Origin: Methylocystis sp. Sn-Cys
GTDB taxonomy: Bacteria > Pseudomonadota > Alphaproteobacteria > Rhizobiales > Beijerinckiaceae
Length of the DNA stretch: 64,000 nt
Direction: 5' to 3'
Assembly (NCBI RefSeq): GCF_016745395.1
Contig: NZ_JAERVJ010000003.1
Span: forward strand, 62,001 to 126,000
Shown here: in pieces, positions 1-64,000 of the stretch
Numbering within the stretch: the stretch's first letter is position 1
Layout of the letters: the number at the start of each line of letters is the position of its first letter
Made by a program: the position numbers and the translations under genes
The notes under the pieces: generated by a model
What the model saw: the letters and a program-made list of their open reading frames with translations, nothing else
Databases searched by the model: none
What the model was told of the DNA's origin: nothing

Positions 1-321
1 CGCCGGCATGAGTTGCATGAGGCCAATCGCGCCTTTGCTGGAGACGGATTTGGCGTCGCCGTCGCTCTCGGCGCGCATGACGGCGCGCAGCCAATGGACA
101 GGGAGACGGAAGCGATTGGACGCCTCCGTCAGTGCGCTTTTGATGGCGAGACGGCGCGATTTTTCGTTCGCTATAGCGTCGCCGCCTGTGGACTCCGCAA
201 AAGCAGGAAGCGCCGAAAAGACGCAGAGCAGGGCGCGCGCACTCGCTTGAAATCTTGCCGAACCCCGGCGGATGGAAGCGCCGCAGCAAGTTACGTCTCT
301 GCAGAGGGATGGATCGACCAT
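1..321 (-). CDS. Lytic transglycosylase of a conjugative element, partial
   Basis: This is the first 107 codons of a secreted lytic transglycosylase; the rest lies left of the window. A hydrophobic signal-like stretch (about residues 30-45, ending in ALPAFAES) leads into an SLT-type domain with the catalytic-glutamate motif LRAVMRAESDGDAKS and then GAIGLMQLMP. Such VirB1/TrbN-like enzymes cut peptidoglycan locally so that a conjugation channel can pass the wall. The ATG at 321 overlaps the stop of the upstream traF relic by one base, as in the usual DUF2840-traF-transglycosylase order of Rhizobiales ICEs, and an AGGCGGAG sequence precedes it. No defect is seen in the visible part, unlike its neighbours. 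The family call is sure; whether the gene still works is unknown. Confidence 0.8.
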   Translation of the reverse strand, partial: MVDPSLCRDVTCCGASIRRGSARFQASARALLCVFSALPAFAESTGGDAIANEKSRRLAIKSALTEASNRFRLPVHWLRAVMRAESDGDAKSVSSKGAIGLMQLMPA

Positions 322-819
322 CACTCCGCCTCCGTCCAGATCGGTCGCGCTCGGCTGATGACAGCGTCAATCGGAAGCGCCCCGAATACCGCCCGTTGAG
401 CGAGGCTGGATGATCCCAATTGAGCCGGAAGTTTTCACCGGGCTTGAGCGTAAAGCATCCGCTCCAACGCGGCAGATCGCGGCCCGCGTGATCGCGCGCA
501 TTCGCCTCTGCGACGACGCTGCCGTCAACAGATATTGTGAGGTCAGCTCGGGAGACGTTCTGTCCGCGGAGCGCCGCCACTCGCTTGATGAGCAGCGCGC
601 CTTTGGGCAGCTATCCGCGCGCGGTGAGCCGCTGGCGAGGGGGTCGGGCGGCCGCGCGACGATGAGATCAGTGATGGCGAGCGCGCCGAGTGGACGGACA
701 GCTTAGAGTCCCATGGGCGCATTGGCGGACGCGTTCCAGACGAGAAGCGGCTCACAGCCGCTGGCGAAGATCGACGCGATTGCGTAGACGACGACGAAAG
801 CAAGAGCGAGTGTCCTCAT
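321..819 (-). pseudogene. traF: Broken traF (S26-type conjugal transfer peptidase)
   Basis: This is a TraF-like signal peptidase that matures conjugal pilin, now broken. It opens with a good membrane signal (MRTLALAFVVV) followed by the family block PLLVWNASANAPMGL. The expected tyrosine codon is then TAA (703-705), where intact relatives continue MGLYAVRP. The rest survives in pieces in different frames: AVRPLGALAITDLIVARPP, then after a frameshift LPKGALLIKRVAALRGQ and DLPRWSGCF, then after another shift ALPIDAVISRARPIWTEAE and a stop at 321. Total length (about 166 codons) matches intact family members, so the damage is one nonsense change and at least two small indels, not a large deletion. 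It overlaps the transglycosylase start, as in intact elements. Confidence 0.82.
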
Positions 820-829
820 GGGCGTCGCT

Positions 830-1087
830 CCAAGGCGCCGGGCTTTACGCCCGGAACGGTGGTGCAGGGCTCGCCGTCGTCTCAGGCGCGCAGGATGTCG
901 ACCCGCGAGACGAGCGTTCCATGTGCATTCGACGCCCAGCGGATGAAGGCGAAGATGGCGCCCGGCGTGAATGTCGCGACGCGTCGCCGGCGATGAGCGT
1001 TTGCTCGCTGATCGGCTTGCCAAAGCGCAGCCAGCGTTCAATCTTGCCTCTGACGAAATAGAGTTCGACTTCGGTCGGCGCGCTCAT
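830..1087 (-). pseudogene. Broken DUF2840 gene of an integrative conjugative element
   Basis: The start MSAPTEVELYFVRGKIERWL matches the beginning of DUF2840 proteins, which lie between parA and traF in many Rhizobiales ICEs. After GKPISEQTL the frame is lost, and the family sequence resumes in another frame as ATFTPGAIFAFIRWAS and HGTLVSRVDILRA, followed by a premature TGA (882-884). A faint family-like trace continues beyond that stop (DDGEPCTTVPGVKPG), and then the sequence runs straight into the traF relic, so the C-terminal half is deleted. The function of DUF2840 is not known. The frameshift and stop are read directly from the sequence; the family name is from memory of the motif. Confidence 0.75.
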
Positions 1088-1381
1088 GACCGGCCTCCGT
1101 TCGACTCATGGTCGAAGGGAGACGCGGGCCGAATTCTGTCTGCGAAGGGTCGTTGTCTCGAAGGGATGACGGCGTCGCCGTCGACCGGATGGTCGGCTCT
1201 GCGCGCGCGGCGTGGGCGCCGAGCTGCGGGTGCGCCTTCTTCTCTTACCGGCTGGCCTTTTGCTCGTGGGGCGACAGTCGAGCGGGAGGCGCCCGCCGTT
1301 AGAAGGAATCCGAAGGATTCCGAAGTTAGTAAGTTAAGAGCGCCGTGAATGACGCCGCGACAATGGCTTGGGCGCCATTTT
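1088..1381. other. Gene-free gap where parA would be expected
   Basis: In intact elements of this type a ParA ATPase gene lies between repA and DUF2840. Here only about 290 bases remain and neither strand shows a Walker A motif or any other ParA block, so parA appears deleted. The only structure noticed is a short palindrome, GGAATCC-GAA-GGATTCC, at about 1305-1321. No credible gene is visible. Confidence 0.6.
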
Positions 1382-1446
1382 GGTCCCCGATAGCACGAGG
1401 ATTTGGTCCCCGATAGCACGATAGCTTCGGTCCCTGATAGCACGAG
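1382..1446. repeat. Three direct repeats, iteron-like, beside repA
   Basis: Three near-identical direct repeats with core GGTCCCYGATAGCACGA start at 1382, 1405 and 1429, a spacing of 23-24 bases or about two helical turns. The third copy has one C-to-T change. They lie directly after the repA relic, where RepA-type elements often carry iterons or partition sites, so binding of RepA or ParA/ParB is the likely original role (inference). Confidence 0.7.
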
Positions 1447-1451
1447 GCTAT

Positions 1452-2010
1452 TCACAGCTTTTCCACAGCGGCGAGACGACGATCGAGGCGCTGAACGGCG
1501 CGCTCGAGCGGATCGGTGGTGAGCGACGCGAAGACCAGAAGTTCGCGGTCGAACAGCCCTCGGCGAATGTCGAGCCGGTAATTGGGAATGGGCTGGCGCC
1601 GAACGATGTCGCGCAGATCGAAGGCGAAATGTTTGAGCGGCGAAAGCGCGCCGGTTTGGCGTGGAGATGCGTGAAATCGAAGCTCCAGCTGCCCTGGTGA
1701 TTGCCGGCGTCCTTGCGAACGAGGCGATAAAGCCAGATAAGCCCCGTCGATTGTGACCACCAAGGCTTCGTTGATGACGTGCACATAGAACCAGTCGGGG
1801 ATGATGAGTTCGACGCCGATAGGGCGTCCGCTCGGATCGGCGGTCTCCTTCCATTCGTTGGTCGAGGAGAAGCGCCGTCGCCGGCGCTCGGTGCATTGAC
1901 GGATGGAAGTCACGGCGTTCGTCAATTGCAGGAGGTCGAAGGCGGCGCGCAGCCGTTGATAGTTGCGCACGCCCGTGGCGCGGCCGGTGAATGTGAGGAT
2001 TTCTACACGC
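1452..2010 (-). pseudogene. repA: Broken replication initiator repA of the same element
   Basis: This resembles the RPA-type replication initiator found in Tn4371-like and Rhizobiales ICEs. In one frame the sequence reads EILTFTGRATGVRNYQRLRAAF, IRQCTERRRRRFSSTNEWK, then GVELIIPDWFYVHVINEAL. It then changes frame to GLIWLYRLVRKDAGN and WSFDFTHLHAK, and back to GALSPLKHFAFDLRDIVRRQ up to the stop at 1452. There are thus at least two compensating frameshifts near 1620-1740. The N-terminal portion upstream of about 2010 is missing, with an in-frame stop there. Intact proteins of this family are clearly longer, so the gene cannot make a working initiator. Confidence 0.78.
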
Positions 2011-2164
2011 TCATGGCGAAGCTAAAGATGCAGTTGTTCGGGCCCTGACTTATCGGGCTCGCCCGCGGCGTCCTATAAATTTTCAGTGAGGCGCGAGTGG
2101 TCACCATGTGGTCACCAGCCTATAGCGCGCAGATACCACGCGACGCTTATATCTTTGATTTTGT

Positions 2165-2240
2165 TGGTGAGCGCGCCGGGGCTCGAACCCGGGACCCCCT
2201 GATTAAAAGTCAGATGCTCTACCGACTGAGCTACGCGCTC
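2165..2240 (-). tRNA. tRNA-Lys (anticodon TTT)
   Basis: A complete 76-base cloverleaf with encoded CCA. The acceptor pair GAGCGCG/CGCGCTC closes it, the anticodon loop reads CTTTTAA (anticodon TTT), and the T-arm has GGTTCGAGCCC. Its 3' end faces the conjugative-element relic at 1-2010, so it is the probable integration target (attB). Confidence 0.97.
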
Positions 2241-2394
2241 TAACCGTTTTGCCCCGTCACATCTGGCGGCGGGGCTGTAGGCAGGCGGGTCGGTCCGCTT
2301 GCCGGCCGCTGGCGCGGCTAGCGTTCAACTACCGGCCGCCGCGGGGCGGGTCAACCCCGCTTCGGCCGGTTCCGCCTTCAATCGCCCCAAAAAG

Positions 2395-2634
2395 CTAACC
2401 GGCGATGAAATTGGCGGCAATTACGACCAAGCCGAAGATCAGGGCCGCAACCACTGTGGTGATCGCGGCTTTCCTGGCGAGCTGGGGCGCGACGGGCGAG
2501 CCCGGATCGGCGCCTTCCGGCAGCTCCTCGCCCGCTTCCTCGGACGAGCGAACGCCGAGCGGCAGGACCGCAAGCAGGGTGATCCACCAGATCGTGACGT
2601 AGATCGCCAGGGCGAGGGGAAGCGGGAAGGGCAT
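2395..2634 (-). CDS. DUF1467 family small membrane protein
   Basis: A 79-residue protein with two membrane helices, one at the N-terminus (LALAIYVTIWWITLLAVLPL) and one at the C-terminus (TTVVAALIFGLVVIAANFI), separated by an acidic linker rich in Glu and Pro. This is the layout of DUF1467, a family of unknown function common in Alphaproteobacteria. It starts three bases after the stop of the methylmalonyl-CoA epimerase gene, a linkage seen in many Rhizobiales genomes, so the two are almost certainly one transcript. No catalytic residues can be named. Confidence 0.85.
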   Translation of the reverse strand: MPFPLPLALAIYVTIWWITLLAVLPLGVRSSEEAGEELPEGADPGSPVAPQLARKAAITTVVAALIFGLVVIAANFIAG

Positions 2635-2637
2635 GGG

Positions 2638-3042
2638 TCAGGCCTGCTCGAGTTCGATCAGCGTGCCGCAGAAGTCTTTCGGGTGCAGGAAGAGCACCGG
2701 CTTGCCATGGGCGCCGATCTTCGGCTCGCCGTCGCCCAGAACTCTGGCGCCCGCGCCCTTCAGTTGATCGCGCGCCGCGAGGATGTCGTCGACCTCATAG
2801 CACACGTGATGGACGCCGCCGGACGGCGACTTGGCGACGAAGCCGGCGATGGGCGAATTCTCGCCATAGGGCTCGAGTAGCTCGATCTTGGTGTTCGGCA
2901 GTTCGACGAAAACGACGGTAACGCCGTGTTCGGCGAGCGTCTCGGGCTCCGTTACCTTTGCGCCCAGCGCGTCGCGATAGACCGCCGAGGCTTTTTCCAC
3001 GCTTGCGACGGCGATAGCGACGTGATTGAGACGACCGATCAT
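2638..3042 (-). CDS. mce: Methylmalonyl-CoA epimerase
   Basis: This enzyme interconverts the (2R)- and (2S)-forms of methylmalonyl-CoA, linking propionyl-CoA carboxylation to methylmalonyl-CoA mutase and succinyl-CoA. The 134-residue protein is a two-module VOC-fold enzyme. Visible metal-ligand motifs are LNHVAIAV near the start (first His), GGVHHVCYEV in the middle, and GTLIELEQ at the C-terminus (Glu ligand). The length is exactly that of the family. The ATG at 3042 follows a GGGGAAAT sequence. DUF1467 follows directly. The identification is firm. Confidence 0.95.
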   Translation of the reverse strand: MIGRLNHVAIAVASVEKASAVYRDALGAKVTEPETLAEHGVTVVFVELPNTKIELLEPYGENSPIAGFVAKSPSGGVHHVCYEVDDILAARDQLKGAGARVLGDGEPKIGAHGKPVLFLHPKDFCGTLIELEQA

Positions 3043-3115
3043 TCTTTAATTTCCCCAAGCCGAGCGGCGACGCCGCGATGTTGCTCGCGGCATTAAGGCC
3101 ACGGCGGGACAAATA

Positions 3116-4423
3116 TCAACCGTCCTCGACGATCTGGATCGGGCTGCCGCGCAAGCTGCTTATTTCGCTGCGCAGAGGCGTGAGGCGCGGTTCATGCGGC
3201 GCGAAAACGAACCAGGGGCAGCCCTCGTCGCGCGCCCGACGGAGCGACTCTCTCGCTTCGGCGTCTCGGCCGAGCGCCAGTTTCGCGGCCGTTTCGAACA
3301 GAAGCGGCGGCGCCGCGTCGTCATTCGACGAACAGGCGGCAAGGGCCGTTTCGGCCTCGTCGTGCCGTCCCGCTCTCGCGAGCACATAGGAAAAGGCGGC
3401 GAGAAGCAGCGGGTCGTTGGGCGTCGCCTGCAATCCGTGTCGCGCCGCTTCGTGAGCGTCGTCATGCTTTCCGCACAGGCTGCACGCCGTGGCGGCGACA
3501 ACGCGCAGGCTGGCGGCGTCGGGCCGCAGATGCAGCCCCCGGCGGGCCAGCGCGTCGGTCGCTTCGGGATCGCCGGCGCAGAGCTCCAGCCAGGCGCGCA
3601 AGCTCAGAAGCGTTTCATCGTAAGGGCAAACCCGCAGCCCGGCTTCGACGTCCCGGATCGCCTCGGCCAGCCGATCGCCGCCCGCGAGCGCCCAGCCGCG
3701 GTAAGCCCGCGCCCTGCCGTAATCAGGGTCTTGCGCCAGCGCTCTGTCGAGCATCTCCAGCCCCTCGTCGAGCCGCGCCGAGAGCGTGGCGCGCGCCCAG
3801 CCCAGCGCGGCCAAAGCGGGAGGAAAATCAGGGGAAAGCGCGAGCGCGCGGCCGGCGTCGGCCTCGATCATCGCCGCCGCTTGCGCGGGGCGCAGATGCC
3901 CGCGAACGACGCGGCCGGCCGCGATATCGGCGGAAAGCGACCAGATCGCCGGCGATTCGCCCCCGTTCTCGACCGCGGCCGCGATCGCCGCTTGCGCCCG
4001 GGCGTAGCCGTCGCGGGAATGCGTTCCGGCGAGCTCATAGGCCGTCCGCCAAAGATCGAGAATGCGTCCCTCGATGGCCTCAGGCGGCGCGCGCATAGGC
4101 TCGTTCTCAGGGTCGGCCGGCTGCACCTTCGCGCGCAGGGAGAGACCCCGGCCATAGGCGGTCGCGATCAGATCGCCGGAGCCGGCTTCTCGCAGCGGCT
4201 TGCGCAAGAGATAGGCGCAGCGGTCGATCGAATCGTCCGACGGCGGGCGATCCGGCCATAGTCGGGAAGCGATCTCGGCCTTCGAGACGACTCCCCCATT
4301 CGACTCGAGAAGAAGTTCGAGCAGTTGTCGGGCCTGGGGCCCGAGGTGAATCGGGACGCCATCCCGTTGTAAGCCGGTCTGAGCGCTGTAAAAAAATCCT
4401 GCGAACCTGACAGAACCGACCAT
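3116..4423 (-). CDS. Winged-helix DNA-binding regulator with TPR repeats
   Basis: A 435-residue one-component regulator. The first 100 residues form an OmpR/PhoB-type winged helix as in CadC and HilA (LGPQARQLLELLLESNGGVV, then AEIASRLWPDRPPSDDSIDR, then a wing ending ATAYGRGLSL). There is no receiver domain. The remainder is helical, Ala/Leu-rich and built of TPR units (for example ALSPDFPPALAALGWARATL, DPDYGRARAYRGWALAGGDR), which probably bind a protein partner. The ATG at 4423 is preceded by GAGGGGACG and chosen over upstream in-frame starts that lack a ribosome site. A strong dyad at 4504-4520, upstream of the gene, may be its own operator. Target genes are not known. Confidence 0.82.
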   Translation of the reverse strand: MVGSVRFAGFFYSAQTGLQRDGVPIHLGPQARQLLELLLESNGGVVSKAEIASRLWPDRPPSDDSIDRCAYLLRKPLREAGSGDLIATAYGRGLSLRAKVQPADPENEPMRAPPEAIEGRILDLWRTAYELAGTHSRDGYARAQAAIAAAVENGGESPAIWSLSADIAAGRVVRGHLRPAQAAAMIEADAGRALALSPDFPPALAALGWARATLSARLDEGLEMLDRALAQDPDYGRARAYRGWALAGGDRLAEAIRDVEAGLRVCPYDETLLSLRAWLELCAGDPEATDALARRGLHLRPDAASLRVVAATACSLCGKHDDAHEAARHGLQATPNDPLLLAAFSYVLARAGRHDEAETALAACSSNDDAAPPLLFETAAKLALGRDAEARESLRRARDEGCPWFVFAPHEPRLTPLRSEISSLRGSPIQIVEDG

Positions 4424-4503
4424 CGTCCCCTCCCGGGTTACAATGTCCGATTTCGGCTGTCTGGCGCAAGACCTTAAAATAACAAATCTTTTTGCCTTTG
4501 GCG

Positions 4504-4520
4504 TTGCGAGAATCTCGCAA
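4504..4520. promoter_or_regulatory. Perfect inverted repeat, candidate operator
   Basis: TTGCGAG-AAT-CTCGCAA is a perfect 7-base dyad within a slightly longer imperfect one (4501-4524). It lies about 80 bases upstream of the winged-helix/TPR regulator (minus strand) and 36 bases before a hairpin terminator. Winged-helix regulators often bind such sites, so autoregulation is plausible but unproven. Confidence 0.4.
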
Positions 4521-4531
4521 ATGCCGGGCAT

Positions 4532-4568
4532 AAAAAAACGCCGGGCGTACCTCCGGCCCGGCGTTTTT
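4532..4568. terminator. Bidirectional rho-independent terminator with no gene ending nearby
   Basis: A 10-base GC-rich stem (ACGCCGGGC pairing with GCCCGGCGT) is flanked by a run of seven A on the left and five T on the right, so it could stop transcription on either strand. The flanking genes at 4423 (leftward) and 4737 (rightward) both start here and point away, so the hairpin must end an unannotated short transcript, act as an attenuator, or insulate the two promoters. Confidence 0.8.
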
Positions 4569-4736
4569 AGAACTTCCGAGCTGTCGCCCAGCGGTTCTAA
4601 GGCCGGTTTAGAGGGGCAGGGTGACGGGGAAATGACATTGCGCCGACGTTGCGTCACCTTGGCCGGCGACCGCTGGTTGTCGCGCGGGCGAAGCGATAGA
4701 CTGCAAAACAGACTTCTTTAAGGATGGGAAAGCGCG

Positions 4737-5069
4737 ATGCGTCTTGTGCTCGCTATGCTCTTGTTCGCGGCCGCCCCTGCGGCGGCGGCCGACATAAACG
4801 ACTACCCCACCTCGGCGCGCGCCGATTATGTGTTCGCCTGCATGAAAGCAAACGGCGATTCGCGGTTGTCGCTCGAGCAATGCTCCTGCTCCATCGACGT
4901 GATCGCGAGCATTCTGCCTTATGACAGCTATGTCGCCGCCGAGACGGTCGCGAGCGTCAATCAGCAGCCGGGACAGATCGGCATGATGATGCGCAACACG
5001 GGCGCCGCGCGCGATACGTTGGAAACGCTGCGTCGCGCGCAGGCCGAAGCGCAAGTGCGCTGTTTTTGA
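4737..5069 (+). CDS. Secreted conserved protein with four cysteines, unknown function
   Basis: A 110-residue protein with a clear Sec signal peptide (MRLVLAMLLFAAAPAAAA, probable cleavage after residue 18). The mature part has four cysteines: C35 in YVFACMKANG, C49 and C51 in EQCSCSID, and C109 at the end (VRCF). Their even number in a periplasmic protein suggests two disulfides or metal binding. The ATG at 4737 follows AAGGATGGGAAAG. The nnrU gene starts 42 bases after its stop and is probably co-transcribed. The pattern looks conserved among alphaproteobacteria, but no function can be named. Confidence 0.8.
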   Translation: MRLVLAMLLFAAAPAAAADINDYPTSARADYVFACMKANGDSRLSLEQCSCSIDVIASILPYDSYVAAETVASVNQQPGQIGMMMRNTGAARDTLETLRRAQAEAQVRCF

Positions 5070-5111
5070 GGCGTATAACTCTTTTTGCCAACGGCGAGGA
5101 GCCAACCCAAC

Positions 5112-5684
5112 ATGCTCGTTCTCATTCTCGGCATAGCGCTTTTCATTGGCGTCCATGTCTTTTCCACCCTGCGCGGCGCGCGCGGCCAGCTCGTCGCGCA
5201 ATATGGCCTGCAGGCCTATAAGGGCGCTTATTCGGCTGTCGCGCTTCTCGGTCTTGTGCTGATCGTCTGGGGCTTCTCGCGCTATCGCGCCGAAGGAATC
5301 ATCCAGATCTGGGACCCGCCGTCCTGGACGCGCCATATCGCCATGCCGCTGGTGTGGATCGCCTTCGTGGCGCTCGCCAGCCGCCGCGCGCCGCCCTCGC
5401 GCATCAGGGGCTGGCTGCGTCATCCGACGCTCGTCGCGCTGAAGAGCTGGGCGACCGCGCATCTTCTCGTCAACGGCGATCTCGGCGGCATGCTGCTTTT
5501 CGGCTCCTTCCTTGGCTTCGGCGTCTATGACCGAATCGCCGTCAAGCGGCGCGGCGACCTCGGTGCGCCGCGTCTCGACGCCTTCACCAAGGGCGACGCC
5601 ATCGCGCTCGGCGCCGGCACGGCGCTTTATGTGTTGTTCCTTTTGCTGCACCCCTATCTCTTCGGCGTCGCCGTTCTGCGCTGA
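5112..5684 (+). CDS. NnrU family integral membrane protein
   Basis: A 190-residue membrane protein of the NnrU family (named after a Rhodobacter gene needed for nitrite/nitric oxide reduction, and also related to isoprenoid methyltransferase-like membrane proteins). About five to six helices are visible, beginning MLVLILGIALFIGVHVFS. The family block HPTLVALKSWATAHLLVNGD followed by GGMLLFGSFLGFGVYDRIAV is intact. The ATG at 5112 is chosen because GGCGAGGAG lies at proper spacing; an upstream TTG would add nine residues without a ribosome site. No denitrification gene is seen nearby, so the role here is open. Confidence 0.88.
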   Translation: MLVLILGIALFIGVHVFSTLRGARGQLVAQYGLQAYKGAYSAVALLGLVLIVWGFSRYRAEGIIQIWDPPSWTRHIAMPLVWIAFVALASRRAPPSRIRGWLRHPTLVALKSWATAHLLVNGDLGGMLLFGSFLGFGVYDRIAVKRRGDLGAPRLDAFTKGDAIALGAGTALYVLFLLLHPYLFGVAVLR

Positions 5685-5723
5685 GCGACATAAATTCCTG
5701 CTTGGATTGCTCGCATTGATATC

Positions 5724-5826
5724 TGTCATTCCCGGCGCGCGAAGCGCGACCGGGAATCCAGAGCCAAAATAGTAAATGGTTGCTCTGGATTCCCGATCGC
5801 TCGCTGCGCGAGCGTCGAGAATGACA
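5724..5826. repeat. Dispersed palindromic repeat, family A
   Basis: A long imperfect inverted repeat running from TGTCATTCCCGG to GAATGACA, with an inner pair CGGGAATCCAGAGC / GCTCTGGATTCCCG. Related copies or halves occur at 9358, 34927, 53936, 62967 and 63938. No coding capacity. It is a mobile intergenic palindrome of the kind widespread in Rhizobiales, and may also fold as a hairpin between nnrU and gltX transcripts. Confidence 0.85.
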
Positions 5827-5870
5827 GCAGCAGTCGACCAAAATTCACATGACTTCGGAAGAGGGCCTCG

Positions 5871-7214
5871 TCAGCCGGCAAGGCGCGCGAGCGCCGTCGC
5901 GCGCCCGATCAGCGGCAGGAGCGCCGCGAGCTCGGGACCGCTTTCTTCCCCCGTAAGCGCGAGGCGCAGCGGGTGGAACAAGGCTTTTCCCTTGCGGCCC
6001 GTCGCCGTCTTCACGTCGCCGACCCAGGCGGACCAGGTCGTCTCGTCCCAAGGCTCCTGCGGCAGAAGCGCGGCGGCCTGCGCGAGGAACTCCGGCTCTT
6101 CGCGGACCGGCGCGATCTCGCCCTCGACCACGCGCCACCATTTGAGAATATCGTCGAAGGTCGAGAGATTGCCGCGCGCCGCGCGCCACAGCGGCTCCGC
6201 CTTGTGGCCGACGACGTCGAGCGCGGCGAGACGGTCGCGCACATCCTCGAATTCGAAGAGCGCCAGCGTGCGATGCGTCAGCGTTGCGAGATCATCCGGA
6301 TCGAAGCGCGCCGGATTGCGCGAGACATGGGCGAGATCGAAATGCCGCCCCAGCTCGGCGAGCGTGCGCACGGCCTGCACATTATCGGAGGAGCCGGTCA
6401 GCGTCGCGAGCGCCGCGACGGCCAGCGCCTCATAGCCTTCCTCGCGCAGCGAGGCGATGGAGAGCGAGCCGGTGCGCTTGGAAAGCCCTTCGCCGCTCGC
6501 GCCGATCAGCAGATTGTGATGGGCGAAAGCGGGCGGCGGCGCCTGCGGCGCAAGCGCCGCGAAGAGCTGGAGCTGCACGGCCGTGTTGGTCACATGGTCC
6601 TCGCCGCGAATGACATGGGTGATCTTCATGTCGATGTCGTCGGCGACGGAGGGCAGGGTGTAGAGGAAGCTCCCATCCTCGCGGATCAGCACCGGATCGG
6701 AGAGCGCCGCGCAATCGATATGCACAGGCCCGCGAATGAGGTCGTTCCATTCCACGACGCCCGGCGCGAGCTTGAAGCGCCAATGCGGCCGGCGGCCCTC
6801 GGCCTCGAGCTTGGCGCGCTCGGCGTCGGAAAGGCGCAGCGCGGCGCGATCGTAGATTGGCGGCAGGCCGCGCGCCTGCTGCATTTTGCGGCGCTTTTCC
6901 AGCTCGTCCTGCGTCTCGTAGCAGGGGTAGAGGCGACCCTCTTCGCGCAATTTTGCGGCCGCGGCCTCGTAGAGCGCGATGCGCTCTGACTGCCTGAAAA
7001 TCGCGTCCGGAGCGACGCCGAGCCAGGCGAGATCGATTTCGATCGAACCTGCAAATTCCTCGGTAGATCGGGCGAAATCAGTGTCATCGAACCGCAGTAT
7101 GAATCGTCCATGGTGCATTGTGACGAACAAATAATTGAACAACGCGACCCGCGCATTGCCGATATGGATGCGGCCTGTCGGGGACGGCGCGAAACGAACG
7201 ATCGGAGAGGTCAT
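5871..7214 (-). CDS. gltX: Glutamate--tRNA ligase
   Basis: A class I aminoacyl-tRNA synthetase that charges tRNA with glutamate. At 447 residues it carries the N-terminal Rossmann domain with the HIGH motif as HIGN ([20 protein letters not shown]), the KMSKS motif as LSKRTG ([13 protein letters not shown]) and a C-terminal helical anticodon-binding region. The family block [19 protein letters not shown] is present. The [14 protein letters not shown] form and the short C-terminus point to the second GluRS paralogue often present in Alphaproteobacteria; in species with two copies one usually charges tRNA-Glu and the other supports tRNA-Gln mischarging for the amidotransferase route. Which one this is cannot be decided here. 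Confidence 0.94.
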
Positions 7215-7423
7215 GAGGAAGCTTCGTCAGGAGTTTTCGCAAAGCGAGGGCAGGGAAAAGAATCCCGCGCCGCAACCCTTTTGCCAAGAGCCGACGTTTT
7301 TGTCAGTCGGAATATTGAGCTGGCCGCGTCCGGGCCTGGCGCGCCGCGCCAACCGTCAGACCGAAGCCAGCCTTCGCCTGCGCCGCCAATCCGCCCAAGT
7401 CGACGCGTGAGCCGAAAAACTCG

Positions 7424-8566
7424 ATGATCCTCGCCTATATCTGCGCCGGATGGTGCGCCTTCATCCTCGTCCTCAACTTCGCCAGCATGTGGCTCATGGG
7501 CCGCAAATGCCGCGCCCGCGAGCGGAACATGCCAGCTCCGGCCGATGCGCCCTGGGTCAGCATCGTGCGCCCGGTGCGCGGCGTCGAGACCTTCTCGGAA
7601 GAGACGCTCGGCGCGACCTTCGAGCTCGACTATCCGCATTATGAAATCATCTTCTGCGTGCAGTCGCCGAGCGATCCGATCATCCCGCTCGTCGAGCGGT
7701 TGATCGAGGCGCATCCCGAACGCGAGGCGCGGCTCTTGATCGGCGACGATTACGTCAGCGCCAATCCCAAGCTCAATAATTGCGTCAAGGGCTGGGAGGC
7801 GGCGCGCTACGACTATGTGATCCTCGCCGATTCCAACGCTTTGCCGCCGCGTGATTATGTGCAGACCATGCTCGCCGCCTTCCGGCCGGACACGGCGATG
7901 ACCGTCTCCATGCCGATAGGCTCCCGCCCGGTCGGCTTCTGGGGCGCGGTCGAATGCGCGATCCTCAACACCTTCCAGGCGCGCTGGCAATATGGCGCCG
8001 AGGCGATCGGCGCGGGCTTCGCCCAGGGCAAGAATATGATGTGGCGGCGCGAGGTGCTCGACCGCGCCGGCGGCATTCGCGCGCTCGGCGCCGAGATCGC
8101 CGAGGACGCCGCCTCGACCAAGGTCATCCGCGCCCAGAACATGCGGGTGCGCCTCGTCGACATGCCTTTTGAGCAGCCGCTCGGCCAGCGCACGGCGCAT
8201 GAGGTCTATTCCCGCCATGTCCGCTGGGCGCGCCTGCGCCGCGTGACGTTTCCCGCCCATTACGCGCCGGAGTTCATGAACGGCAGCTTCGTGGCCGTGG
8301 TGCTCGGCGCCTACGCGGCGCTGGAGTTCGGCGGCGACGCGGCCTCCGCTGCTTTCACCGCCACAGCGATTGTCGGCGCGCTGCATGGCGGCGAATTGTG
8401 GCTGGCGCGCGTTTGCCGCTTCCCGCTCGACTGGCGCACGCCCTTCGCGCTGGCGATGCGCGATCTGCTGCTTCCGGTGATGTTCGTCGACGCGCTGCTC
8501 TTCGACGATTTCGTCTGGCATGGCAACGCCATGACTGTGCGCGAGGTCGAAGATACGGTCGGCTGA
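7424..8566 (+). CDS. GT21-type glycosyltransferase (ceramide glucosyltransferase-like)
   Basis: A 380-residue membrane-bound glycosyltransferase of the family that includes glucosylceramide synthase and hopanoid HpnI. An N-terminal membrane anchor (ICAGWCAFILVLNFASMWLM) leads to a GT-A catalytic domain. Visible motifs are VSIVRPVRGVETF, the D-x-N motif in VILADSNALPP, the GAEIAEDAA acid motif, and RHVRW as the (Q/R)xxRW acceptor motif. Two or three C-terminal helices follow. Such enzymes move a sugar from a nucleotide sugar to a lipid on the cytoplasmic face. The acceptor here (ceramide, diacylglycerol or hopanoid) cannot be told from sequence; no hpn gene is nearby. Confidence 0.85.
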   Translation: MILAYICAGWCAFILVLNFASMWLMGRKCRARERNMPAPADAPWVSIVRPVRGVETFSEETLGATFELDYPHYEIIFCVQSPSDPIIPLVERLIEAHPEREARLLIGDDYVSANPKLNNCVKGWEAARYDYVILADSNALPPRDYVQTMLAAFRPDTAMTVSMPIGSRPVGFWGAVECAILNTFQARWQYGAEAIGAGFAQGKNMMWRREVLDRAGGIRALGAEIAEDAASTKVIRAQNMRVRLVDMPFEQPLGQRTAHEVYSRHVRWARLRRVTFPAHYAPEFMNGSFVAVVLGAYAALEFGGDAASAAFTATAIVGALHGGELWLARVCRFPLDWRTPFALAMRDLLLPVMFVDALLFDDFVWHGNAMTVREVEDTVG

Positions 8567-8609
8567 CGCCGCTTTCGCAGATAGGATCGCCGACAAAGTG
8601 GCATTGACG

Positions 8610-8730
8610 CCCCTCGTGCTTCGAGAAGGCTGCTGCGCAGCCTCCTCAGCATGAGGGGCTTCTGCATCTGCGCCAAACACATAGGCCTCATCCTGAGGAG
8701 GGCGCGAAGCGCCCGTCTCGAAGGACGAGG
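8610..8730. repeat. Dispersed palindromic repeat, family D
   Basis: An interrupted inverted repeat: CCCTCGTGCTTCGAGAAGGC with CCTCCTCAGCATGAGGGGC on the left, and CCTCATCCTGAGGAGGGCGC followed by CGTCTCGAAGGACGAGG on the right. The two halves are related variants of one element with the CTCATCCTGAGGAG ... TCGAAGGATGAGG signature known from many Bradyrhizobium-like genomes. No gene is present. Confidence 0.75.
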
Positions 8731-8767
8731 CCGCCTCCGAAGTTCGTAAACAAACTGAAGGGCGCAT

Positions 8768-9217
8768 TCACCGCCCTTCTTCTTTTAGCAATTCGAGCGT
8801 TTTCGGATCTTCCGCGCCGTCGAAAAAACGCGCCAGAGCCCTTGCGAAAAGCGGCTCCTGCGGCGCGGCATGCGCAAACAGCGTCATCGACGAGCGGAAT
8901 TTTAATGCGTCCATAGAGCCCAGCACCTCTTCGGCGCTGCGAGCGCTCGTGGCCAGCATGGAGTCCACGCATTCGCGCAGCCGCGGGCCAAGAACTGGAT
9001 GGGCAAGATAGGCGCGGGCTTCATTAAGGCCGCAAAGACCGTAGAAACGGCTGGCCTGACTGAAGCCGAGACCCGTCAGTTGCGGAAAGACATACCAGAT
9101 CCAATGGCTGGTTTTGCGCCCGGCGCGCAGCTCGGCGAGCGCCTGCGCGTGAGAGCCCCTTTGCGCCTCGATGAAGCGCTGCAGATTGAAAGGGTCGTTG
9201 TTGTCCGGAGCGCTCAT
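8768..9217 (-). CDS. DUF1810 family protein
   Basis: A 149-residue cytosolic protein matching DUF1810 throughout: DPFNLQRFIEAQRGSHAQAL near the start, then KTSHWIWYVFPQLTGLG, YLAHPVLGPRLRECV, and MDALKFRSSMTLFA with a C-terminal ARFFDG block. The family is broadly distributed and its biochemical role is not established. The ATG at 9217 gives the family's usual start; an in-frame start at 9238 would add seven residues with no better ribosome site. A hairpin of inverted sequence (about 9240-9278) lies just upstream. Confidence 0.88.
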   Translation of the reverse strand: MSAPDNNDPFNLQRFIEAQRGSHAQALAELRAGRKTSHWIWYVFPQLTGLGFSQASRFYGLCGLNEARAYLAHPVLGPRLRECVDSMLATSARSAEEVLGSMDALKFRSSMTLFAHAAPQEPLFARALARFFDGAEDPKTLELLKEEGR

Positions 9218-9357
9218 GGCCGCCACCCCACATCTCATCCCCCGTCGTCGCCCGCTATCTTAGCGGAGCGGCGACGGGTGGGGAGAGATATAGCGTGACG
9301 GACTTACGCCGCGCCTCTTGGGGGCGGCGCGAACGGAGATCCGCTGATTGGCCCGGT

Positions 9358-9463
9358 TGTCATTCCCGACGCTCGCAGAGCGAGCGATCGGGAATCCAGA
9401 GCACAACCAGCGCTCTTGTGGCTCTGGATTCCCGGTCGGGCTTTCAGCCCGCCGGGAATGACA
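9358..9463. repeat. Dispersed palindromic repeat, family A
   Basis: A full-length copy with both inverted halves: TGTCATTCCCGACGCTCGC at the left end and GCTCTGGATTCCCGGTCGGG then CCGGGAATGACA at the right. It closely resembles the element at 5724-5826 but the loop differs. It lies between the divergently placed DUF1810 promoter region and the 3' end of the DAHP synthase gene. Confidence 0.85.
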
Positions 9464-9497
9464 TGACCCTAAGCGAGCTGTTCAAACGGAAATGGTT

Positions 9498-10877
9498 TTA
9501 CTCGGCCGCGTGTTGCTCCGGGACGCCGCGGGAAACCCGCTCCGCCTTGAGCAACTCGGCCACGAGGAACGCCACTTCAATTGCCTGTTCCGCATTGAGG
9601 CGCGGGTCGCAATAGGTGTGGTAGCGGTCGCGCAGATCATTCTCCGAAATGGCCCGGGCGCCGCCGGTGCATTCGGTGACGTCCTTGCCGGTCATTTCGA
9701 GATGAATGCCGCCGGCATAGCTGCCTTCGGCCTGATGGACCTCGAAGAAGCCGCGGATTTCCGACATGATCCGGTCGAACGGCCGCGTCTTGTAGCCCGC
9801 CGCGCTGATCGTGTTGCCGTGCATCGGATCGCAGGACCAAACGACATTACGCCCCTCGCGGGTGACGGTGCGCACGAGCGCGGGCATGGCGTCGCCGATC
9901 TTATCCGCGCCGAAGCGGCAGATGAGCGTGAGCCGCCCGGCCTCATTGTCGGGATTGAGGGCGTCGATGAGGCGCAGCAATCCGTCCGGCGTGAGGCTCG
10001 GACCGCATTTCAGGCCAATCGGGTTCTTGATGCCGCGCATGAATTCGACATGCGCGCCTTGCTCCTGGCGCGTGCGATCGCCGATCCACAGCATATGGCC
10101 GGAGGTCGCGTAATAATCGCCCGTCGTGGAATCGATGCGGGTCAGCGCCTGCTCGTAGCAGAGCAGGAGCGCCTCGTGCGAGGTGTAGAAATCCGTGCCG
10201 CGCAGCTCGGGATGGTGCTCGGGATCGAGGCCGATCGCGCGCATGAAGCCGAGCGTCTCGGTGATATGGTCGGCGAGCTTCTGATAGCGCGCGGATTGCG
10301 GGCTGTTCTTCACGAAGCCGAGCATCCAGCGATGCACATTTTCGAGATTGGCGAAGCCGCCGGCCGCGAAAGCGCGGATCAGATTGAGCGTCGCCGCCGA
10401 CTGGCGATAGGCCAGGAGCTGGCGCTGCGGATCGGGCTCGCGGGAGGCGAGCGTGAATTCCAGGTCGTTGATGATGTCGCCGCGATAGCTCGGCAGCTCC
10501 TGATCGCCCTTCTTTTCAAAGGGCGAGGAGCGCGGCTTGGCGAATTGCCCGGCGATGCGGCCGACCTTGACCACGGGCGAGCCCGCCGCATAGGTCAGCA
10601 CCACCGCCATCTGCAGGAAAACGCGGAAGAAATCGCGGATGTTGTCGGCCGAATGCTCGTTGAAGCTCTCGGCGCAATCGCCGCCCTGAAGCAGGAAAGC
10701 CTTGCCGGCCGCCACATCGGCGAGCTGGCGCTTCAGATTGCGCGCCTCGCCGGCAAAAACGAGCGGGGGAAAGCCGGCGAGCTGCCTCTCGACATCCGCG
10801 AGCGCCGCCTGGTCGCGATAGACCGGCGTCTGCTCGATCGGCAAATTCCTCCAACTGCCCGGCGTCCAGCGTTCCAC
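9498..10877 (-). CDS. Class II 3-deoxy-7-phosphoheptulonate synthase
   Basis: The first enzyme of the shikimate pathway, condensing phosphoenolpyruvate with erythrose 4-phosphate to DAHP for aromatic amino acids. At 459 residues it is the plant-like class II form. Recognisable blocks are [17 protein letters not shown] at the start, [20 protein letters not shown] (metal-binding Cys), [28 protein letters not shown], and [12 protein letters not shown] with [14 protein letters not shown] near the end. The start at ATG 10877 matches the family N-terminus. It is followed by no co-directional gene. Substrate residues appear intact. Confidence 0.95.
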
Positions 10878-11058
10878 TTTCCAAACTCCACGAAAATCTT
10901 GCCGCGAGCGGATGGCCCGGTGAGGCCACGGCTTTGGCGTGAAAGGCGCTTATAGAGGAAAATTCGAGACGGCGCGACCCTTTCCGGCGTCTCGCTGGAC
11001 GCCCCGGCCCTGATTGGCTACGCGCAGGGAAATGGGCATCATTTCCATCACTGAAACG

Positions 11059-11174
11059 CCCCCTCCCTGTCCCTCCCCCGCAAGCGGGAGAGGGGACGCT
11101 CGCGATCTGCATTGCTGATGAAGGCCACAATCTACCCCCTCTCCCGCGAAGCGGGGGAGGGTTGGGGAGGGGGC
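11059..11174. repeat. C-rich palindromic repeat, family C
   Basis: The unit contains CCCTCCCCCGCAAGCGGGAG on the left and CTCCCGCGAAGCGGGGGAGG on the right, each a small hairpin, separated by a spacer reading GATTGCTGATGAAGG-like sequence. Related units are at 46881-47071, 49820-50036 and 59085-59210. No coding potential. Confidence 0.8.
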
Positions 11175-11726
11175 AATGCAGCGCCACAAATCCCGCCGCC
11201 GATTTCCGACGCGAGGCGATACAGGAAGCCGGGACGCCCCGGCCCCGTTCGGCCGGTAGCGTGAAAAATAAGCGCATCGGAACCAGAGCGTCCCGGCTGC
11301 GGTCTTTATTCGCGCGCACCTTTCCGGGCCGAAGTAGCGCCATCTCGTGGCGGTTCCTCCGTCCGGCGCAGCCGCCAGACGGCGCCTGCTTCTTTCCCGG
11401 GAGGTTTGAACCTCCCGAGCGCGTCGCAAGGGCCTCGACATGCGCCGCCTCCGGCCCGCCGGCGCTTTCCCTTTCGGTACTCGGGCCGCGTGTCGCGGGC
11501 GCGAAAACTATGCCCAGCCTTTGCGTGGATTTCTCCACGCAATCTCCCCACGAAGGAGAGACCCGGCGGGCGGCGCCGGAGTCCCGCACGGAACGAGGGT
11601 CGCGTCCCGCGCTTAACCGACCCCGCCGGCGCCGCCGACCCTGACGACGCCCCTGCAAGTTGGCGAGGCGGGAGCGAGTATAGGGGAGCTTTGGAGGGTG
11701 GGGATAAAATGAGCGGGCGAGATAGG
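11175..11726. other. Gene-free stretch with several strong stem-loops
   Basis: About 550 bases without a believable gene on either strand; open frames here lack family motifs and ribosome sites. It holds a large hairpin (GCCGGGACGC at 11228 pairing with GCGTCCCGGC at 11288, containing an inner CCGGCC/GGCCGG hairpin), a palindrome GGGAGGTTTGAACCTCCC at 11399-11416 whose minus strand reads like a T-arm (loop TTCAAAC), and a stem GCGTGGA/TCCACGC at 11523-11540. The density of stems suggests a structured RNA, possibly on the minus strand, but it matches no RNA class I can recognise; tmRNA, RNase P and SRP signatures were looked for and not found. Confidence 0.35.
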
Positions 11727-11790
11727 CCCTCATCCGACCCTCGCTCACGCGAGGGCCACCTTCTCCCGCAAGCGAGAGAAGGGGAGAGCG
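11727..11790. repeat. Short palindromic repeat related to family C
   Basis: CCCTCATCCGACCCTCGCTC followed by ACGCGAGGGCCACCTTCTCC and CGCAAGCGAGAGAAGG forms two nested hairpins. This layout (CTCATCCGACCC ... CTTCTCCCGCAAGCGAGAGAAGG) is a common alphaproteobacterial intergenic repeat. No gene is present. Confidence 0.65.
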
Positions 11791-11810
11791 CGAGAAAGCA
11801 TGGGCGCCTC

Positions 11811-11866
11811 TGGACCGCGAGCCTTCAGGCTCGCCCCGCAATGCGAGCCTGAAGGCTCGCGGTCCA
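11811..11866. repeat. Perfect 24-base inverted repeat downstream of gor
   Basis: TGGACCGCGAGCCTTCAGGC TCGC and its exact reverse complement flank an 8-base loop (CCCGCAAT). It lies 30 bases beyond the gor stop, so besides being a dispersed palindrome it could act as a transcription-end hairpin, though it lacks a T run. Confidence 0.8.
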
Positions 11867-11896
11867 TAACCACGGCAAAGGCGCTGGCAGCTCCCG

Positions 11897-13273
11897 CTAA
11901 CCCTCGCGCCTGATCCTGCGCGCCGGCGCCCGCATCGTCACCAGCTCTTCGGCAGCCGTCGGATGCACGGCCATGGTCGCGTCGAAGTCGCGCTTGGTCG
12001 CGCCCATGTTGAGGGGAATGGCGAGGAGCTGCGCCATCTCTCCAGCCTCCGGGCCGAAAAGATGCGCGCCGACGACGCGCTGGCCTTCGGCCTCGACGAT
12101 GAGCTTCATATAGATGCGCTCGGCGCGGCCGGAGAGCGTCGCGCGCATGGGGCGGAAGCTCGTCTCGTAAATATCGAGCGCGGCGTATTTCTCTTGGGCG
12201 GCGGCCTCCGTCAGCCCCACAGCGCCCACCTCGGGCGTGGTGAAGACGGCGCTCGCCACATTGTCGTAGTTCACGGTCGTCGGCAGATCGCCGAAGACCG
12301 TATCCGCGAAAGCATGGCCCTCGCGGATCGCCACCGGCGTTAGATTGATGCGGTCGGTCACGTCGCCCACCGCATAGATGGACGGCACATTGGTGCGCGA
12401 CTGCGCGTCGACGATGATCGCGCCATTCTCGCGCGTCGCGACATCCGCGCGCTCCAACCCGAGATGTTGCGTGAGCGGCCGGCGGCCGGTGGCGACCAGC
12501 ACGGCGTCGACCTCGCGCGTCTCGCCGTCGCTCATGGAGACGGCGTAGCCCTTGGCGCATTTGTCGATGCGCGTCGGCAGCGCGCCGGCGTGATGCGCGA
12601 CGCCTGCCGACGTCAGCGCCTCGGCGACGCGCTTGCGTAAGTCTTCGTCGAAGCCGCGCAAGGGGAGATCGGCGCGATAGGCGAGATAAACTTCCGCGCC
12701 GAGGCGCGCGAAGACGCTTGCGAATTCGACGGCGATATAGCCGCCGCCGACGATCAGCAGCCGCTGCGGGAAGGTCGGCAGGTCGAAGATTTCATTCGAC
12801 GAGAGGCCCCATTCGAGGCCGGGAATATGCGGCGCCAGCACCGGCGCGCCGCCTGTCGCGATGAGGATGTAGCGCGCGCGCGCCGTGCGCCCGTCGGAGA
12901 AATGCACCGCGTTAGGACCGGCGATGGTCGCGCGGGCGCGGATCAACTCTACTTTCGCATTGCCGAGCGTCTGCTCATAAAGGCCGGAGAGGCGGCTGAT
13001 CTCCTTTTCTTTCGCGGCGACGAGCGTCGGCCAGTCGAAGGAGGTCTCGCCAACATGCCAGCCGAAGCCCTTGGCGTCTTCGAACTCGTCCTTGAAGCGG
13101 CTTGCGAGCACATAAAGCTTCTTTGGCACGCAGCCGCGGATGACGCAGGTGCCGCCGACGCGGAATTCCTCGGCAATGGCAACTTTGGCGCCATGGCTCG
13201 CCGCCACGCGCGCGGCGCGCACGCCGCCGGAGCCCGCGCCAATGACGATGAGATCGTAATCGAAGTCGCTCAT
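11897..13273 (-). CDS. gor: Glutathione-disulfide reductase
   Basis: An FAD enzyme that uses NADPH to keep glutathione reduced in the cytoplasm. The 458-residue protein shows the FAD motif [17 protein letters not shown], the redox-active disulfide [19 protein letters not shown], the second nucleotide motif [13 protein letters not shown], the central ATGRRPLTQ and the FAD-contacting [16 protein letters not shown], then the C-terminal dimer interface with the catalytic HPTAAEE. The start overlaps the rpiA stop by four bases (ATGA), so the two are translationally coupled. Linking gor to rpiA, a pentose-phosphate enzyme, fits NADPH supply. Confidence 0.95.
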
Positions 13274-13992
13274 AGCGCGCCGCCTGTCACGTCGCCGATG
13301 ATGCGCACGCCATCCTTGCCGGCGACGAAGATCGCCGTGGCGAGGCCGATGAAGAGGCCGTGGTCCACGACGCCGGGAATGGCCCGCAGCCGCTCGGCGA
13401 GCGTCTCGGGCGCGTCGATGGCGCCGAAGGCGCAGTCGTAGATATAATGCCCGCCATCGGTGAGATAGGGCGCGTCCGGCGCGCTCATGCGCAGCGTGAT
13501 CGGGCCCTCTAACCCCAGGCCGCGCGCGACGCGCTCGATATGCAGCTTCGTCGAGCGCGCGCCGAAACGGTCGATCTCGATGGGCAGCGGAAAGGCGCCA
13601 AGCGTCTCCACCTCCTTGGTGGCGTCGGTAATGACGAACATGCGCTTGGAGGCCGCCGCGACAATCTTTTCGCGCAGCAAAGCGCCGCCGCCGCCTTTGA
13701 TCAGCCGCAGCGATGCGTCGAACTCGTCGGCGCCGTCGATCGTGAGATCGAGCTCCGGCGTTTCATCGAGCGTCGAGAGCGTGACGCCGAGCCCCTCGGC
13801 CTGGACGCGCGTGCGCTCGGAGGTCGGCACGCCGACCACTTCCAGCCCCTGGCGCACGCGGGCGCCGAGCAGATCGACGAAATGCGCGGCGGTGGAGCCG
13901 GTGCCGAGCCCAAGGCGCATGCCGTGGGTGACCTTTTGAAGCGCCGCCTCGGCGGCGGCGCGCTTCATGGCGTCAGCGGAAAAGGGCGACAT
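13270..13992 (-). CDS. rpiA: Ribose-5-phosphate isomerase A
   Basis: Interconverts ribose 5-phosphate and ribulose 5-phosphate in the pentose phosphate pathway. The 240-residue protein has the phosphate-binding [17 protein letters not shown], the active-site [32 protein letters not shown] and the late [10 protein letters not shown]. All catalytic blocks (the Asp-Gly-Ala-Asp and Lys-Gly-Gly-Gly motifs) are present. It is the first gene of a two-gene unit with gor. A second, B-type isomerase is not seen in the window. Confidence 0.95.
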
Positions 13993-14103
13993 GGTGTGAT
14001 CCCGCGCCGCGGGAGAGGCGGCGAAACCCGCGAATAGGAGCTTGCGGACGCAAAATCAATCGTCGCGGTCGCAATCGCCCGGGCGGCCCGCCGCTAATGC
14101 TGC

Positions 14104-14892
14104 TCAAGCGCGTTTTTTAGCCTGTATCACAGCGTCGGCGATTTCGACGAAGCCGGCGCCGCCGGGGCCTTGCGTGATCCAGGCTGGCGGCGTCGGGATT
14201 TCCGACAGATAGTCGCGAACGGTGCTGACGCCGACGGTGTGACGGAAAAAGGCGAACATGGGCGCGTCATTCGTCGAGTCGCCGGAATAGAGCACCGCGT
14301 CGCGATCGTCGTCGATGTCGAGACGGAATGTTTCGGCGAGGATGCGACGGGCCATTGCGAGCTTGTCATAGCCGCCGATCCAGCCGAGAACCCAGAGGTT
14401 GTTGACCGTCGCATCCGCGCCGGCGTCGCTCAGCGCGGAGAGAATTTTGCCGCAAAGAACGGGGTCGTCCGGCCGCGCAAAGGCGAGGCTCGTCAGGCGG
14501 AATGGCTGGTCTTGCGCAAGCCGCGCCTGCGGAAGCGCGTCTTGCACGGCGCCGGCAATCGCCTGCAAGCGGGCGGCGACCTCGGCGCGCGCCGCGTCCG
14601 GATGCCAAAATGTCCGCGCTATGTCGTGCCCGCTGGGATCGCGCTGGAAAAAGAACCCGCCATTCTCGCCGATGACGCCGTCGACGGGCCACATGCGCGC
14701 CATCTGATCGCACCAGCCCGCCGGAGCGCCGGTCACCGGGATGACCGTCACGCCGGCGTCGCGCAACCGCTCCAGCGCCGCATATGTATCGGCGTGGAGG
14801 CGGCCCCGATAGGTCAGCGTCTCGTCCATGTCCGTGAGAACGAAGCGAACGCTCGCGAACTCAACCGCCGTCGCCTGCGCCAGAGGCTTCAT
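14104..14892 (-). CDS. HAD-IIB family phosphatase (sugar-phosphatase-like)
   Basis: A 262-residue haloacid dehalogenase hydrolase. Motif I is VLTDMDETLTYRG (both aspartates), motif II IPVTGAP, the lysine lies in GGYDKLAMARRIL, and motif IV is YSGDSTNDAPMFAFF, the D-x(4)-D arrangement of the IIB subclass (mannosyl-3-phosphoglycerate, sucrose and trehalose phosphatases). The text MWPVDGVIGENGGFFF is typical of the C2B cap group. The true substrate is unknown. The ATG at 14892 overlaps the stop of the upstream secreted protein gene by four bases, so they are coupled; why a cytosolic phosphatase is tied to a secreted protein is unclear. Confidence 0.85.
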   Translation of the reverse strand: MKPLAQATAVEFASVRFVLTDMDETLTYRGRLHADTYAALERLRDAGVTVIPVTGAPAGWCDQMARMWPVDGVIGENGGFFFQRDPSGHDIARTFWHPDAARAEVAARLQAIAGAVQDALPQARLAQDQPFRLTSLAFARPDDPVLCGKILSALSDAGADATVNNLWVLGWIGGYDKLAMARRILAETFRLDIDDDRDAVLYSGDSTNDAPMFAFFRHTVGVSTVRDYLSEIPTPPAWITQGPGGAGFVEIADAVIQAKKRA

Positions 14893-15290
14893 TTGGCTTG
14901 GGGCGTGCAGACGACCGAGCTTTCGTTGAGCACGAAGCAGATCGACATCATGCCGGAGCGCAGATCGACGCGGAACACGCCGCCTTCGCCCGTATGGCGC
15001 GAAGCGACGAGCGCATATTCGCTGAAGGTTCCCGCCTTGGCGCCTTCGCCCGGCGGATAGCACAAAGTGACGCCGATCGCGGTGCCTTCCTTCAGGCCAT
15101 ATTGGCAGGCGCCGATTTCGCCCGTCGCCTTGTCGAGCCGGAAGACGCGGTTGAGGTCGGTCTGCGGGGCGGCGAGAAATTCGTAGTTTCCGGCCGCGAG
15201 CGCAGCGCCCGTCGCCAGGAGCGGCCCGAGGGCGAGCGATGCTGCGCGCAAACGGCGTCCCCGGCCACCGAAAAATTGCGAAAGACGCAT
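14889..15290 (-). CDS. Secreted protein of unknown function
   Basis: A 133-residue protein with a Sec or possibly Tat signal (MRLSQFFGGRGRRLRAASLA, then LGPLLATGAALAAG; arginines but no clear twin-arginine motif). The mature region (about 95 residues) contains three cysteines: one in GEIGACQYGL, one in GVTLCYPPGEGA, and later FVLNESSVVC, with an additional one in MMSICF. Beta-rich text such as NRVFRLDKATGEIGACQYG resembles small extracytoplasmic domains. The start at 15290 follows GGAGAGAAGG. It is coupled to the HAD phosphatase gene. No family can be named. Confidence 0.75.
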   Translation of the reverse strand: MRLSQFFGGRGRRLRAASLALGPLLATGAALAAGNYEFLAAPQTDLNRVFRLDKATGEIGACQYGLKEGTAIGVTLCYPPGEGAKAGTFSEYALVASRHTGEGGVFRVDLRSGMMSICFVLNESSVVCTPQAK

Positions 15291-15401
15291 TCCTTCTCTC
15301 CTGTCGCGAATCGGTTGCGCGCAGTCTACACGCCGCCTTTCGGCGCGAAAATCGGGCGGCGGCGCTTGATCGGCGGGCACGTGCCCTTTAGGCCCAGGCG
15401 C

Positions 15402-16097
15402 ATGACCCAGCGCGCGCCCATTCTCGTCTTCGATCTCGACGGCACTTTGGCGGACACCGCCCATGATCTCATCGCCACCCTCAATGTGCTGCTAGCCCGC
15501 GAGGGCCTGCCGATGGCGGCGCCCGCGTCGGCGCGCAGCATCGTGGGGGCGGGGGCGCGGGCGCTGATCGAGCGCGGCTTCGCCCTCAGCGGCGCGCCGC
15601 TGCCGCCAGACCGGGTGGAGCCGCTGGTGATCGAGTTTCTGGCCCATTACGAGGCCCATATCGCCGACGAAAGCCGCTTGTTTCCCGGCGCGCTGGCGGC
15701 GCTCGATCGCTTCGGGGATGCCGGCTTCAAGCTTGCGGTCTGCACCAATAAGCCCGAGCGGATGGCGCGACTGCTGTTGGAGAAGCTCGGAGCCGCCGAT
15801 CGTTTCGCGGCGATCTGCGGGCGCGGCACTTTCCCCATGCACAAGCCCGATCCGCGCACTTTGGAGCTGACCATTGAAACCGCGGGCGGGGACCCGGCGC
15901 GGGCGGTGATGGTGGGCGACTCCAAGACCGACATCGACACCGCCAAAGGCGCCGGCGCGCCGGTGGTGGCGGTCGATTTCGGCTATACGGAGATCCCCGT
16001 GACCGAGCTCGCGCCGGACCGGGTGATCTCGCATTTCGACGAGCTTTGGGCGGCGGCGGAGTCGATTCTCCCGCCCTCCGCCTTCACGCGCACTTGA
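15402..16097 (+). CDS. gph: Phosphoglycolate phosphatase
   Basis: A 231-residue HAD-IA phosphatase that removes the phosphate from 2-phosphoglycolate, which arises from Rubisco oxygenation or DNA repair. Motif I is ILVFDLDGTLADTAHDL, motif II VCTNKPERMARL, the lysine is in MHKPDPRTLELTIE, and motif IV is VMVGDSKTDIDTAKGAG, followed by FGYTEIPV, the typical Gph tail. The start ATG at 15402 is placed by family length. The divergent secreted protein begins 112 bases upstream on the other strand. Related sugar phosphatases cannot be strictly excluded. Confidence 0.9.
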   Translation: MTQRAPILVFDLDGTLADTAHDLIATLNVLLAREGLPMAAPASARSIVGAGARALIERGFALSGAPLPPDRVEPLVIEFLAHYEAHIADESRLFPGALAALDRFGDAGFKLAVCTNKPERMARLLLEKLGAADRFAAICGRGTFPMHKPDPRTLELTIETAGGDPARAVMVGDSKTDIDTAKGAGAPVVAVDFGYTEIPVTELAPDRVISHFDELWAAAESILPPSAFTRT

Positions 16098-16147
16098 CGG
16101 AACGCCCCGCCCTCTCTTACAGGAGGGTTCCTCGCGTCCGACGCGAC

Positions 16148-16222
16148 GGGCGATTAGCTCAGCGGGAGAGCACTCCCTTCACACGGGAGGGGTCGCAGGT
16201 TCAATCCCTGCATCGCCCACCA
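16148..16222 (+). tRNA. tRNA-Val (anticodon CAC)
   Basis: A complete 75-base tRNA with encoded CCA. The acceptor stem is GGGCGAT/ATCGCCC, the anticodon arm CTCCC-TTCACAC-GGGAG gives anticodon CAC, and the T-arm contains GGTTCAATCCC. It directly precedes the AT-richer insert with the protease gene, so it is a likely integration target. Confidence 0.97.
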
Positions 16223-16248
16223 TTGAAATGCTGAGAAACGAGACGATA

Positions 16249-16266
16249 GGGGAGTGATCACTCCCC
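16249..16266. promoter_or_regulatory. Perfect 18-base palindrome after tRNA-Val
   Basis: GGGGAGTGATCACTCCCC is fully self-complementary and lies 26 bases after the tRNA. It may help end the tRNA transcript (it is followed by TT only) or be a protein-binding site of the inserted segment. Just beyond it, TTCCCTGTGC occurs twice (near 16294 and 16319). Confidence 0.5.
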
Positions 16267-16511
16267 TTCTCCCCAGCGAACGAAAAACAAATTTCCCTGT
16301 GCAATCGGGGGAAATTGTTCCCTGTGCGTTCGCCCTCAGGGCCCCGGTTGCAGGCCTCAACCTCGCCTCCCCGGATGCGTTATTCCTCCCGAAGAGAGAT
16401 GGGATGGGGACGGAACTTTGCTCAAAATGCGTTTGCGATTGGACCTTGCAACAGGCGCTCTCCAAGGCTTAGATCGTGGCATATTAACCAAACCTGAGCG
16501 GAAGTTTTAGA

Positions 16512-17510
16512 ATGCGATTTCGCCTCGTCCCGCTACTCGCAATGAGCCTGCTCCTCCTTGTCACAACCTGTACGGAAATGTTGGCCGCGACCGTCCCGCC
16601 GGATATTAAGAAGGTCGTGACCTTCGTATTCTTGGCAGACGAGCAAGGAAATCTAAAACATGATAGCACTGGTTCGCCGATCCCTTACGGAACGGGCTTT
16701 TTTGTAGGTGTTAACGCCAAGCAGCCGAATAAAGGAATTTATGGTTATTTTGTTACCGCTAAGCATGTGCTCGCGGACGCGACTGGAAATTTATTTAGCA
16801 GAGTGTTTGTCCGCCTCGATAAAAAAGGAGGAGATGTAGAATACATCCCCCTCGACCTGCTCAATAAGGGACAAAAAACCGTCTATACCCACTCAGATGC
16901 AAGCGTTGACATAGCGATGGTTCCTTGGATGCCAGACCAAGCAAAGTTTGATTTCAAGATCATTCCAGAAGACATGCTCACAACGGAGGAAAAGTTTTCA
17001 GAGCTCCATATCGCCGAAGGGTCAGAAGTATTTTTTGCGGGGTTGATGGTCCAATTCGCAGGCGAGCATCGCAATTATCCTGTGTTTCGCTTCGGCCGCG
17101 TTGCCATGCTTCCCGATGAGCCGCTCAAATGGGTGGATGACCCTTCAAAGCCGCCAGCGCTCGTGAAACTCTATCTACTCGAAACGCAGTCATTCGGCGG
17201 CAATAGTGGTTCCCCGGTGTTTTTCTACCTGGGGATCGATCGTCAACCGGGATCGATAAGTATCGGTCCCCCAAGCATCGCGCTCGCTGGTATCATGAGG
17301 GGTACATTCTTGAATTCAACGCCGGTAAAGTTCGCTCAGAGCCCAACTGCAGTCATTCCTTATACGCCCGAAAATATCGGGGTTGCTGCGGTTACGCCGT
17401 CGTATTTTTTGCATCAGGTTCTCTTCTCGGAGGAATTAACGAAATTTCGCGAGGATAACCCGATCGCTTTTCCTTCATTGCCCGTCTGGCTAAATCGAGT
17501 GGGCCACTAG
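16512..17510 (+). CDS. Secreted trypsin-like serine protease (PA clan)
   Basis: A 332-residue exported protein. The N-terminus is a signal peptide ending near a cysteine (LLLVTTCTEMLAA), so either a lipoprotein or an ordinary secreted form is possible. A chymotrypsin-fold domain follows with GTGFFVGV, His85 in YFVTAKHVLAD, Asp133 in ASVDIAMVP and Ser232 in FGGNSGSPVFF, the complete catalytic triad. There is no PDZ domain, so it is not DegP-like. The coding sequence is visibly AT-richer than all neighbours and uses AAA, ATT and TTT codons freely, and it lies behind tRNA-Val: signs of horizontal transfer. The start at 16512 has only a weak ribosome site (GGAAGTTTTAG). Substrate unknown. Confidence 0.85.
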   Translation: MRFRLVPLLAMSLLLLVTTCTEMLAATVPPDIKKVVTFVFLADEQGNLKHDSTGSPIPYGTGFFVGVNAKQPNKGIYGYFVTAKHVLADATGNLFSRVFVRLDKKGGDVEYIPLDLLNKGQKTVYTHSDASVDIAMVPWMPDQAKFDFKIIPEDMLTTEEKFSELHIAEGSEVFFAGLMVQFAGEHRNYPVFRFGRVAMLPDEPLKWVDDPSKPPALVKLYLLETQSFGGNSGSPVFFYLGIDRQPGSISIGPPSIALAGIMRGTFLNSTPVKFAQSPTAVIPYTPENIGVAAVTPSYFLHQVLFSEELTKFREDNPIAFPSLPVWLNRVGH

Positions 17511-17660
17511 AGAATCCGCGAGCGGACTGACTTGCTGACAGACAGGCGGTCGTGAGTAAATCGCTAAGCCATGATCCGCTCCAGGCTGACACGCCCTCCT
17601 CACCGAAGGGCGCGCACCGGCACGCGCTCTATTCGCCGAGCTTTTCTAATCAGCTAGCTT
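17511..17660. other. Gene-free junction after the protease gene
   Basis: This short stretch marks the return from AT-rich to GC-rich sequence. No gene, tRNA fragment or direct repeat of the tRNA-Val 3' end could be seen, so the right boundary of the inserted segment remains undefined. Confidence 0.4.
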
Positions 17661-18077
17661 TTGAGCCTTTTCGCCGCCCATGTATCTGGGGCGGACCAAA
17701 AACGATATCTTTCGGCGCGCGATCGTTGCGCCTTCGTCTGCTTGCTTACGTTCCATTTCGCGCCGCTCTCTGGCCTCGGCAAATGGGCGGATGCGCCAGA
17801 CTTTTCTCCGGCCGCTGAGGCCGCAGGCGCTTTGTGCAATCCCGATGGCGGCCACCAGCCGGTGCCGGGTCACGATCACGATCAGACCAAATGCTGCGCC
17901 TATTGCCTGGCCAGCGGCCGCGTCGCCTCCTTGCTCGCCTTCGCGGTCATTTACGACGCCATTGCCTACCTGCTTGCCGAGACGCATGGCGTTTCGCACG
18001 ACCGGCGCGCCGATGATTCCAGGCCTGCCGTGGGCTGGTTGATAAGCTGGCCGTCGTGCGCGCCGCCTGTCCCCTGA
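17661..18077 (+). CDS. Possible DUF2946-like small protein, start unclear
   Basis: An open frame of up to 138 residues whose middle resembles DUF2946 proteins: a short hydrophobic segment (CAFVCLLTFHFAPLSG), then ALCNPDGGHQPVPGHDHDQT and KCCAYCLASGR, a His/Cys-rich stretch of the sort seen near copper-handling genes. An in-frame stop lies at 17655 and the only start is a TTG at 17661 with no ribosome site, so the gene may have lost its N-terminus or be frameshifted. No copper genes are adjacent. The rest of the region to 18260 shows nothing else. Confidence 0.4.
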   Translation: MSLFAAHVSGADQKRYLSARDRCAFVCLLTFHFAPLSGLGKWADAPDFSPAAEAAGALCNPDGGHQPVPGHDHDQTKCCAYCLASGRVASLLAFAVIYDAIAYLLAETHGVSHDRRADDSRPAVGWLISWPSCAPPVP

Positions 18078-18260
18078 AAAATTCAGCCGTGCGCGCGTGG
18101 CGCCCATCCATTTTCTCTTGCCCTGAACAGAGCATCGCGTCGCCATTTCCATTCGCGGGGACGCAGAAATAGTCTGGGAAGGGCAGCAGAGCGTTTTTGG
18201 GCTTGCGAAAGATCCGAGCCCGCACCATTCGAGCGTGAGACGCTGGCGCGCCTGTCTCAT

Positions 18261-19853
18261 TTACGAAGCGGCGTTTCCCGCCATCGCGCGGACCCTGGCG
18301 GTCAATTCGTCCAGAAGGAACGGCTTGCGCAGGATTTGCATATTTGGCGCGAGCCGCAACGTCTCCAACGAATTCCCCGCATAGCCCGTAATCAGCAGCA
18401 CCGGTAGCTCCGGCCGCTTGGATTGAGCGGTTTCGGCGAGCTGGCGACCGTTCACGCCCGGCAGGCAGACGTCGGTGATCAGCAGGTCCAGCGGCGCGTC
18501 GGACTCCAATTCCTTCAGTCCGGCCAGGCCCTCGCTGGCTTCGACGACGGTAAAGCCCATTCGGGCGACCGCCTCGGCGATTTGCGCGCGCACCTCCGCC
18601 TGGTCCTCGACGACGAGAGCTTTTCCACGATGGGTCGACTCGGACAAAGCCGCTGCTTCGATGCGGGGGCGATCTTCAGCGGCGACGCAATCCTTTACGG
18701 GCCCGCGGCCGGGAAGATAAATCCTCACGCGCGTTCCCCCGCCAGGATGGCTCTCGATCCGCACGAATCCGCCGGATTGTTTGACGAAACCATATATCTG
18801 GGACAAGCCGAGGCCCGTGCCTTTGCCCGTCGGCTTGGTGGTGAAGAAAGGTTCGAACACCCGGCTCAGGACCTCACGGGTCATGCCCTCGCCGCTGTCG
18901 GTCACCGCGATCTCGACATAGTTTCCCGGCTGCGCGCCGGGGGTGTCCGGGTCGGCGATCAGCTCCCGATCCGCCGTGGCGATTTGAAGCGCGCCGCCTT
19001 CGGGCATGGCGTCGCGCGCATTGATGGCGAGATTCAGCAGAGCGCTCTCGAGCTGCGAAGGGTCGCAGGCGACGTTCCAGCGCGCCGGCGCCAGGCACAG
19101 CCGCAGCTCGATTTCGGGCCCCAGAGTCCGACGCAGCAACTCCTCCATTCCGGCGACGAGCCTGCCGGGCTCGATGACGCGCGGCGTCAACGTCTGGCGC
19201 AGCGAGAAGGCGAGCAATCTGTTGATGAGGCTCGAGGCGTTGTTCGCGGCTTTTTGTATGGCGGCGACGGCAGGCTTGATGTCTTGGGCGCGCCCGATCT
19301 CGATCTGGTGCTCGATGACGCTGATCGACCCCACGATCACCTGAAGCATATTATTGAAGTCATGCGCGATGCCGCCCGTCAACTGCCCGATCGCCTCCAT
19401 CTTCTGCGCATGCGCCAGGCGTTCCTCGCTCTCGCGCAGGGCGGCGTTGGCGTCGCGTAATTGGGCGATCGACGGGAGAGAGAGAAAATCCGGCAGCTTC
19501 CACCACAGCACGATCGCCGTGGAAATCGAGGCCAGCGCCGTCGCAGCCTTGACGACGCCCTGAATGCCATAGAGCGGCGTCCAAAGCGTGGCCAGATCGA
19601 GCCAATGGGTGGTGCCGCAAAGCATGATGAAAGCGGCGAACAGCCACAGCATCGGAGGAAAGATGAGATCGCGGCGCCGTCTTCCGATAATGCCGAGCGC
19701 CATGGGGATGGAAAAATAAGCGACCGCGATGGCTGTGTCGGAAATCGCATAAAGCCAAATCAGCTCGGGTTCCCAAAGCAGGCAATAGCCGTGGGGCGCG
19801 AGCCCGGACGCGCCAAACAGCCATTCACTCAACGCGGATAACATGTGCCGCAA
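18261..19853 (-). CDS. Hybrid histidine kinase with ethylene-receptor-like sensor domain
   Basis: A 530-residue membrane kinase. Residues 30-118 form three helices matching the ethylene-binding domain of plant ETR1 and cyanobacterial SynEtr1. The residues known to matter in ETR1 (Asp25, Tyr32, Ile35, Pro36, Ile62, Cys65, His69) occur here as Asp39, Tyr46, Ile49, Pro50, Ile76, Cys79 and His83, all shifted by exactly 14. Unlike plant receptors there is no GAF domain: a short coiled coil leads to the HisKA site (His164 in GGIAHDFNNML), an HATPase (NLAINARDAMPEGG, FEPFFTTKPTGKGTGLGLSQ) and a C-terminal receiver (LLITDVCLPGVNG with Lys in LRKPF). No response-regulator gene is adjacent, so output probably goes through a phosphorelay elsewhere. 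Binding of copper and ethylene is inferred, not shown. Confidence 0.85.
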   Translation of the reverse strand: MRHMLSALSEWLFGASGLAPHGYCLLWEPELIWLYAISDTAIAVAYFSIPMALGIIGRRRRDLIFPPMLWLFAAFIMLCGTTHWLDLATLWTPLYGIQGVVKAATALASISTAIVLWWKLPDFLSLPSIAQLRDANAALRESEERLAHAQKMEAIGQLTGGIAHDFNNMLQVIVGSISVIEHQIEIGRAQDIKPAVAAIQKAANNASSLINRLLAFSLRQTLTPRVIEPGRLVAGMEELLRRTLGPEIELRLCLAPARWNVACDPSQLESALLNLAINARDAMPEGGALQIATADRELIADPDTPGAQPGNYVEIAVTDSGEGMTREVLSRVFEPFFTTKPTGKGTGLGLSQIYGFVKQSGGFVRIESHPGGGTRVRIYLPGRGPVKDCVAAEDRPRIEAAALSESTHRGKALVVEDQAEVRAQIAEAVARMGFTVVEASEGLAGLKELESDAPLDLLITDVCLPGVNGRQLAETAQSKRPELPVLLITGYAGNSLETLRLAPNMQILRKPFLLDELTARVRAMAGNAAS

Positions 19854-20260
19854 CTCCCGTCGCCGCGAGAAACCGCCAAGCCCTCGCTAACCCCTTGAAC
19901 GCGCCGCGAGAGCCGTTTCGGCTATGCCTCCCCAAGCAGGTGGAGGCCGGAATTTCAAGCTGCGCCATGGACATAATATACCCAGGGCGGCAGTTTTTCG
20001 CGTATGGCTCGTTGGAGAGAAGACGCGCGAGCTTCACTGTCAGAGGGGCTTTACGGGTAGGTTTGAGACTTCAAAGGGGAAAAGCGTGGTTTCGGACCAC
20101 TGAAAGTTACGAAATTTTCTTTCAGCAACGCCATCGCCGGTTGTATCTTTCCCGATGCTTCCCTCGGCACGGAAGCGGGCGGCCGCCAATTTACAGCTTC
20201 TGGCGGCGCCAAGCGTCGCGCGTCAGTTCCCGGCGTTCCAACCCTGAACCAGGCGGGGGC
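19854..20260. other. Gene-free intergenic stretch between divergent genes
   Basis: About 400 bases between the divergent kinase and parA genes. Both genes must take their promoters from here, but no clear -35/-10 pair, repeat or RNA gene could be identified. Open frames that extend the ParA reading frame upstream show no conserved residues. Confidence 0.4.
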
Positions 20261-21049
20261 ATGCATATCGTCGCATTCGTCGCCCAGAAGGGCGGCTCCG
20301 GGAAAAGCACGCTCGCGAGCAATGTCGCCGTCGCCGGCCATCTTGCGGGCGAGCGCGTCTTCATCTGCGATCTCGACCCGCTGCAATTGCTGGTCAAATG
20401 GTCGAAGGCGCGCAAGGCGGTCGACGTTCCGGTCGAACATATCCCGCCGGGCAAGCTCGCGCCCGCCTTGGCGGCGCTGGCAAGCAAGGGCGTGACGCTG
20501 GCGGTGATCGACACGCCGGGGGCGGATCCGGCTGCCTGCGAAGAGGCGATACGGGCCGCGGATCTTTGCGTGATCCCGGCGCGGCCCAACACGCTCGACA
20601 TATGGGCGAGCGAAGCGACCCTGGCCAAGGTGCGGTCGTGCGGCAAGGATTACGCTTTCCTTCTCAACCAATGTCCGCCCGCCCAGCAGGGCGTTCGCGT
20701 CGAGCGCGGCGCGCAGGCCTTGCAGCAGCTCGGGGCGCTGCTGGCGCCGCTCGTCTCCACCCGCGTCGATTATCAGGACGCCATCCGCCTCGGCCTCGGG
20801 GTCGGGGAGCTCAACCCGAGCGGCGTCGCCGCCCGGGAGATGCGCCGGCTTTGGGCCTCGCTGCGCGGCCGGCTCGAGGAGAAGGCCAGATCGGCGGCGC
20901 CGGAGCTGTCCCTGTTCCCGTATCGGAGCTTCTTCGATCAGGCGATCAAGGCGCACGACTTTTACGCCAGCTTCCTGAATGCGCTTTTGCCAGCCGACAG
21001 GGGGACGGCGGAACGGCCGCCGCCGGAAGACGCCGCCCGGCGGCGATGA
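20261..21049 (+). CDS. Orphan ParA/MinD-like ATPase
   Basis: A 262-residue deviant Walker ATPase. Walker A is VAFVAQKGGSGKSTLASN (residues 7-24), followed by FICDLDPLQLLVKWSK and the Walker B-like LAVIDTPGADP. Such proteins position plasmids, chemoreceptors, carboxysomes or other cargo on the nucleoid. No parB gene or parS-like site lies beside it, unlike plasmid systems; it resembles the single ParA proteins coded on conjugative elements, though it is not part of the relic at 1-2010. The ATG at 20261 has AGGCGGGGG before it. A small membrane protein and two other small genes follow on the same strand and might be its partners. Confidence 0.85.
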   Translation: MHIVAFVAQKGGSGKSTLASNVAVAGHLAGERVFICDLDPLQLLVKWSKARKAVDVPVEHIPPGKLAPALAALASKGVTLAVIDTPGADPAACEEAIRAADLCVIPARPNTLDIWASEATLAKVRSCGKDYAFLLNQCPPAQQGVRVERGAQALQQLGALLAPLVSTRVDYQDAIRLGLGVGELNPSGVAAREMRRLWASLRGRLEEKARSAAPELSLFPYRSFFDQAIKAHDFYASFLNALLPADRGTAERPPPEDAARRR

Positions 21050-21146
21050 TTCGGCGCTCCGGACCTTCTTTCGCAAGCGCGCGTTAGGAGCCAATGGGCG
21101 CCGGGCGTCTTTCGCCGGCCCGGCGCGTGATCCGGCGGAGGAAGCA

Positions 21147-21419
21147 ATGGTCGTCGCCGTCGAGACGCTTTATCTCACCGCTTTGCTCAGCGCTTTCATC
21201 GGCCTTGTCGGCCTGTTCGCCCTCGCCGGTCCGGCGGCGCGAACCTCGTTGCGGGCCAGGCAGAGCCTTCTCGGAGTCATTGTCGCGGCGACGGCGGTCT
21301 CGCTCTCGTCATATGTTCTTTATGCGCTCAGTCCACATCAGGAGGCGCGTCAGGCCACCTATGGGGCCTTAACCACGCCGGGCGGGTTTTCCTCCCGGAT
21401 GGACTCGTCGCCTCGGTAG
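21147..21419 (+). CDS. Small membrane protein, unknown
   Basis: A 90-residue protein starting at ATG 21147 after GGCGGAGGAAGCA, a strong ribosome site. Two hydrophobic helices are visible (TLYLTALLSAFIGLVGLFAL and QSLLGVIVAATAVSLSSYVL), separated by a short basic loop (RTSLRARQ), and a hydrophilic C-terminal tail. It begins 97 bases after the parA stop. No family is recognised; the strong ribosome site and clean topology are the main arguments for a real gene. Confidence 0.6.
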   Translation: MVVAVETLYLTALLSAFIGLVGLFALAGPAARTSLRARQSLLGVIVAATAVSLSSYVLYALSPHQEARQATYGALTTPGGFSSRMDSSPR

Positions 21420-21568
21420 GAAATCGAGCGCGCGCAGAAGCTGGAGCGCGTGCTTGCAAAAAGCCTGTCGATTTTTGCGGATTTTGCGCCAAGCGGCGCT
21501 TGCCGCCGGTCCCCTTTAATTTATCGTCTCCCATCCCAATATGCAGGCGAAACGATCGGAAGGGCTCT

Positions 21569-21799
21569 ATGACTGACAACACCCATGACGATATGGACGG
21601 CCTGTCCGACCCCTTCAGCTACGAGGATCTCGTTTCCCAGCGGGCGATGGCCTTTTACCATGTCGCGCGTTTGACCGACACGGTGCAGGACGACGCGGTG
21701 AAGGAACTGTGCCTCACAATGCTGCGCAAGCTCAACGCCAGCATCAAGGCGCCCTCCACGGCCGAGCTACGCACATTCGAGGGCAGCAAGCCCCGCTGA
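21569..21799 (+). CDS. Small conserved-looking cytosolic protein, unknown
   Basis: A 76-residue acidic, helical protein (MTDNTHDDMDGLSDPFSYED at the N-terminus). Helical text such as VSQRAMAFYHVARLTDTVQD and AVKELCLTMLRKLNASIK suggests a small three-helix fold. It starts at ATG 21569 with GATCGGAAGGG upstream. A rho-independent terminator at 21927-21955 lies downstream. No function can be offered. Confidence 0.6.
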   Translation: MTDNTHDDMDGLSDPFSYEDLVSQRAMAFYHVARLTDTVQDDAVKELCLTMLRKLNASIKAPSTAELRTFEGSKPR

Positions 21800-21926
21800 C
21801 CGGTTGTGGTAAAGCTGCAACAGCACAGCTTTTTTGGAGCTTCGGCCCCCGCCGAACACAGTTTTGCCATAGCTCACGCGTGCAATCGTCGTGTGCTCTC
21901 CTTGGGCATTTCCTCCCTGAACTTGG

Positions 21927-21955
21927 GCCGCTGGCCGACCAGCGGCTCTTTTTTT
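21927..21955 (+). terminator. Rho-independent terminator
   Basis: An 8-base stem GCCGCTGG / CCAGCGGC with a 4-base loop is followed by CT and a run of seven T. It faces right and probably ends the transcript holding the 21569 gene, although 130 bases separate them, leaving room for a small RNA. Confidence 0.8.
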
Positions 21956-22096
21956 GGCCCGATGGGCGTTTTTCGGCCCTCGCCGGGCGGCGACCGCAGT
22001 CAGGGCGGTTTCGCCAAGGCTTCCAATCGCGTATGATCCGCTCAGCCTGCGCTGAGCACCGCAGGAAATCCAAATCAATCGAGAAGGGACGTGTGA

Positions 22097-22363
22097 ATGC
22101 GCATTTTTATCCGGCTTTCGGCTTTGCTGGCGATCACCGTGGCGGCGCCGGCCCTGGCTGAGGGCACCGCCTCCCAGCGCGCCGCCTGCGAGGACGACGC
22201 TTACCGTTTCTGCCAGGCCCAGGTGCCGGACGCCGTCGCGATCGAGAAATGCCTGCGGGCCAGCGCGGCCAGCATCAGCCCAGCCTGCCGCACCGAGTTG
22301 GGCCTTGCCTCGCCGGCGTCCGAGACCACGCCTCCGTCGGGCGGCAAGAAGCGCAAGCACTGA
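22097..22363 (+). CDS. Small secreted protein with four cysteines, unknown
   Basis: An 88-residue protein with a Sec signal (MRIFIRLSALLAITVAAPAL, cleavage after ALA near residue 21). The mature part has four cysteines, C31, C39, C52 and C64, in a CEDDAYRFC - IEKCL - PACR arrangement, likely two disulfides joining helices, and ends in a basic Lys-rich tail (GGKKRKH). The ATG at 22097 follows AGAAGGGACGTG. Its own terminator lies seven bases after the stop, so it is a single-gene unit. The cysteine pattern seems conserved among Rhizobiales proteins of unknown function. Confidence 0.72.
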   Translation: MRIFIRLSALLAITVAAPALAEGTASQRAACEDDAYRFCQAQVPDAVAIEKCLRASAASISPACRTELGLASPASETTPPSGGKKRKH

Positions 22364-22369
22364 TCGATC

Positions 22370-22404
22370 GGCGCGGGCGTTTCGTCCGCGCCTTCTCATT
22401 TTTT
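22370..22404 (+). terminator. Rho-independent terminator of the 22097 gene
   Basis: The stem GGCGCGG / CCGCGCC closes a 9-base loop and is followed by TTCTCATTTTTT. It lies directly after the stop codon of the small secreted protein. Confidence 0.78.
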
Positions 22405-22493
22405 CAAGATTGTTGATTTTTCGCGCGCCCCGGAGCGCGCTTGCCGCGCCGCTACACGCCGTCAGCCTCCGACATAGATAGAAGCGTGGGGGG

Positions 22494-23375
22494 ATGGCGA
22501 GGTCTTCCATGGCCGAAGCGTCACAGTCACACAATCGCGCCGCCGAGACGCCGCGAAACGGCGGCTGGACGATTGCGCAGAACTGGCGCTCCTATACGCA
22601 GGACGAACACGACCGCTGGAGCCGTCTCGTCGCGCGGCAGGAAAAGCTTCTGCCGGGCCGCGCCTGCGACGCCTTTCTCGAAGCCAAAGAGACGCTGAAG
22701 CTCCCGCGCCATTGCATTCCCGATTTCTCGAAAGTGAGCGATCGCCTCTCCCGTCTGACGGGCTGGCGCATCGCGCCCGTCGCGGGACTTATCCCCGACG
22801 ACGTCTTTTTCGATTGTCTCGCCAATCGCCGTTTTCCCGCCGGCGCCTTCATCCGTTCGGAGCGCGCGCTCGATTATCTTTCCGAGCCAGACGTGTTTCA
22901 CGATGTCTTCGGCCATGTGCCGCTGCTGGCCGATCCTGTCTATGCGCGTTTTCTCGAAGCCTATGGCAAGGGCGGCCAGCGCGCGCTGAGTAGAGGCCAA
23001 TTGCACAATCTGGCGCGGCTCTACTGGTATACGGTGGAGTTCGGCTTGATCCGCTCCAGCGACGGGCTGCGCATTTTCGGCGCGGGCATATTGTCGTCGC
23101 CGGGCGAAACCGTTTTCTCGCTCGAAGACACGTCGCCCAATCGAATCGCTTTCGATCTCTTTCGCATCATGCGAACGAAATATGTCATCAGCGATTATCA
23201 GCAGATCTATTTCGTCATCGACAGCTTCGAGCAGCTTCTCGATCAATGCTACCAGGATTTCGGCGCGTTTTATGATCGGCTGCAGGCGGCGCGCGATATA
23301 GAGCCGCACGAACTTCTCCCTGACGATCACGTCATCACGACGGGCGATCTGCGATACTTTCGCACGCGGCATTGA
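22494..23375 (+). CDS. phhA: Phenylalanine 4-monooxygenase
   Basis: A non-heme iron, pterin-dependent enzyme that hydroxylates phenylalanine to tyrosine. The 293-residue protein is the single-domain bacterial form, without a regulatory ACT domain. The iron-binding HDVFGHVPLL (two His) and the later Glu in LYWYTVEFGL are present, as is the pterin-side LSEPDVFHD region and the SSPGETVFSLED block. The first ATG (22494) is used here; a second ATG at 22509 also has a ribosome-like GGCGAGG and would remove five residues. A pterin-4a-carbinolamine dehydratase, its usual partner, is not in the window. Confidence 0.94.
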   Translation: MARSSMAEASQSHNRAAETPRNGGWTIAQNWRSYTQDEHDRWSRLVARQEKLLPGRACDAFLEAKETLKLPRHCIPDFSKVSDRLSRLTGWRIAPVAGLIPDDVFFDCLANRRFPAGAFIRSERALDYLSEPDVFHDVFGHVPLLADPVYARFLEAYGKGGQRALSRGQLHNLARLYWYTVEFGLIRSSDGLRIFGAGILSSPGETVFSLEDTSPNRIAFDLFRIMRTKYVISDYQQIYFVIDSFEQLLDQCYQDFGAFYDRLQAARDIEPHELLPDDHVITTGDLRYFRTRH

Positions 23376-23431
23376 AGTTCGACATGCGCCCCGTACGGGC
23401 GCTGCGCTGGCTGCCGGCTATGCGGCCCCTT

Positions 23432-23456
23432 GGAACAAAAGCGTTTCCGAGCTGTT
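23432..23456 (+). promoter_or_regulatory. EcfG-type stress promoter upstream of glycosyltransferase-glf
   Basis: GGAAC at 23432-23436, 16 bases, then TGTT at 23453-23456 matches the alphaproteobacterial EcfG consensus (GGAAC, 16-17 bases, CGTT) with one -10 mismatch. It lies 73 bases before the glycosyltransferase start. Confidence 0.55.
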
Positions 23457-23528
23457 TCGACAAGGGCGGCAGAGCAACGCCCGTGCAAAGACGATGCGAG
23501 CGGGAGCTACGCGGACAAGGAGTCACCA

Positions 23529-24677
23529 ATGGCGCGTGCGGTACATGAGACGAGCGCTTCATCCCACCTTTTATGCTTTTCACATTTGCGTTGGCGTTTT
23601 GTTTTTCAGCGTCCTCAACATCTCATGAGCCGCGCGGCGAAAGAGTTCCAGACCTGGTATTTCGAGGAGCCCGAGTTTTTCGACGGGCCGCCTGTCTTGC
23701 GCATAGAGACGGATGAAGCGTGCAACGTCTCGGTCGTCACGCCGCTCGTGCCGAAAGGGCTGAACGATGCAGAGACCAACGAAACATTGAAAGCGCTTTT
23801 GGCGCGGCTCTTGTCGCGGATTCAGCCAAAGCGATTGATTGCCTGGTATTACACGCCCATGGCGCTCCGCTTCACGCATGAGCTCGAGCCCGATGGCTGC
23901 GTCTACGACAACATGGATGAACTCTCCGCCTTTGTCGGAGCGCCGGGCGACATTGCCGATTGGGAGCGCCGCTTGCTCGATAAATGCGACGTCGTCTATG
24001 TCGGCGGCCGTTCGCTTTACGAGGCCAAACGCAATCGGCATCCAAATATCCACGTCTATCCCAGCAGCGTCGACGTCGCGCATTTTCGTGTGGCGCGGAC
24101 CATGCGCGACGCGCCCGAGGATCAAGCGCTCATTCCGCATCCGCGCATGGGATTTTTCGGGGTTATCGACGAGCGGATGGATCTCGACATCGTCGCCGGC
24201 GTTGCCGCGCTTCGCCCGCAGTGGCAATTGGTGATGGTGGGCCCGACCGCGAAGATCGATCCATCGCGGCTTCCCCTCGCGCCAAACATCCATTGGCTCG
24301 GGTGCAAAAGCTATGAGTCGCTGCCGCGTTACCTCGCGGGGTGGGACGTTGGTTTTATGCCTTTCGCGCTGAATGAGGCGACGCGTTTTATCAGCCCCAC
24401 AAAGACGCCCGAGTTTCTTGCCGCTGGCGTCCCATTGGTGTCGACGCCGATCGCCGACGTCGTCGAGCCTTATGGAAAGGCGGGGCTCGTGGAGATCGCA
24501 AGAACGGCCGAACAGTTCGTTGAACGCGCCGAATATCTGCTGCGCAGACCGAAAGGGCCCTGGCTGAGAATGGTCGACGCGCATCTTTCCGGCATGTCGT
24601 GGGACAGCACATGGGCGGGGATGGCGGGGCATCTGAATTCGATCTCGCACAGAGGCATGGAGGCGCGTCGTGTTTGA
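23529..24677 (+). CDS. Glycosyltransferase (GT-B type) paired with glf
   Basis: A 382-residue GT-B-fold glycosyltransferase. It begins LLCFSHLRWRFVFQRPQHLM, a start typical of GT4-like enzymes of envelope glycan clusters, and has YDNMDELSAF in the acceptor half. In the donor half are MGFFGVIDERMDLD, WQLVMVGPTAKID, NIHWLGCKSYESLPRYLAGW and the sugar-nucleotide motif SPTKTPEFLAAGVPLVSTPI (an E-x7-E-like region). It overlaps glf by eight bases, so the pair is co-translated and probably makes and uses a galactofuranose-type donor, or this enzyme builds the same glycan. The start has ACAAGGAG before it. Confidence 0.82.
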   Translation: MARAVHETSASSHLLCFSHLRWRFVFQRPQHLMSRAAKEFQTWYFEEPEFFDGPPVLRIETDEACNVSVVTPLVPKGLNDAETNETLKALLARLLSRIQPKRLIAWYYTPMALRFTHELEPDGCVYDNMDELSAFVGAPGDIADWERRLLDKCDVVYVGGRSLYEAKRNRHPNIHVYPSSVDVAHFRVARTMRDAPEDQALIPHPRMGFFGVIDERMDLDIVAGVAALRPQWQLVMVGPTAKIDPSRLPLAPNIHWLGCKSYESLPRYLAGWDVGFMPFALNEATRFISPTKTPEFLAAGVPLVSTPIADVVEPYGKAGLVEIARTAEQFVERAEYLLRRPKGPWLRMVDAHLSGMSWDSTWAGMAGHLNSISHRGMEARRV

Positions 24678-25809
24678 CTGGCTGATCGTCGGCGCGGGTT
24701 TCGCCGGAAGCGTTCTTGCGGAACGCATTGCGTCTCAACGCGGAGAGCGGGTTCTTCTCATCGACAAAAGGGCGCATATCGGCGGAAACGCCTATGACCG
24801 GCACGATGAAGCCGGCGTGCTCATTCATCAATACGGACCGCATATTTTTCATACCAATTCCGAAGCGATCTTCGGCTATCTTTCGAAGTTCACGCGGTGG
24901 CGTCCCTATGAGCACCGTGTGCTGGCGAAGGTCGATGGGATGCTTTTGCCGATCCCGATCAATCTCGACACGGTCAACAAGCTTTTTGGCCTTTCGCTCG
25001 ATTCCGAGGGCCTCGCCGCATGGTTTGCGGCGCGCGCCGAGAAGAGAGAAGAAATCAAAAGCTCCGAAGATGTCGTCGTCACCACTGTGGGACGCGAACT
25101 CTATGAGAAATTCTTCAAGGGTTACACGAAGAAGCAATGGGGCGTCGAGCCGTCGCAGCTCGACAAATCCGTGACGGCGCGCGTGCCGACGCGCGTCAAC
25201 AGGGACGATCGCTATTTCACCGATAGCCATCAATATATGCCCACGGACGGTTATACGCGCATGTTCGAACGCATGCTCGATCATCCGAACATCAAGATCA
25301 TGTTGCAAACGGATTTCGAGGAGATACGCGATGAAGTCGATTATCGGCGTCTCATCTACACGGGCCCGATCGACGAGTTTTTTGAGTTCCGTTTCGGCAA
25401 GCTGCCCTATCGGTCGTTGCAGTTCAAACATATGACGCTCGACCGGCCGTGGCTCCAGCCCGTCGCCGTCGTGAATTATCCGCAGACGGAGGCTTACACG
25501 CGCGTCACCGAATATAAGCATCTGACCGGACAGCGCCATGAGAAGACGAGCGTGACCTTCGAGTATCCGTGCGATAGCGGCGATCCCTATTATCCGGTGC
25601 CGCGCGCCGAGAATATGGAGCTCTATAAGAGATACGAGAAACTCGCGCTGGCGCAGAAGGACGTCTGGTTCGTCGGGCGGCTTGCAACCTACCGCTACTA
25701 TAATATGGACCAGGTTGTCGGACAGGCGCTCGCCTCGTTCCGTCGCATCTGCGCAGAGGTTGCGCCGCCGAAAAACCGTGCGCTGGCGAGCGCCGTGGCG
25801 GCGGAGTAA
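24670..25809 (+). CDS. glf: UDP-galactopyranose mutase
   Basis: A flavoenzyme that converts UDP-galactopyranose to UDP-galactofuranose, the donor for galactofuranose in surface glycans. The 379-residue protein has the FAD motif WLIVGAGFAGSVLAERIA, the LLIDKRAHIGGNAYD block, QYGPHIFHTN (substrate-binding), the TKKQWGVEPSQLDKSV helix, and the C-terminal WFVGRLATYRYYNMDQVVGQ with the final flavin contact. It uses a GTG start at 24670, placed by the CATGGAGGCGC ribosome site and overlap with the preceding gene. Active-site arginines and tyrosines appear intact. Confidence 0.95.
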   Translation: MFDWLIVGAGFAGSVLAERIASQRGERVLLIDKRAHIGGNAYDRHDEAGVLIHQYGPHIFHTNSEAIFGYLSKFTRWRPYEHRVLAKVDGMLLPIPINLDTVNKLFGLSLDSEGLAAWFAARAEKREEIKSSEDVVVTTVGRELYEKFFKGYTKKQWGVEPSQLDKSVTARVPTRVNRDDRYFTDSHQYMPTDGYTRMFERMLDHPNIKIMLQTDFEEIRDEVDYRRLIYTGPIDEFFEFRFGKLPYRSLQFKHMTLDRPWLQPVAVVNYPQTEAYTRVTEYKHLTGQRHEKTSVTFEYPCDSGDPYYPVPRAENMELYKRYEKLALAQKDVWFVGRLATYRYYNMDQVVGQALASFRRICAEVAPPKNRALASAVAAE

Positions 25810-25879
25810 CACCATTTCCGTTTGAATGGCTTGCATTGGGTAATGAAAGCCACAGAAGCGCTAAGTTTTACTCAGCGCC

Positions 25880-25963
25880 CGTCATTGCGAGCGAAGCGAA
25901 GCAATCCAGGGCGGCGATGCGGCCCTGGATTGCTTCGTCGGCTCCGCCTCCTCGCAATGACGG
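25880..25963. repeat. Dispersed palindromic repeat, family B
   Basis: An inverted repeat from CGTCATTGCGAG to CTCGCAATGACGG, with inner arms GAAGCAATCCAGGGC / GCCCTGGATTGCTTC. It is nearly identical over more than 120 bases, including its flanks, to the copy at 63034-63117. Other copies are at 34980, 46812 (short), 49885, 52375, 53825 and 63837. Confidence 0.88.
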
Positions 25964-26034
25964 CAGTCATTTCCTTTGTGTTCAAACGGCGCGAGCGTCG
26001 GGAATGACGCACTAATCGCATGCGCTCCGAATTG

Positions 26035-26059
26035 GGAACCGGGTTGGCCGACAAGCGTT
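26035..26059 (+). promoter_or_regulatory. EcfG-type stress promoter of the manganese catalase
   Basis: GGAAC at 26035-26039, 16 bases, then CGTT at 26056-26059: an exact match to the EcfG (sigma-EcfG, PhyR-NepR controlled) consensus. It lies 32 bases before the catalase ATG. Confidence 0.75.
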
Positions 26060-26090
26060 TCGCCGGGAGCGCCCGCGACAGGAGACGGCC

Positions 26091-26966
26091 ATGTTCACGC
26101 ACAATAAAAAGCTCCAGTATACGGTTCGCGTCTCGGAGCCGAATCCTGTGCTGGCGAGCCTTATTCTCGAACAGTTCGGCGGCCCGCAGGGCGAGCTTGC
26201 GGCGGCCATGCGCTATTTCACGCAGGCGCTCGCCGAGGACGATCCCGGCCGTAAGGACATGCTGCTCGACATCGCCACGGAAGAGCTGAGCCATCTCGAA
26301 GTTATCGGCAGCATCGTCGCCATGCTGAACAAGGGCGTGAAAGGCGAGCTGGCGGAGGCGACGCAATCGGAGGCGGATCTCTATCGCTCTCTGACTCAGG
26401 GCGGCGACAGTCATACGCAGGCGATTCTTTACGGCGGCGGACCGGGCCTGACCAATTCCTCGGGCGTCCCCTGGACCGCCGCCTATATCGACACGGTCGG
26501 CGATCCCGCCTGCGATCTGCGCTCCAATATTGCGGCGGAGGCGCGCGCCAAGATTGTTTATGAGCGCCTGATCAACGTCACCGACGATGCGGGCGTCAAG
26601 GAAGCGCTCGGCTTTTTGATGACGCGCGAGATCGCGCATCAGAAATCTTTCGAGAAGGCGCTGTACTCGATCGAAGGCAACTTCCCGCCCGGCAAGCTGC
26701 AGGGCATTCCCGAATACGCCGACCTTTACGTCAACACTTCGCAGGGCGAGGGCGATACGATGGGTCCGTGGAACTCGGGCGAGCAGTGGCGGCGCATGGA
26801 CGATGTTATCGGCGCCATTCCTGTCGATGGCGGCGAAGGCGATGCGAGCGTCGGCCTGACGAGTTCCGAACGCAGCGATTTGTCGAGCTTTGCGGCTCGG
26901 ACCATGTCGAACCCCATGGCCGATCCGACGACGGGCGCGGATCTCGGGCAGTCGGGGAGAGCGTGA
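26091..26966 (+). CDS. Manganese catalase
   Basis: A dimanganese enzyme that disproportionates hydrogen peroxide. The 291-residue four-helix-bundle protein has ligands Glu35 (GELAAAMRYF), Glu65 and His68 (ATEELSHLE), a second Glu in NIAAEARAKIVYERL and a second His in MTREIAHQKSF. The C-terminal tail is Gly/Ser-rich, as in many soil-bacterial relatives. The promoter upstream fits EcfG, so it should rise in general stress and stationary phase. The membrane protein and FAD/Rieske genes face it from the other strand and seem to belong to the same stress set. Confidence 0.95.
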   Translation: MFTHNKKLQYTVRVSEPNPVLASLILEQFGGPQGELAAAMRYFTQALAEDDPGRKDMLLDIATEELSHLEVIGSIVAMLNKGVKGELAEATQSEADLYRSLTQGGDSHTQAILYGGGPGLTNSSGVPWTAAYIDTVGDPACDLRSNIAAEARAKIVYERLINVTDDAGVKEALGFLMTREIAHQKSFEKALYSIEGNFPPGKLQGIPEYADLYVNTSQGEGDTMGPWNSGEQWRRMDDVIGAIPVDGGEGDASVGLTSSERSDLSSFAARTMSNPMADPTTGADLGQSGRA

Positions 26967-26974
26967 TCCTCGCG

Positions 26975-27541
26975 TCAGAACGCCTTGCGCGGCGCGTGAC
27001 GGCGCGCCGCGAGCCCACGCCATAATTCTTCGAGATAGGGCAGGAGGCCGAGCAGGGTCGCCCCGGAGAGAACGGCGACGATATAGCCTTGGGGCAGCGG
27101 TTCGGGCTTCCACGCCAGCGCCGTTCTGGGCGCTTCTTCTCCAGCGCCGAAAAGGGCGAGAAATTGCGGCCAATGGCGCGCGATGATGAGAAGCAGCGCC
27201 ATGAGCGGGATCATCTCCAAAAAGCTGTGCACATGCTGCTCGAGAGGCGTCACGCGCCGCGTCGAGACAGCATAGGAGACATCCCAGAAGGCGGTCGCCT
27301 CATGCAGAAGAAACATGGCGATCATGAAAGCGATCACCAGCGCGTTCACGTCGAGAAAGATCGCCGCCAGCAAGGGCAGGCCGAGTTCCGCGAACATGAG
27401 GAGATGCAGGAGCGACTCTTTTGGACCGGATGTCGTTTCGATATGCGTCGCTCTGTGACACATCCAATCGGCCACGCCGGCGAGAAACCAAATCGGAACG
27501 ATGAAATACATCAATATGAGCGCCGTTGGGTCCTGGGCCAT
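26975..27541 (-). CDS. His/Glu-rich membrane protein, unknown
   Basis: A 188-residue protein with about five membrane helices (ILMYFIVPIWFLAGVADW, LPLLAAIFLDVNALVIAFMI, LEMIPLMALLLIIARHWPQF, YIVAVLSGATLLGLLPYL). Conserved-looking acidic and His residues sit at helix ends: WMCHRATHIE, MFLLHEATAFWDV and PLEQHVHSFLEM, three clusters that could hold one or two metal ions, as in membrane diiron enzymes, or a heme. It starts 15 bases after the FAD/Rieske stop, in the same transcript. No family is recognised. Coupling to an FAD/Rieske enzyme suggests an electron-transfer partner (inference). Confidence 0.78.
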   Translation of the reverse strand: MAQDPTALILMYFIVPIWFLAGVADWMCHRATHIETTSGPKESLLHLLMFAELGLPLLAAIFLDVNALVIAFMIAMFLLHEATAFWDVSYAVSTRRVTPLEQHVHSFLEMIPLMALLLIIARHWPQFLALFGAGEEAPRTALAWKPEPLPQGYIVAVLSGATLLGLLPYLEELWRGLAARRHAPRKAF

Positions 27542-27555
27542 CGGGCGCTCCGGCG

Positions 27556-29073
27556 TCAGCTCTCGATTTTGCGCAGCGGCGAGAAAGCCGGCGCGTTGAG
27601 CGCTTCGCCATCCGGCGCGAATTGAGAGCCGTGGCAGGGGCAATCCCAGCACTTCTCGAAGTCGTTCCAATGGACATGGCAACCCACATGCGTGCAGGAG
27701 GCCGAGCGCAGGTAAAGCGTTCCGTCCGCTTCGCGATAAGCGGCGACCTTTTCGAGGCCGTTCCGCACGATCGCGCCATGGCCCGGCGCGATCTCTTGGG
27801 TCGAAGCGACTTCGCCGCCTTTCAGATAGTCGACGAAATGCTTGGCCGCCGACACATTTTCTTTGATGAACTCTCCGGCCGCTTTCATCGGCTTGCGCGA
27901 GGGATCATAGACGCTCTGCCAGGGGCTTTCGCCGCGCAGGATGAGATCGGAAATCAACAGGCCCGCGACGGCGCCATGGGTCATGCCCTGGCCGGAGTCG
28001 CCGGTTGCGACATAGACGCGCTTGGCCCCCGGCGAGCGCCCGATGAAGCCCATGTAATCCATCGGCTCCATAACCTGCCCCGACCAACGCGCCTTCTCGC
28101 GACCGAGCTGGGGAACAAGGCCCCGCGTCCAGGTTGTCAGCGATCGGATGCGCGCGTCTCCGTCATTGCTCTCGCCGGTCTTATGGTCTTCTCCGCCGAC
28201 GATGAGAATGTCGAAGGCGCCGTCGCCCGGTTGAAGCCTTACATAATGATAGGGATCGAGCGTGTCCCAGTAGAGCGCGTCCGGGAGGCTGGCGCGGGGA
28301 ATTTCGAAAGCGACGACATAGGTGCGATACGGCGCCTGTTTGGCGCTGATCGCCAATCGGTCGTTGATCGGCGCATTGGTGGCGACGACCGCGACATCGG
28401 CGATCAGGCGGGCGCCGTCGAGCGTCGTCAGGACGACGCCATTTTCATTTTCCTCCACAGAGGCAACCGGGCTCTCGGAATAGAAGCGGCCCCCGCTTCG
28501 AGAGATCGCTTGCGCGAGCGCGGCGAGATATTTCGTCGGGTGAAAGGTCGCCTGGTCGGGAAAGCGCAGCGCTGGGGTCGCTTCCAGGCCAGTGAAAGGA
28601 ACGCCCTCTTGCCGCAGCGCGATCATGCCGACCTGTGCGCTCGCCACAAGCTCCGAGTCGATGATGCTCGGGTCGGTTTCAGGCGCGAGAAACAGGAAGG
28701 CGTCCAGGCGGCGGAAGTCGCAGGCCGCGCCGAGCTCGGACTGGACGGCTTCGATACGGGAAATCGCGGCGGCCTGGCTCTCCTGCCAGCCCTTGGCGGC
28801 GTCGAGGCCGCAGGTGTCGATGAGCGTGCGGAAGCCATCGTCGCTATAGGACGAAAGATGCGCCGTGGTTCGCGCCGTCATGCCGCCGCCGATGGAGCCG
28901 CGATCGATCACGGCGACGTTTTTACCCGCTTTGGCAAGCTCATAAGCGACCGACATGCCCGCGATGCCGGAGCCGACCACCGCCACTTCGGCTTTTATCT
29001 CGCCCTGCAAGCGCGCGGCGGTCGCGCCAACGCCTTCCCAGATCGATTTGCTGCGTTCGGAGCTGACATTCAT
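27556..29073 (-). CDS. FAD-dependent oxidoreductase with C-terminal Rieske domain
   Basis: A 505-residue fusion. Residues 25-390 form a DAO-type flavoprotein (VAVVGSGIAGMSVAYELA, then the ligand-bearing TARTTAHLSSYSDD, and late VYVATGDSGQGMTHGAV). Residues 410-505 form a Rieske 2Fe-2S domain with SCTHVGCHVHWND and CWDCPCHGSQFAPDG, both Cys-His pairs intact. Such fusions are known in proteobacteria and some are linked to stress or glycine-betaine-type oxidation, but the substrate is unknown. Promoter 29126-29151 matches EcfG. The His/Glu membrane protein gene follows 15 bases downstream. Confidence 0.9.
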   Translation of the reverse strand: MNVSSERSKSIWEGVGATAARLQGEIKAEVAVVGSGIAGMSVAYELAKAGKNVAVIDRGSIGGGMTARTTAHLSSYSDDGFRTLIDTCGLDAAKGWQESQAAAISRIEAVQSELGAACDFRRLDAFLFLAPETDPSIIDSELVASAQVGMIALRQEGVPFTGLEATPALRFPDQATFHPTKYLAALAQAISRSGGRFYSESPVASVEENENGVVLTTLDGARLIADVAVVATNAPINDRLAISAKQAPYRTYVVAFEIPRASLPDALYWDTLDPYHYVRLQPGDGAFDILIVGGEDHKTGESNDGDARIRSLTTWTRGLVPQLGREKARWSGQVMEPMDYMGFIGRSPGAKRVYVATGDSGQGMTHGAVAGLLISDLILRGESPWQSVYDPSRKPMKAAGEFIKENVSAAKHFVDYLKGGEVASTQEIAPGHGAIVRNGLEKVAAYREADGTLYLRSASCTHVGCHVHWNDFEKCWDCPCHGSQFAPDGEALNAPAFSPLRKIES

Positions 29074-29125
29074 CTCGCGCTCCTCCAGCTTGGCCGCGCT
29101 TGCGCGCCGGCGGGGGCGGAGAAGG

Positions 29126-29151
29126 AACCGGAAAGCGGGAACGAATGTTCC
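29126..29151 (-). promoter_or_regulatory. EcfG-like promoter of the FAD/Rieske unit
   Basis: On the minus strand GGAAC (29151-29147) is followed by 17 bases and GGTT (29129-29126), one base off the EcfG -10 CGTT. It lies about 53 bases before the ATG at 29073. A perfect dyad GGAAC-GAAT-GTTCC overlaps the -35 region. Confidence 0.5.
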
Positions 29152-29197
29152 GGGGGGTGACGCGCTGACTGACGAGCGGAGGGAAAGCGAGCCTTGC

Positions 29198-29824
29198 TTA
29201 TTCGGAGTCGGCCTTAGGCGGTTCGGCTGCGAGCGCCATCTTGACGAGCTCCGCTAGATTGCCGGCGCGCATCTTGGCCATGATATTGGCGCGGTGGACC
29301 TCGGCGGTGCGGATGCTGATGCCGAGATCATGGGCGATCACCTTGTTCGAAAGCCCTTTCAGCAGACCGGCCAGAATTTCGTTTTCGCGCCGGGTGAGGG
29401 TCGCGAGCCGGTTCTTGATGGCGATCGACTCGCGCGAACGCGATTCCTCGGCGTTGCGGCGTTCCAGCGCGGCGTCGACGGCCGCGAGCAGGGCTTCATC
29501 CTCGAAAGGCTTTTCAAGGAGATCCACGGCTCCGAGCTTCATCGCCTCGACCGCCAAGGGCACATCCGCATGTGCGGTCAGGACGATGACCGGAATCGAA
29601 ATCTTCTCTTCCTTCATCTTGGCGATAAGCTCGATGCCATTCATCTCCGGCATGCGAACGTCGGTGACGACACAGCCCTCGCCCTGGGCGGCGGCCGTCT
29701 TGAGAAAGGCCGGCGCAGAAGGATAGGCGTGGACCTTATAGCCTTCCGTGCTCAGCAGAAGCCCGACGGCGTCGCGCACGGCGGCGTCGTCGTCGATGAC
29801 GTGAACGACCTTGTGACTATTCAT
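29198..29824 (-). CDS. FixJ-family response regulator
   Basis: A 208-residue two-domain regulator. The receiver holds the acidic pocket HVIDDDAAVRDAV and phospho-acceptor Asp55 in CVVTDVRMPEMNG, with Thr in IVLTAHADVP and Lys in LLEKPFEDE. The LuxR/FixJ helix-turn-helix is LTRRENEILAGLLKGLSNKV plus DLGISIRTAEVHRANIMAKM. Its start overlaps the stop of the sensor kinase gene by four bases (ATGA), so kinase and regulator are a cognate pair. No fixK or nif gene is nearby, so a classic oxygen-sensing FixLJ role is not supported; targets are unknown. Confidence 0.9.
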   Translation of the reverse strand: MNSHKVVHVIDDDAAVRDAVGLLLSTEGYKVHAYPSAPAFLKTAAAQGEGCVVTDVRMPEMNGIELIAKMKEEKISIPVIVLTAHADVPLAVEAMKLGAVDLLEKPFEDEALLAAVDAALERRNAEESRSRESIAIKNRLATLTRRENEILAGLLKGLSNKVIAHDLGISIRTAEVHRANIMAKMRAGNLAELVKMALAAEPPKADSE

Positions 29825-31320
29825 GAATCGAGACCCGAGTCTTGCAAAGGCAATGTGAAGCTGAAGACGGCTCCGCCGCCGGCGTTCGGCATTGCCCATA
29901 TGCGCCCATCGTGGGCCTCGATGATCGATTTCGAAATAGACAGCCCCACGCCCATTCCCCTCACTTTGGTCGTCGTAAACAAATCGAAACAGCCTTCTTC
30001 CGAGGAGTCCGGCAGCCCGCAACCTCTGTCGGCGACATCCACACGAATGGTCTTATCATCTGGATTGCTGGTCGCAATCAGGAGTTGAGCAATTTCGTTC
30101 AGTTGCATGGCTTCATTGGCGTTGTGCATCAAGCTGGCGAACACCTGCCCGAGCTGCGCCCGATCGGCCAAAATCCGGTCTTTTTTGGCGGCGCAGGAGA
30201 GGTCGATGACGAATCCGGCTGGCGCGCCGTCCGACAGGAACGCCTCGCGCGCCGCGGAGATAAGCGCGTGCATGCTCAGCAATGTCTTATCCGGTTCCTC
30301 GCGACGCACGAGGTCTTTCAAATTCAAAACGATACGCCCGGCCCGCAGCGTCTGCGCCGTCGCCTTGTCGAGAACAGCTAGAACATTGCTGCAATCTAGC
30401 TCCGATTTTTGCAGAAGACGCCGCGCGACGCGCATATAGGTGGCGCTTGCGGCGAGCGGCTGGTTGATCTCATGCGCGAGCGCCGCCGCGAGAGCGCCGA
30501 TGGCGTCCAGGCGGCTGGCGTGCTGCGCGTCGACCTCTCGCTCCATGTTTCTGCGATCCGTCACGTCCGTTACAATGGCGACAAAAAGCCTGTTGCCGTC
30601 GAAATCCATTTCTTCGAGCGTGAACTCGGCTGGAAAACGCGCGCCGTTCTTGCGTCGGCCTTTGATTGTGGTTCGCTCCGTCATGCTAAGGCCAGGGGCG
30701 CGTCCAATCAAAGGAGATTTGAGGCCAGCGGGCAAATCGAAGAGGGTCTGCGCCGTCGCGCCGATTATCTCATCTGCGGGATAGGCGAACATCGCTGCGC
30801 CCGCGCGGTTCGCCGAAAGGATACGGCCTTCGCCATCCATTATCAGAACGCCGTCTTGCGCCGCGTCGATCGCCCTCGCACGCGGCCGGGGCTCCGTCTG
30901 CCACGCGAGCGGCGCAACAGCGGCAAACGCGACCCCCTTATCTTTGAATATGCAACGAAAAACCCCGGTGAGGAGGCAGAGGGACGCGCAGCTCGCCAGG
31001 AAAAGCGCGAGTCCCATTTGCGCGCGATCGGAAGCGATGGGCGCAAACAAGAGATGGGCCAGGAATGCGCTCGCGAGCATTGCGAGAAGGCCGACAATCC
31101 ATCCGCCCAGCAAAGCCGAGGCTTCTACCGCCAAGTAATAGGTTGCATAGGGAACGGCCTCTCCGAGGATCGGCTGAATCGCGAGTCGCAGCGCTGTCGC
31201 AATCGCCACCGCGAGCGTGGCGATCAGCAGCCGGACCGGCAAGGGCTGGGTAAAAGCCGAGGCGACGCTTCGCCCGTCTTTCGTGAGCCGCTGAAAAAAG
31301 TGACGGCCGCGCGTGCTCAT
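29821..31320 (-). CDS. Membrane sensor histidine kinase, FixL-like partner
   Basis: A 499-residue kinase cognate to the FixJ-type regulator. Four membrane helices in residues 30-125 resemble the DUF4118/KdpD-type module. One PAS domain follows (residues 148-260, VLIMDGEGRILSANRAGAAM), then HisKA with His283 in AALAHEINQPLAAS and an HATPase with DVADRGCGLPDSSEEG and KVRGMGVGLSISKSIIEAHD. Whether the PAS binds heme like FixL is doubtful: no obvious proximal His was found in the FixL position. The ATG at 31320 gives an N-terminus just before the first helix; upstream in-frame starts lack a ribosome site. Confidence 0.86.
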   Translation of the reverse strand: MSTRGRHFFQRLTKDGRSVASAFTQPLPVRLLIATLAVAIATALRLAIQPILGEAVPYATYYLAVEASALLGGWIVGLLAMLASAFLAHLLFAPIASDRAQMGLALFLASCASLCLLTGVFRCIFKDKGVAFAAVAPLAWQTEPRPRARAIDAAQDGVLIMDGEGRILSANRAGAAMFAYPADEIIGATAQTLFDLPAGLKSPLIGRAPGLSMTERTTIKGRRKNGARFPAEFTLEEMDFDGNRLFVAIVTDVTDRRNMEREVDAQHASRLDAIGALAAALAHEINQPLAASATYMRVARRLLQKSELDCSNVLAVLDKATAQTLRAGRIVLNLKDLVRREEPDKTLLSMHALISAAREAFLSDGAPAGFVIDLSCAAKKDRILADRAQLGQVFASLMHNANEAMQLNEIAQLLIATSNPDDKTIRVDVADRGCGLPDSSEEGCFDLFTTTKVRGMGVGLSISKSIIEAHDGRIWAMPNAGGGAVFSFTLPLQDSGLDS

Positions 31321-31575
31321 CGGAGAAAGAGGCGCGCCGGCGCTGCGCGTTGCAAACAGCAGAGTGTGCCCGACCGCATGGTGAAAACCTCTCGATAAGC
31401 GCAAGGGTTTTGCTTGGAAACCGTTATATTCGACGAACGGTGGCACTCTATCCCGGGTGTTGTCGCGCAAAAAGAGGCTTGCATGGTGGGGCGGTCGGAT
31501 GCGGTCCTGACAGGCGCCACCTCGAAATTTCTGCGTAACGCCGACGGTTTTACACTACGCTGCTAGTTCCCCAAA

Positions 31576-31593
31576 CTAAGGAAAAACACTTAG
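31576..31593. promoter_or_regulatory. Candidate regulator-binding dyad between divergent kinases
   Basis: CTAAG-GAAAAACA-CTTAG is an inverted repeat with 8-base spacing, 99 bases before the hybrid kinase start and about 255 bases upstream of the FixL-like kinase. It may be the site of the adjacent FixJ-type regulator. The rest of the 370-base gap shows no gene. Confidence 0.35.
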
Positions 31594-31691
31594 ATGGGCG
31601 CATTGATCCTGCAATATCCGAAAGTTTAGGTGGCGCTTTTCTTTAAATCTCGGTTAGGCAATTGAAGCGCTATGAATTTAAGAAGGCACGG

Positions 31692-34600
31692 ATGCGGCAA
31701 GCCGGAGCTCTCGATTTGATATTCCAGAAAAACGCTGTCGATAAGGGCGTGGCAATTGAAGCCGTTCTCGTCCCCTTTCTCGACCTGCTGCCTCAGGAAT
31801 GCCTGGCCGTCGATCGATCGGGCGTTATCGTTGCGATAAACGAAAAATGGGCTCGCAATGCGACGCCCACCCTCCTTGGCGCTCCGGTGCAGATCGGCTG
31901 CAATCTCTTCGAGGCTTTCGGCGCTTCTCCACAAGGCTCGGACGGCCGCAGATTGCTCGACGGATTGGAGGCCATCGCCGGCGGAGCCGCCGGCGAGATC
32001 ACGATCGAATATCTCGACGGCTCGGGGGAGGAGGGGCAAGCTTTCGTCGTCGAAGCGAAACACTCGCCGCTGACCGAGGGCGGGGCGATCCTTACACGAA
32101 GCAGACACGCCGCTTCACTGGCCTGCGACGCCGCTGTGCGCGACAGCGAGGCGCAGTTCCGCGCGATGTTCGAGCGCGCCGGCGTTGGGATGGCGCAAGG
32201 CGATCTCGAAACAGGCCGGTTGCTGCGCGTCAATGAAACCTTGGCCAATATGCTCGGTTATGACATATCCGAGCTTGTCGGACGGCCCTTCGGCGACTTC
32301 ACCTATCCTGACGACCGCGCGGGGCATTGGGAACGGCTCACTCGGATGAAACGCGGCGAAACCGCCGCATATGACGCCGAGAAGCGCTGCCTGCGCAAGG
32401 ACGGCACGCATTTTTGGGCGCGGGTCACGGCGACCTCGATACGGACGCCGGGCAAGGAGAAGCCGAGCGCCGTGACCGTGGTTCAGGACATCAGCCTCCA
32501 AAAACAGGTCGAAGGCGCGCTCCGCAAAGGCGAGGAGCGCCAGGCCTTCCTGCTGAAATGCGCGGACGCGTTGCGCCAGATCGCCGACCCTCGAAAAATC
32601 CAGGAGACGGGTTGCAGGCTTCTCGCCGAGTATCTGCGAGTCGAGCGGGTTTTCTACGCGGATATAGAAGGCGAGGAGCTCGTCATTCGCAGTTCGGCGG
32701 GTGCGGGGCCCTGCGCCGGCAGGACGCCGATCGCGTCACTGGGCGAGGCGGCGCTTGCGGCGTTTCAGAGCGGAGAGGCTTTCGCCACTGAGGATATTTC
32801 AAGGGACGAACGTCTCAGCGCCTCAGAGAAGGAGCGCCTGCGATCGACAGGCGTCGCCGCATTGCTCTGCGCCGTGCTCACGAAGCAGGGGCAATGGGTC
32901 GGCGCCCTCTGCGCGCAGCATGGCGCGCCGCGCGCATGGACGCCTTTCGAGATCGCCTTGATTCAGGAAGTCGGAGAGCGCGTCTGGGCCGCTTGCGAAC
33001 GCGCCCGCGCGCAGGAGGCGTTGCGCGAAAGTGAATTCCGCCTGCAGCTCGCTTTGAGTTCGGGCAACATCGGCATCTATGAATGGCGCATCGAAAGCGA
33101 CGAGCTGATCTGGGACGATTGGCTGCGCAAGAAATGGAATTTGCCCGCTGGCGCTGCGGTGAGCTACGCCCTGTTCCTGCAGGGCGTTCACGCCGCTGAT
33201 CGCGAACGCGTGCAGGACGCGGTGGAGCGCTCGCTCGATCCCGAAAGCGGCGGGAGTCTCTCTCTCGAATATCGTCTGGCGAGACCCGACCAGGCGGAGC
33301 GTTGGATCGCGACGACAGGCGCCGTGTTTTTCGAGAATGGTCGACCGATCCGCATGGTCGGCACCGCTCAGGACGTGACGGAACGAAAGCGCGCCGAGGC
33401 GGAGCGTCAAAAGTTCGTGTCGCTTGCCGAACAGAGCATGGAATTCATCGGCATTTGCAGCCTCGAATTCGAGCCGCTCTACATCAACCCCGCGGGCGCG
33501 AGACTGGTTGGCTTGGAGAGAGAGAAGGCGCCGCACACGCCCATTCAGGATTACTTCTTTCCCGAAGATCGCGCCTTCGTGTTCAACGAGTTTCACGCGT
33601 GCCTGATGCGCGACGACCACGCCAATGTCGAAATCCGCTTCCGCCACTTCAAGACCGGCGAAGCCTTGTGGATGCTTTATAACGTCTTCGTTCTGAGAGA
33701 TGAGGCCGGCGCGCGGATCGGCCTCGCGACGGTGAGCCGTGACATAACGGCGCGTAAGCGCGCAGAGGATGCCCTCAAAGCCGCAGATCGACGGAAGGAT
33801 GAATTCCTCGCCACCCTTGCGCATGAGCTGCGCAATCCGCTGGCGCCCATTCGCAACGCCGTCCATATTCTACGCCACGACGTGGGGGAGACGACGAAGG
33901 GAAAACGCGATCTCACCCTGCTCTCGATGGTGGACCGGCAGGTCGAGCACCTTATTCGCCTCGTCGACGATCTGCTCGAGGTGTCGCGCATCACGCGCGG
34001 CAAGATCGAACTCAAGAAGCGCCGCATCGATCTCGGCGAGGTCTTACGGCATGCGATCGAGACGGCGCAGCCGATGATCGACGCCGGCGGCCACGAGCTG
34101 AAGGTCGAGCTGCCCAGCGAACCTATGGAGCTCGACGCCGATCCGGTGCGCCTCGCGCAGGTCTTCACCAACCTCCTCAACAATGCGGCGAAATACACGG
34201 AGCAGGGCGGGATCATCGAGCTTGTCGCCGAGCGTCGCGGCAGGGAGGCGGCGATCGCCGTGCGCGACAGCGGCGTCGGCATACCGCCGGAAATGCTGCC
34301 GCGCGTTTTCGATCTCTTCACGCAGGTCGATCGCTCTCTGGGCCGCGCGCAAGGCGGTCTCGGGATCGGGCTCGCCCTGGTGAAAAGCCTGCTGCGATTG
34401 CATGGGGGAACCGTGGAGGCGCATAGCGACGGCCTGGGCCGCGGCAGCGTCTTCCTCGTGCGTCTGCCCATCGGCACAAATCAAAGTTCGGAGGCCCCTA
34501 TGCCGGCGACGACCGGAGTTGAAGCGAGCGGCGCAAGGCGCATCCTTGTCATCGACGACGACCACGACGTCGCAGACAGCCTCGTGATGTTTCTGGAGAC

Positions 34601-34889
34601 ATTCGGCGCCGACGTGCGCGTCGCCTACAGCGGCCCGGACGGCGTGGAGGCTGTGAAGGCGTTCGAGCCCGAGCTGGTCTTCCTCGATCTCGGCATGCCC
34701 GGCATGGACGGATATGAGACGGCGCGACGTATTCGCGCGCTGCCGAATAGCGCCCGCATCACGCTTGTCGCGCTGACGGGATGGGGGCAGGACCAGATAC
34801 GGGACCGCGCCAGGGAAGCAGGCTTCGACCGCCAGCTCACCAAGCCCGCGGGGCTCGACGCGCTGCAGGACTTGCTGGGGTCTCTGTGA
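31692..34889 (+). CDS. Multi-PAS/GAF hybrid sensor histidine kinase
   Basis: A cytosolic 1,065-residue hybrid kinase with no membrane helix. In order: PAS (about 30-110, CLAVDRSGVIVAINEKWARN), PAS/PAC (about 130-260, DISELVGRPFGDFTYPDDRA), GAF (about 275-430, IQETGCRLLAEYLRVERVFY), PAS (about 440-570), PAS (about 575-690), HisKA (His in LATLAHELRNPLAPIRN), HATPase (VRDSGVGIPPEMLPRVFDLF, GGLGIGLALVKSLLRLHGG) and a receiver (LVFLDLGMPGMDGYETARRI). It can read several internal cues. The ATG at 31692 (AAGGCACGG before it) is preferred to an upstream TTG. It diverges from the FixL/FixJ-like pair. Confidence 0.9.
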   Translation: MRQAGALDLIFQKNAVDKGVAIEAVLVPFLDLLPQECLAVDRSGVIVAINEKWARNATPTLLGAPVQIGCNLFEAFGASPQGSDGRRLLDGLEAIAGGAAGEITIEYLDGSGEEGQAFVVEAKHSPLTEGGAILTRSRHAASLACDAAVRDSEAQFRAMFERAGVGMAQGDLETGRLLRVNETLANMLGYDISELVGRPFGDFTYPDDRAGHWERLTRMKRGETAAYDAEKRCLRKDGTHFWARVTATSIRTPGKEKPSAVTVVQDISLQKQVEGALRKGEERQAFLLKCADALRQIADPRKIQETGCRLLAEYLRVERVFYADIEGEELVIRSSAGAGPCAGRTPIASLGEAALAAFQSGEAFATEDISRDERLSASEKERLRSTGVAALLCAVLTKQGQWVGALCAQHGAPRAWTPFEIALIQEVGERVWAACERARAQEALRESEFRLQLALSSGNIGIYEWRIESDELIWDDWLRKKWNLPAGAAVSYALFLQGVHAADRERVQDAVERSLDPESGGSLSLEYRLARPDQAERWIATTGAVFFENGRPIRMVGTAQDVTERKRAEAERQKFVSLAEQSMEFIGICSLEFEPLYINPAGARLVGLEREKAPHTPIQDYFFPEDRAFVFNEFHACLMRDDHANVEIRFRHFKTGEALWMLYNVFVLRDEAGARIGLATVSRDITARKRAEDALKAADRRKDEFLATLAHELRNPLAPIRNAVHILRHDVGETTKGKRDLTLLSMVDRQVEHLIRLVDDLLEVSRITRGKIELKKRRIDLGEVLRHAIETAQPMIDAGGHELKVELPSEPMELDADPVRLAQVFTNLLNNAAKYTEQGGIIELVAERRGREAAIAVRDSGVGIPPEMLPRVFDLFTQVDRSLGRAQGGLGIGLALVKSLLRLHGGTVEAHSDGLGRGSVFLVRLPIGTNQSSEAPMPATTGVEASGARRILVIDDDHDVADSLVMFLETFGADVRVAYSGPDGVEAVKAFEPELVFLDLGMPGMDGYETARRIRALPNSARITLVALTGWGQDQIRDRAREAGFDRQLTKPAGLDALQDLLGSL

Positions 34890-34926
34890 TGAGCCCGAGC
34901 GAAGGAAACTCCCGCGCGTTGCGTTG

Positions 34927-35061
34927 CTGCTCTGGATTCCCGCTTTCGCGGGAATGACACTCGGCGAGCTGCGTATTTTCGTCATTGCGAGGCGCAAAGC
35001 GACGAAGCAATCCAGGGCAGCCACGGCGGCCCTGGATTGCTTCGCTCCGCTCGCAATGACG
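34927..35061. repeat. Half copy of repeat A joined to repeat B
   Basis: A half unit of family A (CTCTGGATTCCCGCTTTCGC with GGGAATGACA, 34927-34959) is followed by a full family B palindrome (34980-35061). The pair occupies the whole gap between the hybrid kinase and the MEKHLA gene. Confidence 0.8.
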
Positions 35062-35080
35062 ATTCCCGAGGGTCAATCTC

Positions 35081-35563
35081 TCACAGAAAAGTCCATCGCG
35101 CGAAAGTCGCCGCCTGCCCGGCGGGATGGCCGGCGTTGTCCGTCACGTTCCAAATCGTGGCGTTGGCGATATGGAAGCGGCGGCCGGTCGCGCTGATGCG
35201 CACGCCCTCATAGCCGTGCACAAAGCCGTCGCGCGCGGCTTGCGCCAAAAACTGCTCGCGCGCTTCCCTGAGCGGCGCTTCTGCGGTCAGACGCGATGGC
35301 GTCGCGATCAGTTGCGCTGGGGTCATCTCCCACAGCGCCAGCGCGACGCGATTGCCGTAGTTGAGGATAGGGTCGTCCTCGGTCCCGTGCGAGACGACGA
35401 CGAAAGGCGCGGCGAGCAGGCGCTCGGCCTCCGCGTGGGCGTCGCCGCCGCGTGGCATGAGATCGCGGCCCGTGGCCTTGTGATAGGAATTGAGCAGATC
35501 AGCCGAATGCGAAATCCAGCGCTCCCAGAGCCCGGGCGGAAGTTCAGCGCGAAAGGTCGACAT
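35081..35563 (-). CDS. MEKHLA domain protein
   Basis: A 160-residue stand-alone MEKHLA domain, a PAS-related sensory fold named after a motif in plant HD-ZIP III proteins. Recognisable text includes HSADLLNSYHKATGRDLMPR, FVVVSHGTEDDPILNYGNRV, ALALWEMTPAQLIATPSRLT and the C-terminal FHIANATIWNVTDNAG. It has no output domain, so it must act through a partner. It lies downstream of no obvious partner on the same strand: the spoVR gene ends 24 bases upstream of its position on the same strand, so reading from prkA could continue into it only after passing its own start. Confidence 0.85.
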   Translation of the reverse strand: MSTFRAELPPGLWERWISHSADLLNSYHKATGRDLMPRGGDAHAEAERLLAAPFVVVSHGTEDDPILNYGNRVALALWEMTPAQLIATPSRLTAEAPLREAREQFLAQAARDGFVHGYEGVRISATGRRFHIANATIWNVTDNAGHPAGQAATFARWTFL

Positions 35564-35586
35564 TTTCCCTCGTGAGGGCGCGCGCC

Positions 35587-37104
35587 TTACTGGTCGGGCG
35601 ACGCCAGATGCGCCTTTAGCACTTCATTCGTCGTCGCGTCGACCTCTTCGAGCAGAACGTCATAGCCCCAGAGCAAAGTGAGATGGCGCAGGACCAGCGC
35701 GGCGTCGACGACGTCGAGCAGCTTGCCGGAAAACACGCGGTGATGCAGCACGAGCTTGCGGGAGCCCGCGAGATCGACGTCGACGACCTGAATATCCGGC
35801 GCGTGCCGGCCGACCTCATATTCGGCGGCGAGGCCGCGCCTCAGATCGTGATAGCCGCGCTCATTGTGAATCTTTTCCACTTTGAGCTTCGGCGCGTCTT
35901 CCTCGTCGACGATGTGGAACAGCCGCCATTTGCGCATCAAATGCGGGCTGAGGAATTGCGCGATGAAGCTGTCGTCGCGGTAATTGGCCCAGACCTCCTT
36001 GAGCACCGCCATCTCATCCTTGCGACCGGCAATCTCGGGGAACCACAGCCGATCCTCTTCGGTGGGCTCGCGCACGATGCGCGCAATATCGCACATCATG
36101 TCGAAGCCGAGCGCGTAAGGATTGACCCCACTATAGGAGGGATCATGCGCCGTCGGCTGTCGAATGGCGTTGCTGTGGGAATGGATGAATTCGAGGAAGC
36201 TGCCGTCGCTGATCTGCCCCTTCTCGTGCAGCCGGTTCATGATGCGGTAATGGCAATAGGTCGCGCAGCCTTCGTTCATGACCTTGGTTTGTTGCTGCGG
36301 ATAGAAATATTGAGCGATGAGGCGCACGATGCGCAGCACCTCGCGCTGCCAGGGTTGCAGCCTGGGAGCGGTCTTTTCGAGGAAATAAAGGACGTTCTCC
36401 TGCGGGAGACGCAAGAGCGCGCGTTGGTGGTCGATGCTCTTTTTTGTCTTCTCGGCGCCGCGCGGCACGGTGCGCCAGAGATCGTCGTACAACCGCTCGT
36501 GCTCCTCGCGGCGGTCGCGGTCGCGCCTTTCTTCGTCTGAAAGACTAATCGGCCGCTTGCGCGGATAGCGATCGACGCCTTGCGGCGCAAGCGCATGGGC
36601 GGAGTCGAGGAGCCGCTCGACTTCCAGCTCGCCATAGCGCTCTTCGCAGGCTGCAATATAGTTCTTGGCGTAGGCGAGATAATCGAGAATGCCGGAGGCG
36701 TCCGTCCATTGGCGGAACTGGTAGTTGTTTTTGAAGAAGTGATTGTGGCCGAAGGCGGCGTGAGCGATCACCAGCGCCTGCATGGTGGCGCTGTTTTCCT
36801 CCATCACATAACTGATGCAAGGATTGGCGTTGATGACGATCTCATAGGCGAGCCCTTGCAGGCCGGCGCGATAAACCCCTTCATATTGAGCGAAGCGCTT
36901 GCCGAACGACCAATGCCGGTAGAGCAGCGGCATGCCGGTCGATGAATAGGCGTCGAGCATTTGCTCGGCCGTGATCACCTCGATCTGATTGGGGAAAGTA
37001 TCGAGGCCGAGCTCGCCCTTGCCGACGACTTCGACGGCGTCGTGAATGTGCTGGAGCGTCTCGAAGCTCCAGTCCTTGCCTGTGAAGAGAAGCGCATCGC
37101 TCAT
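35587..37104 (-). CDS. SpoVR family protein (YcgB-like)
   Basis: A 505-residue SpoVR/YcgB protein, third gene of the prkA-yeaH-ycgB set. The family signature is throughout: LFTGKDWSFETLQHIHDAVE, LDTFPNQIEVITAEQMLDAY, PLLYRHWSFGKRFAQYE, NPCISYVMEENSATMQALVI and KVMNEGCATYCHYRIMNRLH, with many conserved His. The biochemical function is unknown, but in Enterobacteria the three genes rise together in stationary phase and starvation. The start overlaps the yeaH stop by four bases. Length is that of the family. Confidence 0.92.
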   Translation of the reverse strand: MSDALLFTGKDWSFETLQHIHDAVEVVGKGELGLDTFPNQIEVITAEQMLDAYSSTGMPLLYRHWSFGKRFAQYEGVYRAGLQGLAYEIVINANPCISYVMEENSATMQALVIAHAAFGHNHFFKNNYQFRQWTDASGILDYLAYAKNYIAACEERYGELEVERLLDSAHALAPQGVDRYPRKRPISLSDEERRDRDRREEHERLYDDLWRTVPRGAEKTKKSIDHQRALLRLPQENVLYFLEKTAPRLQPWQREVLRIVRLIAQYFYPQQQTKVMNEGCATYCHYRIMNRLHEKGQISDGSFLEFIHSHSNAIRQPTAHDPSYSGVNPYALGFDMMCDIARIVREPTEEDRLWFPEIAGRKDEMAVLKEVWANYRDDSFIAQFLSPHLMRKWRLFHIVDEEDAPKLKVEKIHNERGYHDLRRGLAAEYEVGRHAPDIQVVDVDLAGSRKLVLHHRVFSGKLLDVVDAALVLRHLTLLWGYDVLLEEVDATTNEVLKAHLASPDQ

Positions 37105-38405
37105 GTGGCGGGCTCCGCGCGCGCGCCTTCGCGGCGTTGGAACAGCTCGCGAAACACGGGGTAGATATGTTCGCGGCGCGAGACGCGGCGCATCTGGAAA
37201 TTGCGCTCGCTCGTCGCGAGCGGCGCATAGGCGTTCCACAGCGAGCTGCCGCCCACATAGGAGAGGGGAGAGCCCTCATGCGAGTTCGCGACTTCGAGAT
37301 AGGCGAAATATTGGCAGAGCGGCAGAATCTTGTCCTGCAGCAGCTCACGCGTGCGCTGATTGTCGCTCATCATATTGTCGCCGTCCGACGCCTGCGCGCC
37401 GTAGATGTTCCAATTGGCCGGATCGAAACGGTCGGTGATGATGCGGTCCATCTCCGCGAGCGCCGACGACACAATCGTGCCGCCGGTCTCGGTCGACCGG
37501 AAGAATGTCTCCTCGTCGACCTCCTGTGCTTCGTCGGTATGTCTGATGAAGACGATCTCGACCCGCTCATAGCGGCGCGTGAGAAACACATGCAGCAGCA
37601 TGAAGAAGCGCTTGGCGAGATCCTTCATATGCTCCGTCATCGAGCCGGAGACGTCCATGAGGCAGAACATCACCGCCTGCGCCACCGGCTTGGGAAAGCG
37701 CTCGAAATGGCGGTAGCGTAGATCGACGGGGTCCAAAAAGGGAATGCGCATCCGCCGCGCGCGCACGGCGCGCAATCTTTCGTCCATGACGTCGAGCGAG
37801 TCGCTTTCCTTTGCCCCGGCAATCTCCTCTTCGAGCTGTTCGACCGTCGCGCGCGGCGGCCGACCCATGGCGATGCGCCTCGCGAGCGACATTCGCATGG
37901 TGCGGCCAAGCGCGAGATTGGCCGGCGTGCCGCTCGTCGAATAGCCGGCGCGGCGCGAGCCGAGCTTCTGCGCGTCGACAAGACCGCGCTTGGCGAAATC
38001 CGGCAGCTCCAGATCGTCGAGAAAGATGCTGAGGAATTCCTCGCGCGTGAGCACGAATCTGAAGGCGTCCTCCTGGCCGTTGCCGCGCCCCGGCTCCGAG
38101 CCCCCGCCGCCGCCTTCGCCTGTCGGCCGGTCGATGAGGTCGCCTTCGATATATTCGCGGTTTCCCGGCAGGATATAGTCGCGGCGTTCGCCGCGCGTAT
38201 GCCGGAACATCGGCTCGCGCGCGCCGTCCGCCGGCACGGTCACTTCCTGCGCGTTTTCCAGATCTTCGATTGCGCGTTCGCGGCTGGCTTCACGAACCGC
38301 GCGCTCGACTGTGTCTCGGACACGGCGAAGAAAACGCTGACGGTTCGAGAAGCTTTTGCCCCCTGGATTGAGCCGGCGATCGACGATGCGCATCTCTTCC
38401 TTCAC
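37101..38405 (-). CDS. DUF444 (YeaH/YhbH) family protein
   Basis: A 434-residue DUF444 protein, middle gene of the PrkA set. The N-terminal part is charged and starts IVDRRLNPGGKSFSNRQRFL. The C-terminal half is von Willebrand A-like with the metal-site text FCLMDVSGSMTEHMKDLAKR and VEIVFIRHTDEAQEVDEETF followed by GGTIVSSALAEMDRII. Such proteins are thought to be a substrate or scaffold of PrkA kinase. It overlaps the spoVR gene by four bases and starts 33 bases after prkA ends. Confidence 0.92.
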   Translation of the reverse strand: MKEEMRIVDRRLNPGGKSFSNRQRFLRRVRDTVERAVREASRERAIEDLENAQEVTVPADGAREPMFRHTRGERRDYILPGNREYIEGDLIDRPTGEGGGGGSEPGRGNGQEDAFRFVLTREEFLSIFLDDLELPDFAKRGLVDAQKLGSRRAGYSTSGTPANLALGRTMRMSLARRIAMGRPPRATVEQLEEEIAGAKESDSLDVMDERLRAVRARRMRIPFLDPVDLRYRHFERFPKPVAQAVMFCLMDVSGSMTEHMKDLAKRFFMLLHVFLTRRYERVEIVFIRHTDEAQEVDEETFFRSTETGGTIVSSALAEMDRIITDRFDPANWNIYGAQASDGDNMMSDNQRTRELLQDKILPLCQYFAYLEVANSHEGSPLSYVGGSSLWNAYAPLATSERNFQMRRVSRREHIYPVFRELFQRREGARAEPAT

Positions 38406-38438
38406 GATCCTTGCAAGCGCGTCGCCGGCAAAACCCTA

Positions 38439-40382
38439 TCAGCCTGCCTGCTTCACGCGCATGTACCATTCCACCAGGCGCCGCACCTGCCGCTCGGTGT
38501 AGCCGCGAGCGACCATGCGGCTAACAAACTCTGTATGCTTGCTTTCTGTTTCGTTGTCTTTCTTCGTTCCGAAACTGATGACCGGCAAAAGGTCTTCCAC
38601 TTGGGAGAACATTCTCTTTTCGATCACGTCGCGGATCTTTTCGTAACTCGCCCAGGACGGGTTGCGCCCCTTGTTCGAGGCGCGCCAGCGCAGCGCGAAT
38701 TTGACCACCTCGTTGCGGAAGTCCTTGGGATTGGCGATGCCGGCCGGCTTTTCGATTTTTGTTAGTTCCTGATTCAACAGCTCGCGGTCGAGCATCTGTC
38801 CGGTGTCGGGATCCTTGAAATCCAGGTCCTCAATCCAAGCGTCTGCATAATCGATGTAGCGGTCGAAAAGATTCTGGCCATAGTCCTGATAAGATTCGAG
38901 ATATGCTTTTTGAATTTCCTTGCCGATAAATTCCGCGTAGCGCGGTGCAAGTTCGCCTTTAATGAACTCAATATACCGCTTCTCCGTCTCGGCGGGAAGC
39001 TGTTCGCGCCGCAGCGCCTGCTCCAGCACATACATGAGATGAACGGGATCAGCCGCAACCTCGACAGTATCGTGGTTGAAGGTCGCCGCGAGCACCTTGA
39101 AGGCGAAGCGCGTCGAAAGCCCGGTCATGCCTTCGTCGACGCCCGCCGCTTCCCGATATTCCAGAATGCTGCGCGCGCGCGGGTCCACCTCGCGCAGGCT
39201 CTCGCCGTCATAGACGCGCATCTTCGAGAAGAGGTTGGAGTTCTCGTGCGGGCTCAGGCGCGACAGCACGATGAAGCGCGCCAGCATCTCCAGCGTGTTG
39301 GGCGCGCAGGCGGCGTTCGCCAGCTCGGATTCGCGCAGCAGCTTCTCATAGATGCGCTGCTCCTCGGTCACGCGCAGGCAATAGGGCACTTTGATGACGT
39401 AGATGCGGTCGATGAAGGCTTCATTGTTGCGGTTGGATTTGAAGCTTTGCCACTCGGCCTCGTTCGAATGGGCGAGGACGATGCCCGAGAACGGGATCGC
39501 GCCGATGTTCTCCGTGCCGATGTAATTGCCCTCCTGCGTCGCGGTGAGCAGGGGGTGCAGCATCTTGATGGGCGCCTTGAACATCTCGACGAATTCGAGA
39601 AGGCCCTGATTGGCGCGGTTCAGGCCGCCGGAATAATTATAGGCGTCCGGATCGGCCTGCGCATGCGCCTCGAGCTTGCGAATATCCACCTTGCCGACAA
39701 GCGAGGAGATGTCCTGATTATTCTCGTCCCCTGGCTCTGTCTTGGCGATTGCGATCTGGCGCAGGCGCGAGGGCGCGAGCTTGGCGACGGTGAAGCGCGT
39801 GATGTCGCCATTGAATTCATCGAGCCGCTTCAGGCACCAGGGGCTCATGATCGAGCCGAGGCGCCGCCGCGGGATGCCGTAACGCTCTTCGAGGAGGGGG
39901 CCGGCTTCGGCGGGATCGAAAAGCGACAGCGGGCTCTCGAAGACCGGGCTGAGCTCGGAGCCCGCCTTCAGCACATAGATCGGGTTGGCTTCCATCAGCG
40001 CCTTGAGGCGCTCGGCGAGCGACGACTTGCCGCCGCCGACGGGCCCGAGCAGATAGAGGATTTGCTTGCGCTCCTCCAGCCCCTGCGCCGCATGGCGGAA
40101 GAAGCTGACGATGCGTTCGATCGTCTCTTCCATGCCGTAGAATTCGGCGAAGGCCGGATAGACCCGAATGGTGCGGTTCATGAAAATCCGGCCGAGACGC
40201 GGGTCTCTCGACGTATCGACGAGCTCGGGCTCGCCGATGGCGGCCAGGATACGCTCGGCGGCGCTCGCGTAGGTCTTTGGATTGCCCCGGCAAAGCTGGA
40301 GATAGGACTCGAGCGACATCTCTGCCGCCTGACGTTCTCTATAGAAGTGAACGAAATCTGCGAAGACGTCGGTGTTCGCCAT
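38439..40382 (-). CDS. prkA: PrkA serine protein kinase
   Basis: A 647-residue protein with an AAA-type N-terminal domain and a C-terminal kinase-like part. The P-loop is LLGPVGGGKSSLAERLKAL (about residue 110), with RRRLGSIMSPWCLKRLDEFN and GLLEFVEMFKAPIKMLHPLL as further family blocks, and IPFSGIVLAHSNEAEWQSFK. Close relatives have been reported both as protein kinases and, in Bacillus, as an AAA protease, so the activity is not settled. It leads the prkA-yeaH-spoVR operon, typically used in starvation and stationary phase. No EcfG promoter was seen upstream. Confidence 0.94.
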   Translation of the reverse strand: MANTDVFADFVHFYRERQAAEMSLESYLQLCRGNPKTYASAAERILAAIGEPELVDTSRDPRLGRIFMNRTIRVYPAFAEFYGMEETIERIVSFFRHAAQGLEERKQILYLLGPVGGGKSSLAERLKALMEANPIYVLKAGSELSPVFESPLSLFDPAEAGPLLEERYGIPRRRLGSIMSPWCLKRLDEFNGDITRFTVAKLAPSRLRQIAIAKTEPGDENNQDISSLVGKVDIRKLEAHAQADPDAYNYSGGLNRANQGLLEFVEMFKAPIKMLHPLLTATQEGNYIGTENIGAIPFSGIVLAHSNEAEWQSFKSNRNNEAFIDRIYVIKVPYCLRVTEEQRIYEKLLRESELANAACAPNTLEMLARFIVLSRLSPHENSNLFSKMRVYDGESLREVDPRARSILEYREAAGVDEGMTGLSTRFAFKVLAATFNHDTVEVAADPVHLMYVLEQALRREQLPAETEKRYIEFIKGELAPRYAEFIGKEIQKAYLESYQDYGQNLFDRYIDYADAWIEDLDFKDPDTGQMLDRELLNQELTKIEKPAGIANPKDFRNEVVKFALRWRASNKGRNPSWASYEKIRDVIEKRMFSQVEDLLPVISFGTKKDNETESKHTEFVSRMVARGYTERQVRRLVEWYMRVKQAG

Positions 40383-40678
40383 AGATGGGCCCCCTGAGCA
40401 TGGACGCGGGATGATGCGCGTTCCAACAGAAGGTACCTGAGCAAGCTGGCGCTGATTTCAATATGAGACAGAGCGATAAGACATGAGGGCGCCAGTCTCT
40501 TGGCGCAGCGCCCGGCGGTTGGGCGGGATGGGTCTATCGTTGTCGAATGAGGCTATGTGACTGTTTGGGCAGCGCCGCCCGTGGCCCGCGCGCGCCTTTC
40601 GCCTAGGTTTAAGGCTCCCAAAAGCTCTGCAAGATCGTTTGACTGCGGCCCGGCGCTCGAGCCGGGCCGCGAAGTGGC
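40383..40678. other. Gene-free gap with a GC hairpin
   Basis: About 300 bases between prkA and the small lipoprotein gene. No gene is seen. Near 40653-40678 lies the perfect inverted repeat GCGGCCCGGC-GCTCGA-GCCGGGCCGC, just after the lipoprotein stop on the minus strand; it lacks a T run but may act as its transcript end. Confidence 0.5.
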
Positions 40679-40966
40679 TCAGTAGTAGTAGCGCGGACGG
40701 CGGTAATAACGCCGCGGCTGGGGCGCCGTGGCCGCGCCGACGAGCGCGCCGCCGGCCGCGCCGATGGCCGCGCCGGCGAGCGTCGGACCAGCCATGCCGC
40801 CCGAGGCCAGCGCGCCAATGCCCGCGCCGCCCAGACCGCCGATGAGACCGCCGCCGAGCGCGCGTTCGCCGGGGGTATAGCAGCCATAGAGCGGCAGGGC
40901 CCCCATCAGGACGGCGGCGACGAGAAAAGCCTTCTTGGCCGGGGGGCGGAGAGCGATGTTTTGCAT
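40679..40966 (-). CDS. Small glycine-zipper lipoprotein
   Basis: A 95-residue protein with a lipoprotein signal (AFLVAAVLMGALPLYGC, lipid-attaching Cys near residue 29). A glycine-zipper stretch follows (GGGLIGGLGGAGIGALASGG, then AGAAIGAAGGALVGAA) and a Tyr/Arg-rich tail (RRYYRRPRYYY). Glycine zippers of this kind occur in outer-membrane lipoproteins and in stress-induced envelope proteins of Rhizobiales. It is a single-gene unit. No precise function is known. Confidence 0.78.
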   Translation of the reverse strand: MQNIALRPPAKKAFLVAAVLMGALPLYGCYTPGERALGGGLIGGLGGAGIGALASGGMAGPTLAGAAIGAAGGALVGAATAPQPRRYYRRPRYYY

Positions 40967-41083
40967 TGGAAGACCTTTTTTAGGATCGTTGGACGATTCG
41001 CCTCCGGCGAGGCGGCGCCTTCAGCGTAGCCCCTAAAAAACCGACGTTTACGCCATTACGATGGCGGGAATCCGGTCTCAGTC

Positions 41084-41962
41084 CTACCGGTCTTCCGCTT
41101 CCTTGAGAACCTGGAGAAGATAGGCGCCGTAGCCGCTCTTTAAGAGGCGCGCGGCGGCTTCGCGCATCTCCTGCGCGCCGATCCAGCCGTTTTGGAAGGC
41201 GATCTCCTCCAGGCAGGCGATCCGTTGGCCCTGCCGTTGTTCGACCGCCTGCACATATTGCGCAGCTTCGAGCAGGGAGGCGGGCGTGCCGGTATCCAGC
41301 CAGGCGAAGCCGCGGCCCAGTCGCTCCACATTCAGCGCGCCGGCGTCGAGATAGACGCGGTTGAGATCGGTGATCTCCAATTCCCCGCGCGCCGAGGGTT
41401 TCAGCGAGGCGGCATATTCCGGCGCGCGTCGGTCGTAAAAATAAAGCCCGGTCACCGCCCAGTTGGATTTCGGCGTCGCGGGCTTTTCCTCGAGCGACGC
41501 GGCTTTCTTGTCGGGCCCGAACTCGACCACGCCATAGCGCTCGGGGTCCTTCACATGATAGGCGAAGACCGTCGCGCCGTCCTTGCGCGCCGCCGCGGCG
41601 GCGAGCGTATTCGTCAGGCCGTGGCCATAAAAAATATTGTCGCCGAGGACGAGCGCGGAATTATGTCCCTCCACGAAGGGCGCGCCAATCGTATAGGCCT
41701 GAGCGAGCCCCTCCGGACGCGGCTGCTCGGCGTAAGATAAAGCGACGCCCCATTGTGCGCCCGAGCCAAGCAGGCGCTTGAACGCAGGAAGATCCTCCGG
41801 CGTCGAAATCACCAATATGTCGCGCGCGCCAGCGAGCATGAGCACCGAGAGCGGATAATAGACCATCGGCTTGTCGTAGACAGGCAGCAATTGCTTCGAC
41901 GCCGCCAGCGTCATGGGATGGAGTCTGGTGCCGGAGCCCCCGGCAAGAACGATTCCGCGCAT
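41084..41962 (-). CDS. rfbA: Glucose-1-phosphate thymidylyltransferase
   Basis: Makes dTDP-glucose from dTTP and glucose 1-phosphate, the first step to dTDP-sugars. The 292-residue protein has the nucleotide-binding [53 protein letters not shown] and the late [11 protein letters not shown] and [16 protein letters not shown] blocks. The ATG at 41962 is placed on MRGIVLAGG; an upstream in-frame start adds 14 residues without support. It is the last gene of rfbB-rfbC-rfbA. Confidence 0.95.
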
Positions 41963-42004
41963 GGCGCCCCTCAAAATTGTTGGAACCGGCCGAAAACTAG
42001 CCAC

Positions 42005-42559
42005 TTACTCGAAAGCGTCCGTAAGATCGCGCAGACGCGGCCATTGCTTATCTTTTTCGGAAAGAAGGGCGCCGCCCGGCGGCAATGGCCACTCTATGCC
42101 GAGATCCGGATCATCATAGGCGAGACCGCGATCATTCGCAGCCGAATAGAGCGCCGTGACCTTGTATTGCACCTCGGTATCCGGCTCCAATGTGACAAAG
42201 CCATGGGCGAATCCGACCGGCACGAAAAGCTGTCGCCAATTTTCCGCGGAGAGTTCGACGGCGACATGCTTGCCGAAGGTCGGGGATGAGCGGCGGATGT
42301 CCACCGCGACATCGAGGATGCGGCCGCGCGTGACGCGGATCAGCTTGTCTTGCGCGAAAGGCGGCGTCTGGAAATGCAAGCCGCGCAGCGTGCCAACAGG
42401 GGCGGAGAAGGAGTGGTTGTCCTGAACGAAGGCGTAGTTCAGACCGGCTTTTTCCCACTCCGATTGCTTGTAAACTTCAGAGAAGAAGCCGCGCGCGTCG
42501 CCATGCTTTTTCGGCGTGACGATGATGACGGCGGGAATGTCGGTGACCTGAAATTGCAT
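42005..42559 (-). CDS. rfbC: dTDP-4-dehydrorhamnose 3,5-epimerase
   Basis: Epimerises dTDP-4-keto-6-deoxyglucose at C3 and C5 to the rhamnose configuration. The 184-residue cupin-fold protein has VTPKKHGDARGFFSEVYKQS, the catalytic His in GTLRGLHFQTPPFAQDKLIR, the PVGFAHGFVTLEP block and the Tyr of KVTALYSAANDRGLAYDDPD. Start ATG 42559 matches the family. It lies between rfbB and rfbA. No rfbD (the final reductase) is in the window, so dTDP-rhamnose synthesis is incomplete here. Confidence 0.95.
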   Translation of the reverse strand: MQFQVTDIPAVIIVTPKKHGDARGFFSEVYKQSEWEKAGLNYAFVQDNHSFSAPVGTLRGLHFQTPPFAQDKLIRVTRGRILDVAVDIRRSSPTFGKHVAVELSAENWRQLFVPVGFAHGFVTLEPDTEVQYKVTALYSAANDRGLAYDDPDLGIEWPLPPGGALLSEKDKQWPRLRDLTDAFE

Positions 42560-42602
42560 CGCTCTCTCGATTGGTCTGAAAGACGGGAAGATGGGCGTTC
42601 CG

Positions 42603-43655
42603 CTAAGCTGTGAGGCCGAGCCGCTCGCCCCGATATTTGCCGGAGCGTATCGCCTGCCACCAGGATGGATTGTCCAGATACCACTGCACGGTTTTGCGTA
42701 GGCCGGTCTCGAACGTCTCGGTCGGACGCCACCCAAGCTCGCGCTCGATCTTCGAGCAGTCGATGGCGTAGCGAAGGTCGTGTCCGGGACGATCCGTCAC
42801 GAATGTGATAAGATTGCGGTAGGAGCCATTGCCGCTCGGCCGCAGCTCGTCGAGAATGTCGCAGATGGCGTTGACCACCTCGATGTTGGTTCGCTCATTG
42901 CGTCCGCCGACGTTGTACGACTCGCCGACGGCGCCTTTGCGCGCGACCAGCATCAGCGCCGCGGCGTGGTCCTCGACGAAGAGCCAGTCGCGGATATTTT
43001 CTCCGCGTCCATAGACAGGAAGCGGCTTTCCCTCGATTGCGTTGAGGATGGTCAGTGGAATGAGTTTTTCAGGGAAATGATAGGGGCCATAATTATTGGA
43101 GCAGTTGGTGACGATTGTCGGCAGGCCATAAGTCTCGCGCCAAGCGCGGACAAGGTGATCGGAGCCCGCTTTCGACGCCGAATAAGGCGAATTTGGCGCG
43201 TAGGGCGTATCCTCCCGGAAAAAACCTTCCTTGCCCAGGGCGCCGAATACTTCGTCCGTTGAAATATGCATGAAGCGAAAAGCCGCAGATTTCTCCTTGG
43301 GGAGACTGCGCCAATAATCCAGCGCCGCGGCGAGCATTGTGAATGTGCCGACGACATTCGTCTCGATGAAGGCCGCGGGACCGTCGATAGAGCGGTCGAC
43401 ATGGCTCTCGGCGGCGAGATGCATCACGACATCCGGTTGAAATTCCGCCAACGACTGCGCAACTTGGGCGCGGTCGCAAATATCCGCGTGGCGGAACGAA
43501 TATCTTGGATCATCCGCAATTGGCGCCAGGGAATCGAGATTCCCCGCATAGGTCAATTTGTCGAAAACGAGAATCTCGTCGGATGTCTGCGAAATGAATC
43601 GTCTTGCGACCGCCGAGCCAATGAAGCCGGCTCCGCCGGTGATGAGCACGCGCAT
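42603..43655 (-). CDS. rfbB: dTDP-glucose 4,6-dehydratase
   Basis: Converts dTDP-glucose to dTDP-4-keto-6-deoxyglucose with bound NAD. The 350-residue SDR enzyme shows the nucleotide motif [32 protein letters not shown], the catalytic threonine-aspartate-glutamate in [26 protein letters not shown] (Tyr-x3-Lys) and [29 protein letters not shown] and [12 protein letters not shown]. It is the first gene of the unit. Length and motifs are complete. Confidence 0.95.
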
Positions 43656-43769
43656 TCAACGCCCCTGCCTGCAATCGCTAAGCTGGATTTCGGAGATATT
43701 GAAATCCGCCCAAGACAACGAAGCCCCCGATCCCCTTAAAGGATCGAGCGCTTTAATCAAGGGTGGGCG

Positions 43770-46700
43770 CTAATGCGCTTCGTCCCAGTTCTTGGCCGCG
43801 CGAGCGTCGACCTGTAGTGGCACTGTGAGTTCCACGGCGGGCAGGGGCGCCTCCTCCATCACGCGGCGGGCGAGGGCGATTGTCGCCTCGGCTTCCGCTT
43901 CCGGCGCCTCGAAGACGAGTTCGTCGTGCACTTGCAGGAGCATCTGCGCGGAAAGGTCCGCTTCGACAAGCGCGGCGTCCATGCGCACCATGGCGCGGCG
44001 GATGATGTCGGCGGCGGCGCCCTGAATCGGCGCGTTGATCGCAGCGCGCTCGTAAAAGGCGCGGTCGGACGCATTGGCCGAGGCGATGCGCGGGAAATGC
44101 AGCGCGCGGCCGAAAATCGTCGTCACGCACATTTTCTCGCGCACGGTCTTTTTGGTCGCGTCCATATAGTCGCGAATGCCGGGGAAGCGCTCGAAATAGC
44201 GCTTGATATAGGCCCCCGCCTCCTCGCGCGGAATGGAGAGCTGGTTGGCCAGGCCGAAGGCCGAGATGCCGTAGATAATGCCGAAATTGATCGCCTTGGC
44301 GCGCCGGCGCACTTCCGGCGGCATATCCTTCACCGGCACGCCGAACATTTCCGAAGCGGTCATGGCGTGAATGTCGACGCCGTCGGCGAAGGCCTTCTTG
44401 AGTTGCGGAATATCGGCGATATGCGCGAGCAGCCTCAGCTCGATCTGCGAGTAATCCGCCGAGATCAGCACACGCCCCGGCGGCGCGACGAAGGCCTTGC
44501 GGATCTTGCGGCCAGCCTCGTTGCGCACGGGAATGTTTTGCAGATTGGGTTCAGACGACGAAAGCCGCCCCGTCGTCGTCGCCGCGAGCGAATAGCAGGT
44601 ATGGACGCGGCCGGTTTCCTTGTTCACGAAGCCGGGCAGCGCGTCGGCGTAAGTGCTTTTGAGCTTCGAAAGCTGGCGCCAATCGAGAATGCGGCGGCAG
44701 AATTCATTGCCTTCCGCCGCGAGATCCTCGAGCACGCTGGCGGAGGTCGACCAAGCGCCGGTCGCGGTCTTTTTGGCGCCGGGCAGGCCCATCTTGCCGA
44801 AGAGAATGTCGCCCAGTTGCTTGGGCGAGCCGAGATTGAAGCTCTCGCCGGCAAGATCGAAAATATCGGCCTCCAGCCGCGCCATGTCCTGCGCGAACTC
44901 GCCCGAGAGGCGCGAGAGCATATGGCGGTCGATGGTGATTCCGCGCCGCTCCATATGCGCCAGCGTCGTCACCATGGGGCGCTCCAGCGTCTCATAGACG
45001 GCGGTCTTTCCTTCGGCGGCGAGGCGCGGCTTCAGCGCACGCCACAGGCGCAGCGAGACATCGGCGTCCTCGGCCGCATATTCCGTCGCTTTATCGAGCG
45101 CGACGCGCGCAAAGCCAATGAAACTGCGGCCCGAGCCCGCGACCTGCGCGAAAGTGATGTTCTCATGTCCGAGATGTTTTTGCGCAAGCTCGTCGAGGCC
45201 GTGATTATTGCGGCCCGTATCCAGCGCATAGGAGATCAGCATCGTGTCGTCCATCGGCGCGACGTCGATGCCGTAGCGCGAGAGCACGAGCAGATCATAT
45301 TTCATATTCTGCGCGACTTTGAGGACGGCGTCGTCCTCAAAGAGCGGCTTGAGTTTTTCGATCGCGGTTTGGAGCGGTATCTGACCGGCGACGAGATCGG
45401 CGCCGCCAAAGAGATCGCCATTTCCGCCTTCGCGGTGCTGAAGCGGAATATAGCAGGCGCGGCCCGGCCCGAGCACCAGCGACACGCCGACAAGATCGCA
45501 GCTCAGCGGATCGAGCGATGTCGTCTCCGTGTCGAGTGCGACGATCCCCGCCTCGAAGGCGTCGGCGACCCATTGCTCGAGCCGTTCGACGGACATGACC
45601 GTCTCATAGGTCGAGCGGTCGATCTTCTCGGCGAGCGCCGCCGCTTTGCGGGCGCCGACGAGCGTCGCGGGCGAGAAGCCTTCCGTCGCCTTCTCGGCCG
45701 CGGGCGCACGCGGCTCCTTCGGCTTTGGCGCCGTAGGCGCCGCGGCGTGATCGACCTCGCCATTGCGGGCGCGCCAGCCCGCGGGGCCGAGGTAATGTGG
45801 GTCGGGCTCGATCTCGTGGATGTCGACCCCATAAAGTTCGCCCACCCGACGCGTGATCGTCGTGAACTCCATCGCCTGCAGGAAGGCGACGAGCTTTTTC
45901 GGATCGGGCTGATGCAGGCCGAGATCGTCGAGCTTCGTTTCCACCGGCGCGTCGCGCACGAGCTCGACGAGCTTTTTGGAGAGGCGGATGAGCGCGACCG
46001 CTTCCGGGTCCGTCAGCGCCTCGCGGCGCTTGGGCTGCTTGATGCCCGGCGCTTTCTCCAGCAGCGAGTCGAGATCGCCATATTCATTGATGAGCTGGGC
46101 GGCGGTCTTGATGCCGATGCCCTTGGCGCCCGGCACATTGTCCGTCGAATCGCCGGCGAGCGCCTGCACGTCGACCACCTTGTCCGGGGTCACGCCGAAA
46201 TAGTCGAAGACCTCCGCCTCATTGATGAGCCGCTCTTCGCGGGAGCCCTTTGCGCCGGCGGTTCCCGAGGCCGGGTCGTACATGGTCACGCCCGGCCCGA
46301 TGAGCTGCATAAGGTCTTTGTCTGCCGAGACGATGAGCACATCCGCGCCCTTCTCACGGGCCTGTGCGGCGTAAGTGGCGATGAGGTCGTCGGCCTCGTA
46401 GACGTCCTGCTCGATCGGCGTGAGGCCGAAGGCGCGCACGGCCGCGCGCATCAGGGGAAATTGCGGGACGAGGTCTTCCGGCGGCTCGCTGCGATGCGCC
46501 TTGTATTCGGGATAGATTTCCTTGCGGAAGCTGTTCTCGCTCTTGTCGAAAATGATGGCGAGATGGGTCGGCGTCGCGCCCGCCGCGCCCTCGCGCACGA
46601 ATTGCAGGAGCTTGGTGCAGAAGAGCCGCACGGCGCCGGTCGGCAGCCGGTCGGAGCGATAGTTGTATTTCGCATCCTGCCGGATCGACTGGAAATAAGC

Positions 46701-46775
46701 GCGAAAGACGAAGGAGGAGCCGTCGACGAGGAAGACGTGAGAGCCTGGGCCGACGGGCTTGTGCGTGAGTGTCAT
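43770..46775 (-). CDS. polA: DNA polymerase I
   Basis: A 1,001-residue polymerase for Okazaki processing and repair. The 5'-nuclease domain begins VFLVDGSSFVFRAYFQSIR and has the acidic ADKDLMQLI block. The 3'-5' exonuclease keeps its metal acids (IVALDTETTSLDPLSCDLVG and YAAEDADVSLRLW), so proofreading appears intact, unlike many Gram-positive PolA. The polymerase domain has motif A VLISADYSQIELRLLAH, motif B RAKAINFGIIYGISAFGLAN and motif C MLLQVHDELVFEAPE. A Lys/Glu/Ala linker near residues 340-365 separates the nuclease domains. The long open frame on the other strand is a GC artefact. Confidence 0.97.
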   Translation of the reverse strand: MTLTHKPVGPGSHVFLVDGSSFVFRAYFQSIRQDAKYNYRSDRLPTGAVRLFCTKLLQFVREGAAGATPTHLAIIFDKSENSFRKEIYPEYKAHRSEPPEDLVPQFPLMRAAVRAFGLTPIEQDVYEADDLIATYAAQAREKGADVLIVSADKDLMQLIGPGVTMYDPASGTAGAKGSREERLINEAEVFDYFGVTPDKVVDVQALAGDSTDNVPGAKGIGIKTAAQLINEYGDLDSLLEKAPGIKQPKRREALTDPEAVALIRLSKKLVELVRDAPVETKLDDLGLHQPDPKKLVAFLQAMEFTTITRRVGELYGVDIHEIEPDPHYLGPAGWRARNGEVDHAAAPTAPKPKEPRAPAAEKATEGFSPATLVGARKAAALAEKIDRSTYETVMSVERLEQWVADAFEAGIVALDTETTSLDPLSCDLVGVSLVLGPGRACYIPLQHREGGNGDLFGGADLVAGQIPLQTAIEKLKPLFEDDAVLKVAQNMKYDLLVLSRYGIDVAPMDDTMLISYALDTGRNNHGLDELAQKHLGHENITFAQVAGSGRSFIGFARVALDKATEYAAEDADVSLRLWRALKPRLAAEGKTAVYETLERPMVTTLAHMERRGITIDRHMLSRLSGEFAQDMARLEADIFDLAGESFNLGSPKQLGDILFGKMGLPGAKKTATGAWSTSASVLEDLAAEGNEFCRRILDWRQLSKLKSTYADALPGFVNKETGRVHTCYSLAATTTGRLSSSEPNLQNIPVRNEAGRKIRKAFVAPPGRVLISADYSQIELRLLAHIADIPQLKKAFADGVDIHAMTASEMFGVPVKDMPPEVRRRAKAINFGIIYGISAFGLANQLSIPREEAGAYIKRYFERFPGIRDYMDATKKTVREKMCVTTIFGRALHFPRIASANASDRAFYERAAINAPIQGAAADIIRRAMVRMDAALVEADLSAQMLLQVHDELVFEAPEAEAEATIALARRVMEEAPLPAVELTVPLQVDARAAKNWDEAH

Positions 46776-46811
46776 GGGCGCATTTTAGCGCCGACTTTCG
46801 CTGGCGTCTTC

Positions 46812-47071
46812 CGTCATTGCAGCTCTGGATTGCTTCGCTGCGCTCGCAATGACGGTGTAGCGCGTGATGAAGGCCACGATCCATCCCTCCCCCTTGCGGG
46901 GAGGGTAGGGTGGGGGTAGCCGAGATAACGACGAAGATTGTCGACCCCCACCCCTAACCCCTCCCCGCAAGGGGGAGGGAGGCGGCTCACGATCAGCGCG
47001 GTTGATGAAGGCGATAATCAACTCCCCCTCCCGTGAAGCGTCGTGAAGCGGGGGAGGGTTGGGGAGGGGGC
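46812..47071. repeat. Short repeat B beside two family C units
   Basis: A shortened B palindrome (46812-46855) precedes C-rich units (46881-46977 and 47022-47071) with CCCTCCCCCTTGCGGGGAGG and CCCTCCCGTGAAGCG variants. In 47036-47050 the short word CGTGAAGCG is duplicated in tandem. The block fills the gap between polA and the valS stop. Confidence 0.8.
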
Positions 47072-47073
47072 TC

Positions 47074-49791
47074 TTAACCCAGCCGCCCCATCGCCGCCGT
47101 CAGCTTCTCGATGCGCGCCTGCGCCTCGTCGCGGCGCTCCTTGTGCTCCTCGATGACATCCTCATCCGCCTTGGCGAGGAAGCCCGGATTGGCGAGCTTG
47201 GCGTCGAGCTTCTTCACCTCGCCTTCGAGCTTGCCGATTTCCTTGGCGAGACGCGCCTTCTCGGCGCCGAGGTCGATCACGCCTTCGAGCGGGATGGCGA
47301 CGACGCCCCCGCGCACGATGATCTGCGCCGACGACTTCGGCGCCGCCTCGGCGAAGCCGATCTTCGACTGGCGCGCGAGCTTGCGGATTGTCTCCTCCCA
47401 GCGCGTCGCGCGCGTCTGAAGGCCGGCGTCGGCGCCGATCAGCAGAAGCTCGGTTTCGACGTTCAAATTCATCTCGGCGCGCAGCGAGCGGATTTCCGAG
47501 ATGAGGTCGACCACCCAGCCGATCTCGCTCTCGGCCTCGGCGTCATCCAGACCTTCGAGCGACGGCCATTGCGCGAGAACGAGCAGGCTGTCGCGCGCGG
47601 GGCCCTCCGCGCCCTTAATCGCCCACAGCGCCTCGGTGATGAAAGGCATGAAGGGATGCAGCAGCGCGTAAATCTGGTCGAGAACGAAGGCCGTGGTCGC
47701 TCGCGTTTCGTCCTTTTCGGCGCCGTCGGGGCCGGTGAGGAGGGGCTTCGTGAGCTCTACATACCAGTCGCAGAAGACGTTCCAGACGAAGCGATAGGCC
47801 GCGCCCGCCGCGTCGTTGAAGCGATAGGCGTCGATCGCGGCGGAAACGTCGCGCACCGTGCGCGCGGCTTCCGTGACGATCCAGCGGTTGAGCGTCACTT
47901 TGTTGGCGCGCGGATCATAGCCCGCTACGCGCGCGCAGCCGTTCATCTCGGCGAAGCGCGAGGCGTTCCAGAGCTTGGTCGCGAAATTGCGGTAGCCTTC
48001 GACGCGCTGCGTCGAGAGTTTGATGTCGCGCCCCTGCGCCGCCATGGCGGCGAGCGTGAAGCGCAAAGCGTCCGCGCCATATTCGTCGATGAGTTGCAGC
48101 GGATCGATGACATTGCCCTTCGACTTCGACATCTTCGCGCCCTTCTCGTCGCGGACGAGGGCGTGGATGTAGACGTCGTGGAAGGGAATCTCCTTTTTGA
48201 AGTGCAGGCCCATCATCATCATGCGGGCGACCCAGAAGAAGATGATGTCGAAGCCCGTGACGAGCACATTCGTCGGATAGAAGCGGGCAAGCTCCGGCGT
48301 CTCATCCGGCCAGCCGAGCGTCGAGAAAGGCCAGAGCGCGGAGGAGAACCAAGTGTCGAGCACGTCCTCGTCGCGCGTCAGCGTCACATTCTCGCCGGTG
48401 CGCGCGCGGGCGGCGGCATGGGCCGCTTCTTCGCTCTCCTCGACATAGACATTGCCGTCGGCGTCGTACCACGCCGGGATGCGATGGCCCCACCAAAGCT
48501 GGCGCGACACGCACCAAGGCTGGATGTTTTCCAGCCAATCGAAATAGGTCTTTTCCCAATTCTTCGGCACGAAGCTCGTGCGGCCGTCGCGCACGGCGGC
48601 GAGCGCCGGCTGCGCGAGCGTCTTCGCGTCCACATACCATTGGTCGGTGAGGCGCGGCTCCAGCACGGCGTTGGAGCGGTCGCCATGCGGGACCATATGC
48701 TTGTGGTCGTCAATGCCGTCGAGAAGACCGCGCTCTTCCATCATCTCCACGACGCGCTTGCGCGCATCGAAACGATCATGGCCGTCGAGCGCAGCGACAG
48801 TCGTGACAAGCTCTTCGGAGGGCGCGACGCCTTCGTGGAATTCGGCGTTGGCGGCGAGCGTCATGCGCGCCTGCGCGTCGAGCACATTGATGAGCCGCAG
48901 CCCGTGCCGCTTGCCGACTTCGAAGTCGTTGAAGTCATGCGCCGGGGTGATCTTCACCGCGCCGGTGCCCTTTTCAGGGTCCGAATATTCGTCCGCCACG
49001 ATGGGAATGAAGCGGCCGACGAGCGGCAGGCGCAACCTCTTGCCCACGAGCGCCTTGTAGCGTTCGTCCTCCGGATGCACGGCCACCGCCGTGTCGCCGA
49101 GCATGGTCTCAGGGCGCGTCGTCGCGACGACGATATAGTCGCCGGTCTCTTTGCCGGCGTCGTCCACGACCGGATATTTGAAGCGCCAGAGATGGCCCTT
49201 CACTTCCTGCTGCAGCACTTCGAGGTCAGAGATCGCGGTGTGCAGCACCGGGTCCCAATTGACGAGGCGCTTGTCCTTGTAAAGCAGCCCATCGCGATAA
49301 AGCTGCACGAAGACTTTGGCGACGGCGCGCGACAGGCCTTCATCGAGCGTGAAGCGCTCGCGCGACCAGTCGCAGGAGGCGCCGATGCGCTTCAACTGTT
49401 CGACGATCTTGCCGCCCGATTCCGCCTTCCATTCCCAGACGCGCTCGAGGAATTTCTCGCGGCCCATCTCGCGGCGGCCTGGCTCCTGGCGCTCCATGAG
49501 CTGGCGCTCGACCACCATTTGCGTGGCGATGCCCGCGTGATCCGTGCCCGGCTGCCACAGGACGTCGAGGCCCTTCATGCGGTGATAGCGCACGAGAATG
49601 TCCTGCAGCGTATTGTTGAGCGCATGGCCCATATGCAGGCTGCCGGTGACGTTGGGCGGCGGAATGACGATGGAATAGGGGGCGGCGTCCGCGCGCTCGG
49701 GACGACCGGCGCGGAACGCCTGCGCGTCTTCCCAGGTGGCGCGGATGCGGCTCTCGATGGAGCGGGGATCGAAGGTTTTTTCCATGGTCAT
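47074..49791 (-). CDS. valS: Valine--tRNA ligase
   Basis: A class Ia synthetase of about 905 residues that charges tRNA-Val. The HIGH motif is HMGH ([20 protein letters not shown]), editing-domain text is [20 protein letters not shown] and [18 protein letters not shown], and KMSKS is [17 protein letters not shown]. The tRNA-binding coiled coil typical of ValRS closes the protein ([20 protein letters not shown]). ATG 49791 is used; an ATG two codons later (49785) is as likely, and neither has a strong ribosome site. Confidence 0.96.
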
Positions 49792-49819
49792 CGGGTAAGC
49801 CGGGCGTTTGTTACAAAAA

Positions 49820-50036
49820 TCCCTCCCCTTTACGGGGAGGGTGGCTCCGCGAAGCGGGGTCGGGTGGGGTAAGCGTGGGCCCTCCGTCATTGCGAGGAGC
49901 GAAGCTCCGAAGCAATCCAGCGGCGTCACGCGGGCTCTGGATTGCTTCGCTTCGCTCGCAATGACGATGCGGACAGCAAGGCCGGGCCCCACCCGGCTCG
50001 CTGCGCCCACCCTCCCCGTAAAGGGGAGGGAGGGGA
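49820..50036. repeat. Family C palindrome interrupted by a family B palindrome
   Basis: The outer arms CCCTCCCCTTTACGGGGAGG (left) and CCTCCCCGTAAAGGGGAGGG (right) form a family C unit whose uninterrupted form is at 59085-59210. A complete family B palindrome (49885-49966) sits in its loop. This is an insertion of one repeat type into another. Confidence 0.85.
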
Positions 50037-50058
50037 GCCCCGAGATCGCGGCTCGCGA

Positions 50059-51414
<1,356 letters not shown>

Positions 51415-51609
51415 CTAGCTGGGCGGATTAACGCGGCAAGCGTACATTAAGCGCCCCGCTGTCACGCGGCAGGTGACGTATTCGGGGTTTTTGCGCTGGG
51501 CTCCCGAGCCGGTTGACTGGCGCGGGGCCGCCGTTACCGTGCGTTTTACCAAATATAGGGCGCCCTCGAAACGCCCGAAAAGCAAAGAATAGGCTGGGAG
51601 GAATTGGGA

Positions 51610-52365
51610 ATGGCTTTCGATAAAGGAAAAATCGCCTTAGCGGCGGCTGTAGCGCTCTTCAGCGCGCAAGGCGCGGCGGCGCAGACGGCGGAGCATGTCG
51701 CCGCCGTCAAGGCCATTTTCGAGAAATCTCCCGTCCGCGCGGGAACTTGCGCCCCTGTCTCGGAGGATTTCCAGGGCTGGCCGGCGGCGCTGGTGCAGCG
51801 CTGCGACTATGGCGGCAACGTCGCCTATATCCTCGACGTCAGCCCCGAGAAAATGGCGAAATGGATCGAGACCGGCTGCGCCGCCCATATGTCCGGCGTG
51901 GCGGCTTGTTTCGACCGCATGACGAAATGCGCGGTCGAGAAGTCCAACGCCACTTTCGTCGTCGGCGGCAATCTCGCCGCCCAGCGCAAGGGCGCCGTGA
52001 CGAATATGTTCTACCGTAATGGCGTCGTCATCGCCGCGCCCGCCAATGGCAAGAGCGACCCCGTGCCGCTCGCCGAGCAGGAGAAGCTCGCAAAGACGCC
52101 CGAGTCGGCTGTCGACGCCATGCAGGGCGGCGGCGCGGTCGCCTTCTGGCACACCATGCCGTTCCAATTCGCGATCAAGGCCATCGATCTTGGCGTGCCC
52201 GCCGAGATGAACACGCCGGACCGGCGTCAGAAATGGCTGGAGATCATCCGCGCCGAGATGCAGGCAGCGCTCAAGGGCGACGGCAATCGCTTTCTTTCGG
52301 GCTGGATGACGGCGCATCCGATCACGCTGCGCACGGGGGAATGCGCGGATGACCGCGATCCCTGA
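51610..52365 (+). CDS. Secreted protein of unknown function
   Basis: A 251-residue exported protein with a Sec signal (KIALAAAVALFSAQGAAAQT, cleavage near residue 25). The mature domain holds cysteines in AGTCAPVSED, VQRCDYGG, IETGCAAHM, VAACFDRM and TKCAVEKS, a dense cluster over about 80 residues, then a less Cys-rich half ending LRTGECADD. Several disulfides are likely. The ATG at 51610 has GGGAGG eight bases upstream. It is a single-gene unit between eno and queF. No family could be assigned. Confidence 0.75.
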   Translation: MAFDKGKIALAAAVALFSAQGAAAQTAEHVAAVKAIFEKSPVRAGTCAPVSEDFQGWPAALVQRCDYGGNVAYILDVSPEKMAKWIETGCAAHMSGVAACFDRMTKCAVEKSNATFVVGGNLAAQRKGAVTNMFYRNGVVIAAPANGKSDPVPLAEQEKLAKTPESAVDAMQGGGAVAFWHTMPFQFAIKAIDLGVPAEMNTPDRRQKWLEIIRAEMQAALKGDGNRFLSGWMTAHPITLRTGECADDRDP

Positions 52366-52374
52366 TCTCCCGCC

Positions 52375-52457
52375 CGTCATTGCGAGGCGCGAAGCGACGA
52401 AGCAACCCAGGGGCGTGGTCGCGGCTCTGGAGTGCGTCGCTTCGCTCGCAATGACGG
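52375..52457. repeat. Dispersed palindromic repeat, family B
   Basis: From CGTCATTGCGAGGCGCGAAG to CGCTCGCAATGACGG, with inner GAAGCAACCCAGGGG / CTCTGGAGTGCGTCG arms that are more diverged than in other copies. It lies between the secreted protein and queF genes. Confidence 0.8.
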
Positions 52458-52500
52458 ATGGCGCGCTTGACGGGCGCGGCGCGGCGTTATCTTTACGCCC

Positions 52501-52962
52501 ATGACCAAGACTCATGAAGGCGCGCTTCTCCTCGGCGAGAAAGCGCCGCTGCCCGCTTCGCCGGACGAGGCCGAGCTCGACCTCGTGCCCAATCCGCACA
52601 AGGATGCGGCCTATCTCGTGCGCTTCACCGCGCCCGAGTTCACCTCGCTCTGCCCGGTGACCGGCCAGCCCGACTTCGCCCATGTCGTGATCGACTATGT
52701 TCCGGGCGAGTGGCTGGTCGAGTCGAAATCCTTAAAGCTCTATCTGGGAAGCTTCCGCAATCACGGCGCCTTTCACGAGGATTGCACGCTGCGCATCGCG
52801 CGCGATCTCGTTGCGGCGATGACGCCGAAATGGCTGCGGATCGGCGGCTATTGGTATCCGCGCGGGGGCATTCCCATCGACGTCTTCTGGCAGACCGGCG
52901 CGCCGCCGGAGGGGCTCTGGCTGCCGGATCAGGGCGTGCCGCCCTATCGCGGGCGCGGTTAG
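52501..52962 (+). CDS. queF: NADPH-dependent 7-cyano-7-deazaguanine reductase
   Basis: Reduces preQ0 to preQ1 on the way to queuosine in tRNA. The 153-residue protein is the short type (YkvM-like). The catalytic cysteine lies in [20 protein letters not shown], the QueF motif is [20 protein letters not shown], followed by [12 protein letters not shown] and the [15 protein letters not shown] end. queC, the enzyme two steps earlier, is at 58324. The two genes are not adjacent but both are present; queD and queE are not in the window. Confidence 0.95.
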
Positions 52963-53027
52963 CGCACTTCCCGAATTTGCCGCTTTTTGAGAGTGCTTGA
53001 ACGCGTTCGACCGCTCGGAGGCGCGAA

Positions 53028-53747
53028 ATGCAAAAGATCAAATATCGGATGAGCGGCGAGGATTTGCGCCCGCGCCGCACCAGGCTCGAAATTCCGGGCT
53101 GGGCGGGCGAGCCGGAGCGGCGGACCGACGGCTCGCATGAATACGCCTGGCACTGCGTGCCCTTCACCGAGGCCGCGAAATATGGGGTGGAGGTCTTCTA
53201 CCCCTATGACAACGAGCTTCACGTCACGACTCGGGGCGGCAAGCTGGCGATGGCGGGCGACTTCGGCCCGCCGCCCTCGCCCGGCCGGAGCTGGCCGCCG
53301 TTCCGGAACTTCGGCGAGTCTTTTTACACCTATCAGATCCTGCTCGATCTCAAGCCCGAGCCGGGCCATGCGATCAAGGTCGAAACGCATCCGGCCTTCT
53401 ATACGGACACCACCGGAACGGCGCCGATCGCCGTGCCGGCGCTGATCCGCGAATGGTGGCCGATGCTCTATTTCATCGTCTTCAAAGCGCCGCCGGAGGG
53501 GCAGACGCATATCTTCCGGCCGGGCGCGCCCATGGCGCAATTCACCATGGTCCCGGCTGAGTGCGACGTCGAGCTGGTTGCGATGAGCGAAGAGGAGGCG
53601 GCGGAGCGGGAGCTGCAGTCGCGGCGCATCTACGCAAGCCGCGAGACGCTCGGCGCCGATTCGCAATGGCTTTCGACGACCGACACGGTGTTCGACGGCA
53701 CCTATCGCCGCATGCATGGCGCGGCGCGGAAATTATCGGAAGGGTAA
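53028..53747 (+). CDS. Conserved protein of unknown function, DUF6065-like
   Basis: A 239-residue cytosolic protein with a double-stranded beta-helix look: EYAWHCVPFTEAAKYGVEVF, FYPYDNELHVTTRGGKLAMA, PPFRNFGESFYTYQILLDLK, AIAVPALIREWWPMLYFIVF and HIFRPGAPMAQFTMVPAE. The text resembles what is annotated as DUF6065 in other Proteobacteria (recalled from the motif, not searched). A C-terminal helix (MSEEEAAERELQSRRIYASR) follows. It may be a cupin-like sugar- or small-molecule-binding protein, but no metal triad is clear. The start ATG 53028 is preceded by GGAGGCGCGAA. Confidence 0.72.
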   Translation: MQKIKYRMSGEDLRPRRTRLEIPGWAGEPERRTDGSHEYAWHCVPFTEAAKYGVEVFYPYDNELHVTTRGGKLAMAGDFGPPPSPGRSWPPFRNFGESFYTYQILLDLKPEPGHAIKVETHPAFYTDTTGTAPIAVPALIREWWPMLYFIVFKAPPEGQTHIFRPGAPMAQFTMVPAECDVELVAMSEEEAAERELQSRRIYASRETLGADSQWLSTTDTVFDGTYRRMHGAARKLSEG

Positions 53748-53824
53748 GGCGCGCTCGTCGTGGCGCCGCTCGATTGGTTCGGCGCCATCCGCTCGCGCAA
53801 TTTGGACACAGAGGAAATCACCGC

Positions 53825-53979
53825 CGTCATTGCGAGGAGGCGGAGCCGACGAAGCAATCCAGGGCCGAATCGCCGCCCCTGGATTGCTTCGCGTCGCTCG
53901 CAATGACGGGCTCAGAGCAAAATCAGCGCTCTTGAGGCTCTGGATTCCCGCCGGGCTTTCAGCCCGAGGGGAATGACAG
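53825..53979. repeat. Composite repeat: family B followed by half of family A
   Basis: A full family B palindrome (53825-53909) is joined by a constant 26-base spacer to a family A half unit ending GGGAATGACAGG (53936-53979). The same joined unit, with the same spacer, recurs at 63837-63979, showing that B and A move or are copied together. Confidence 0.82.
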
Positions 53980-53997
53980 GCTCCCGATGCGAGTTCT

Positions 53998-54393
53998 TCA
54001 GTCTTCGCCCCAGTGATGATGATGGTGGTGGTGATGGTGATGGTGGTGGTAATAGGGCCGCCCCCAACCGCCGTAACCGCCGTAACCGCCGTAGCCGCCC
54101 CAATAATTGCTATGATGATGGTGGTGATGATGATAATAGCGCCGGCGCGGCTGATAGTAATAGTTGTAGTTCGGATAGTAATACTGAGCCTGCTCGACCT
54201 TGGCCTCCGGCTCGGGCGCCGCGGTTGCGGCTTGCTTCAGCAGTTCGGCGGCATTGGGAATGGGCTGCAGAAGTTCGGCGTATGAGGTCGGAGCCATCAC
54301 TTCCGCCAGCGTCTTGACCGCCGGGGCGGCGCTCGCCGCTAAGGGGGTCAGCGCCGATATGGCGCCGACAAGGCCGGCTGTCTTCTTGTCCAT
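53998..54393 (-). CDS. Histidine-rich secreted protein
   Basis: A 131-residue protein with a signal-like start (MDKKTAGLVGAISALTPLAA). A helical part follows (LAEVMAPTSYAELLQPIPNA), then a low-complexity C-terminus with Tyr/Arg text, a run of seven His, a Gly-Tyr repeat (GGYGGYGGYGGWG) and a run of twelve His before the end (WGED). The His runs should bind metals such as nickel, zinc or copper strongly; a storage or scavenging role is likely but unproven. AAAGGAAA lies before the ATG at 54393. It is upstream of nothing co-directional; kdsA is on the same strand 90 bases upstream. Confidence 0.75.
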   Translation of the reverse strand: MDKKTAGLVGAISALTPLAASAAPAVKTLAEVMAPTSYAELLQPIPNAAELLKQAATAAPEPEAKVEQAQYYYPNYNYYYQPRRRYYHHHHHHHSNYWGGYGGYGGYGGWGRPYYHHHHHHHHHHHHWGED

Positions 54394-54482
54394 GCTGCAT
54401 TTCCTTTCGGGCGGGCGCGCCGGGGAGACATTCTTCCCCGAGGCGGATTTCCTTGGAGCCACCGGCGATGTTCGTCTCTGGC

Positions 54483-55328
54483 TCATGAACTTCCCGTGAA
54501 CGATTTGGCCAGGCGGTCGAACGCCATGAGCGTCTCGACCAAGGCCGCGAGCTCGCGCAGCGGGAGCTGCGTGGCGCTGTCGGAGAGGGCGGCGTCTGGA
54601 TCAGGATGGGTTTCCAAGAACAGCCCCGCGACGCCCACGGCGACCGCCGCTCGCGCCAGCGCGGCCACGAAGCGCCGCTCTCCCCCCGAGGCGCCGCCGC
54701 GCCCGCCCCGCTGCTGGACCGAATGCGTGGCGTCGAAAATCACCGGCGCGCCGGTCTCCTGCATGATGGGGAGGCCGCGCATGTCGGTGACGAGCGCATT
54801 ATAGCCGAAGCTCGTCCCGCGCTCGGTGAGGAGAACGCCGGCGGCGCCCGCGGCGTGGGCTTTTTGCGCGGGATATTCCATATCCCAGGGCGCCATAAAC
54901 TGGCCCTTCTTGATGTTCACCGGCCGCCCGGTCTGCGCCGCCGCGGCGATAAGATCGGTCTGCCGGCACAGGAAGGCGGGGATTTGCAGGAGATCGACGA
55001 CCGCGGCGACGCGGGCGCACTGCCAGCTTTCATGCACGTCGGTGGTGACGGGAAGGCCGGTCTTCTCCTTTACTTCCGCGAGGATGGGCAGCGCGGCGTC
55101 CAGCCCCAGACCGCGCGGCGCGCCGCCGCTGGTGCGATTGGCCTTGTCGAAGGAGCCCTTGAAGACGACGCCGATCCCGAGCCGGTCCGACAGAAGCGCC
55201 AACTCGCTCGCGACCTCGAGCGCCATCTCCCGGCTCTCCAGCGCGCAGGGCCCGGCGATCAGCGCCAGAGGCCGGTCATTGCAGAATGAAACCGCGCGCG
55301 CGCCCTCTCCCACAGAGACAATGCTCAT
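54483..55328 (-). CDS. kdsA: 3-deoxy-8-phosphooctulonate synthase
   Basis: Condenses phosphoenolpyruvate with arabinose 5-phosphate to KDO 8-phosphate for lipopolysaccharide. The 281-residue protein has PLALIAGPCALESREMALEV, VVFKGSFDKANRTSGGAPRG, VTTDVHESWQCARVAAVVD, PAFLCRQTDLIAAAAQTGRP and the late IFDATHSVQQ metal His. Most relatives lack the metal-binding cysteine; here the CALES text suggests the metal-dependent subclass, but this is not certain. It overlaps the UDG gene by four bases, in a GST-UDG-kdsA operon. Confidence 0.94.
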   Translation of the reverse strand: MSIVSVGEGARAVSFCNDRPLALIAGPCALESREMALEVASELALLSDRLGIGVVFKGSFDKANRTSGGAPRGLGLDAALPILAEVKEKTGLPVTTDVHESWQCARVAAVVDLLQIPAFLCRQTDLIAAAAQTGRPVNIKKGQFMAPWDMEYPAQKAHAAGAAGVLLTERGTSFGYNALVTDMRGLPIMQETGAPVIFDATHSVQQRGGRGGASGGERRFVAALARAAVAVGVAGLFLETHPDPDAALSDSATQLPLRELAALVETLMAFDRLAKSFTGSS

Positions 55329-55975
55329 GGCGCTTTTCCCGGCTTGCCGACGAGCCGCGCGACCTCGGCGCGCAGCGCCGGCAGGACCTCCGCCTCGAAC
55401 CAGGGATTTTTCTTGAGCCAGCCGGTGTTGCGCCAGGAGGGGTGGGGCAGGGGGAAGATCAGCGGCTTTCCGCCCTGAAAGGCGCGCCAGCCGGCGACGG
55501 TCTCAGAGACGCCCGCTGATTTGGGCAGCGCATGGCCGAGCCGGGCGAAGTGGTAGGTCTGCGCGTAGCGCCCGATCGCGAGCACGGTTTCGATCTGCGG
55601 CATCGCCTCGAACAGGGCGTCGTGCCACAGTTTGCGGCACTCCGGGCGCGGCGGCAGATCGCCGCCCGTCGCGTCATTGCCGGGAAAGCAGAAGCCCATG
55701 GGGACGATGGCGACGCGCGACACATCGTAGAATGTGTCGCGGTCGACGCCCATCCAATCGCGCAGCCGCTCGCCAGACGGATCGTTGAAAGGAATGCCGG
55801 TCTGATTGACCAGATTGCCGGGCGCCTGACTCGCGACGAGAAGGCGCGCCGTGGGCGAAACCCGCAAGACCGGGCGCGGCGCGTGCGGTAGCGGCGACGG
55901 CGCCTCGGCGCAATGGCGGCAGGCGCGAATCCGTGTCGCAAGCGCCTCCAGCCGCTGTCGCGCGCCTGAGGCCAT
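55325..55975 (-). CDS. Uracil-DNA glycosylase family protein
   Basis: A 216-residue member of the uracil-DNA glycosylase superfamily. Visible are LLVASQAPGNLVNQTGIPFN (the motif 1 region, with the water-activating Asn/Asp in FNDPSGERLRDWM) and PLPHPSWRNTGWLKKNPWFE (motif 2, the DNA-intercalating HPS). Four cysteines occur near the N-terminus and in FCFPGN/ECRKLW, but the 4Fe-4S pattern of family 4/5 enzymes is not clear. It thus resembles the family annotated simply as UDG-like and acts presumably in base-excision repair. It starts one base into the GST stop and ends overlapping kdsA. Confidence 0.85.
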   Translation of the reverse strand: MASGARQRLEALATRIRACRHCAEAPSPLPHAPRPVLRVSPTARLLVASQAPGNLVNQTGIPFNDPSGERLRDWMGVDRDTFYDVSRVAIVPMGFCFPGNDATGGDLPPRPECRKLWHDALFEAMPQIETVLAIGRYAQTYHFARLGHALPKSAGVSETVAGWRAFQGGKPLIFPLPHPSWRNTGWLKKNPWFEAEVLPALRAEVARLVGKPGKAP

Positions 55976-56586
55976 CAGGCCGCCGCGCTCGGACGCGCCG
56001 AGATTTCCTGCCGCCAGCGGGCGAGGTGGGGCAGGTCGTCGGGGACCGCGAGTCCCGCAGGCGCTGTCAGCTCCATCGAGACGAAGGCGGTGATGTCCGC
56101 GATGGTGAACGCCTCTCCCGCGACATAGGGGCGCTTCGACAGCTCGCCGTCGAGGAAGCGCATGGCCCAGATCGCGCGCGGACGCAGCGACTCGGCGTAG
56201 TCCGGGAGCTGGGGCTGCTGCATCGCCGCGAGCTTCGGATGGGTATGACGGAAAATCATGGCCACCGCCAGGAAAAGGGAAAACTCCATGCGCCTTTGCC
56301 ACATCTCCACGAAAGCCTGCTCGCGCGCGTCGCGCCCGAAGAGCGGCGGCTCAGGATGGAGCCATTCGATATAGCGGCAGATGGCGACGGATTCGGTGAG
56401 GACTTCTCCGTCGTCGAGAACCAGGGCCGGGACGGCGCCCATCGGGTTGATACGCCTGAAATCCTCGCCTTTTTGTTCGAGCGCGAGCAGATCGACGCTG
56501 CGCGTGGGGATGGAGATCCCCTTCTCCGCGAGGAAAATCCGCACCCTCTTGGCGTTGGGGGCGAGCGCCGTATCGTAAAGAAGCAT
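55975..56586 (-). CDS. Glutathione S-transferase
   Basis: A 203-residue cytosolic GST. The N-terminal thioredoxin-like half has LLYDTALAPNAKRVRIFLAE and the glutathione-binding VPALVLDDGEVLTESVAICR. The C-terminal helical half has MRFLDGELSKRPYVAGEAFT and IADITAFVSMELT, with the conserved Asp of the N-capping box. It conjugates or removes glutathione on an unknown electrophile. It is the first gene of the GST-UDG-kdsA unit; the gor gene for glutathione recycling is elsewhere in the window. Confidence 0.9.
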   Translation of the reverse strand: MLLYDTALAPNAKRVRIFLAEKGISIPTRSVDLLALEQKGEDFRRINPMGAVPALVLDDGEVLTESVAICRYIEWLHPEPPLFGRDAREQAFVEMWQRRMEFSLFLAVAMIFRHTHPKLAAMQQPQLPDYAESLRPRAIWAMRFLDGELSKRPYVAGEAFTIADITAFVSMELTAPAGLAVPDDLPHLARWRQEISARPSAAA

Positions 56587-56718
56587 TTTGGACCTTTCTC
56601 TTTACTTGCAATTCAGAATTTAGTCGAAAGCGTGGCTGCTTGTGAGGGGGCTGTTAACATTTACCGGGAATTATCGCATTCGTCGGCTTCCGACGCAGTA
56701 ACGTCTTGCGTGTGTAAA

Positions 56719-58260
56719 ATGAGTGAAATCACCGCGGAAATGATCGAGCGTGGTCGTGGGCTCGATCCTCAGACTGCGACGCAAAAGCGTCGGCTCGGCG
56801 CGCGCGTGCGCCAGGCGCGAGAGCGCCTGACGACCTCCGACACGGGGTATCGCGGCGCTGATCTCGAGCTGCTGCGGGCCTATGCCGAGACGCGCGTCAA
56901 TTCCGCCGTATCGGCGGTGGCGCTCATTCTGATGATGTCCTTCCTGGCCCTGTATTGGGTCCCGAGCCAACGGATCATCGTCTGGCTCGTTCTCGCCTTT
57001 TCCAGCCTCATCCTCTGCTACGGCACGGCCAAGAGCCTGCTGAGCCGGGACGACTCCAAGATCACGGTCAAGGAGTGGCGCACCAAATTCGTCGCGACCG
57101 AGCTTATCCATGGCTTCGTCTGGGCCGGCGTCGCGGCGACCCTCCTGAGCGTCAACGACCCCAACGCCCGCACGCTGGTCATCTGCATGATGCTGATGTC
57201 CTCGGCGTTCAACACCATGGTGACGGCGACGATTCCGGCCGCCGTCTACGCCGCCATTCTGCCGGCCTCGCTGGCGAGCGTCGCCTATATCGCCGTCGCC
57301 GCGCGCGGCGCCCAAACCATCGCCCCCCTCGTCGCAATGGTGGCGGCGAGCCAGGTGTTTTTCTACGTGCTGGCCAGGCGTTTCCACCAGCTCGCCTCCG
57401 AAAGCCTGTTCTTCCGCGCCGAGAAGAACGAGCTCATCGCCGAGCTGGAGCAGGCCAAGGCGAATTCCGACGAGGCGCGCCGCCGGTCGGAAGAGGCCAA
57501 TCTCGCCAAGTCGCGTTTCCTCGCGACCATGAGCCACGAGCTGCGCACCCCGCTCAACGCCATACTGGGCTTTTCCGAGGTGCTGAAAAACGAGCTTTTC
57601 GGCCCGCATTCCAACCCAGCTTACAAGGAATATTCCTCCGATATTCATTCGAGCGGCCAGCATCTGCTGATGCTGATCAATGAAATCCTCGATCTCTCGC
57701 GCGTCGAGGCGGGCCGCTACGAATTGAAGGAGGAGAGCGTCTCGCTCGTCAATGTCGCGCAGGAGTGCCGCCATCTTTTGACGATCCGCGCCCAGAAGCG
57801 CGACATCAATTTGATCGAGGCGCTGGAGCCGAGCATGCCGCGCATCTGGGTGGATGAACGGGCCGTGCGCCAGGTCATTCTCAACCTTCTCACCAACGCC
57901 ATCAAATTCACGCCGCAGGGCGGGCAGGTGACGCTGAAGGTCGGCTGGACCAGCGCCGGCGGCCAATATGTCGCGATCAAGGACACGGGCCCCGGCATCC
58001 CCGAGGAGGAAATCGCCGTCGTCATGGCGTCCTTCGGACGCGGCACGCTCGCGCAGAAGAACGCCGACGAGGGCACGGGCCTGGGGCTGCCGATCGTCAA
58101 GGGCCTCGTCGAGCTGCATGGCGGCCAGTTCATGCTGAAGTCCAAAGTGCGCGAGGGCACCGAAGCGATCGTGATCTTCCCGCCCCAGCGCGTGATGAAC
58201 GCCCTGCCCAAGTTCGAGACGCCGACAGCCCAGAGCCCCGCCCGCCGCACGGCGGCGTGA
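56719..58260 (+). CDS. PleC-like sensor histidine kinase
   Basis: A 513-residue membrane kinase. Residues 60-215 hold about six helices with little periplasmic sequence (VSAVALILMMSFLALYWVPS, MVTATIPAAVYAAILPASLA). A coiled coil (ELIAELEQAKANSDEARRRS) leads to HisKA with His273 in FLATMSHELRTPLNAILGFS and the alphaproteobacterial text IHSSGQHLLMLINEILDLSR. The HATPase ends in DEGTGLGLPIVKGLVELHGG. This is the PleC/PdhS group that in Rhizobiales often feeds the DivK-CtrA cell-cycle pathway, but the link is only by resemblance. No regulator is adjacent. Confidence 0.88.
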   Translation: MSEITAEMIERGRGLDPQTATQKRRLGARVRQARERLTTSDTGYRGADLELLRAYAETRVNSAVSAVALILMMSFLALYWVPSQRIIVWLVLAFSSLILCYGTAKSLLSRDDSKITVKEWRTKFVATELIHGFVWAGVAATLLSVNDPNARTLVICMMLMSSAFNTMVTATIPAAVYAAILPASLASVAYIAVAARGAQTIAPLVAMVAASQVFFYVLARRFHQLASESLFFRAEKNELIAELEQAKANSDEARRRSEEANLAKSRFLATMSHELRTPLNAILGFSEVLKNELFGPHSNPAYKEYSSDIHSSGQHLLMLINEILDLSRVEAGRYELKEESVSLVNVAQECRHLLTIRAQKRDINLIEALEPSMPRIWVDERAVRQVILNLLTNAIKFTPQGGQVTLKVGWTSAGGQYVAIKDTGPGIPEEEIAVVMASFGRGTLAQKNADEGTGLGLPIVKGLVELHGGQFMLKSKVREGTEAIVIFPPQRVMNALPKFETPTAQSPARRTAA

Positions 58261-58323
58261 TTCGCTCGCATCGCGCGGCGAACGCTAATTCCATGCGAGC
58301 GGAAAGCGCGCTAGCTTCGTGTC

Positions 58324-59049
58324 ATGACGACCCATGACGCAAATCCCGCCGGGGACTCCGCGGCGCTCGTGCTTTTCTCCGGCGGACAGGACTCGACCAC
58401 CTGCCTCGCCTGGGCGCTGGCGCATTTCTCCCGCGTCGAGACCGTGGGCTTCGATTACGGTCAGCGCCATCGCATCGAGCTGGCGCAACGCGCCGCTTTG
58501 CGGGACGGCCTCGGCGCGCTCTCGCCGCTGTGGCGGTCGCGGCTCGGCGAGGACCATACGATCTCGCTCGAGGCGCTCGGCGCCGTCTCCGAAACCGCGC
58601 TGACGCGGGAGGCCGAAGTCGCGCTCGGGGAGGGCGGCCTGCCGAATACCTTCGTTCCCGGCCGCAATATCATCTTCCTCACTTTCGCGGCCGCGCTCGC
58701 CTATCGGCGCTCCATCGCCGACCTCGTCGGCGGCATGTGCGAGACCGATTACTCCGGCTATCCGGACTGCCGCTACGACACGATTCGCGCCGTGAACCGG
58801 GCCTTGACCCTCGGCATGGCGACCGATGTGGAAATCCATACGCCTTTGATGTGGATCGACAAGGCGGCGACCTGGCGCATGGCGCACGACCTCGGCGGCG
58901 AAGGGCTCGTCGAGCTCATCGTGGAGGAATCGCACACCTGCTATCTGGGCGAGCGCGGCAAGCGCTTCGAATGGGGCTATGGCTGCGGCGAGTGCCCCGC
59001 CTGCAAGCTGCGCGCGGCGGGCTGGGAGAAATTTGTGGCGACGCTGTGA
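58324..59049 (+). CDS. queC: 7-cyano-7-deazaguanine synthase
   Basis: Uses ATP and ammonia to turn carboxydeazaguanine into preQ0 in the queuosine pathway. The 241-residue protein has the PP-loop [80 protein letters not shown] and the C-terminal zinc site HTCYLG - [16 protein letters not shown] with four Cys. Product goes to QueF (gene at 52501). Complete and standard. Confidence 0.96.
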
Positions 59050-59084
59050 GGGACAATTCGGGCGAACGCCGGGCGAGAGCTCAT

Positions 59085-59210
59085 CCCTCCCCTTTACGGG
59101 GAGGGTGGCCCCGCGTCAGCGGGGTCGGGTGGGGTAAAGCCCCAACACAATTGTTGCGGCGTGGCCCCACCCGGCGGCCTTTGGCCGCCGACCTCCCCGT
59201 AAAGGGGAGG
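59085..59210. repeat. Uninterrupted family C palindrome
   Basis: Outer arms CCCTCCCCTTTACGGGGAGG and CCTCCCCGTAAAGGGGAGG flank an inner CGGGTGGGGTAAAG / GTGGCCCCACCCG pair. This is the intact form of the element split at 49820-50036. It lies between queC and rpmJ. Confidence 0.85.
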
Positions 59211-59352
59211 TATGGGGGCTAACGACGCCAGATTGGAACGTACCGCCATTCAAGCAGTTTCGACTTGATCGGCGGCGTAAAATTTGGCATATCCGGCCGT
59301 AACGAGGCGCTGGGCGTTATCCCGGCCAGTGTTCTATTGCCGAGGATAGACC

Positions 59353-59478
59353 ATGAAAGTCCGCAACTCTCTGAAGTCCCTGCGTTCGCGCCATCGCGCC
59401 AACCAGATCGTGCGCCGCAAGGGCCGCGTCTACGTCATCAACAAGGTTCAGAAGCGCTACAAGGCCCGCCAGGGCTGA
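59353..59478 (+). CDS. rpmJ: 50S ribosomal protein L36 (zinc-free form)
   Basis: A 41-residue ribosomal protein coded by [20 protein letters not shown] followed by [20 protein letters not shown] and G. It lacks the four zinc-binding residues (Cys/His) of the short L36 form and matches the longer C-minus paralogue that dominates in Alphaproteobacteria. GAGGAT precedes the ATG at 59353, and a rho-independent terminator follows at 59513, so it is a single-gene transcript. Confidence 0.95.
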
Positions 59479-59512
59479 GCCTCCGGGGCTCTCCCCGCAA
59501 TTGAGCTTTTTC

Positions 59513-59549
59513 AAAAGCCGCGACGCCGACAGGCTCGCGGCTTTTGCTT
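59513..59549 (+). terminator. Rho-independent terminator of rpmJ
   Basis: A stem AAAAGCCGCGA / TCGCGGCTTTT with an 11-base loop is flanked by T runs on both strands, 35 bases after the L36 stop. Confidence 0.88.
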
Positions 59550-59709
59550 ATTCCAAAAGGTCTAAGTAGTTCTCCAGTATCGGTCGTGTCCGAAAGGCCG
59601 AATTCCGTCGGCTATGCTTTCCTGAATATCTTCAGCTCGAGACAAATCCTAGAGGTCTGCCGACCGCGTCCCTCCTGGCGGCGCATAAGGCACAGCAGGA
59701 AGGCTCGAT

Positions 59710-61197
59710 ATGAACGATCTTCTTCATCTCCCCGCGCAATACGTCGTTCCGGACGCGGGCGTCGCCCATGTCGACGCCGGCGTCCAAAATCCATCGTCCT
59801 TTCCCGAGTGGACGCTGGACCAGATTGGCGCGGAGGACGAGGAGATCAAGAACCGCTGCATCGACCTTGTCCAGAAGGTCGAGGAGCTTTGCGCGGTCAA
59901 GGCGCATTTCGTCGAGATTTCGAACTGGATCGGCCATATCCTCGCGGCGCGCGAGGAGACCAACGCCGCCCTGGTCGAGCGCGGCATGATGATCGCGCTG
60001 ACCGAGGGCGCGCTCGCCGACATGAAGGAAGAAAATCGCGCGCTTTACGAGGAGAGGGACGAGGCGCGGACCGAAAACAGCCTGCTAACCTTGGAGACTG
60101 CGCGGCTGCGCGAGGCGACGCAGGCTCATGAAGCGCGGATCGAGACGCTGGAGGCGGATCTGCGCCAGGCTCAGGGCGTCGGCGCTCAGTATCAGGAGGC
60201 TTACGAAGCCGAGCGCGCCGAAGTCTATCATCTCAAGGGCGACCTCGACGAATTGCAGGACGCGGTGGCCAAGAACGACCGGCTCATCACGCAGTTGCAG
60301 CTCGATCTTTCCGCGGCGCGGGACGAAGCCGCCTTCGCGCGCCAACATGCCGACGTCCTGCAAGCAAATCTCGTCGAAGTTCAGACGCACGCAGGCGCGC
60401 TGCAGAACGAGCTGGCGGAGGGGAAGGTCTACGCCGGAGGGCTTGTCGAGCGCATCCGCGAATTGGAGATCGCGCTCGAAACCGAGCGGCGCCAGATCGG
60501 CAAGCTCGAGGAGCTGATCGCCTCGACCCATATGGAGCATCAAAGGGCGCAGGCCGCCTCGCGCCTGGAGCTCGAGGAGCATCGCCGTCAGATCGCCGAG
60601 CTGGAAGCCAAGCTCGACGAGCAGGTCTCGCGCGCGCAGGCCGCCGAGCGGCTTCTTGTCGAAGCGCGGTCCGAGCTGCAGGAGAAGAGCGACCAGTGCC
60701 GCGTCGGCGAGCGTCTGGTTCAGGACCTGGAGCAGAAACTCCTGCGTCTTTCGGAACATTCCGAAGCCACGGCCGCCGATATGCTGGCGCTCAAGGAAAA
60801 GCTGGACGCCCGCGAGCGCGCCCATGCGCGGCTCAGCAGGCGCGCCCGCTCACTGATCCGGGCGATGCGCGACCTCTCCGCCCGGCTCGAAAAATCCGAG
60901 CAGAAAGCCGCGCTCGCCGGCGACCGGCTGAATGCGGAGCGCAGCCGCTTCGCCGATCAGAAGGCGCATCTCGAACAGGCGAACCGCGACCTGGTGGAGC
61001 AACTCGAAAGGGAGCGCGCCTCCGGCAAGGTGACGGCGGGCGCCCTGGAGGCGGCGCGGCAGCAGCGGCTGCTGCAGGCCCGCGAGGAGGAGCCGTCGCG
61101 CGACGATCTTATCCTCGCCGATATTCTGGCCCGGGCGGAAAGGGCCCATCTCGAGGCGGAGGCTCTGGCCGCCGCTCAGGCGCCCATCAAGGCCTGA
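59710..61197 (+). CDS. Long coiled-coil protein, possibly filament-forming
   Basis: A 495-residue soluble protein with a short non-coiled head (residues 1-45), a first segment NRCIDLVQKVEELCAVKAHF and then almost continuous heptad text from about residue 90 to 470, with almost no Pro or Gly in that stretch (for example ALYEERDEARTENSLLTLET, AARDEAAFARQHADVLQANL, RRQIAELEAKLDEQVSRAQA). The architecture (head, long rod, short tail) recalls crescentin and other bacterial intermediate-filament-like proteins; sequence identity to crescentin was not shown. Its last 22 bases overlap the 3' end of the HDAC-like gene on the other strand. No ATPase head, so it is not an SMC. A cell-shape or polar role is a guess. 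Confidence 0.7.
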   Translation: MNDLLHLPAQYVVPDAGVAHVDAGVQNPSSFPEWTLDQIGAEDEEIKNRCIDLVQKVEELCAVKAHFVEISNWIGHILAAREETNAALVERGMMIALTEGALADMKEENRALYEERDEARTENSLLTLETARLREATQAHEARIETLEADLRQAQGVGAQYQEAYEAERAEVYHLKGDLDELQDAVAKNDRLITQLQLDLSAARDEAAFARQHADVLQANLVEVQTHAGALQNELAEGKVYAGGLVERIRELEIALETERRQIGKLEELIASTHMEHQRAQAASRLELEEHRRQIAELEAKLDEQVSRAQAAERLLVEARSELQEKSDQCRVGERLVQDLEQKLLRLSEHSEATAADMLALKEKLDARERAHARLSRRARSLIRAMRDLSARLEKSEQKAALAGDRLNAERSRFADQKAHLEQANRDLVEQLERERASGKVTAGALEAARQQRLLQAREEEPSRDDLILADILARAERAHLEAEALAAAQAPIKA

Positions 61198-62105
61198 ACA
61201 TGGGCCGCGACGCTGCGGCTCAAGCCTTCGAGATCGTAGCCGCCTTCGAGAAGAGAGACGAGCCGCCCGCCGCATCTCTTGTCGGCGACGTCCATCAGGC
61301 GCTTGGTCGTCTCGCTGAAATCCCGCTCGGTGAGGAGAAGCCCGCCGAGCGGGTCGCGTTCATGGGCGTCGAAGCCGGCCGAGATGAGGATGATGTCCGG
61401 GCCAAAGTCGCGCAGCCGCGGCAGGACGCGGTCGACGAACGCCTCCTGGAAGGCGTAACCAGACGAGCCGGCCAGCAATGGCGCATTGACGATGGTGTCG
61501 TGCTCGCCGGTTTCGTTGCGCCCGCCGGTGCCGGGGTAAAACGGCGCCTGATGGAGGGAGCAGTAAAGAACGCTGCCGTCGGCCCAGAAAATATCCTGAG
61601 TGCCGTTGCCGTGATGCACGTCGAAATCCACGATGGCGACGCGTTCGACGCCATGCGCCGCCTGGGCGTGGCGCGCGGCGATGGCGATATTATTGATGAA
61701 GCAGAATCCCATGGGCGTCTGCACGCTCGCGTGATGGCCCGGCGGGCGCGTGGCGACGAAAGCGGTGTCGGCCGCGCCGCTCATCACCGCGTCGATCGCG
61801 GCGACGGCGCCGCCCGCCGAACGCCAGACCGCCTCGAGCGTCTTGGCGCACATCAGCGTGTCGCTGTCGAGCGCCGCATAGCCTTCGCGCGGCCCGGCCT
61901 GTTCGAGCGCATCGAGATAGCTTTGCGGATGCACGCGCAGCACTGCTTCGAGGGACGCGCGCGGCGCATTCACGCGCGTAAGGGATTGGAAGCGCTCGGC
62001 GTCCAGCTCGCGCTCTATGGCGCGCAGCCGATCCGGGCGCTCGGGATGCCCCGGACCCATTTCGTGATCGAGACCGCTCGCATGCGTGACGAGAAGCGTT
62101 TTCAC
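61176..62105 (-). CDS. Histone deacetylase-like amidohydrolase
   Basis: A 309-residue zinc deacetylase of the class II HDAC/AcuC/APAH group. It starts KTLLVTHASGLDHEMGPGHP, has the FVATRPPGHHASVQTPMGFC active-site His pair, the zinc ligands in VAIVDFDVHHGNGTQDIFWA and ISAGFDAHERDPLGGLLLT, and the GGYDLEGL Tyr-containing end. In bacteria such enzymes deacetylate small molecules, polyamines or lysines; the substrate here is open. A GTG at 62105 is used, since it gives the family's usual start; an ATG at 62162 would add 19 residues. Converges with the coiled-coil gene with 22 overlapping bases. Confidence 0.9.
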   Translation of the reverse strand: MKTLLVTHASGLDHEMGPGHPERPDRLRAIERELDAERFQSLTRVNAPRASLEAVLRVHPQSYLDALEQAGPREGYAALDSDTLMCAKTLEAVWRSAGGAVAAIDAVMSGAADTAFVATRPPGHHASVQTPMGFCFINNIAIAARHAQAAHGVERVAIVDFDVHHGNGTQDIFWADGSVLYCSLHQAPFYPGTGGRNETGEHDTIVNAPLLAGSSGYAFQEAFVDRVLPRLRDFGPDIILISAGFDAHERDPLGGLLLTERDFSETTKRLMDVADKRCGGRLVSLLEGGYDLEGLSRSVAAHVQALMGA

Positions 62106-62351
62106 AAGATCGCCGCTAAAGGGGCGGACGATTCCCGCCCTGTTCCTGTGTTTTTCGCCCATGTCTGTGAAAAATGAAAGACGTCAAGTCCTCATTTGGG
62201 GCGGCTTGGGACAATTTCTTCGCGCTGCAACGTGGCGCCCTGGCAACACCAAGGGAATATTGGCTCCAATATGGCGGTGAGGCGGATTGTCCCGGGCGAG
62301 TTCGTGATAAGCATTTTTCGTGACTATCCTGCGGCGGAAAGGAGCGTTGGC

Positions 62352-62960
62352 ATGAATTCGAGGCTTTTGGTTGCAACGGCGCTATCCGCGCTCGCGCTCG
62401 CTGGCTGTTACAGCGGGACGCGTTTGCCCGAGCCGAAGCTGTCGGGTCGCGACGCCGAATTTCTGGCGCTCGCGCCGAAAGCCGAAATCAGCTCCGAATT
62501 CGATCGCTATCTCGTGGATTACAAGACGAACGAGCCGGTTGGCTCGATCATCGTCGATTCCAGGTCGCATTTCCTTTACTACGTGATGCCCGGCGGCAAG
62601 GCTGTTCGTTATGGCGTTGCGACAGGGCAGGACGCGATGGGTTGGAGCGGCCGCGCCTATGTTGGCGCGATGCAGGAATGGCCGCGCTGGATTCCGCCCA
62701 AGGACATGCTCCAGCGCTGGCCGCATCTGCAGCCGACCGCCGACGCCGGCGGCCTGCCGGGCGGCCCGGACAATCCGCTCGGCTCGCGGGCCCTCTATCT
62801 CTATCAGGAGGGCAAGGACACGCTCTACCGCATCCACGGCACCAATGAGCCGGAGAAGATCGGCCAGGGCGTTTCCTCGGGCTGCATCCGCATGCGCGAC
62901 ATCGACGCGATCGACCTCTACAGCCGCGTGAAGGTGGGCACCAAGGTCGTCGTGATCTAA
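62352..62960 (+). CDS. L,D-transpeptidase lipoprotein (YkuD domain)
   Basis: A 202-residue exported enzyme that makes 3-3 cross-links or links lipoprotein to peptidoglycan. It has a lipoprotein-type signal (LLVATALSALALAGCYSG, lipidated Cys at the start of the mature form). The YkuD domain shows IIVDSRSHFLYYVMPGGKAV, the His-x-x-Asn of YRIHGTNEPEKIGQGVSSGC and the catalytic Cys in GVSSGCIRMRDIDAIDLYSR. Active-site residues are complete. The ATG at 62352 is preceded by GGAAAGGAG. No partner gene is adjacent. Confidence 0.92.
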   Translation: MNSRLLVATALSALALAGCYSGTRLPEPKLSGRDAEFLALAPKAEISSEFDRYLVDYKTNEPVGSIIVDSRSHFLYYVMPGGKAVRYGVATGQDAMGWSGRAYVGAMQEWPRWIPPKDMLQRWPHLQPTADAGGLPGGPDNPLGSRALYLYQEGKDTLYRIHGTNEPEKIGQGVSSGCIRMRDIDAIDLYSRVKVGTKVVVI

Positions 62961-62966
62961 ACTATT

Positions 62967-63117
62967 GTGATTCCCGGCGGGCTGAAAGCCCGACGGGAAT
63001 CTAGCCACAAGAGCGCTGGTTTTACTCAAAGCCCGTCATTGCGAGCGAAGCGAAGCAATCCAGGGCGGCGATGCGGCCCTGGATTGCTTCGTCGGCTCCG
63101 CCTCCTCGCAATGACGG
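62967..63117. repeat. Composite repeat: half of family A then family B
   Basis: A family A half (GATTCCCGGCGGGCTGAAAG then CCCGACGGGAATC, 62967-63002) is followed by a full family B palindrome (63034-63117) nearly identical to that at 25880-25963. Here the order is A then B, the mirror of the composites at 53825 and 63837. Confidence 0.85.
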
Positions 63118-63202
63118 CGGTGATTCCTGTGTGTCCAAACGGCGCGAGCGTCGGGGATGGCGCCGAACCAGTCGAGCAGATCCCGCACAATGACCGCGGG
63201 AC

Positions 63203-63239
63203 GAGCCTCCTCCGCCGCGGGGGGAGGCTCTTTCATTTC
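63203..63239 (+). terminator. Rho-independent terminator
   Basis: A stem GAGCCTCC / GGAGGCTC with a 12-base loop is followed by TTTCATTT. It lies before the first small peptide gene and after the L,D-transpeptidase, which it may terminate despite 240 bases of intervening repeat. Confidence 0.75.
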
Positions 63240-63343
63240 GAGCCACCCTTCGGCCCGTGCGCCCGCGCACTGTGTCTGCGTCCCTGCCTCCCTAATCTGC
63301 GCTTATTCGCCGATGGGCGAGGCGGAGATAGAAGGAGGCTTCC

Positions 63344-63487
63344 ATGCGACAGACAGCGGGATTGGGCGCTTTGCTCGTGGTCTTTCTGGTTCTCGCGCTC
63401 GAATTGGCTGGCGCTGGCGCTTATGTCGTCTCGAGCGCTCATGCGGATGCGAGCGATTTTTGCTTCGGCTATGCGCTTTGTCGTTAA
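63344..63487 (+). CDS. Tiny secreted cysteine peptide (DFCFGYA-x-C family, copy 1)
   Basis: A 47-residue precursor with a strong ribosome site (GAAGGAGG seven bases before the ATG). Residues 4-34 are a hydrophobic signal (GLGALLVVFLVLALELAGAG) ending SSAHADA, a good signal peptidase site. The predicted mature peptide is only about eleven residues, SDFCFGYALCR, with two Cys six positions apart that could form a small ring. The last part matches the second gene at 63628 nearly exactly (DFCFGYA-x-C). The conserved end, against a dissimilar signal region, argues for selection on the mature peptide. No known family is recognised. Confidence 0.72.
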   Translation: MRQTAGLGALLVVFLVLALELAGAGAYVVSSAHADASDFCFGYALCR

Positions 63488-63517
63488 GCACGCTCGAGGG
63501 CGCCTGGACGGTTTCTC

Positions 63518-63543
63518 GGAACCGGAGCCGTAGGATCGGCGTT
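63518..63543 (+). promoter_or_regulatory. EcfG-type stress promoter of the second tiny peptide
   Basis: GGAAC at 63518-63522, 17 bases, then CGTT at 63540-63543 is an exact EcfG consensus. It starts 31 bases after the stop of the first peptide gene and lies 85 bases before the second peptide start. It places at least the second peptide in the general stress regulon. Confidence 0.72.
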
Positions 63544-63627
63544 AGTCGGCCAAGGGGGCGCAGGCGCGCAAATTGAGAGGCGAGGCAGCCCCGATATTGC
63601 GGCGCAAGGCATTTCGGGGAGGGGCTT

Positions 63628-63759
63628 ATGAGAAAATCACTTATTTTCGGCCTTCTATCGCTGATGGTGGCGGCAAGCTTCGCGAGCGCGGGGGCCTTGT
63701 TCAAATCGCCCTCCGCGGCGGCAGCCGATTTCTGCTTCGGCTACGCCATCTGCGAGTGA
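63628..63759 (+). CDS. Tiny secreted cysteine peptide (DFCFGYA-x-C family, copy 2)
   Basis: A 43-residue precursor starting at ATG 63628 after GGGGAGGGGC, a good ribosome site. The signal part (RKSLIFGLLSLMVAASFASA then GALFKSPSAAAA) shares almost nothing with copy 1, but the mature end DFCFGYAICE matches DFCFGYALCR at eight of ten positions. Cleavage after AAAA would release about ten residues with two Cys. An exact EcfG promoter precedes it. The two genes read as a tandem pair of paralogues that diverged except in the product. No homologue is known to me; function could be signal, metal-binding or membrane-active peptide. Confidence 0.75.
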   Translation: MRKSLIFGLLSLMVAASFASAGALFKSPSAAAADFCFGYAICE

Positions 63760-63836
63760 TACGAGATCCGCTTGATTGGTTCGGTGTTGATCTCGACGTT
63801 CGCAGACGAGCGATCGGAATTACCGCCGTCATTGCG

Positions 63837-63979
63837 AGGAGGCGGAGCCGACGAAGCAATCCCGCGCCGCATCGCTGCCCTGGATTGCTTCGCTTCGCTC
63901 GCAATGACGGGCTCCGAGCAAAACCAGCGCACTTATGGCTCTGGATTCCCGGTCGGGCTTTCAGCCCGCCGGGAATGAC
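63837..63979. repeat. Composite repeat: family B followed by family A half
   Basis: A family B palindrome (63837-63910) with a shortened right loop is joined to a family A half (63938-63979, GGCTCTGGATTCCCGGTCGG then CCGGGAATGACAC). The joint spacer is nearly identical to that at 53910-53935. It runs to just before the window end; no gene is seen there. Confidence 0.82.
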
Positions 63980-64000
63980 ACGTCCCCATGCGAGCTACTC

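Follow-up and report, generated by a model that had tools for sequence, protein, structure and literature searches.

In this study, we examined a pair of small genes in a 64,000-nucleotide stretch of Methylocystis sp. Sn-Cys DNA, referred to here as the window. Copy 1 (63344..63487, + strand) encodes a mini-protein of 47 amino acids with the C-terminus DFCFGYALCR, and copy 2 (63628..63759, + strand) encodes one of 43 amino acids ending in DFCFGYAICE; the two adjacent frames of 47 and 43 codons with near-identical ends, which had been described in the original prediction, are present as claimed. The Shine–Dalgarno sequence of copy 1 is AGAAGGAGG and that of copy 2, which is weaker, is GGGGAGGGG. 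The N-terminal parts of the two proteins differ, and the earlier statement that their signal regions are unrelated holds between the two paralogues but not within the subtypes described below, inside each of which the region is conserved. Codons for DFCFGYA occur twice in the 4.02 Mb genome, both times in this pair, and since they are found only here and are kept in genomes of the same genus, the pair is more than a chance resemblance. Neither of the two window peptides gave a match above the curated cut-offs of Pfam and NCBIfam, and six of their relatives gave none above cut-off in Pfam, the best sub-threshold match being PBP_N with 14.7 of the 30 bits needed. Similar GC-rich, palindrome-like repeats (CGTCATTGCGAG...AGCAATCCAGGG...), which resemble intergenic REP-type elements, flank the pair in inverted orientation at 63030-63120 and 63825-63915. 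Elsewhere in the window, at 21888-21962, lies a match to the suhB/mmgR small RNA (Rfam RF00519), which scores 56.1 bits where the gathering threshold is 41.

The relatives of the two proteins fall into subtypes. Type A, to which copy 2 belongs, comprises proteins of 41-44 amino acids with an ASFASA-like site, about 12 variable residues and then, in most members, the end DFCFGYA[IV]CE. Type B, represented by copy 1, is about 47 amino acids long and follows the pattern LELAGAGAY..SAHADPSD-x-C-x-GYA-x-C-x. The gene order transpeptidase, B, A is found at many Methylocystis loci, and at one of them (L065) an alignment judged by eye places a degenerate copy-1-like stretch where copy 1 would be, with copy 2 intact. 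A 48-residue type C with a short tail is the sole copy at the locus in five cases (L009, L012, L014, L027 and L028), and type D, 44 amino acids long and ending in ADAC[LM]GYA[IL]CR, is present in eight of nine Methylosinus genomes; in G105, the remaining one, two other copies occur instead. Extra copies away from the main locus occur in two genomes (two in G205 and one in G227; L163, L164 and L165) and end in DPCLGYAIC[QE]. Downstream of those at L164 and L165, on the same strand, a membrane-type class III cyclase is encoded (PF00211 in L165), and genes for a radical SAM protein and a pyridine-nucleotide oxidoreductase lie further on. Among the matches listed, C-x-G-Y-A-x-C is kept in 175 of 177 proteins (the exceptions are P0088 and P0119); in 168 of these 175, an Asp precedes the first Cys by two residues, and in 166 the second Cys occupies the penultimate position. 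Exactly two Cys residues are found in 145 of the 177 proteins.

The family has a narrow range. In a sample of the taxonomic family, the DFCFGYA pattern was present in 8/10 genomes of the same genus and 0/189 others, and a relaxed pattern, D[FL]CFGYA, was found in 32/39 same-genus genomes and its reversed control in 0. One further genome (G208) has the variant end CYGYAIC, which brings the Methylocystis total to 33/39. No member with the conserved end was found in the other six of the 39 (G199, G089, G207, G209, G213 and G225), of which G199 and G089 are complete genomes. A profile built on copy 1 matched in 39/397 family genomes, namely 30 of Methylocystis and nine of a second genus, which is identified as Methylosinus since a 612-bp stretch of one of its genomes matches M. 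sporium DSM 17706 with 100% identity; all eight Methylosinus genomes of the family sample are among these nine. Outside the two genera, four genomes gave matches at E values of 0.002-0.008 and one at 7e-5, with no alignment spanning the whole conserved end, and the order samples (397 genomes) yielded no convincing member beyond Methylocystis and Methylosinus. A search of 5.8 billion proteins returned at least 177 distinct members, to which one contributing search gave its best 120 of 125, and the organism names visible among them are Methylocystis throughout. The search for a DFCFGYA-x-C-type ending in related genomes and proteins, which had been proposed as a check, has therefore found it conserved in 33/39 Methylocystis genomes and in Methylosinus. 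A synteny search that started from the adjacent L,D-transpeptidase gave a less biased view: a frame ending in C-x-G-Y-A-x-C lies at 20 of 44 transpeptidase loci, and all 20 rank among the 23 most similar loci (L011-L033). Of these 23, L018, L021 and L031 lack the end, and at L018 just 98 bases are present downstream. In the literature text searched, DFCFGYA, CFGYAIC, CYGYAIC and FCFGYA were unmatched, only the letters GYAIC occurring, a single time in each of three papers, and no description of these peptides was found. The family is apparently undescribed and is lineage-bound; its members are predicted exported mini-proteins that share a single fixed C-terminal epitope, and its two main copies are under different control.

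The substitution pattern indicates that the frame is translated and that the C-terminal end is its most constrained part. Across the last ten codons of 27 distinct type A genes, synonymous differences are saturated (pS 0.85) and pN is 0.003, a low value that is partly built in because the A and B gene sets were picked with patterns containing C-x-G-Y-A-x-C; the synonymous changes in the core are unaffected by this motif-based picking. The dN/dS values of the same genes are 0.23 for the signal and 0.59 for the linker, and for 22 distinct type B genes they are 0.075 for the core, 0.40 for the signal and 0.30 for the linker. When type A genes were reached via transpeptidase synteny, 15/15 ended in DFCFGYA[IV]CE. 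The proposed count of synonymous against amino-acid-changing differences hence gave a synonymously saturated core with few amino-acid changes, and this pattern, together with the conserved end behind signal-like starts, bears out the suggestion of a genuine protein-coding family.

Upstream of the pair lies a gene for an L,D-transpeptidase with a YkuD domain (62352..62960, + strand; PF03734, 79.6 bits). At the Methylocystis loci examined, the next gene downstream of the peptide genes is convergent and encodes a membrane protein of some 190 amino acids, for which no Pfam family was found, with lpd beyond it; in this genome the convergent gene is situated just past the window end (L002:1796-2383). 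The same convergent neighbour, recognised by a short motif, is present at 6/8 Methylosinus type D loci, with lpd or xerC at the other two. Since this neighbour is common to both genera, the family is, on the evidence of gene order, probably older than the split between them. The other flank is the transpeptidase in Methylocystis and xerC in Methylosinus, and a link to the transpeptidase is therefore not essential. The replacement by xerC weakens the idea of a functional connection, and we do not hold the transpeptidase gene to be part of the peptide system. No copper gene, modifying enzyme, exporter, protease or receptor gene was recognised beside the pair.

The two main copies differ in their upstream regions. 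Copy 2 is preceded by an EcfG-type promoter sequence, GGAAC-N17-CGTT (63518..63543, + strand), 110 nt upstream of its ATG, which agrees with the published motifs GGAAC-N16-CGTT (PMC3892343) and GGAAC-N17-20-GTT (PMC6599016). An exact GGAAC-N16/17-CGTT is found within 230 nt in 26/27 distinct type A upstream regions and in 0/23 of type B; in the type A regions listed the site lies 105-151 nt ahead of the ATG, and its spacer and flanks vary. The one type A region lacking it (L070) is 215 bases from a contig end. A relaxed form of the motif was absent within 180 nt in eight type D, four type C and six other regions, and the extra copies likewise have no EcfG site ahead of them. Genome-wide, the 4.02 Mb contain 52 exact sites (27 + 25) against 83 for the reversed control, and as the motif is not enriched, the case for the promoter is one of conserved position: at the genome density, about 0.0015 sites would be expected per 230-nt stretch and strand. 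Elsewhere in this genome the motif is found in the interval that separates phyR from nepR-ecfG, as well as ahead of a ferritin-like (Dps-like) gene. The genes phyR, nepR and ecfG are all present, with PhyR and an ECF sigma factor encoded at a NepR locus. Three NepR matches exceed the cut-off (L239, L240 and L241), and since two of them are at phyR/ECF-sigma loci, the stress system may be duplicated. The exact EcfG promoter sequence claimed for copy 2 is confirmed, and stress control of this copy is well supported by the sequence comparisons. In its promoter, copy 2 resembles members of the EcfG/PhyR/NepR general stress regulon of Alphaproteobacteria as this is described in the sources cited (PMC3892343, PMC6599016), whereas copy 1, which has no GGAAC-N16/17-CGTT promoter, does not. 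The S. melonis EcfG regulon also includes an entry annotated 'Predicted small secreted protein' (#1442), a likeness by description only.

Copy 1 has a palindrome of its own, GTGCG-N4-CGCAC (63257..63270, unstranded), which may be an operator or a leader hairpin, and a CCTAA box (63291..63295, + strand) that is a possible -10 element. In 21/23 upstream regions of type B the palindrome is exact and begins 81-89 nt ahead of the ATG; in type A it is found in 0/27. A C[CT]TA[AC] box begins exactly 20 nt past the palindrome in 22/22 scored type B regions, L005 having been left unscored because its palindrome differs. Such a constant distance would agree with an activator site whose centre is near -41; that the palindrome instead forms a hairpin in the leader is also possible. 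In Methylosinus type D, 3/8 regions have the exact palindrome 88-90 nt upstream of the ATG, with one or two changes in the remaining five; the CTAA box was not seen in these regions. In the three genomes searched as a whole, there are 18, 18 and 26 GTGCG-N4-CGCAC sites versus 8, 6 and 4 of the reversed control. Among the gene groups common to all three that were inspected, one has its site within a frame and two just past a stop codon, and no palindrome regulon was recognised among these inspected groups. GTGCG-N4-CGCAC is also found near transpeptidase-related frames at L214 and L216 (both in G177) and L233 (G078), where no C-x5-C peptide end of the family was seen.

Signal peptidase I typically recognises small-x-Ala sites (A/S-x-Ala). 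Across 22 aligned members, an Ala in such an A/S-x-Ala setting, located about 12 residues ahead of the conserved end, does not vary; the type B equivalent is GAGA|Y. A layout of the kind expected for Sec export and signal peptidase I, with a positive n-region, a hydrophobic h-region and the small-x-Ala site, was seen by alignment; the starts of both paralogues are signal-like, as previously proposed. Most type B members have a Glu within the hydrophobic stretch, which is unusual for a cleaved signal. Because the conserved site precedes the conserved end by about 12 residues, a mature peptide of about 20-25 residues is more likely; a crude script that takes the first possible site gave mature lengths peaking at 23-24 residues. 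The original estimate of about ten residues is accordingly probably wrong, and the release from the cell that it assumed finds no support, no exporter or receptor gene having been recognised adjoining the pair. Structure prediction with AlphaFold2 from 22 sequences gave a mean pLDDT of 65.8 and no usable fold, and a comparison with solved structures gave no convincing match (best E 0.71).

We suggest that the two genes are paralogues of one Sec-exported mini-protein family of Methylocystis and Methylosinus. Signal peptidase I would cut the precursors of about 40-50 amino acids at their small-x-Ala site, which is conserved, to yield a periplasmic peptide of about 20-25 residues, consisting of a variable linker and the fixed epitope D-x-C-x-G-Y-A-[IV]-C-x. 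In the oxidising periplasm, the two Cys residues would probably form an intramolecular disulfide closing a seven-residue ring over C-x-G-Y-A-x-C, which is plausible from the sequence. The fixed Gly-Tyr-Ala between two Cys, next to a linker that is free to vary, suggests a folded contact surface, and a periplasmic Cys–Cys ring would be the simplest way to hold it. The ring may then dock on an envelope partner common to both genera, for which no candidate was identified. Copy 1 would be expressed from its own promoter with the conserved palindrome, and copy 2 would be transcribed with sigma-EcfG, general stress thereby increasing the dose. What the sequences show directly is the family with its paralogues and its range, selection on the coding frame and the conservation of the promoters; export, cleavage, the ring, the partner and the role in stress are inferred from them. 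As a whole, this account of exported, ring-closed, partner-binding periplasmic mini-proteins with copy 2 as the stress dose is our best explanation, and we would give it an even chance of being correct.

Several other explanations were weighed against it. The peptides could be periplasmic thiol peptides binding Cu(I) or another metal through the two Cys, with no ring formed, and serve metal handling in copper-dependent methanotrophs; in the samples searched, the family is confined to two genera of methanotrophs, which would agree with this, as would the two fixed Cys, and copper-binding peptides and proteins are known from both genera (PMC3621798, PMC5171941). Simple chelation would, however, not need a Gly-Tyr-Ala as fixed as the Cys themselves, no other Met, His or Cys is fixed, regulation lies with the general stress sigma factor, and the pair has no recognised copper gene beside it, so that we consider such a role unlikely. 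No more probable in our view is that an uncleaved small membrane protein with a periplasmic Cys tail acts at the inner membrane as a small stress regulator or a self-limiting toxin, for which HokB or YohP provides the comparison. The single hydrophobic stretch with a short periplasmic-type tail, the conserved Glu in the type B stretch and the stress promoter of copy 2 speak for it, and a small-x-Ala site whose Ala is invariant in the aligned set speaks against it, as does the fixed tail behind hydrophobic stretches that share little sequence between the paralogues. Small stress-induced membrane proteins such as YohP (PMC12719787) and HokB are likewise shorter than 50 amino acids, hydrophobic and stress-linked, but differ from the proteins described here, compared by description only, in that the latter have a likely cleavage site and a fixed C-terminal epitope. 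A released signal or toxin of about ten residues, as first envisaged, appears less probable again. It would explain the conserved short end behind divergent leaders, and many type B members have a possible second site, SAHA, just ahead of this end; however, two type B proteins (P0114 and P0117) do not have the Ala at the SAHA place that would give a 13-residue form, Sec export alone leads to the periplasm, no exporter, protease or receptor gene adjoins the pair as far as recognised, and an epitope nearly fixed over paralogues and genera is unlike signals that distinguish strains.

The methanobactin precursors MbnA are likewise short Cys-containing peptides of Methylocystis and Methylosinus, but according to the source cited they combine a leader rich in Lys and Arg with the core motif C-[GAS]-[ST] and are immediately followed by MbnB (PMC3621798); the present proteins differ in their signal-like start, in C-x-G-Y-A-x-C and in having no MbnB neighbour. 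That they are precursors of another modified peptide (RiPP), such as a bufferin-like product with oxidised Cys, seems very improbable. Bufferins, which are RiPP precursors that have Cys residues and a Sec signal peptide, and other MNIO-modified precursors, including a CxxxxC family, show the order also predicted for our proteins, a signal peptide followed by a Cys-containing mature part (PMC12452194). In the CxxxxC family, however, four residues separate the Cys, compared with five here (PMC12452194). Bufferin precursor genes, as described there, precede an MNIO gene (PMC12452194), whereas no such gene or other modifying enzyme was recognised beside the pair, where the convergent membrane protein gene and lpd follow, and the radical SAM genes near the extra copies are about 3 kb (L165) and 3.4 kb (L164) off, with opposite-strand genes between. 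Least credible of all is a leader or translation-arrest peptide that controls a downstream gene. The secretion monitors SecM, ApdA and ApdP likewise combine an export signal with conservation at the extreme C-terminus (PMC7897499), and the extra copy at L165 precedes the same-strand cyclase gene. Against this, our proteins lack a RAPP-like motif and are much shorter than these arrest peptides, their hydrophilic part falling far below the 40-residue criterion (PMC7897499). At the main locus, where no same-strand gene follows, we reject this explanation, since the next downstream gene is convergent and leaves no gene to control at the loci examined.

The gene family, which no Pfam or NCBIfam model fits, joins a strongly conserved epitope to a conserved stress promoter. 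In a more specific and rather doubtful version of the preferred explanation, a new dose-controlled periplasmic ring peptide with a C-x-G-Y-A-[IV]-C near-fixed in the paralogues of both genera, supplied by one palindrome-controlled gene and one stress-controlled gene, might act on a single envelope receptor and possibly feed back on stress sensing or envelope remodelling in dormancy; Methylocystis forms resting cysts. Methylocystis and Methylosinus are widespread methane consumers (PMC7285482), and the family offers a clean and testable example of mini-protein paralogues that share their active end and are regulated differently, in which the peptide would serve as bait for its presumed envelope partner.
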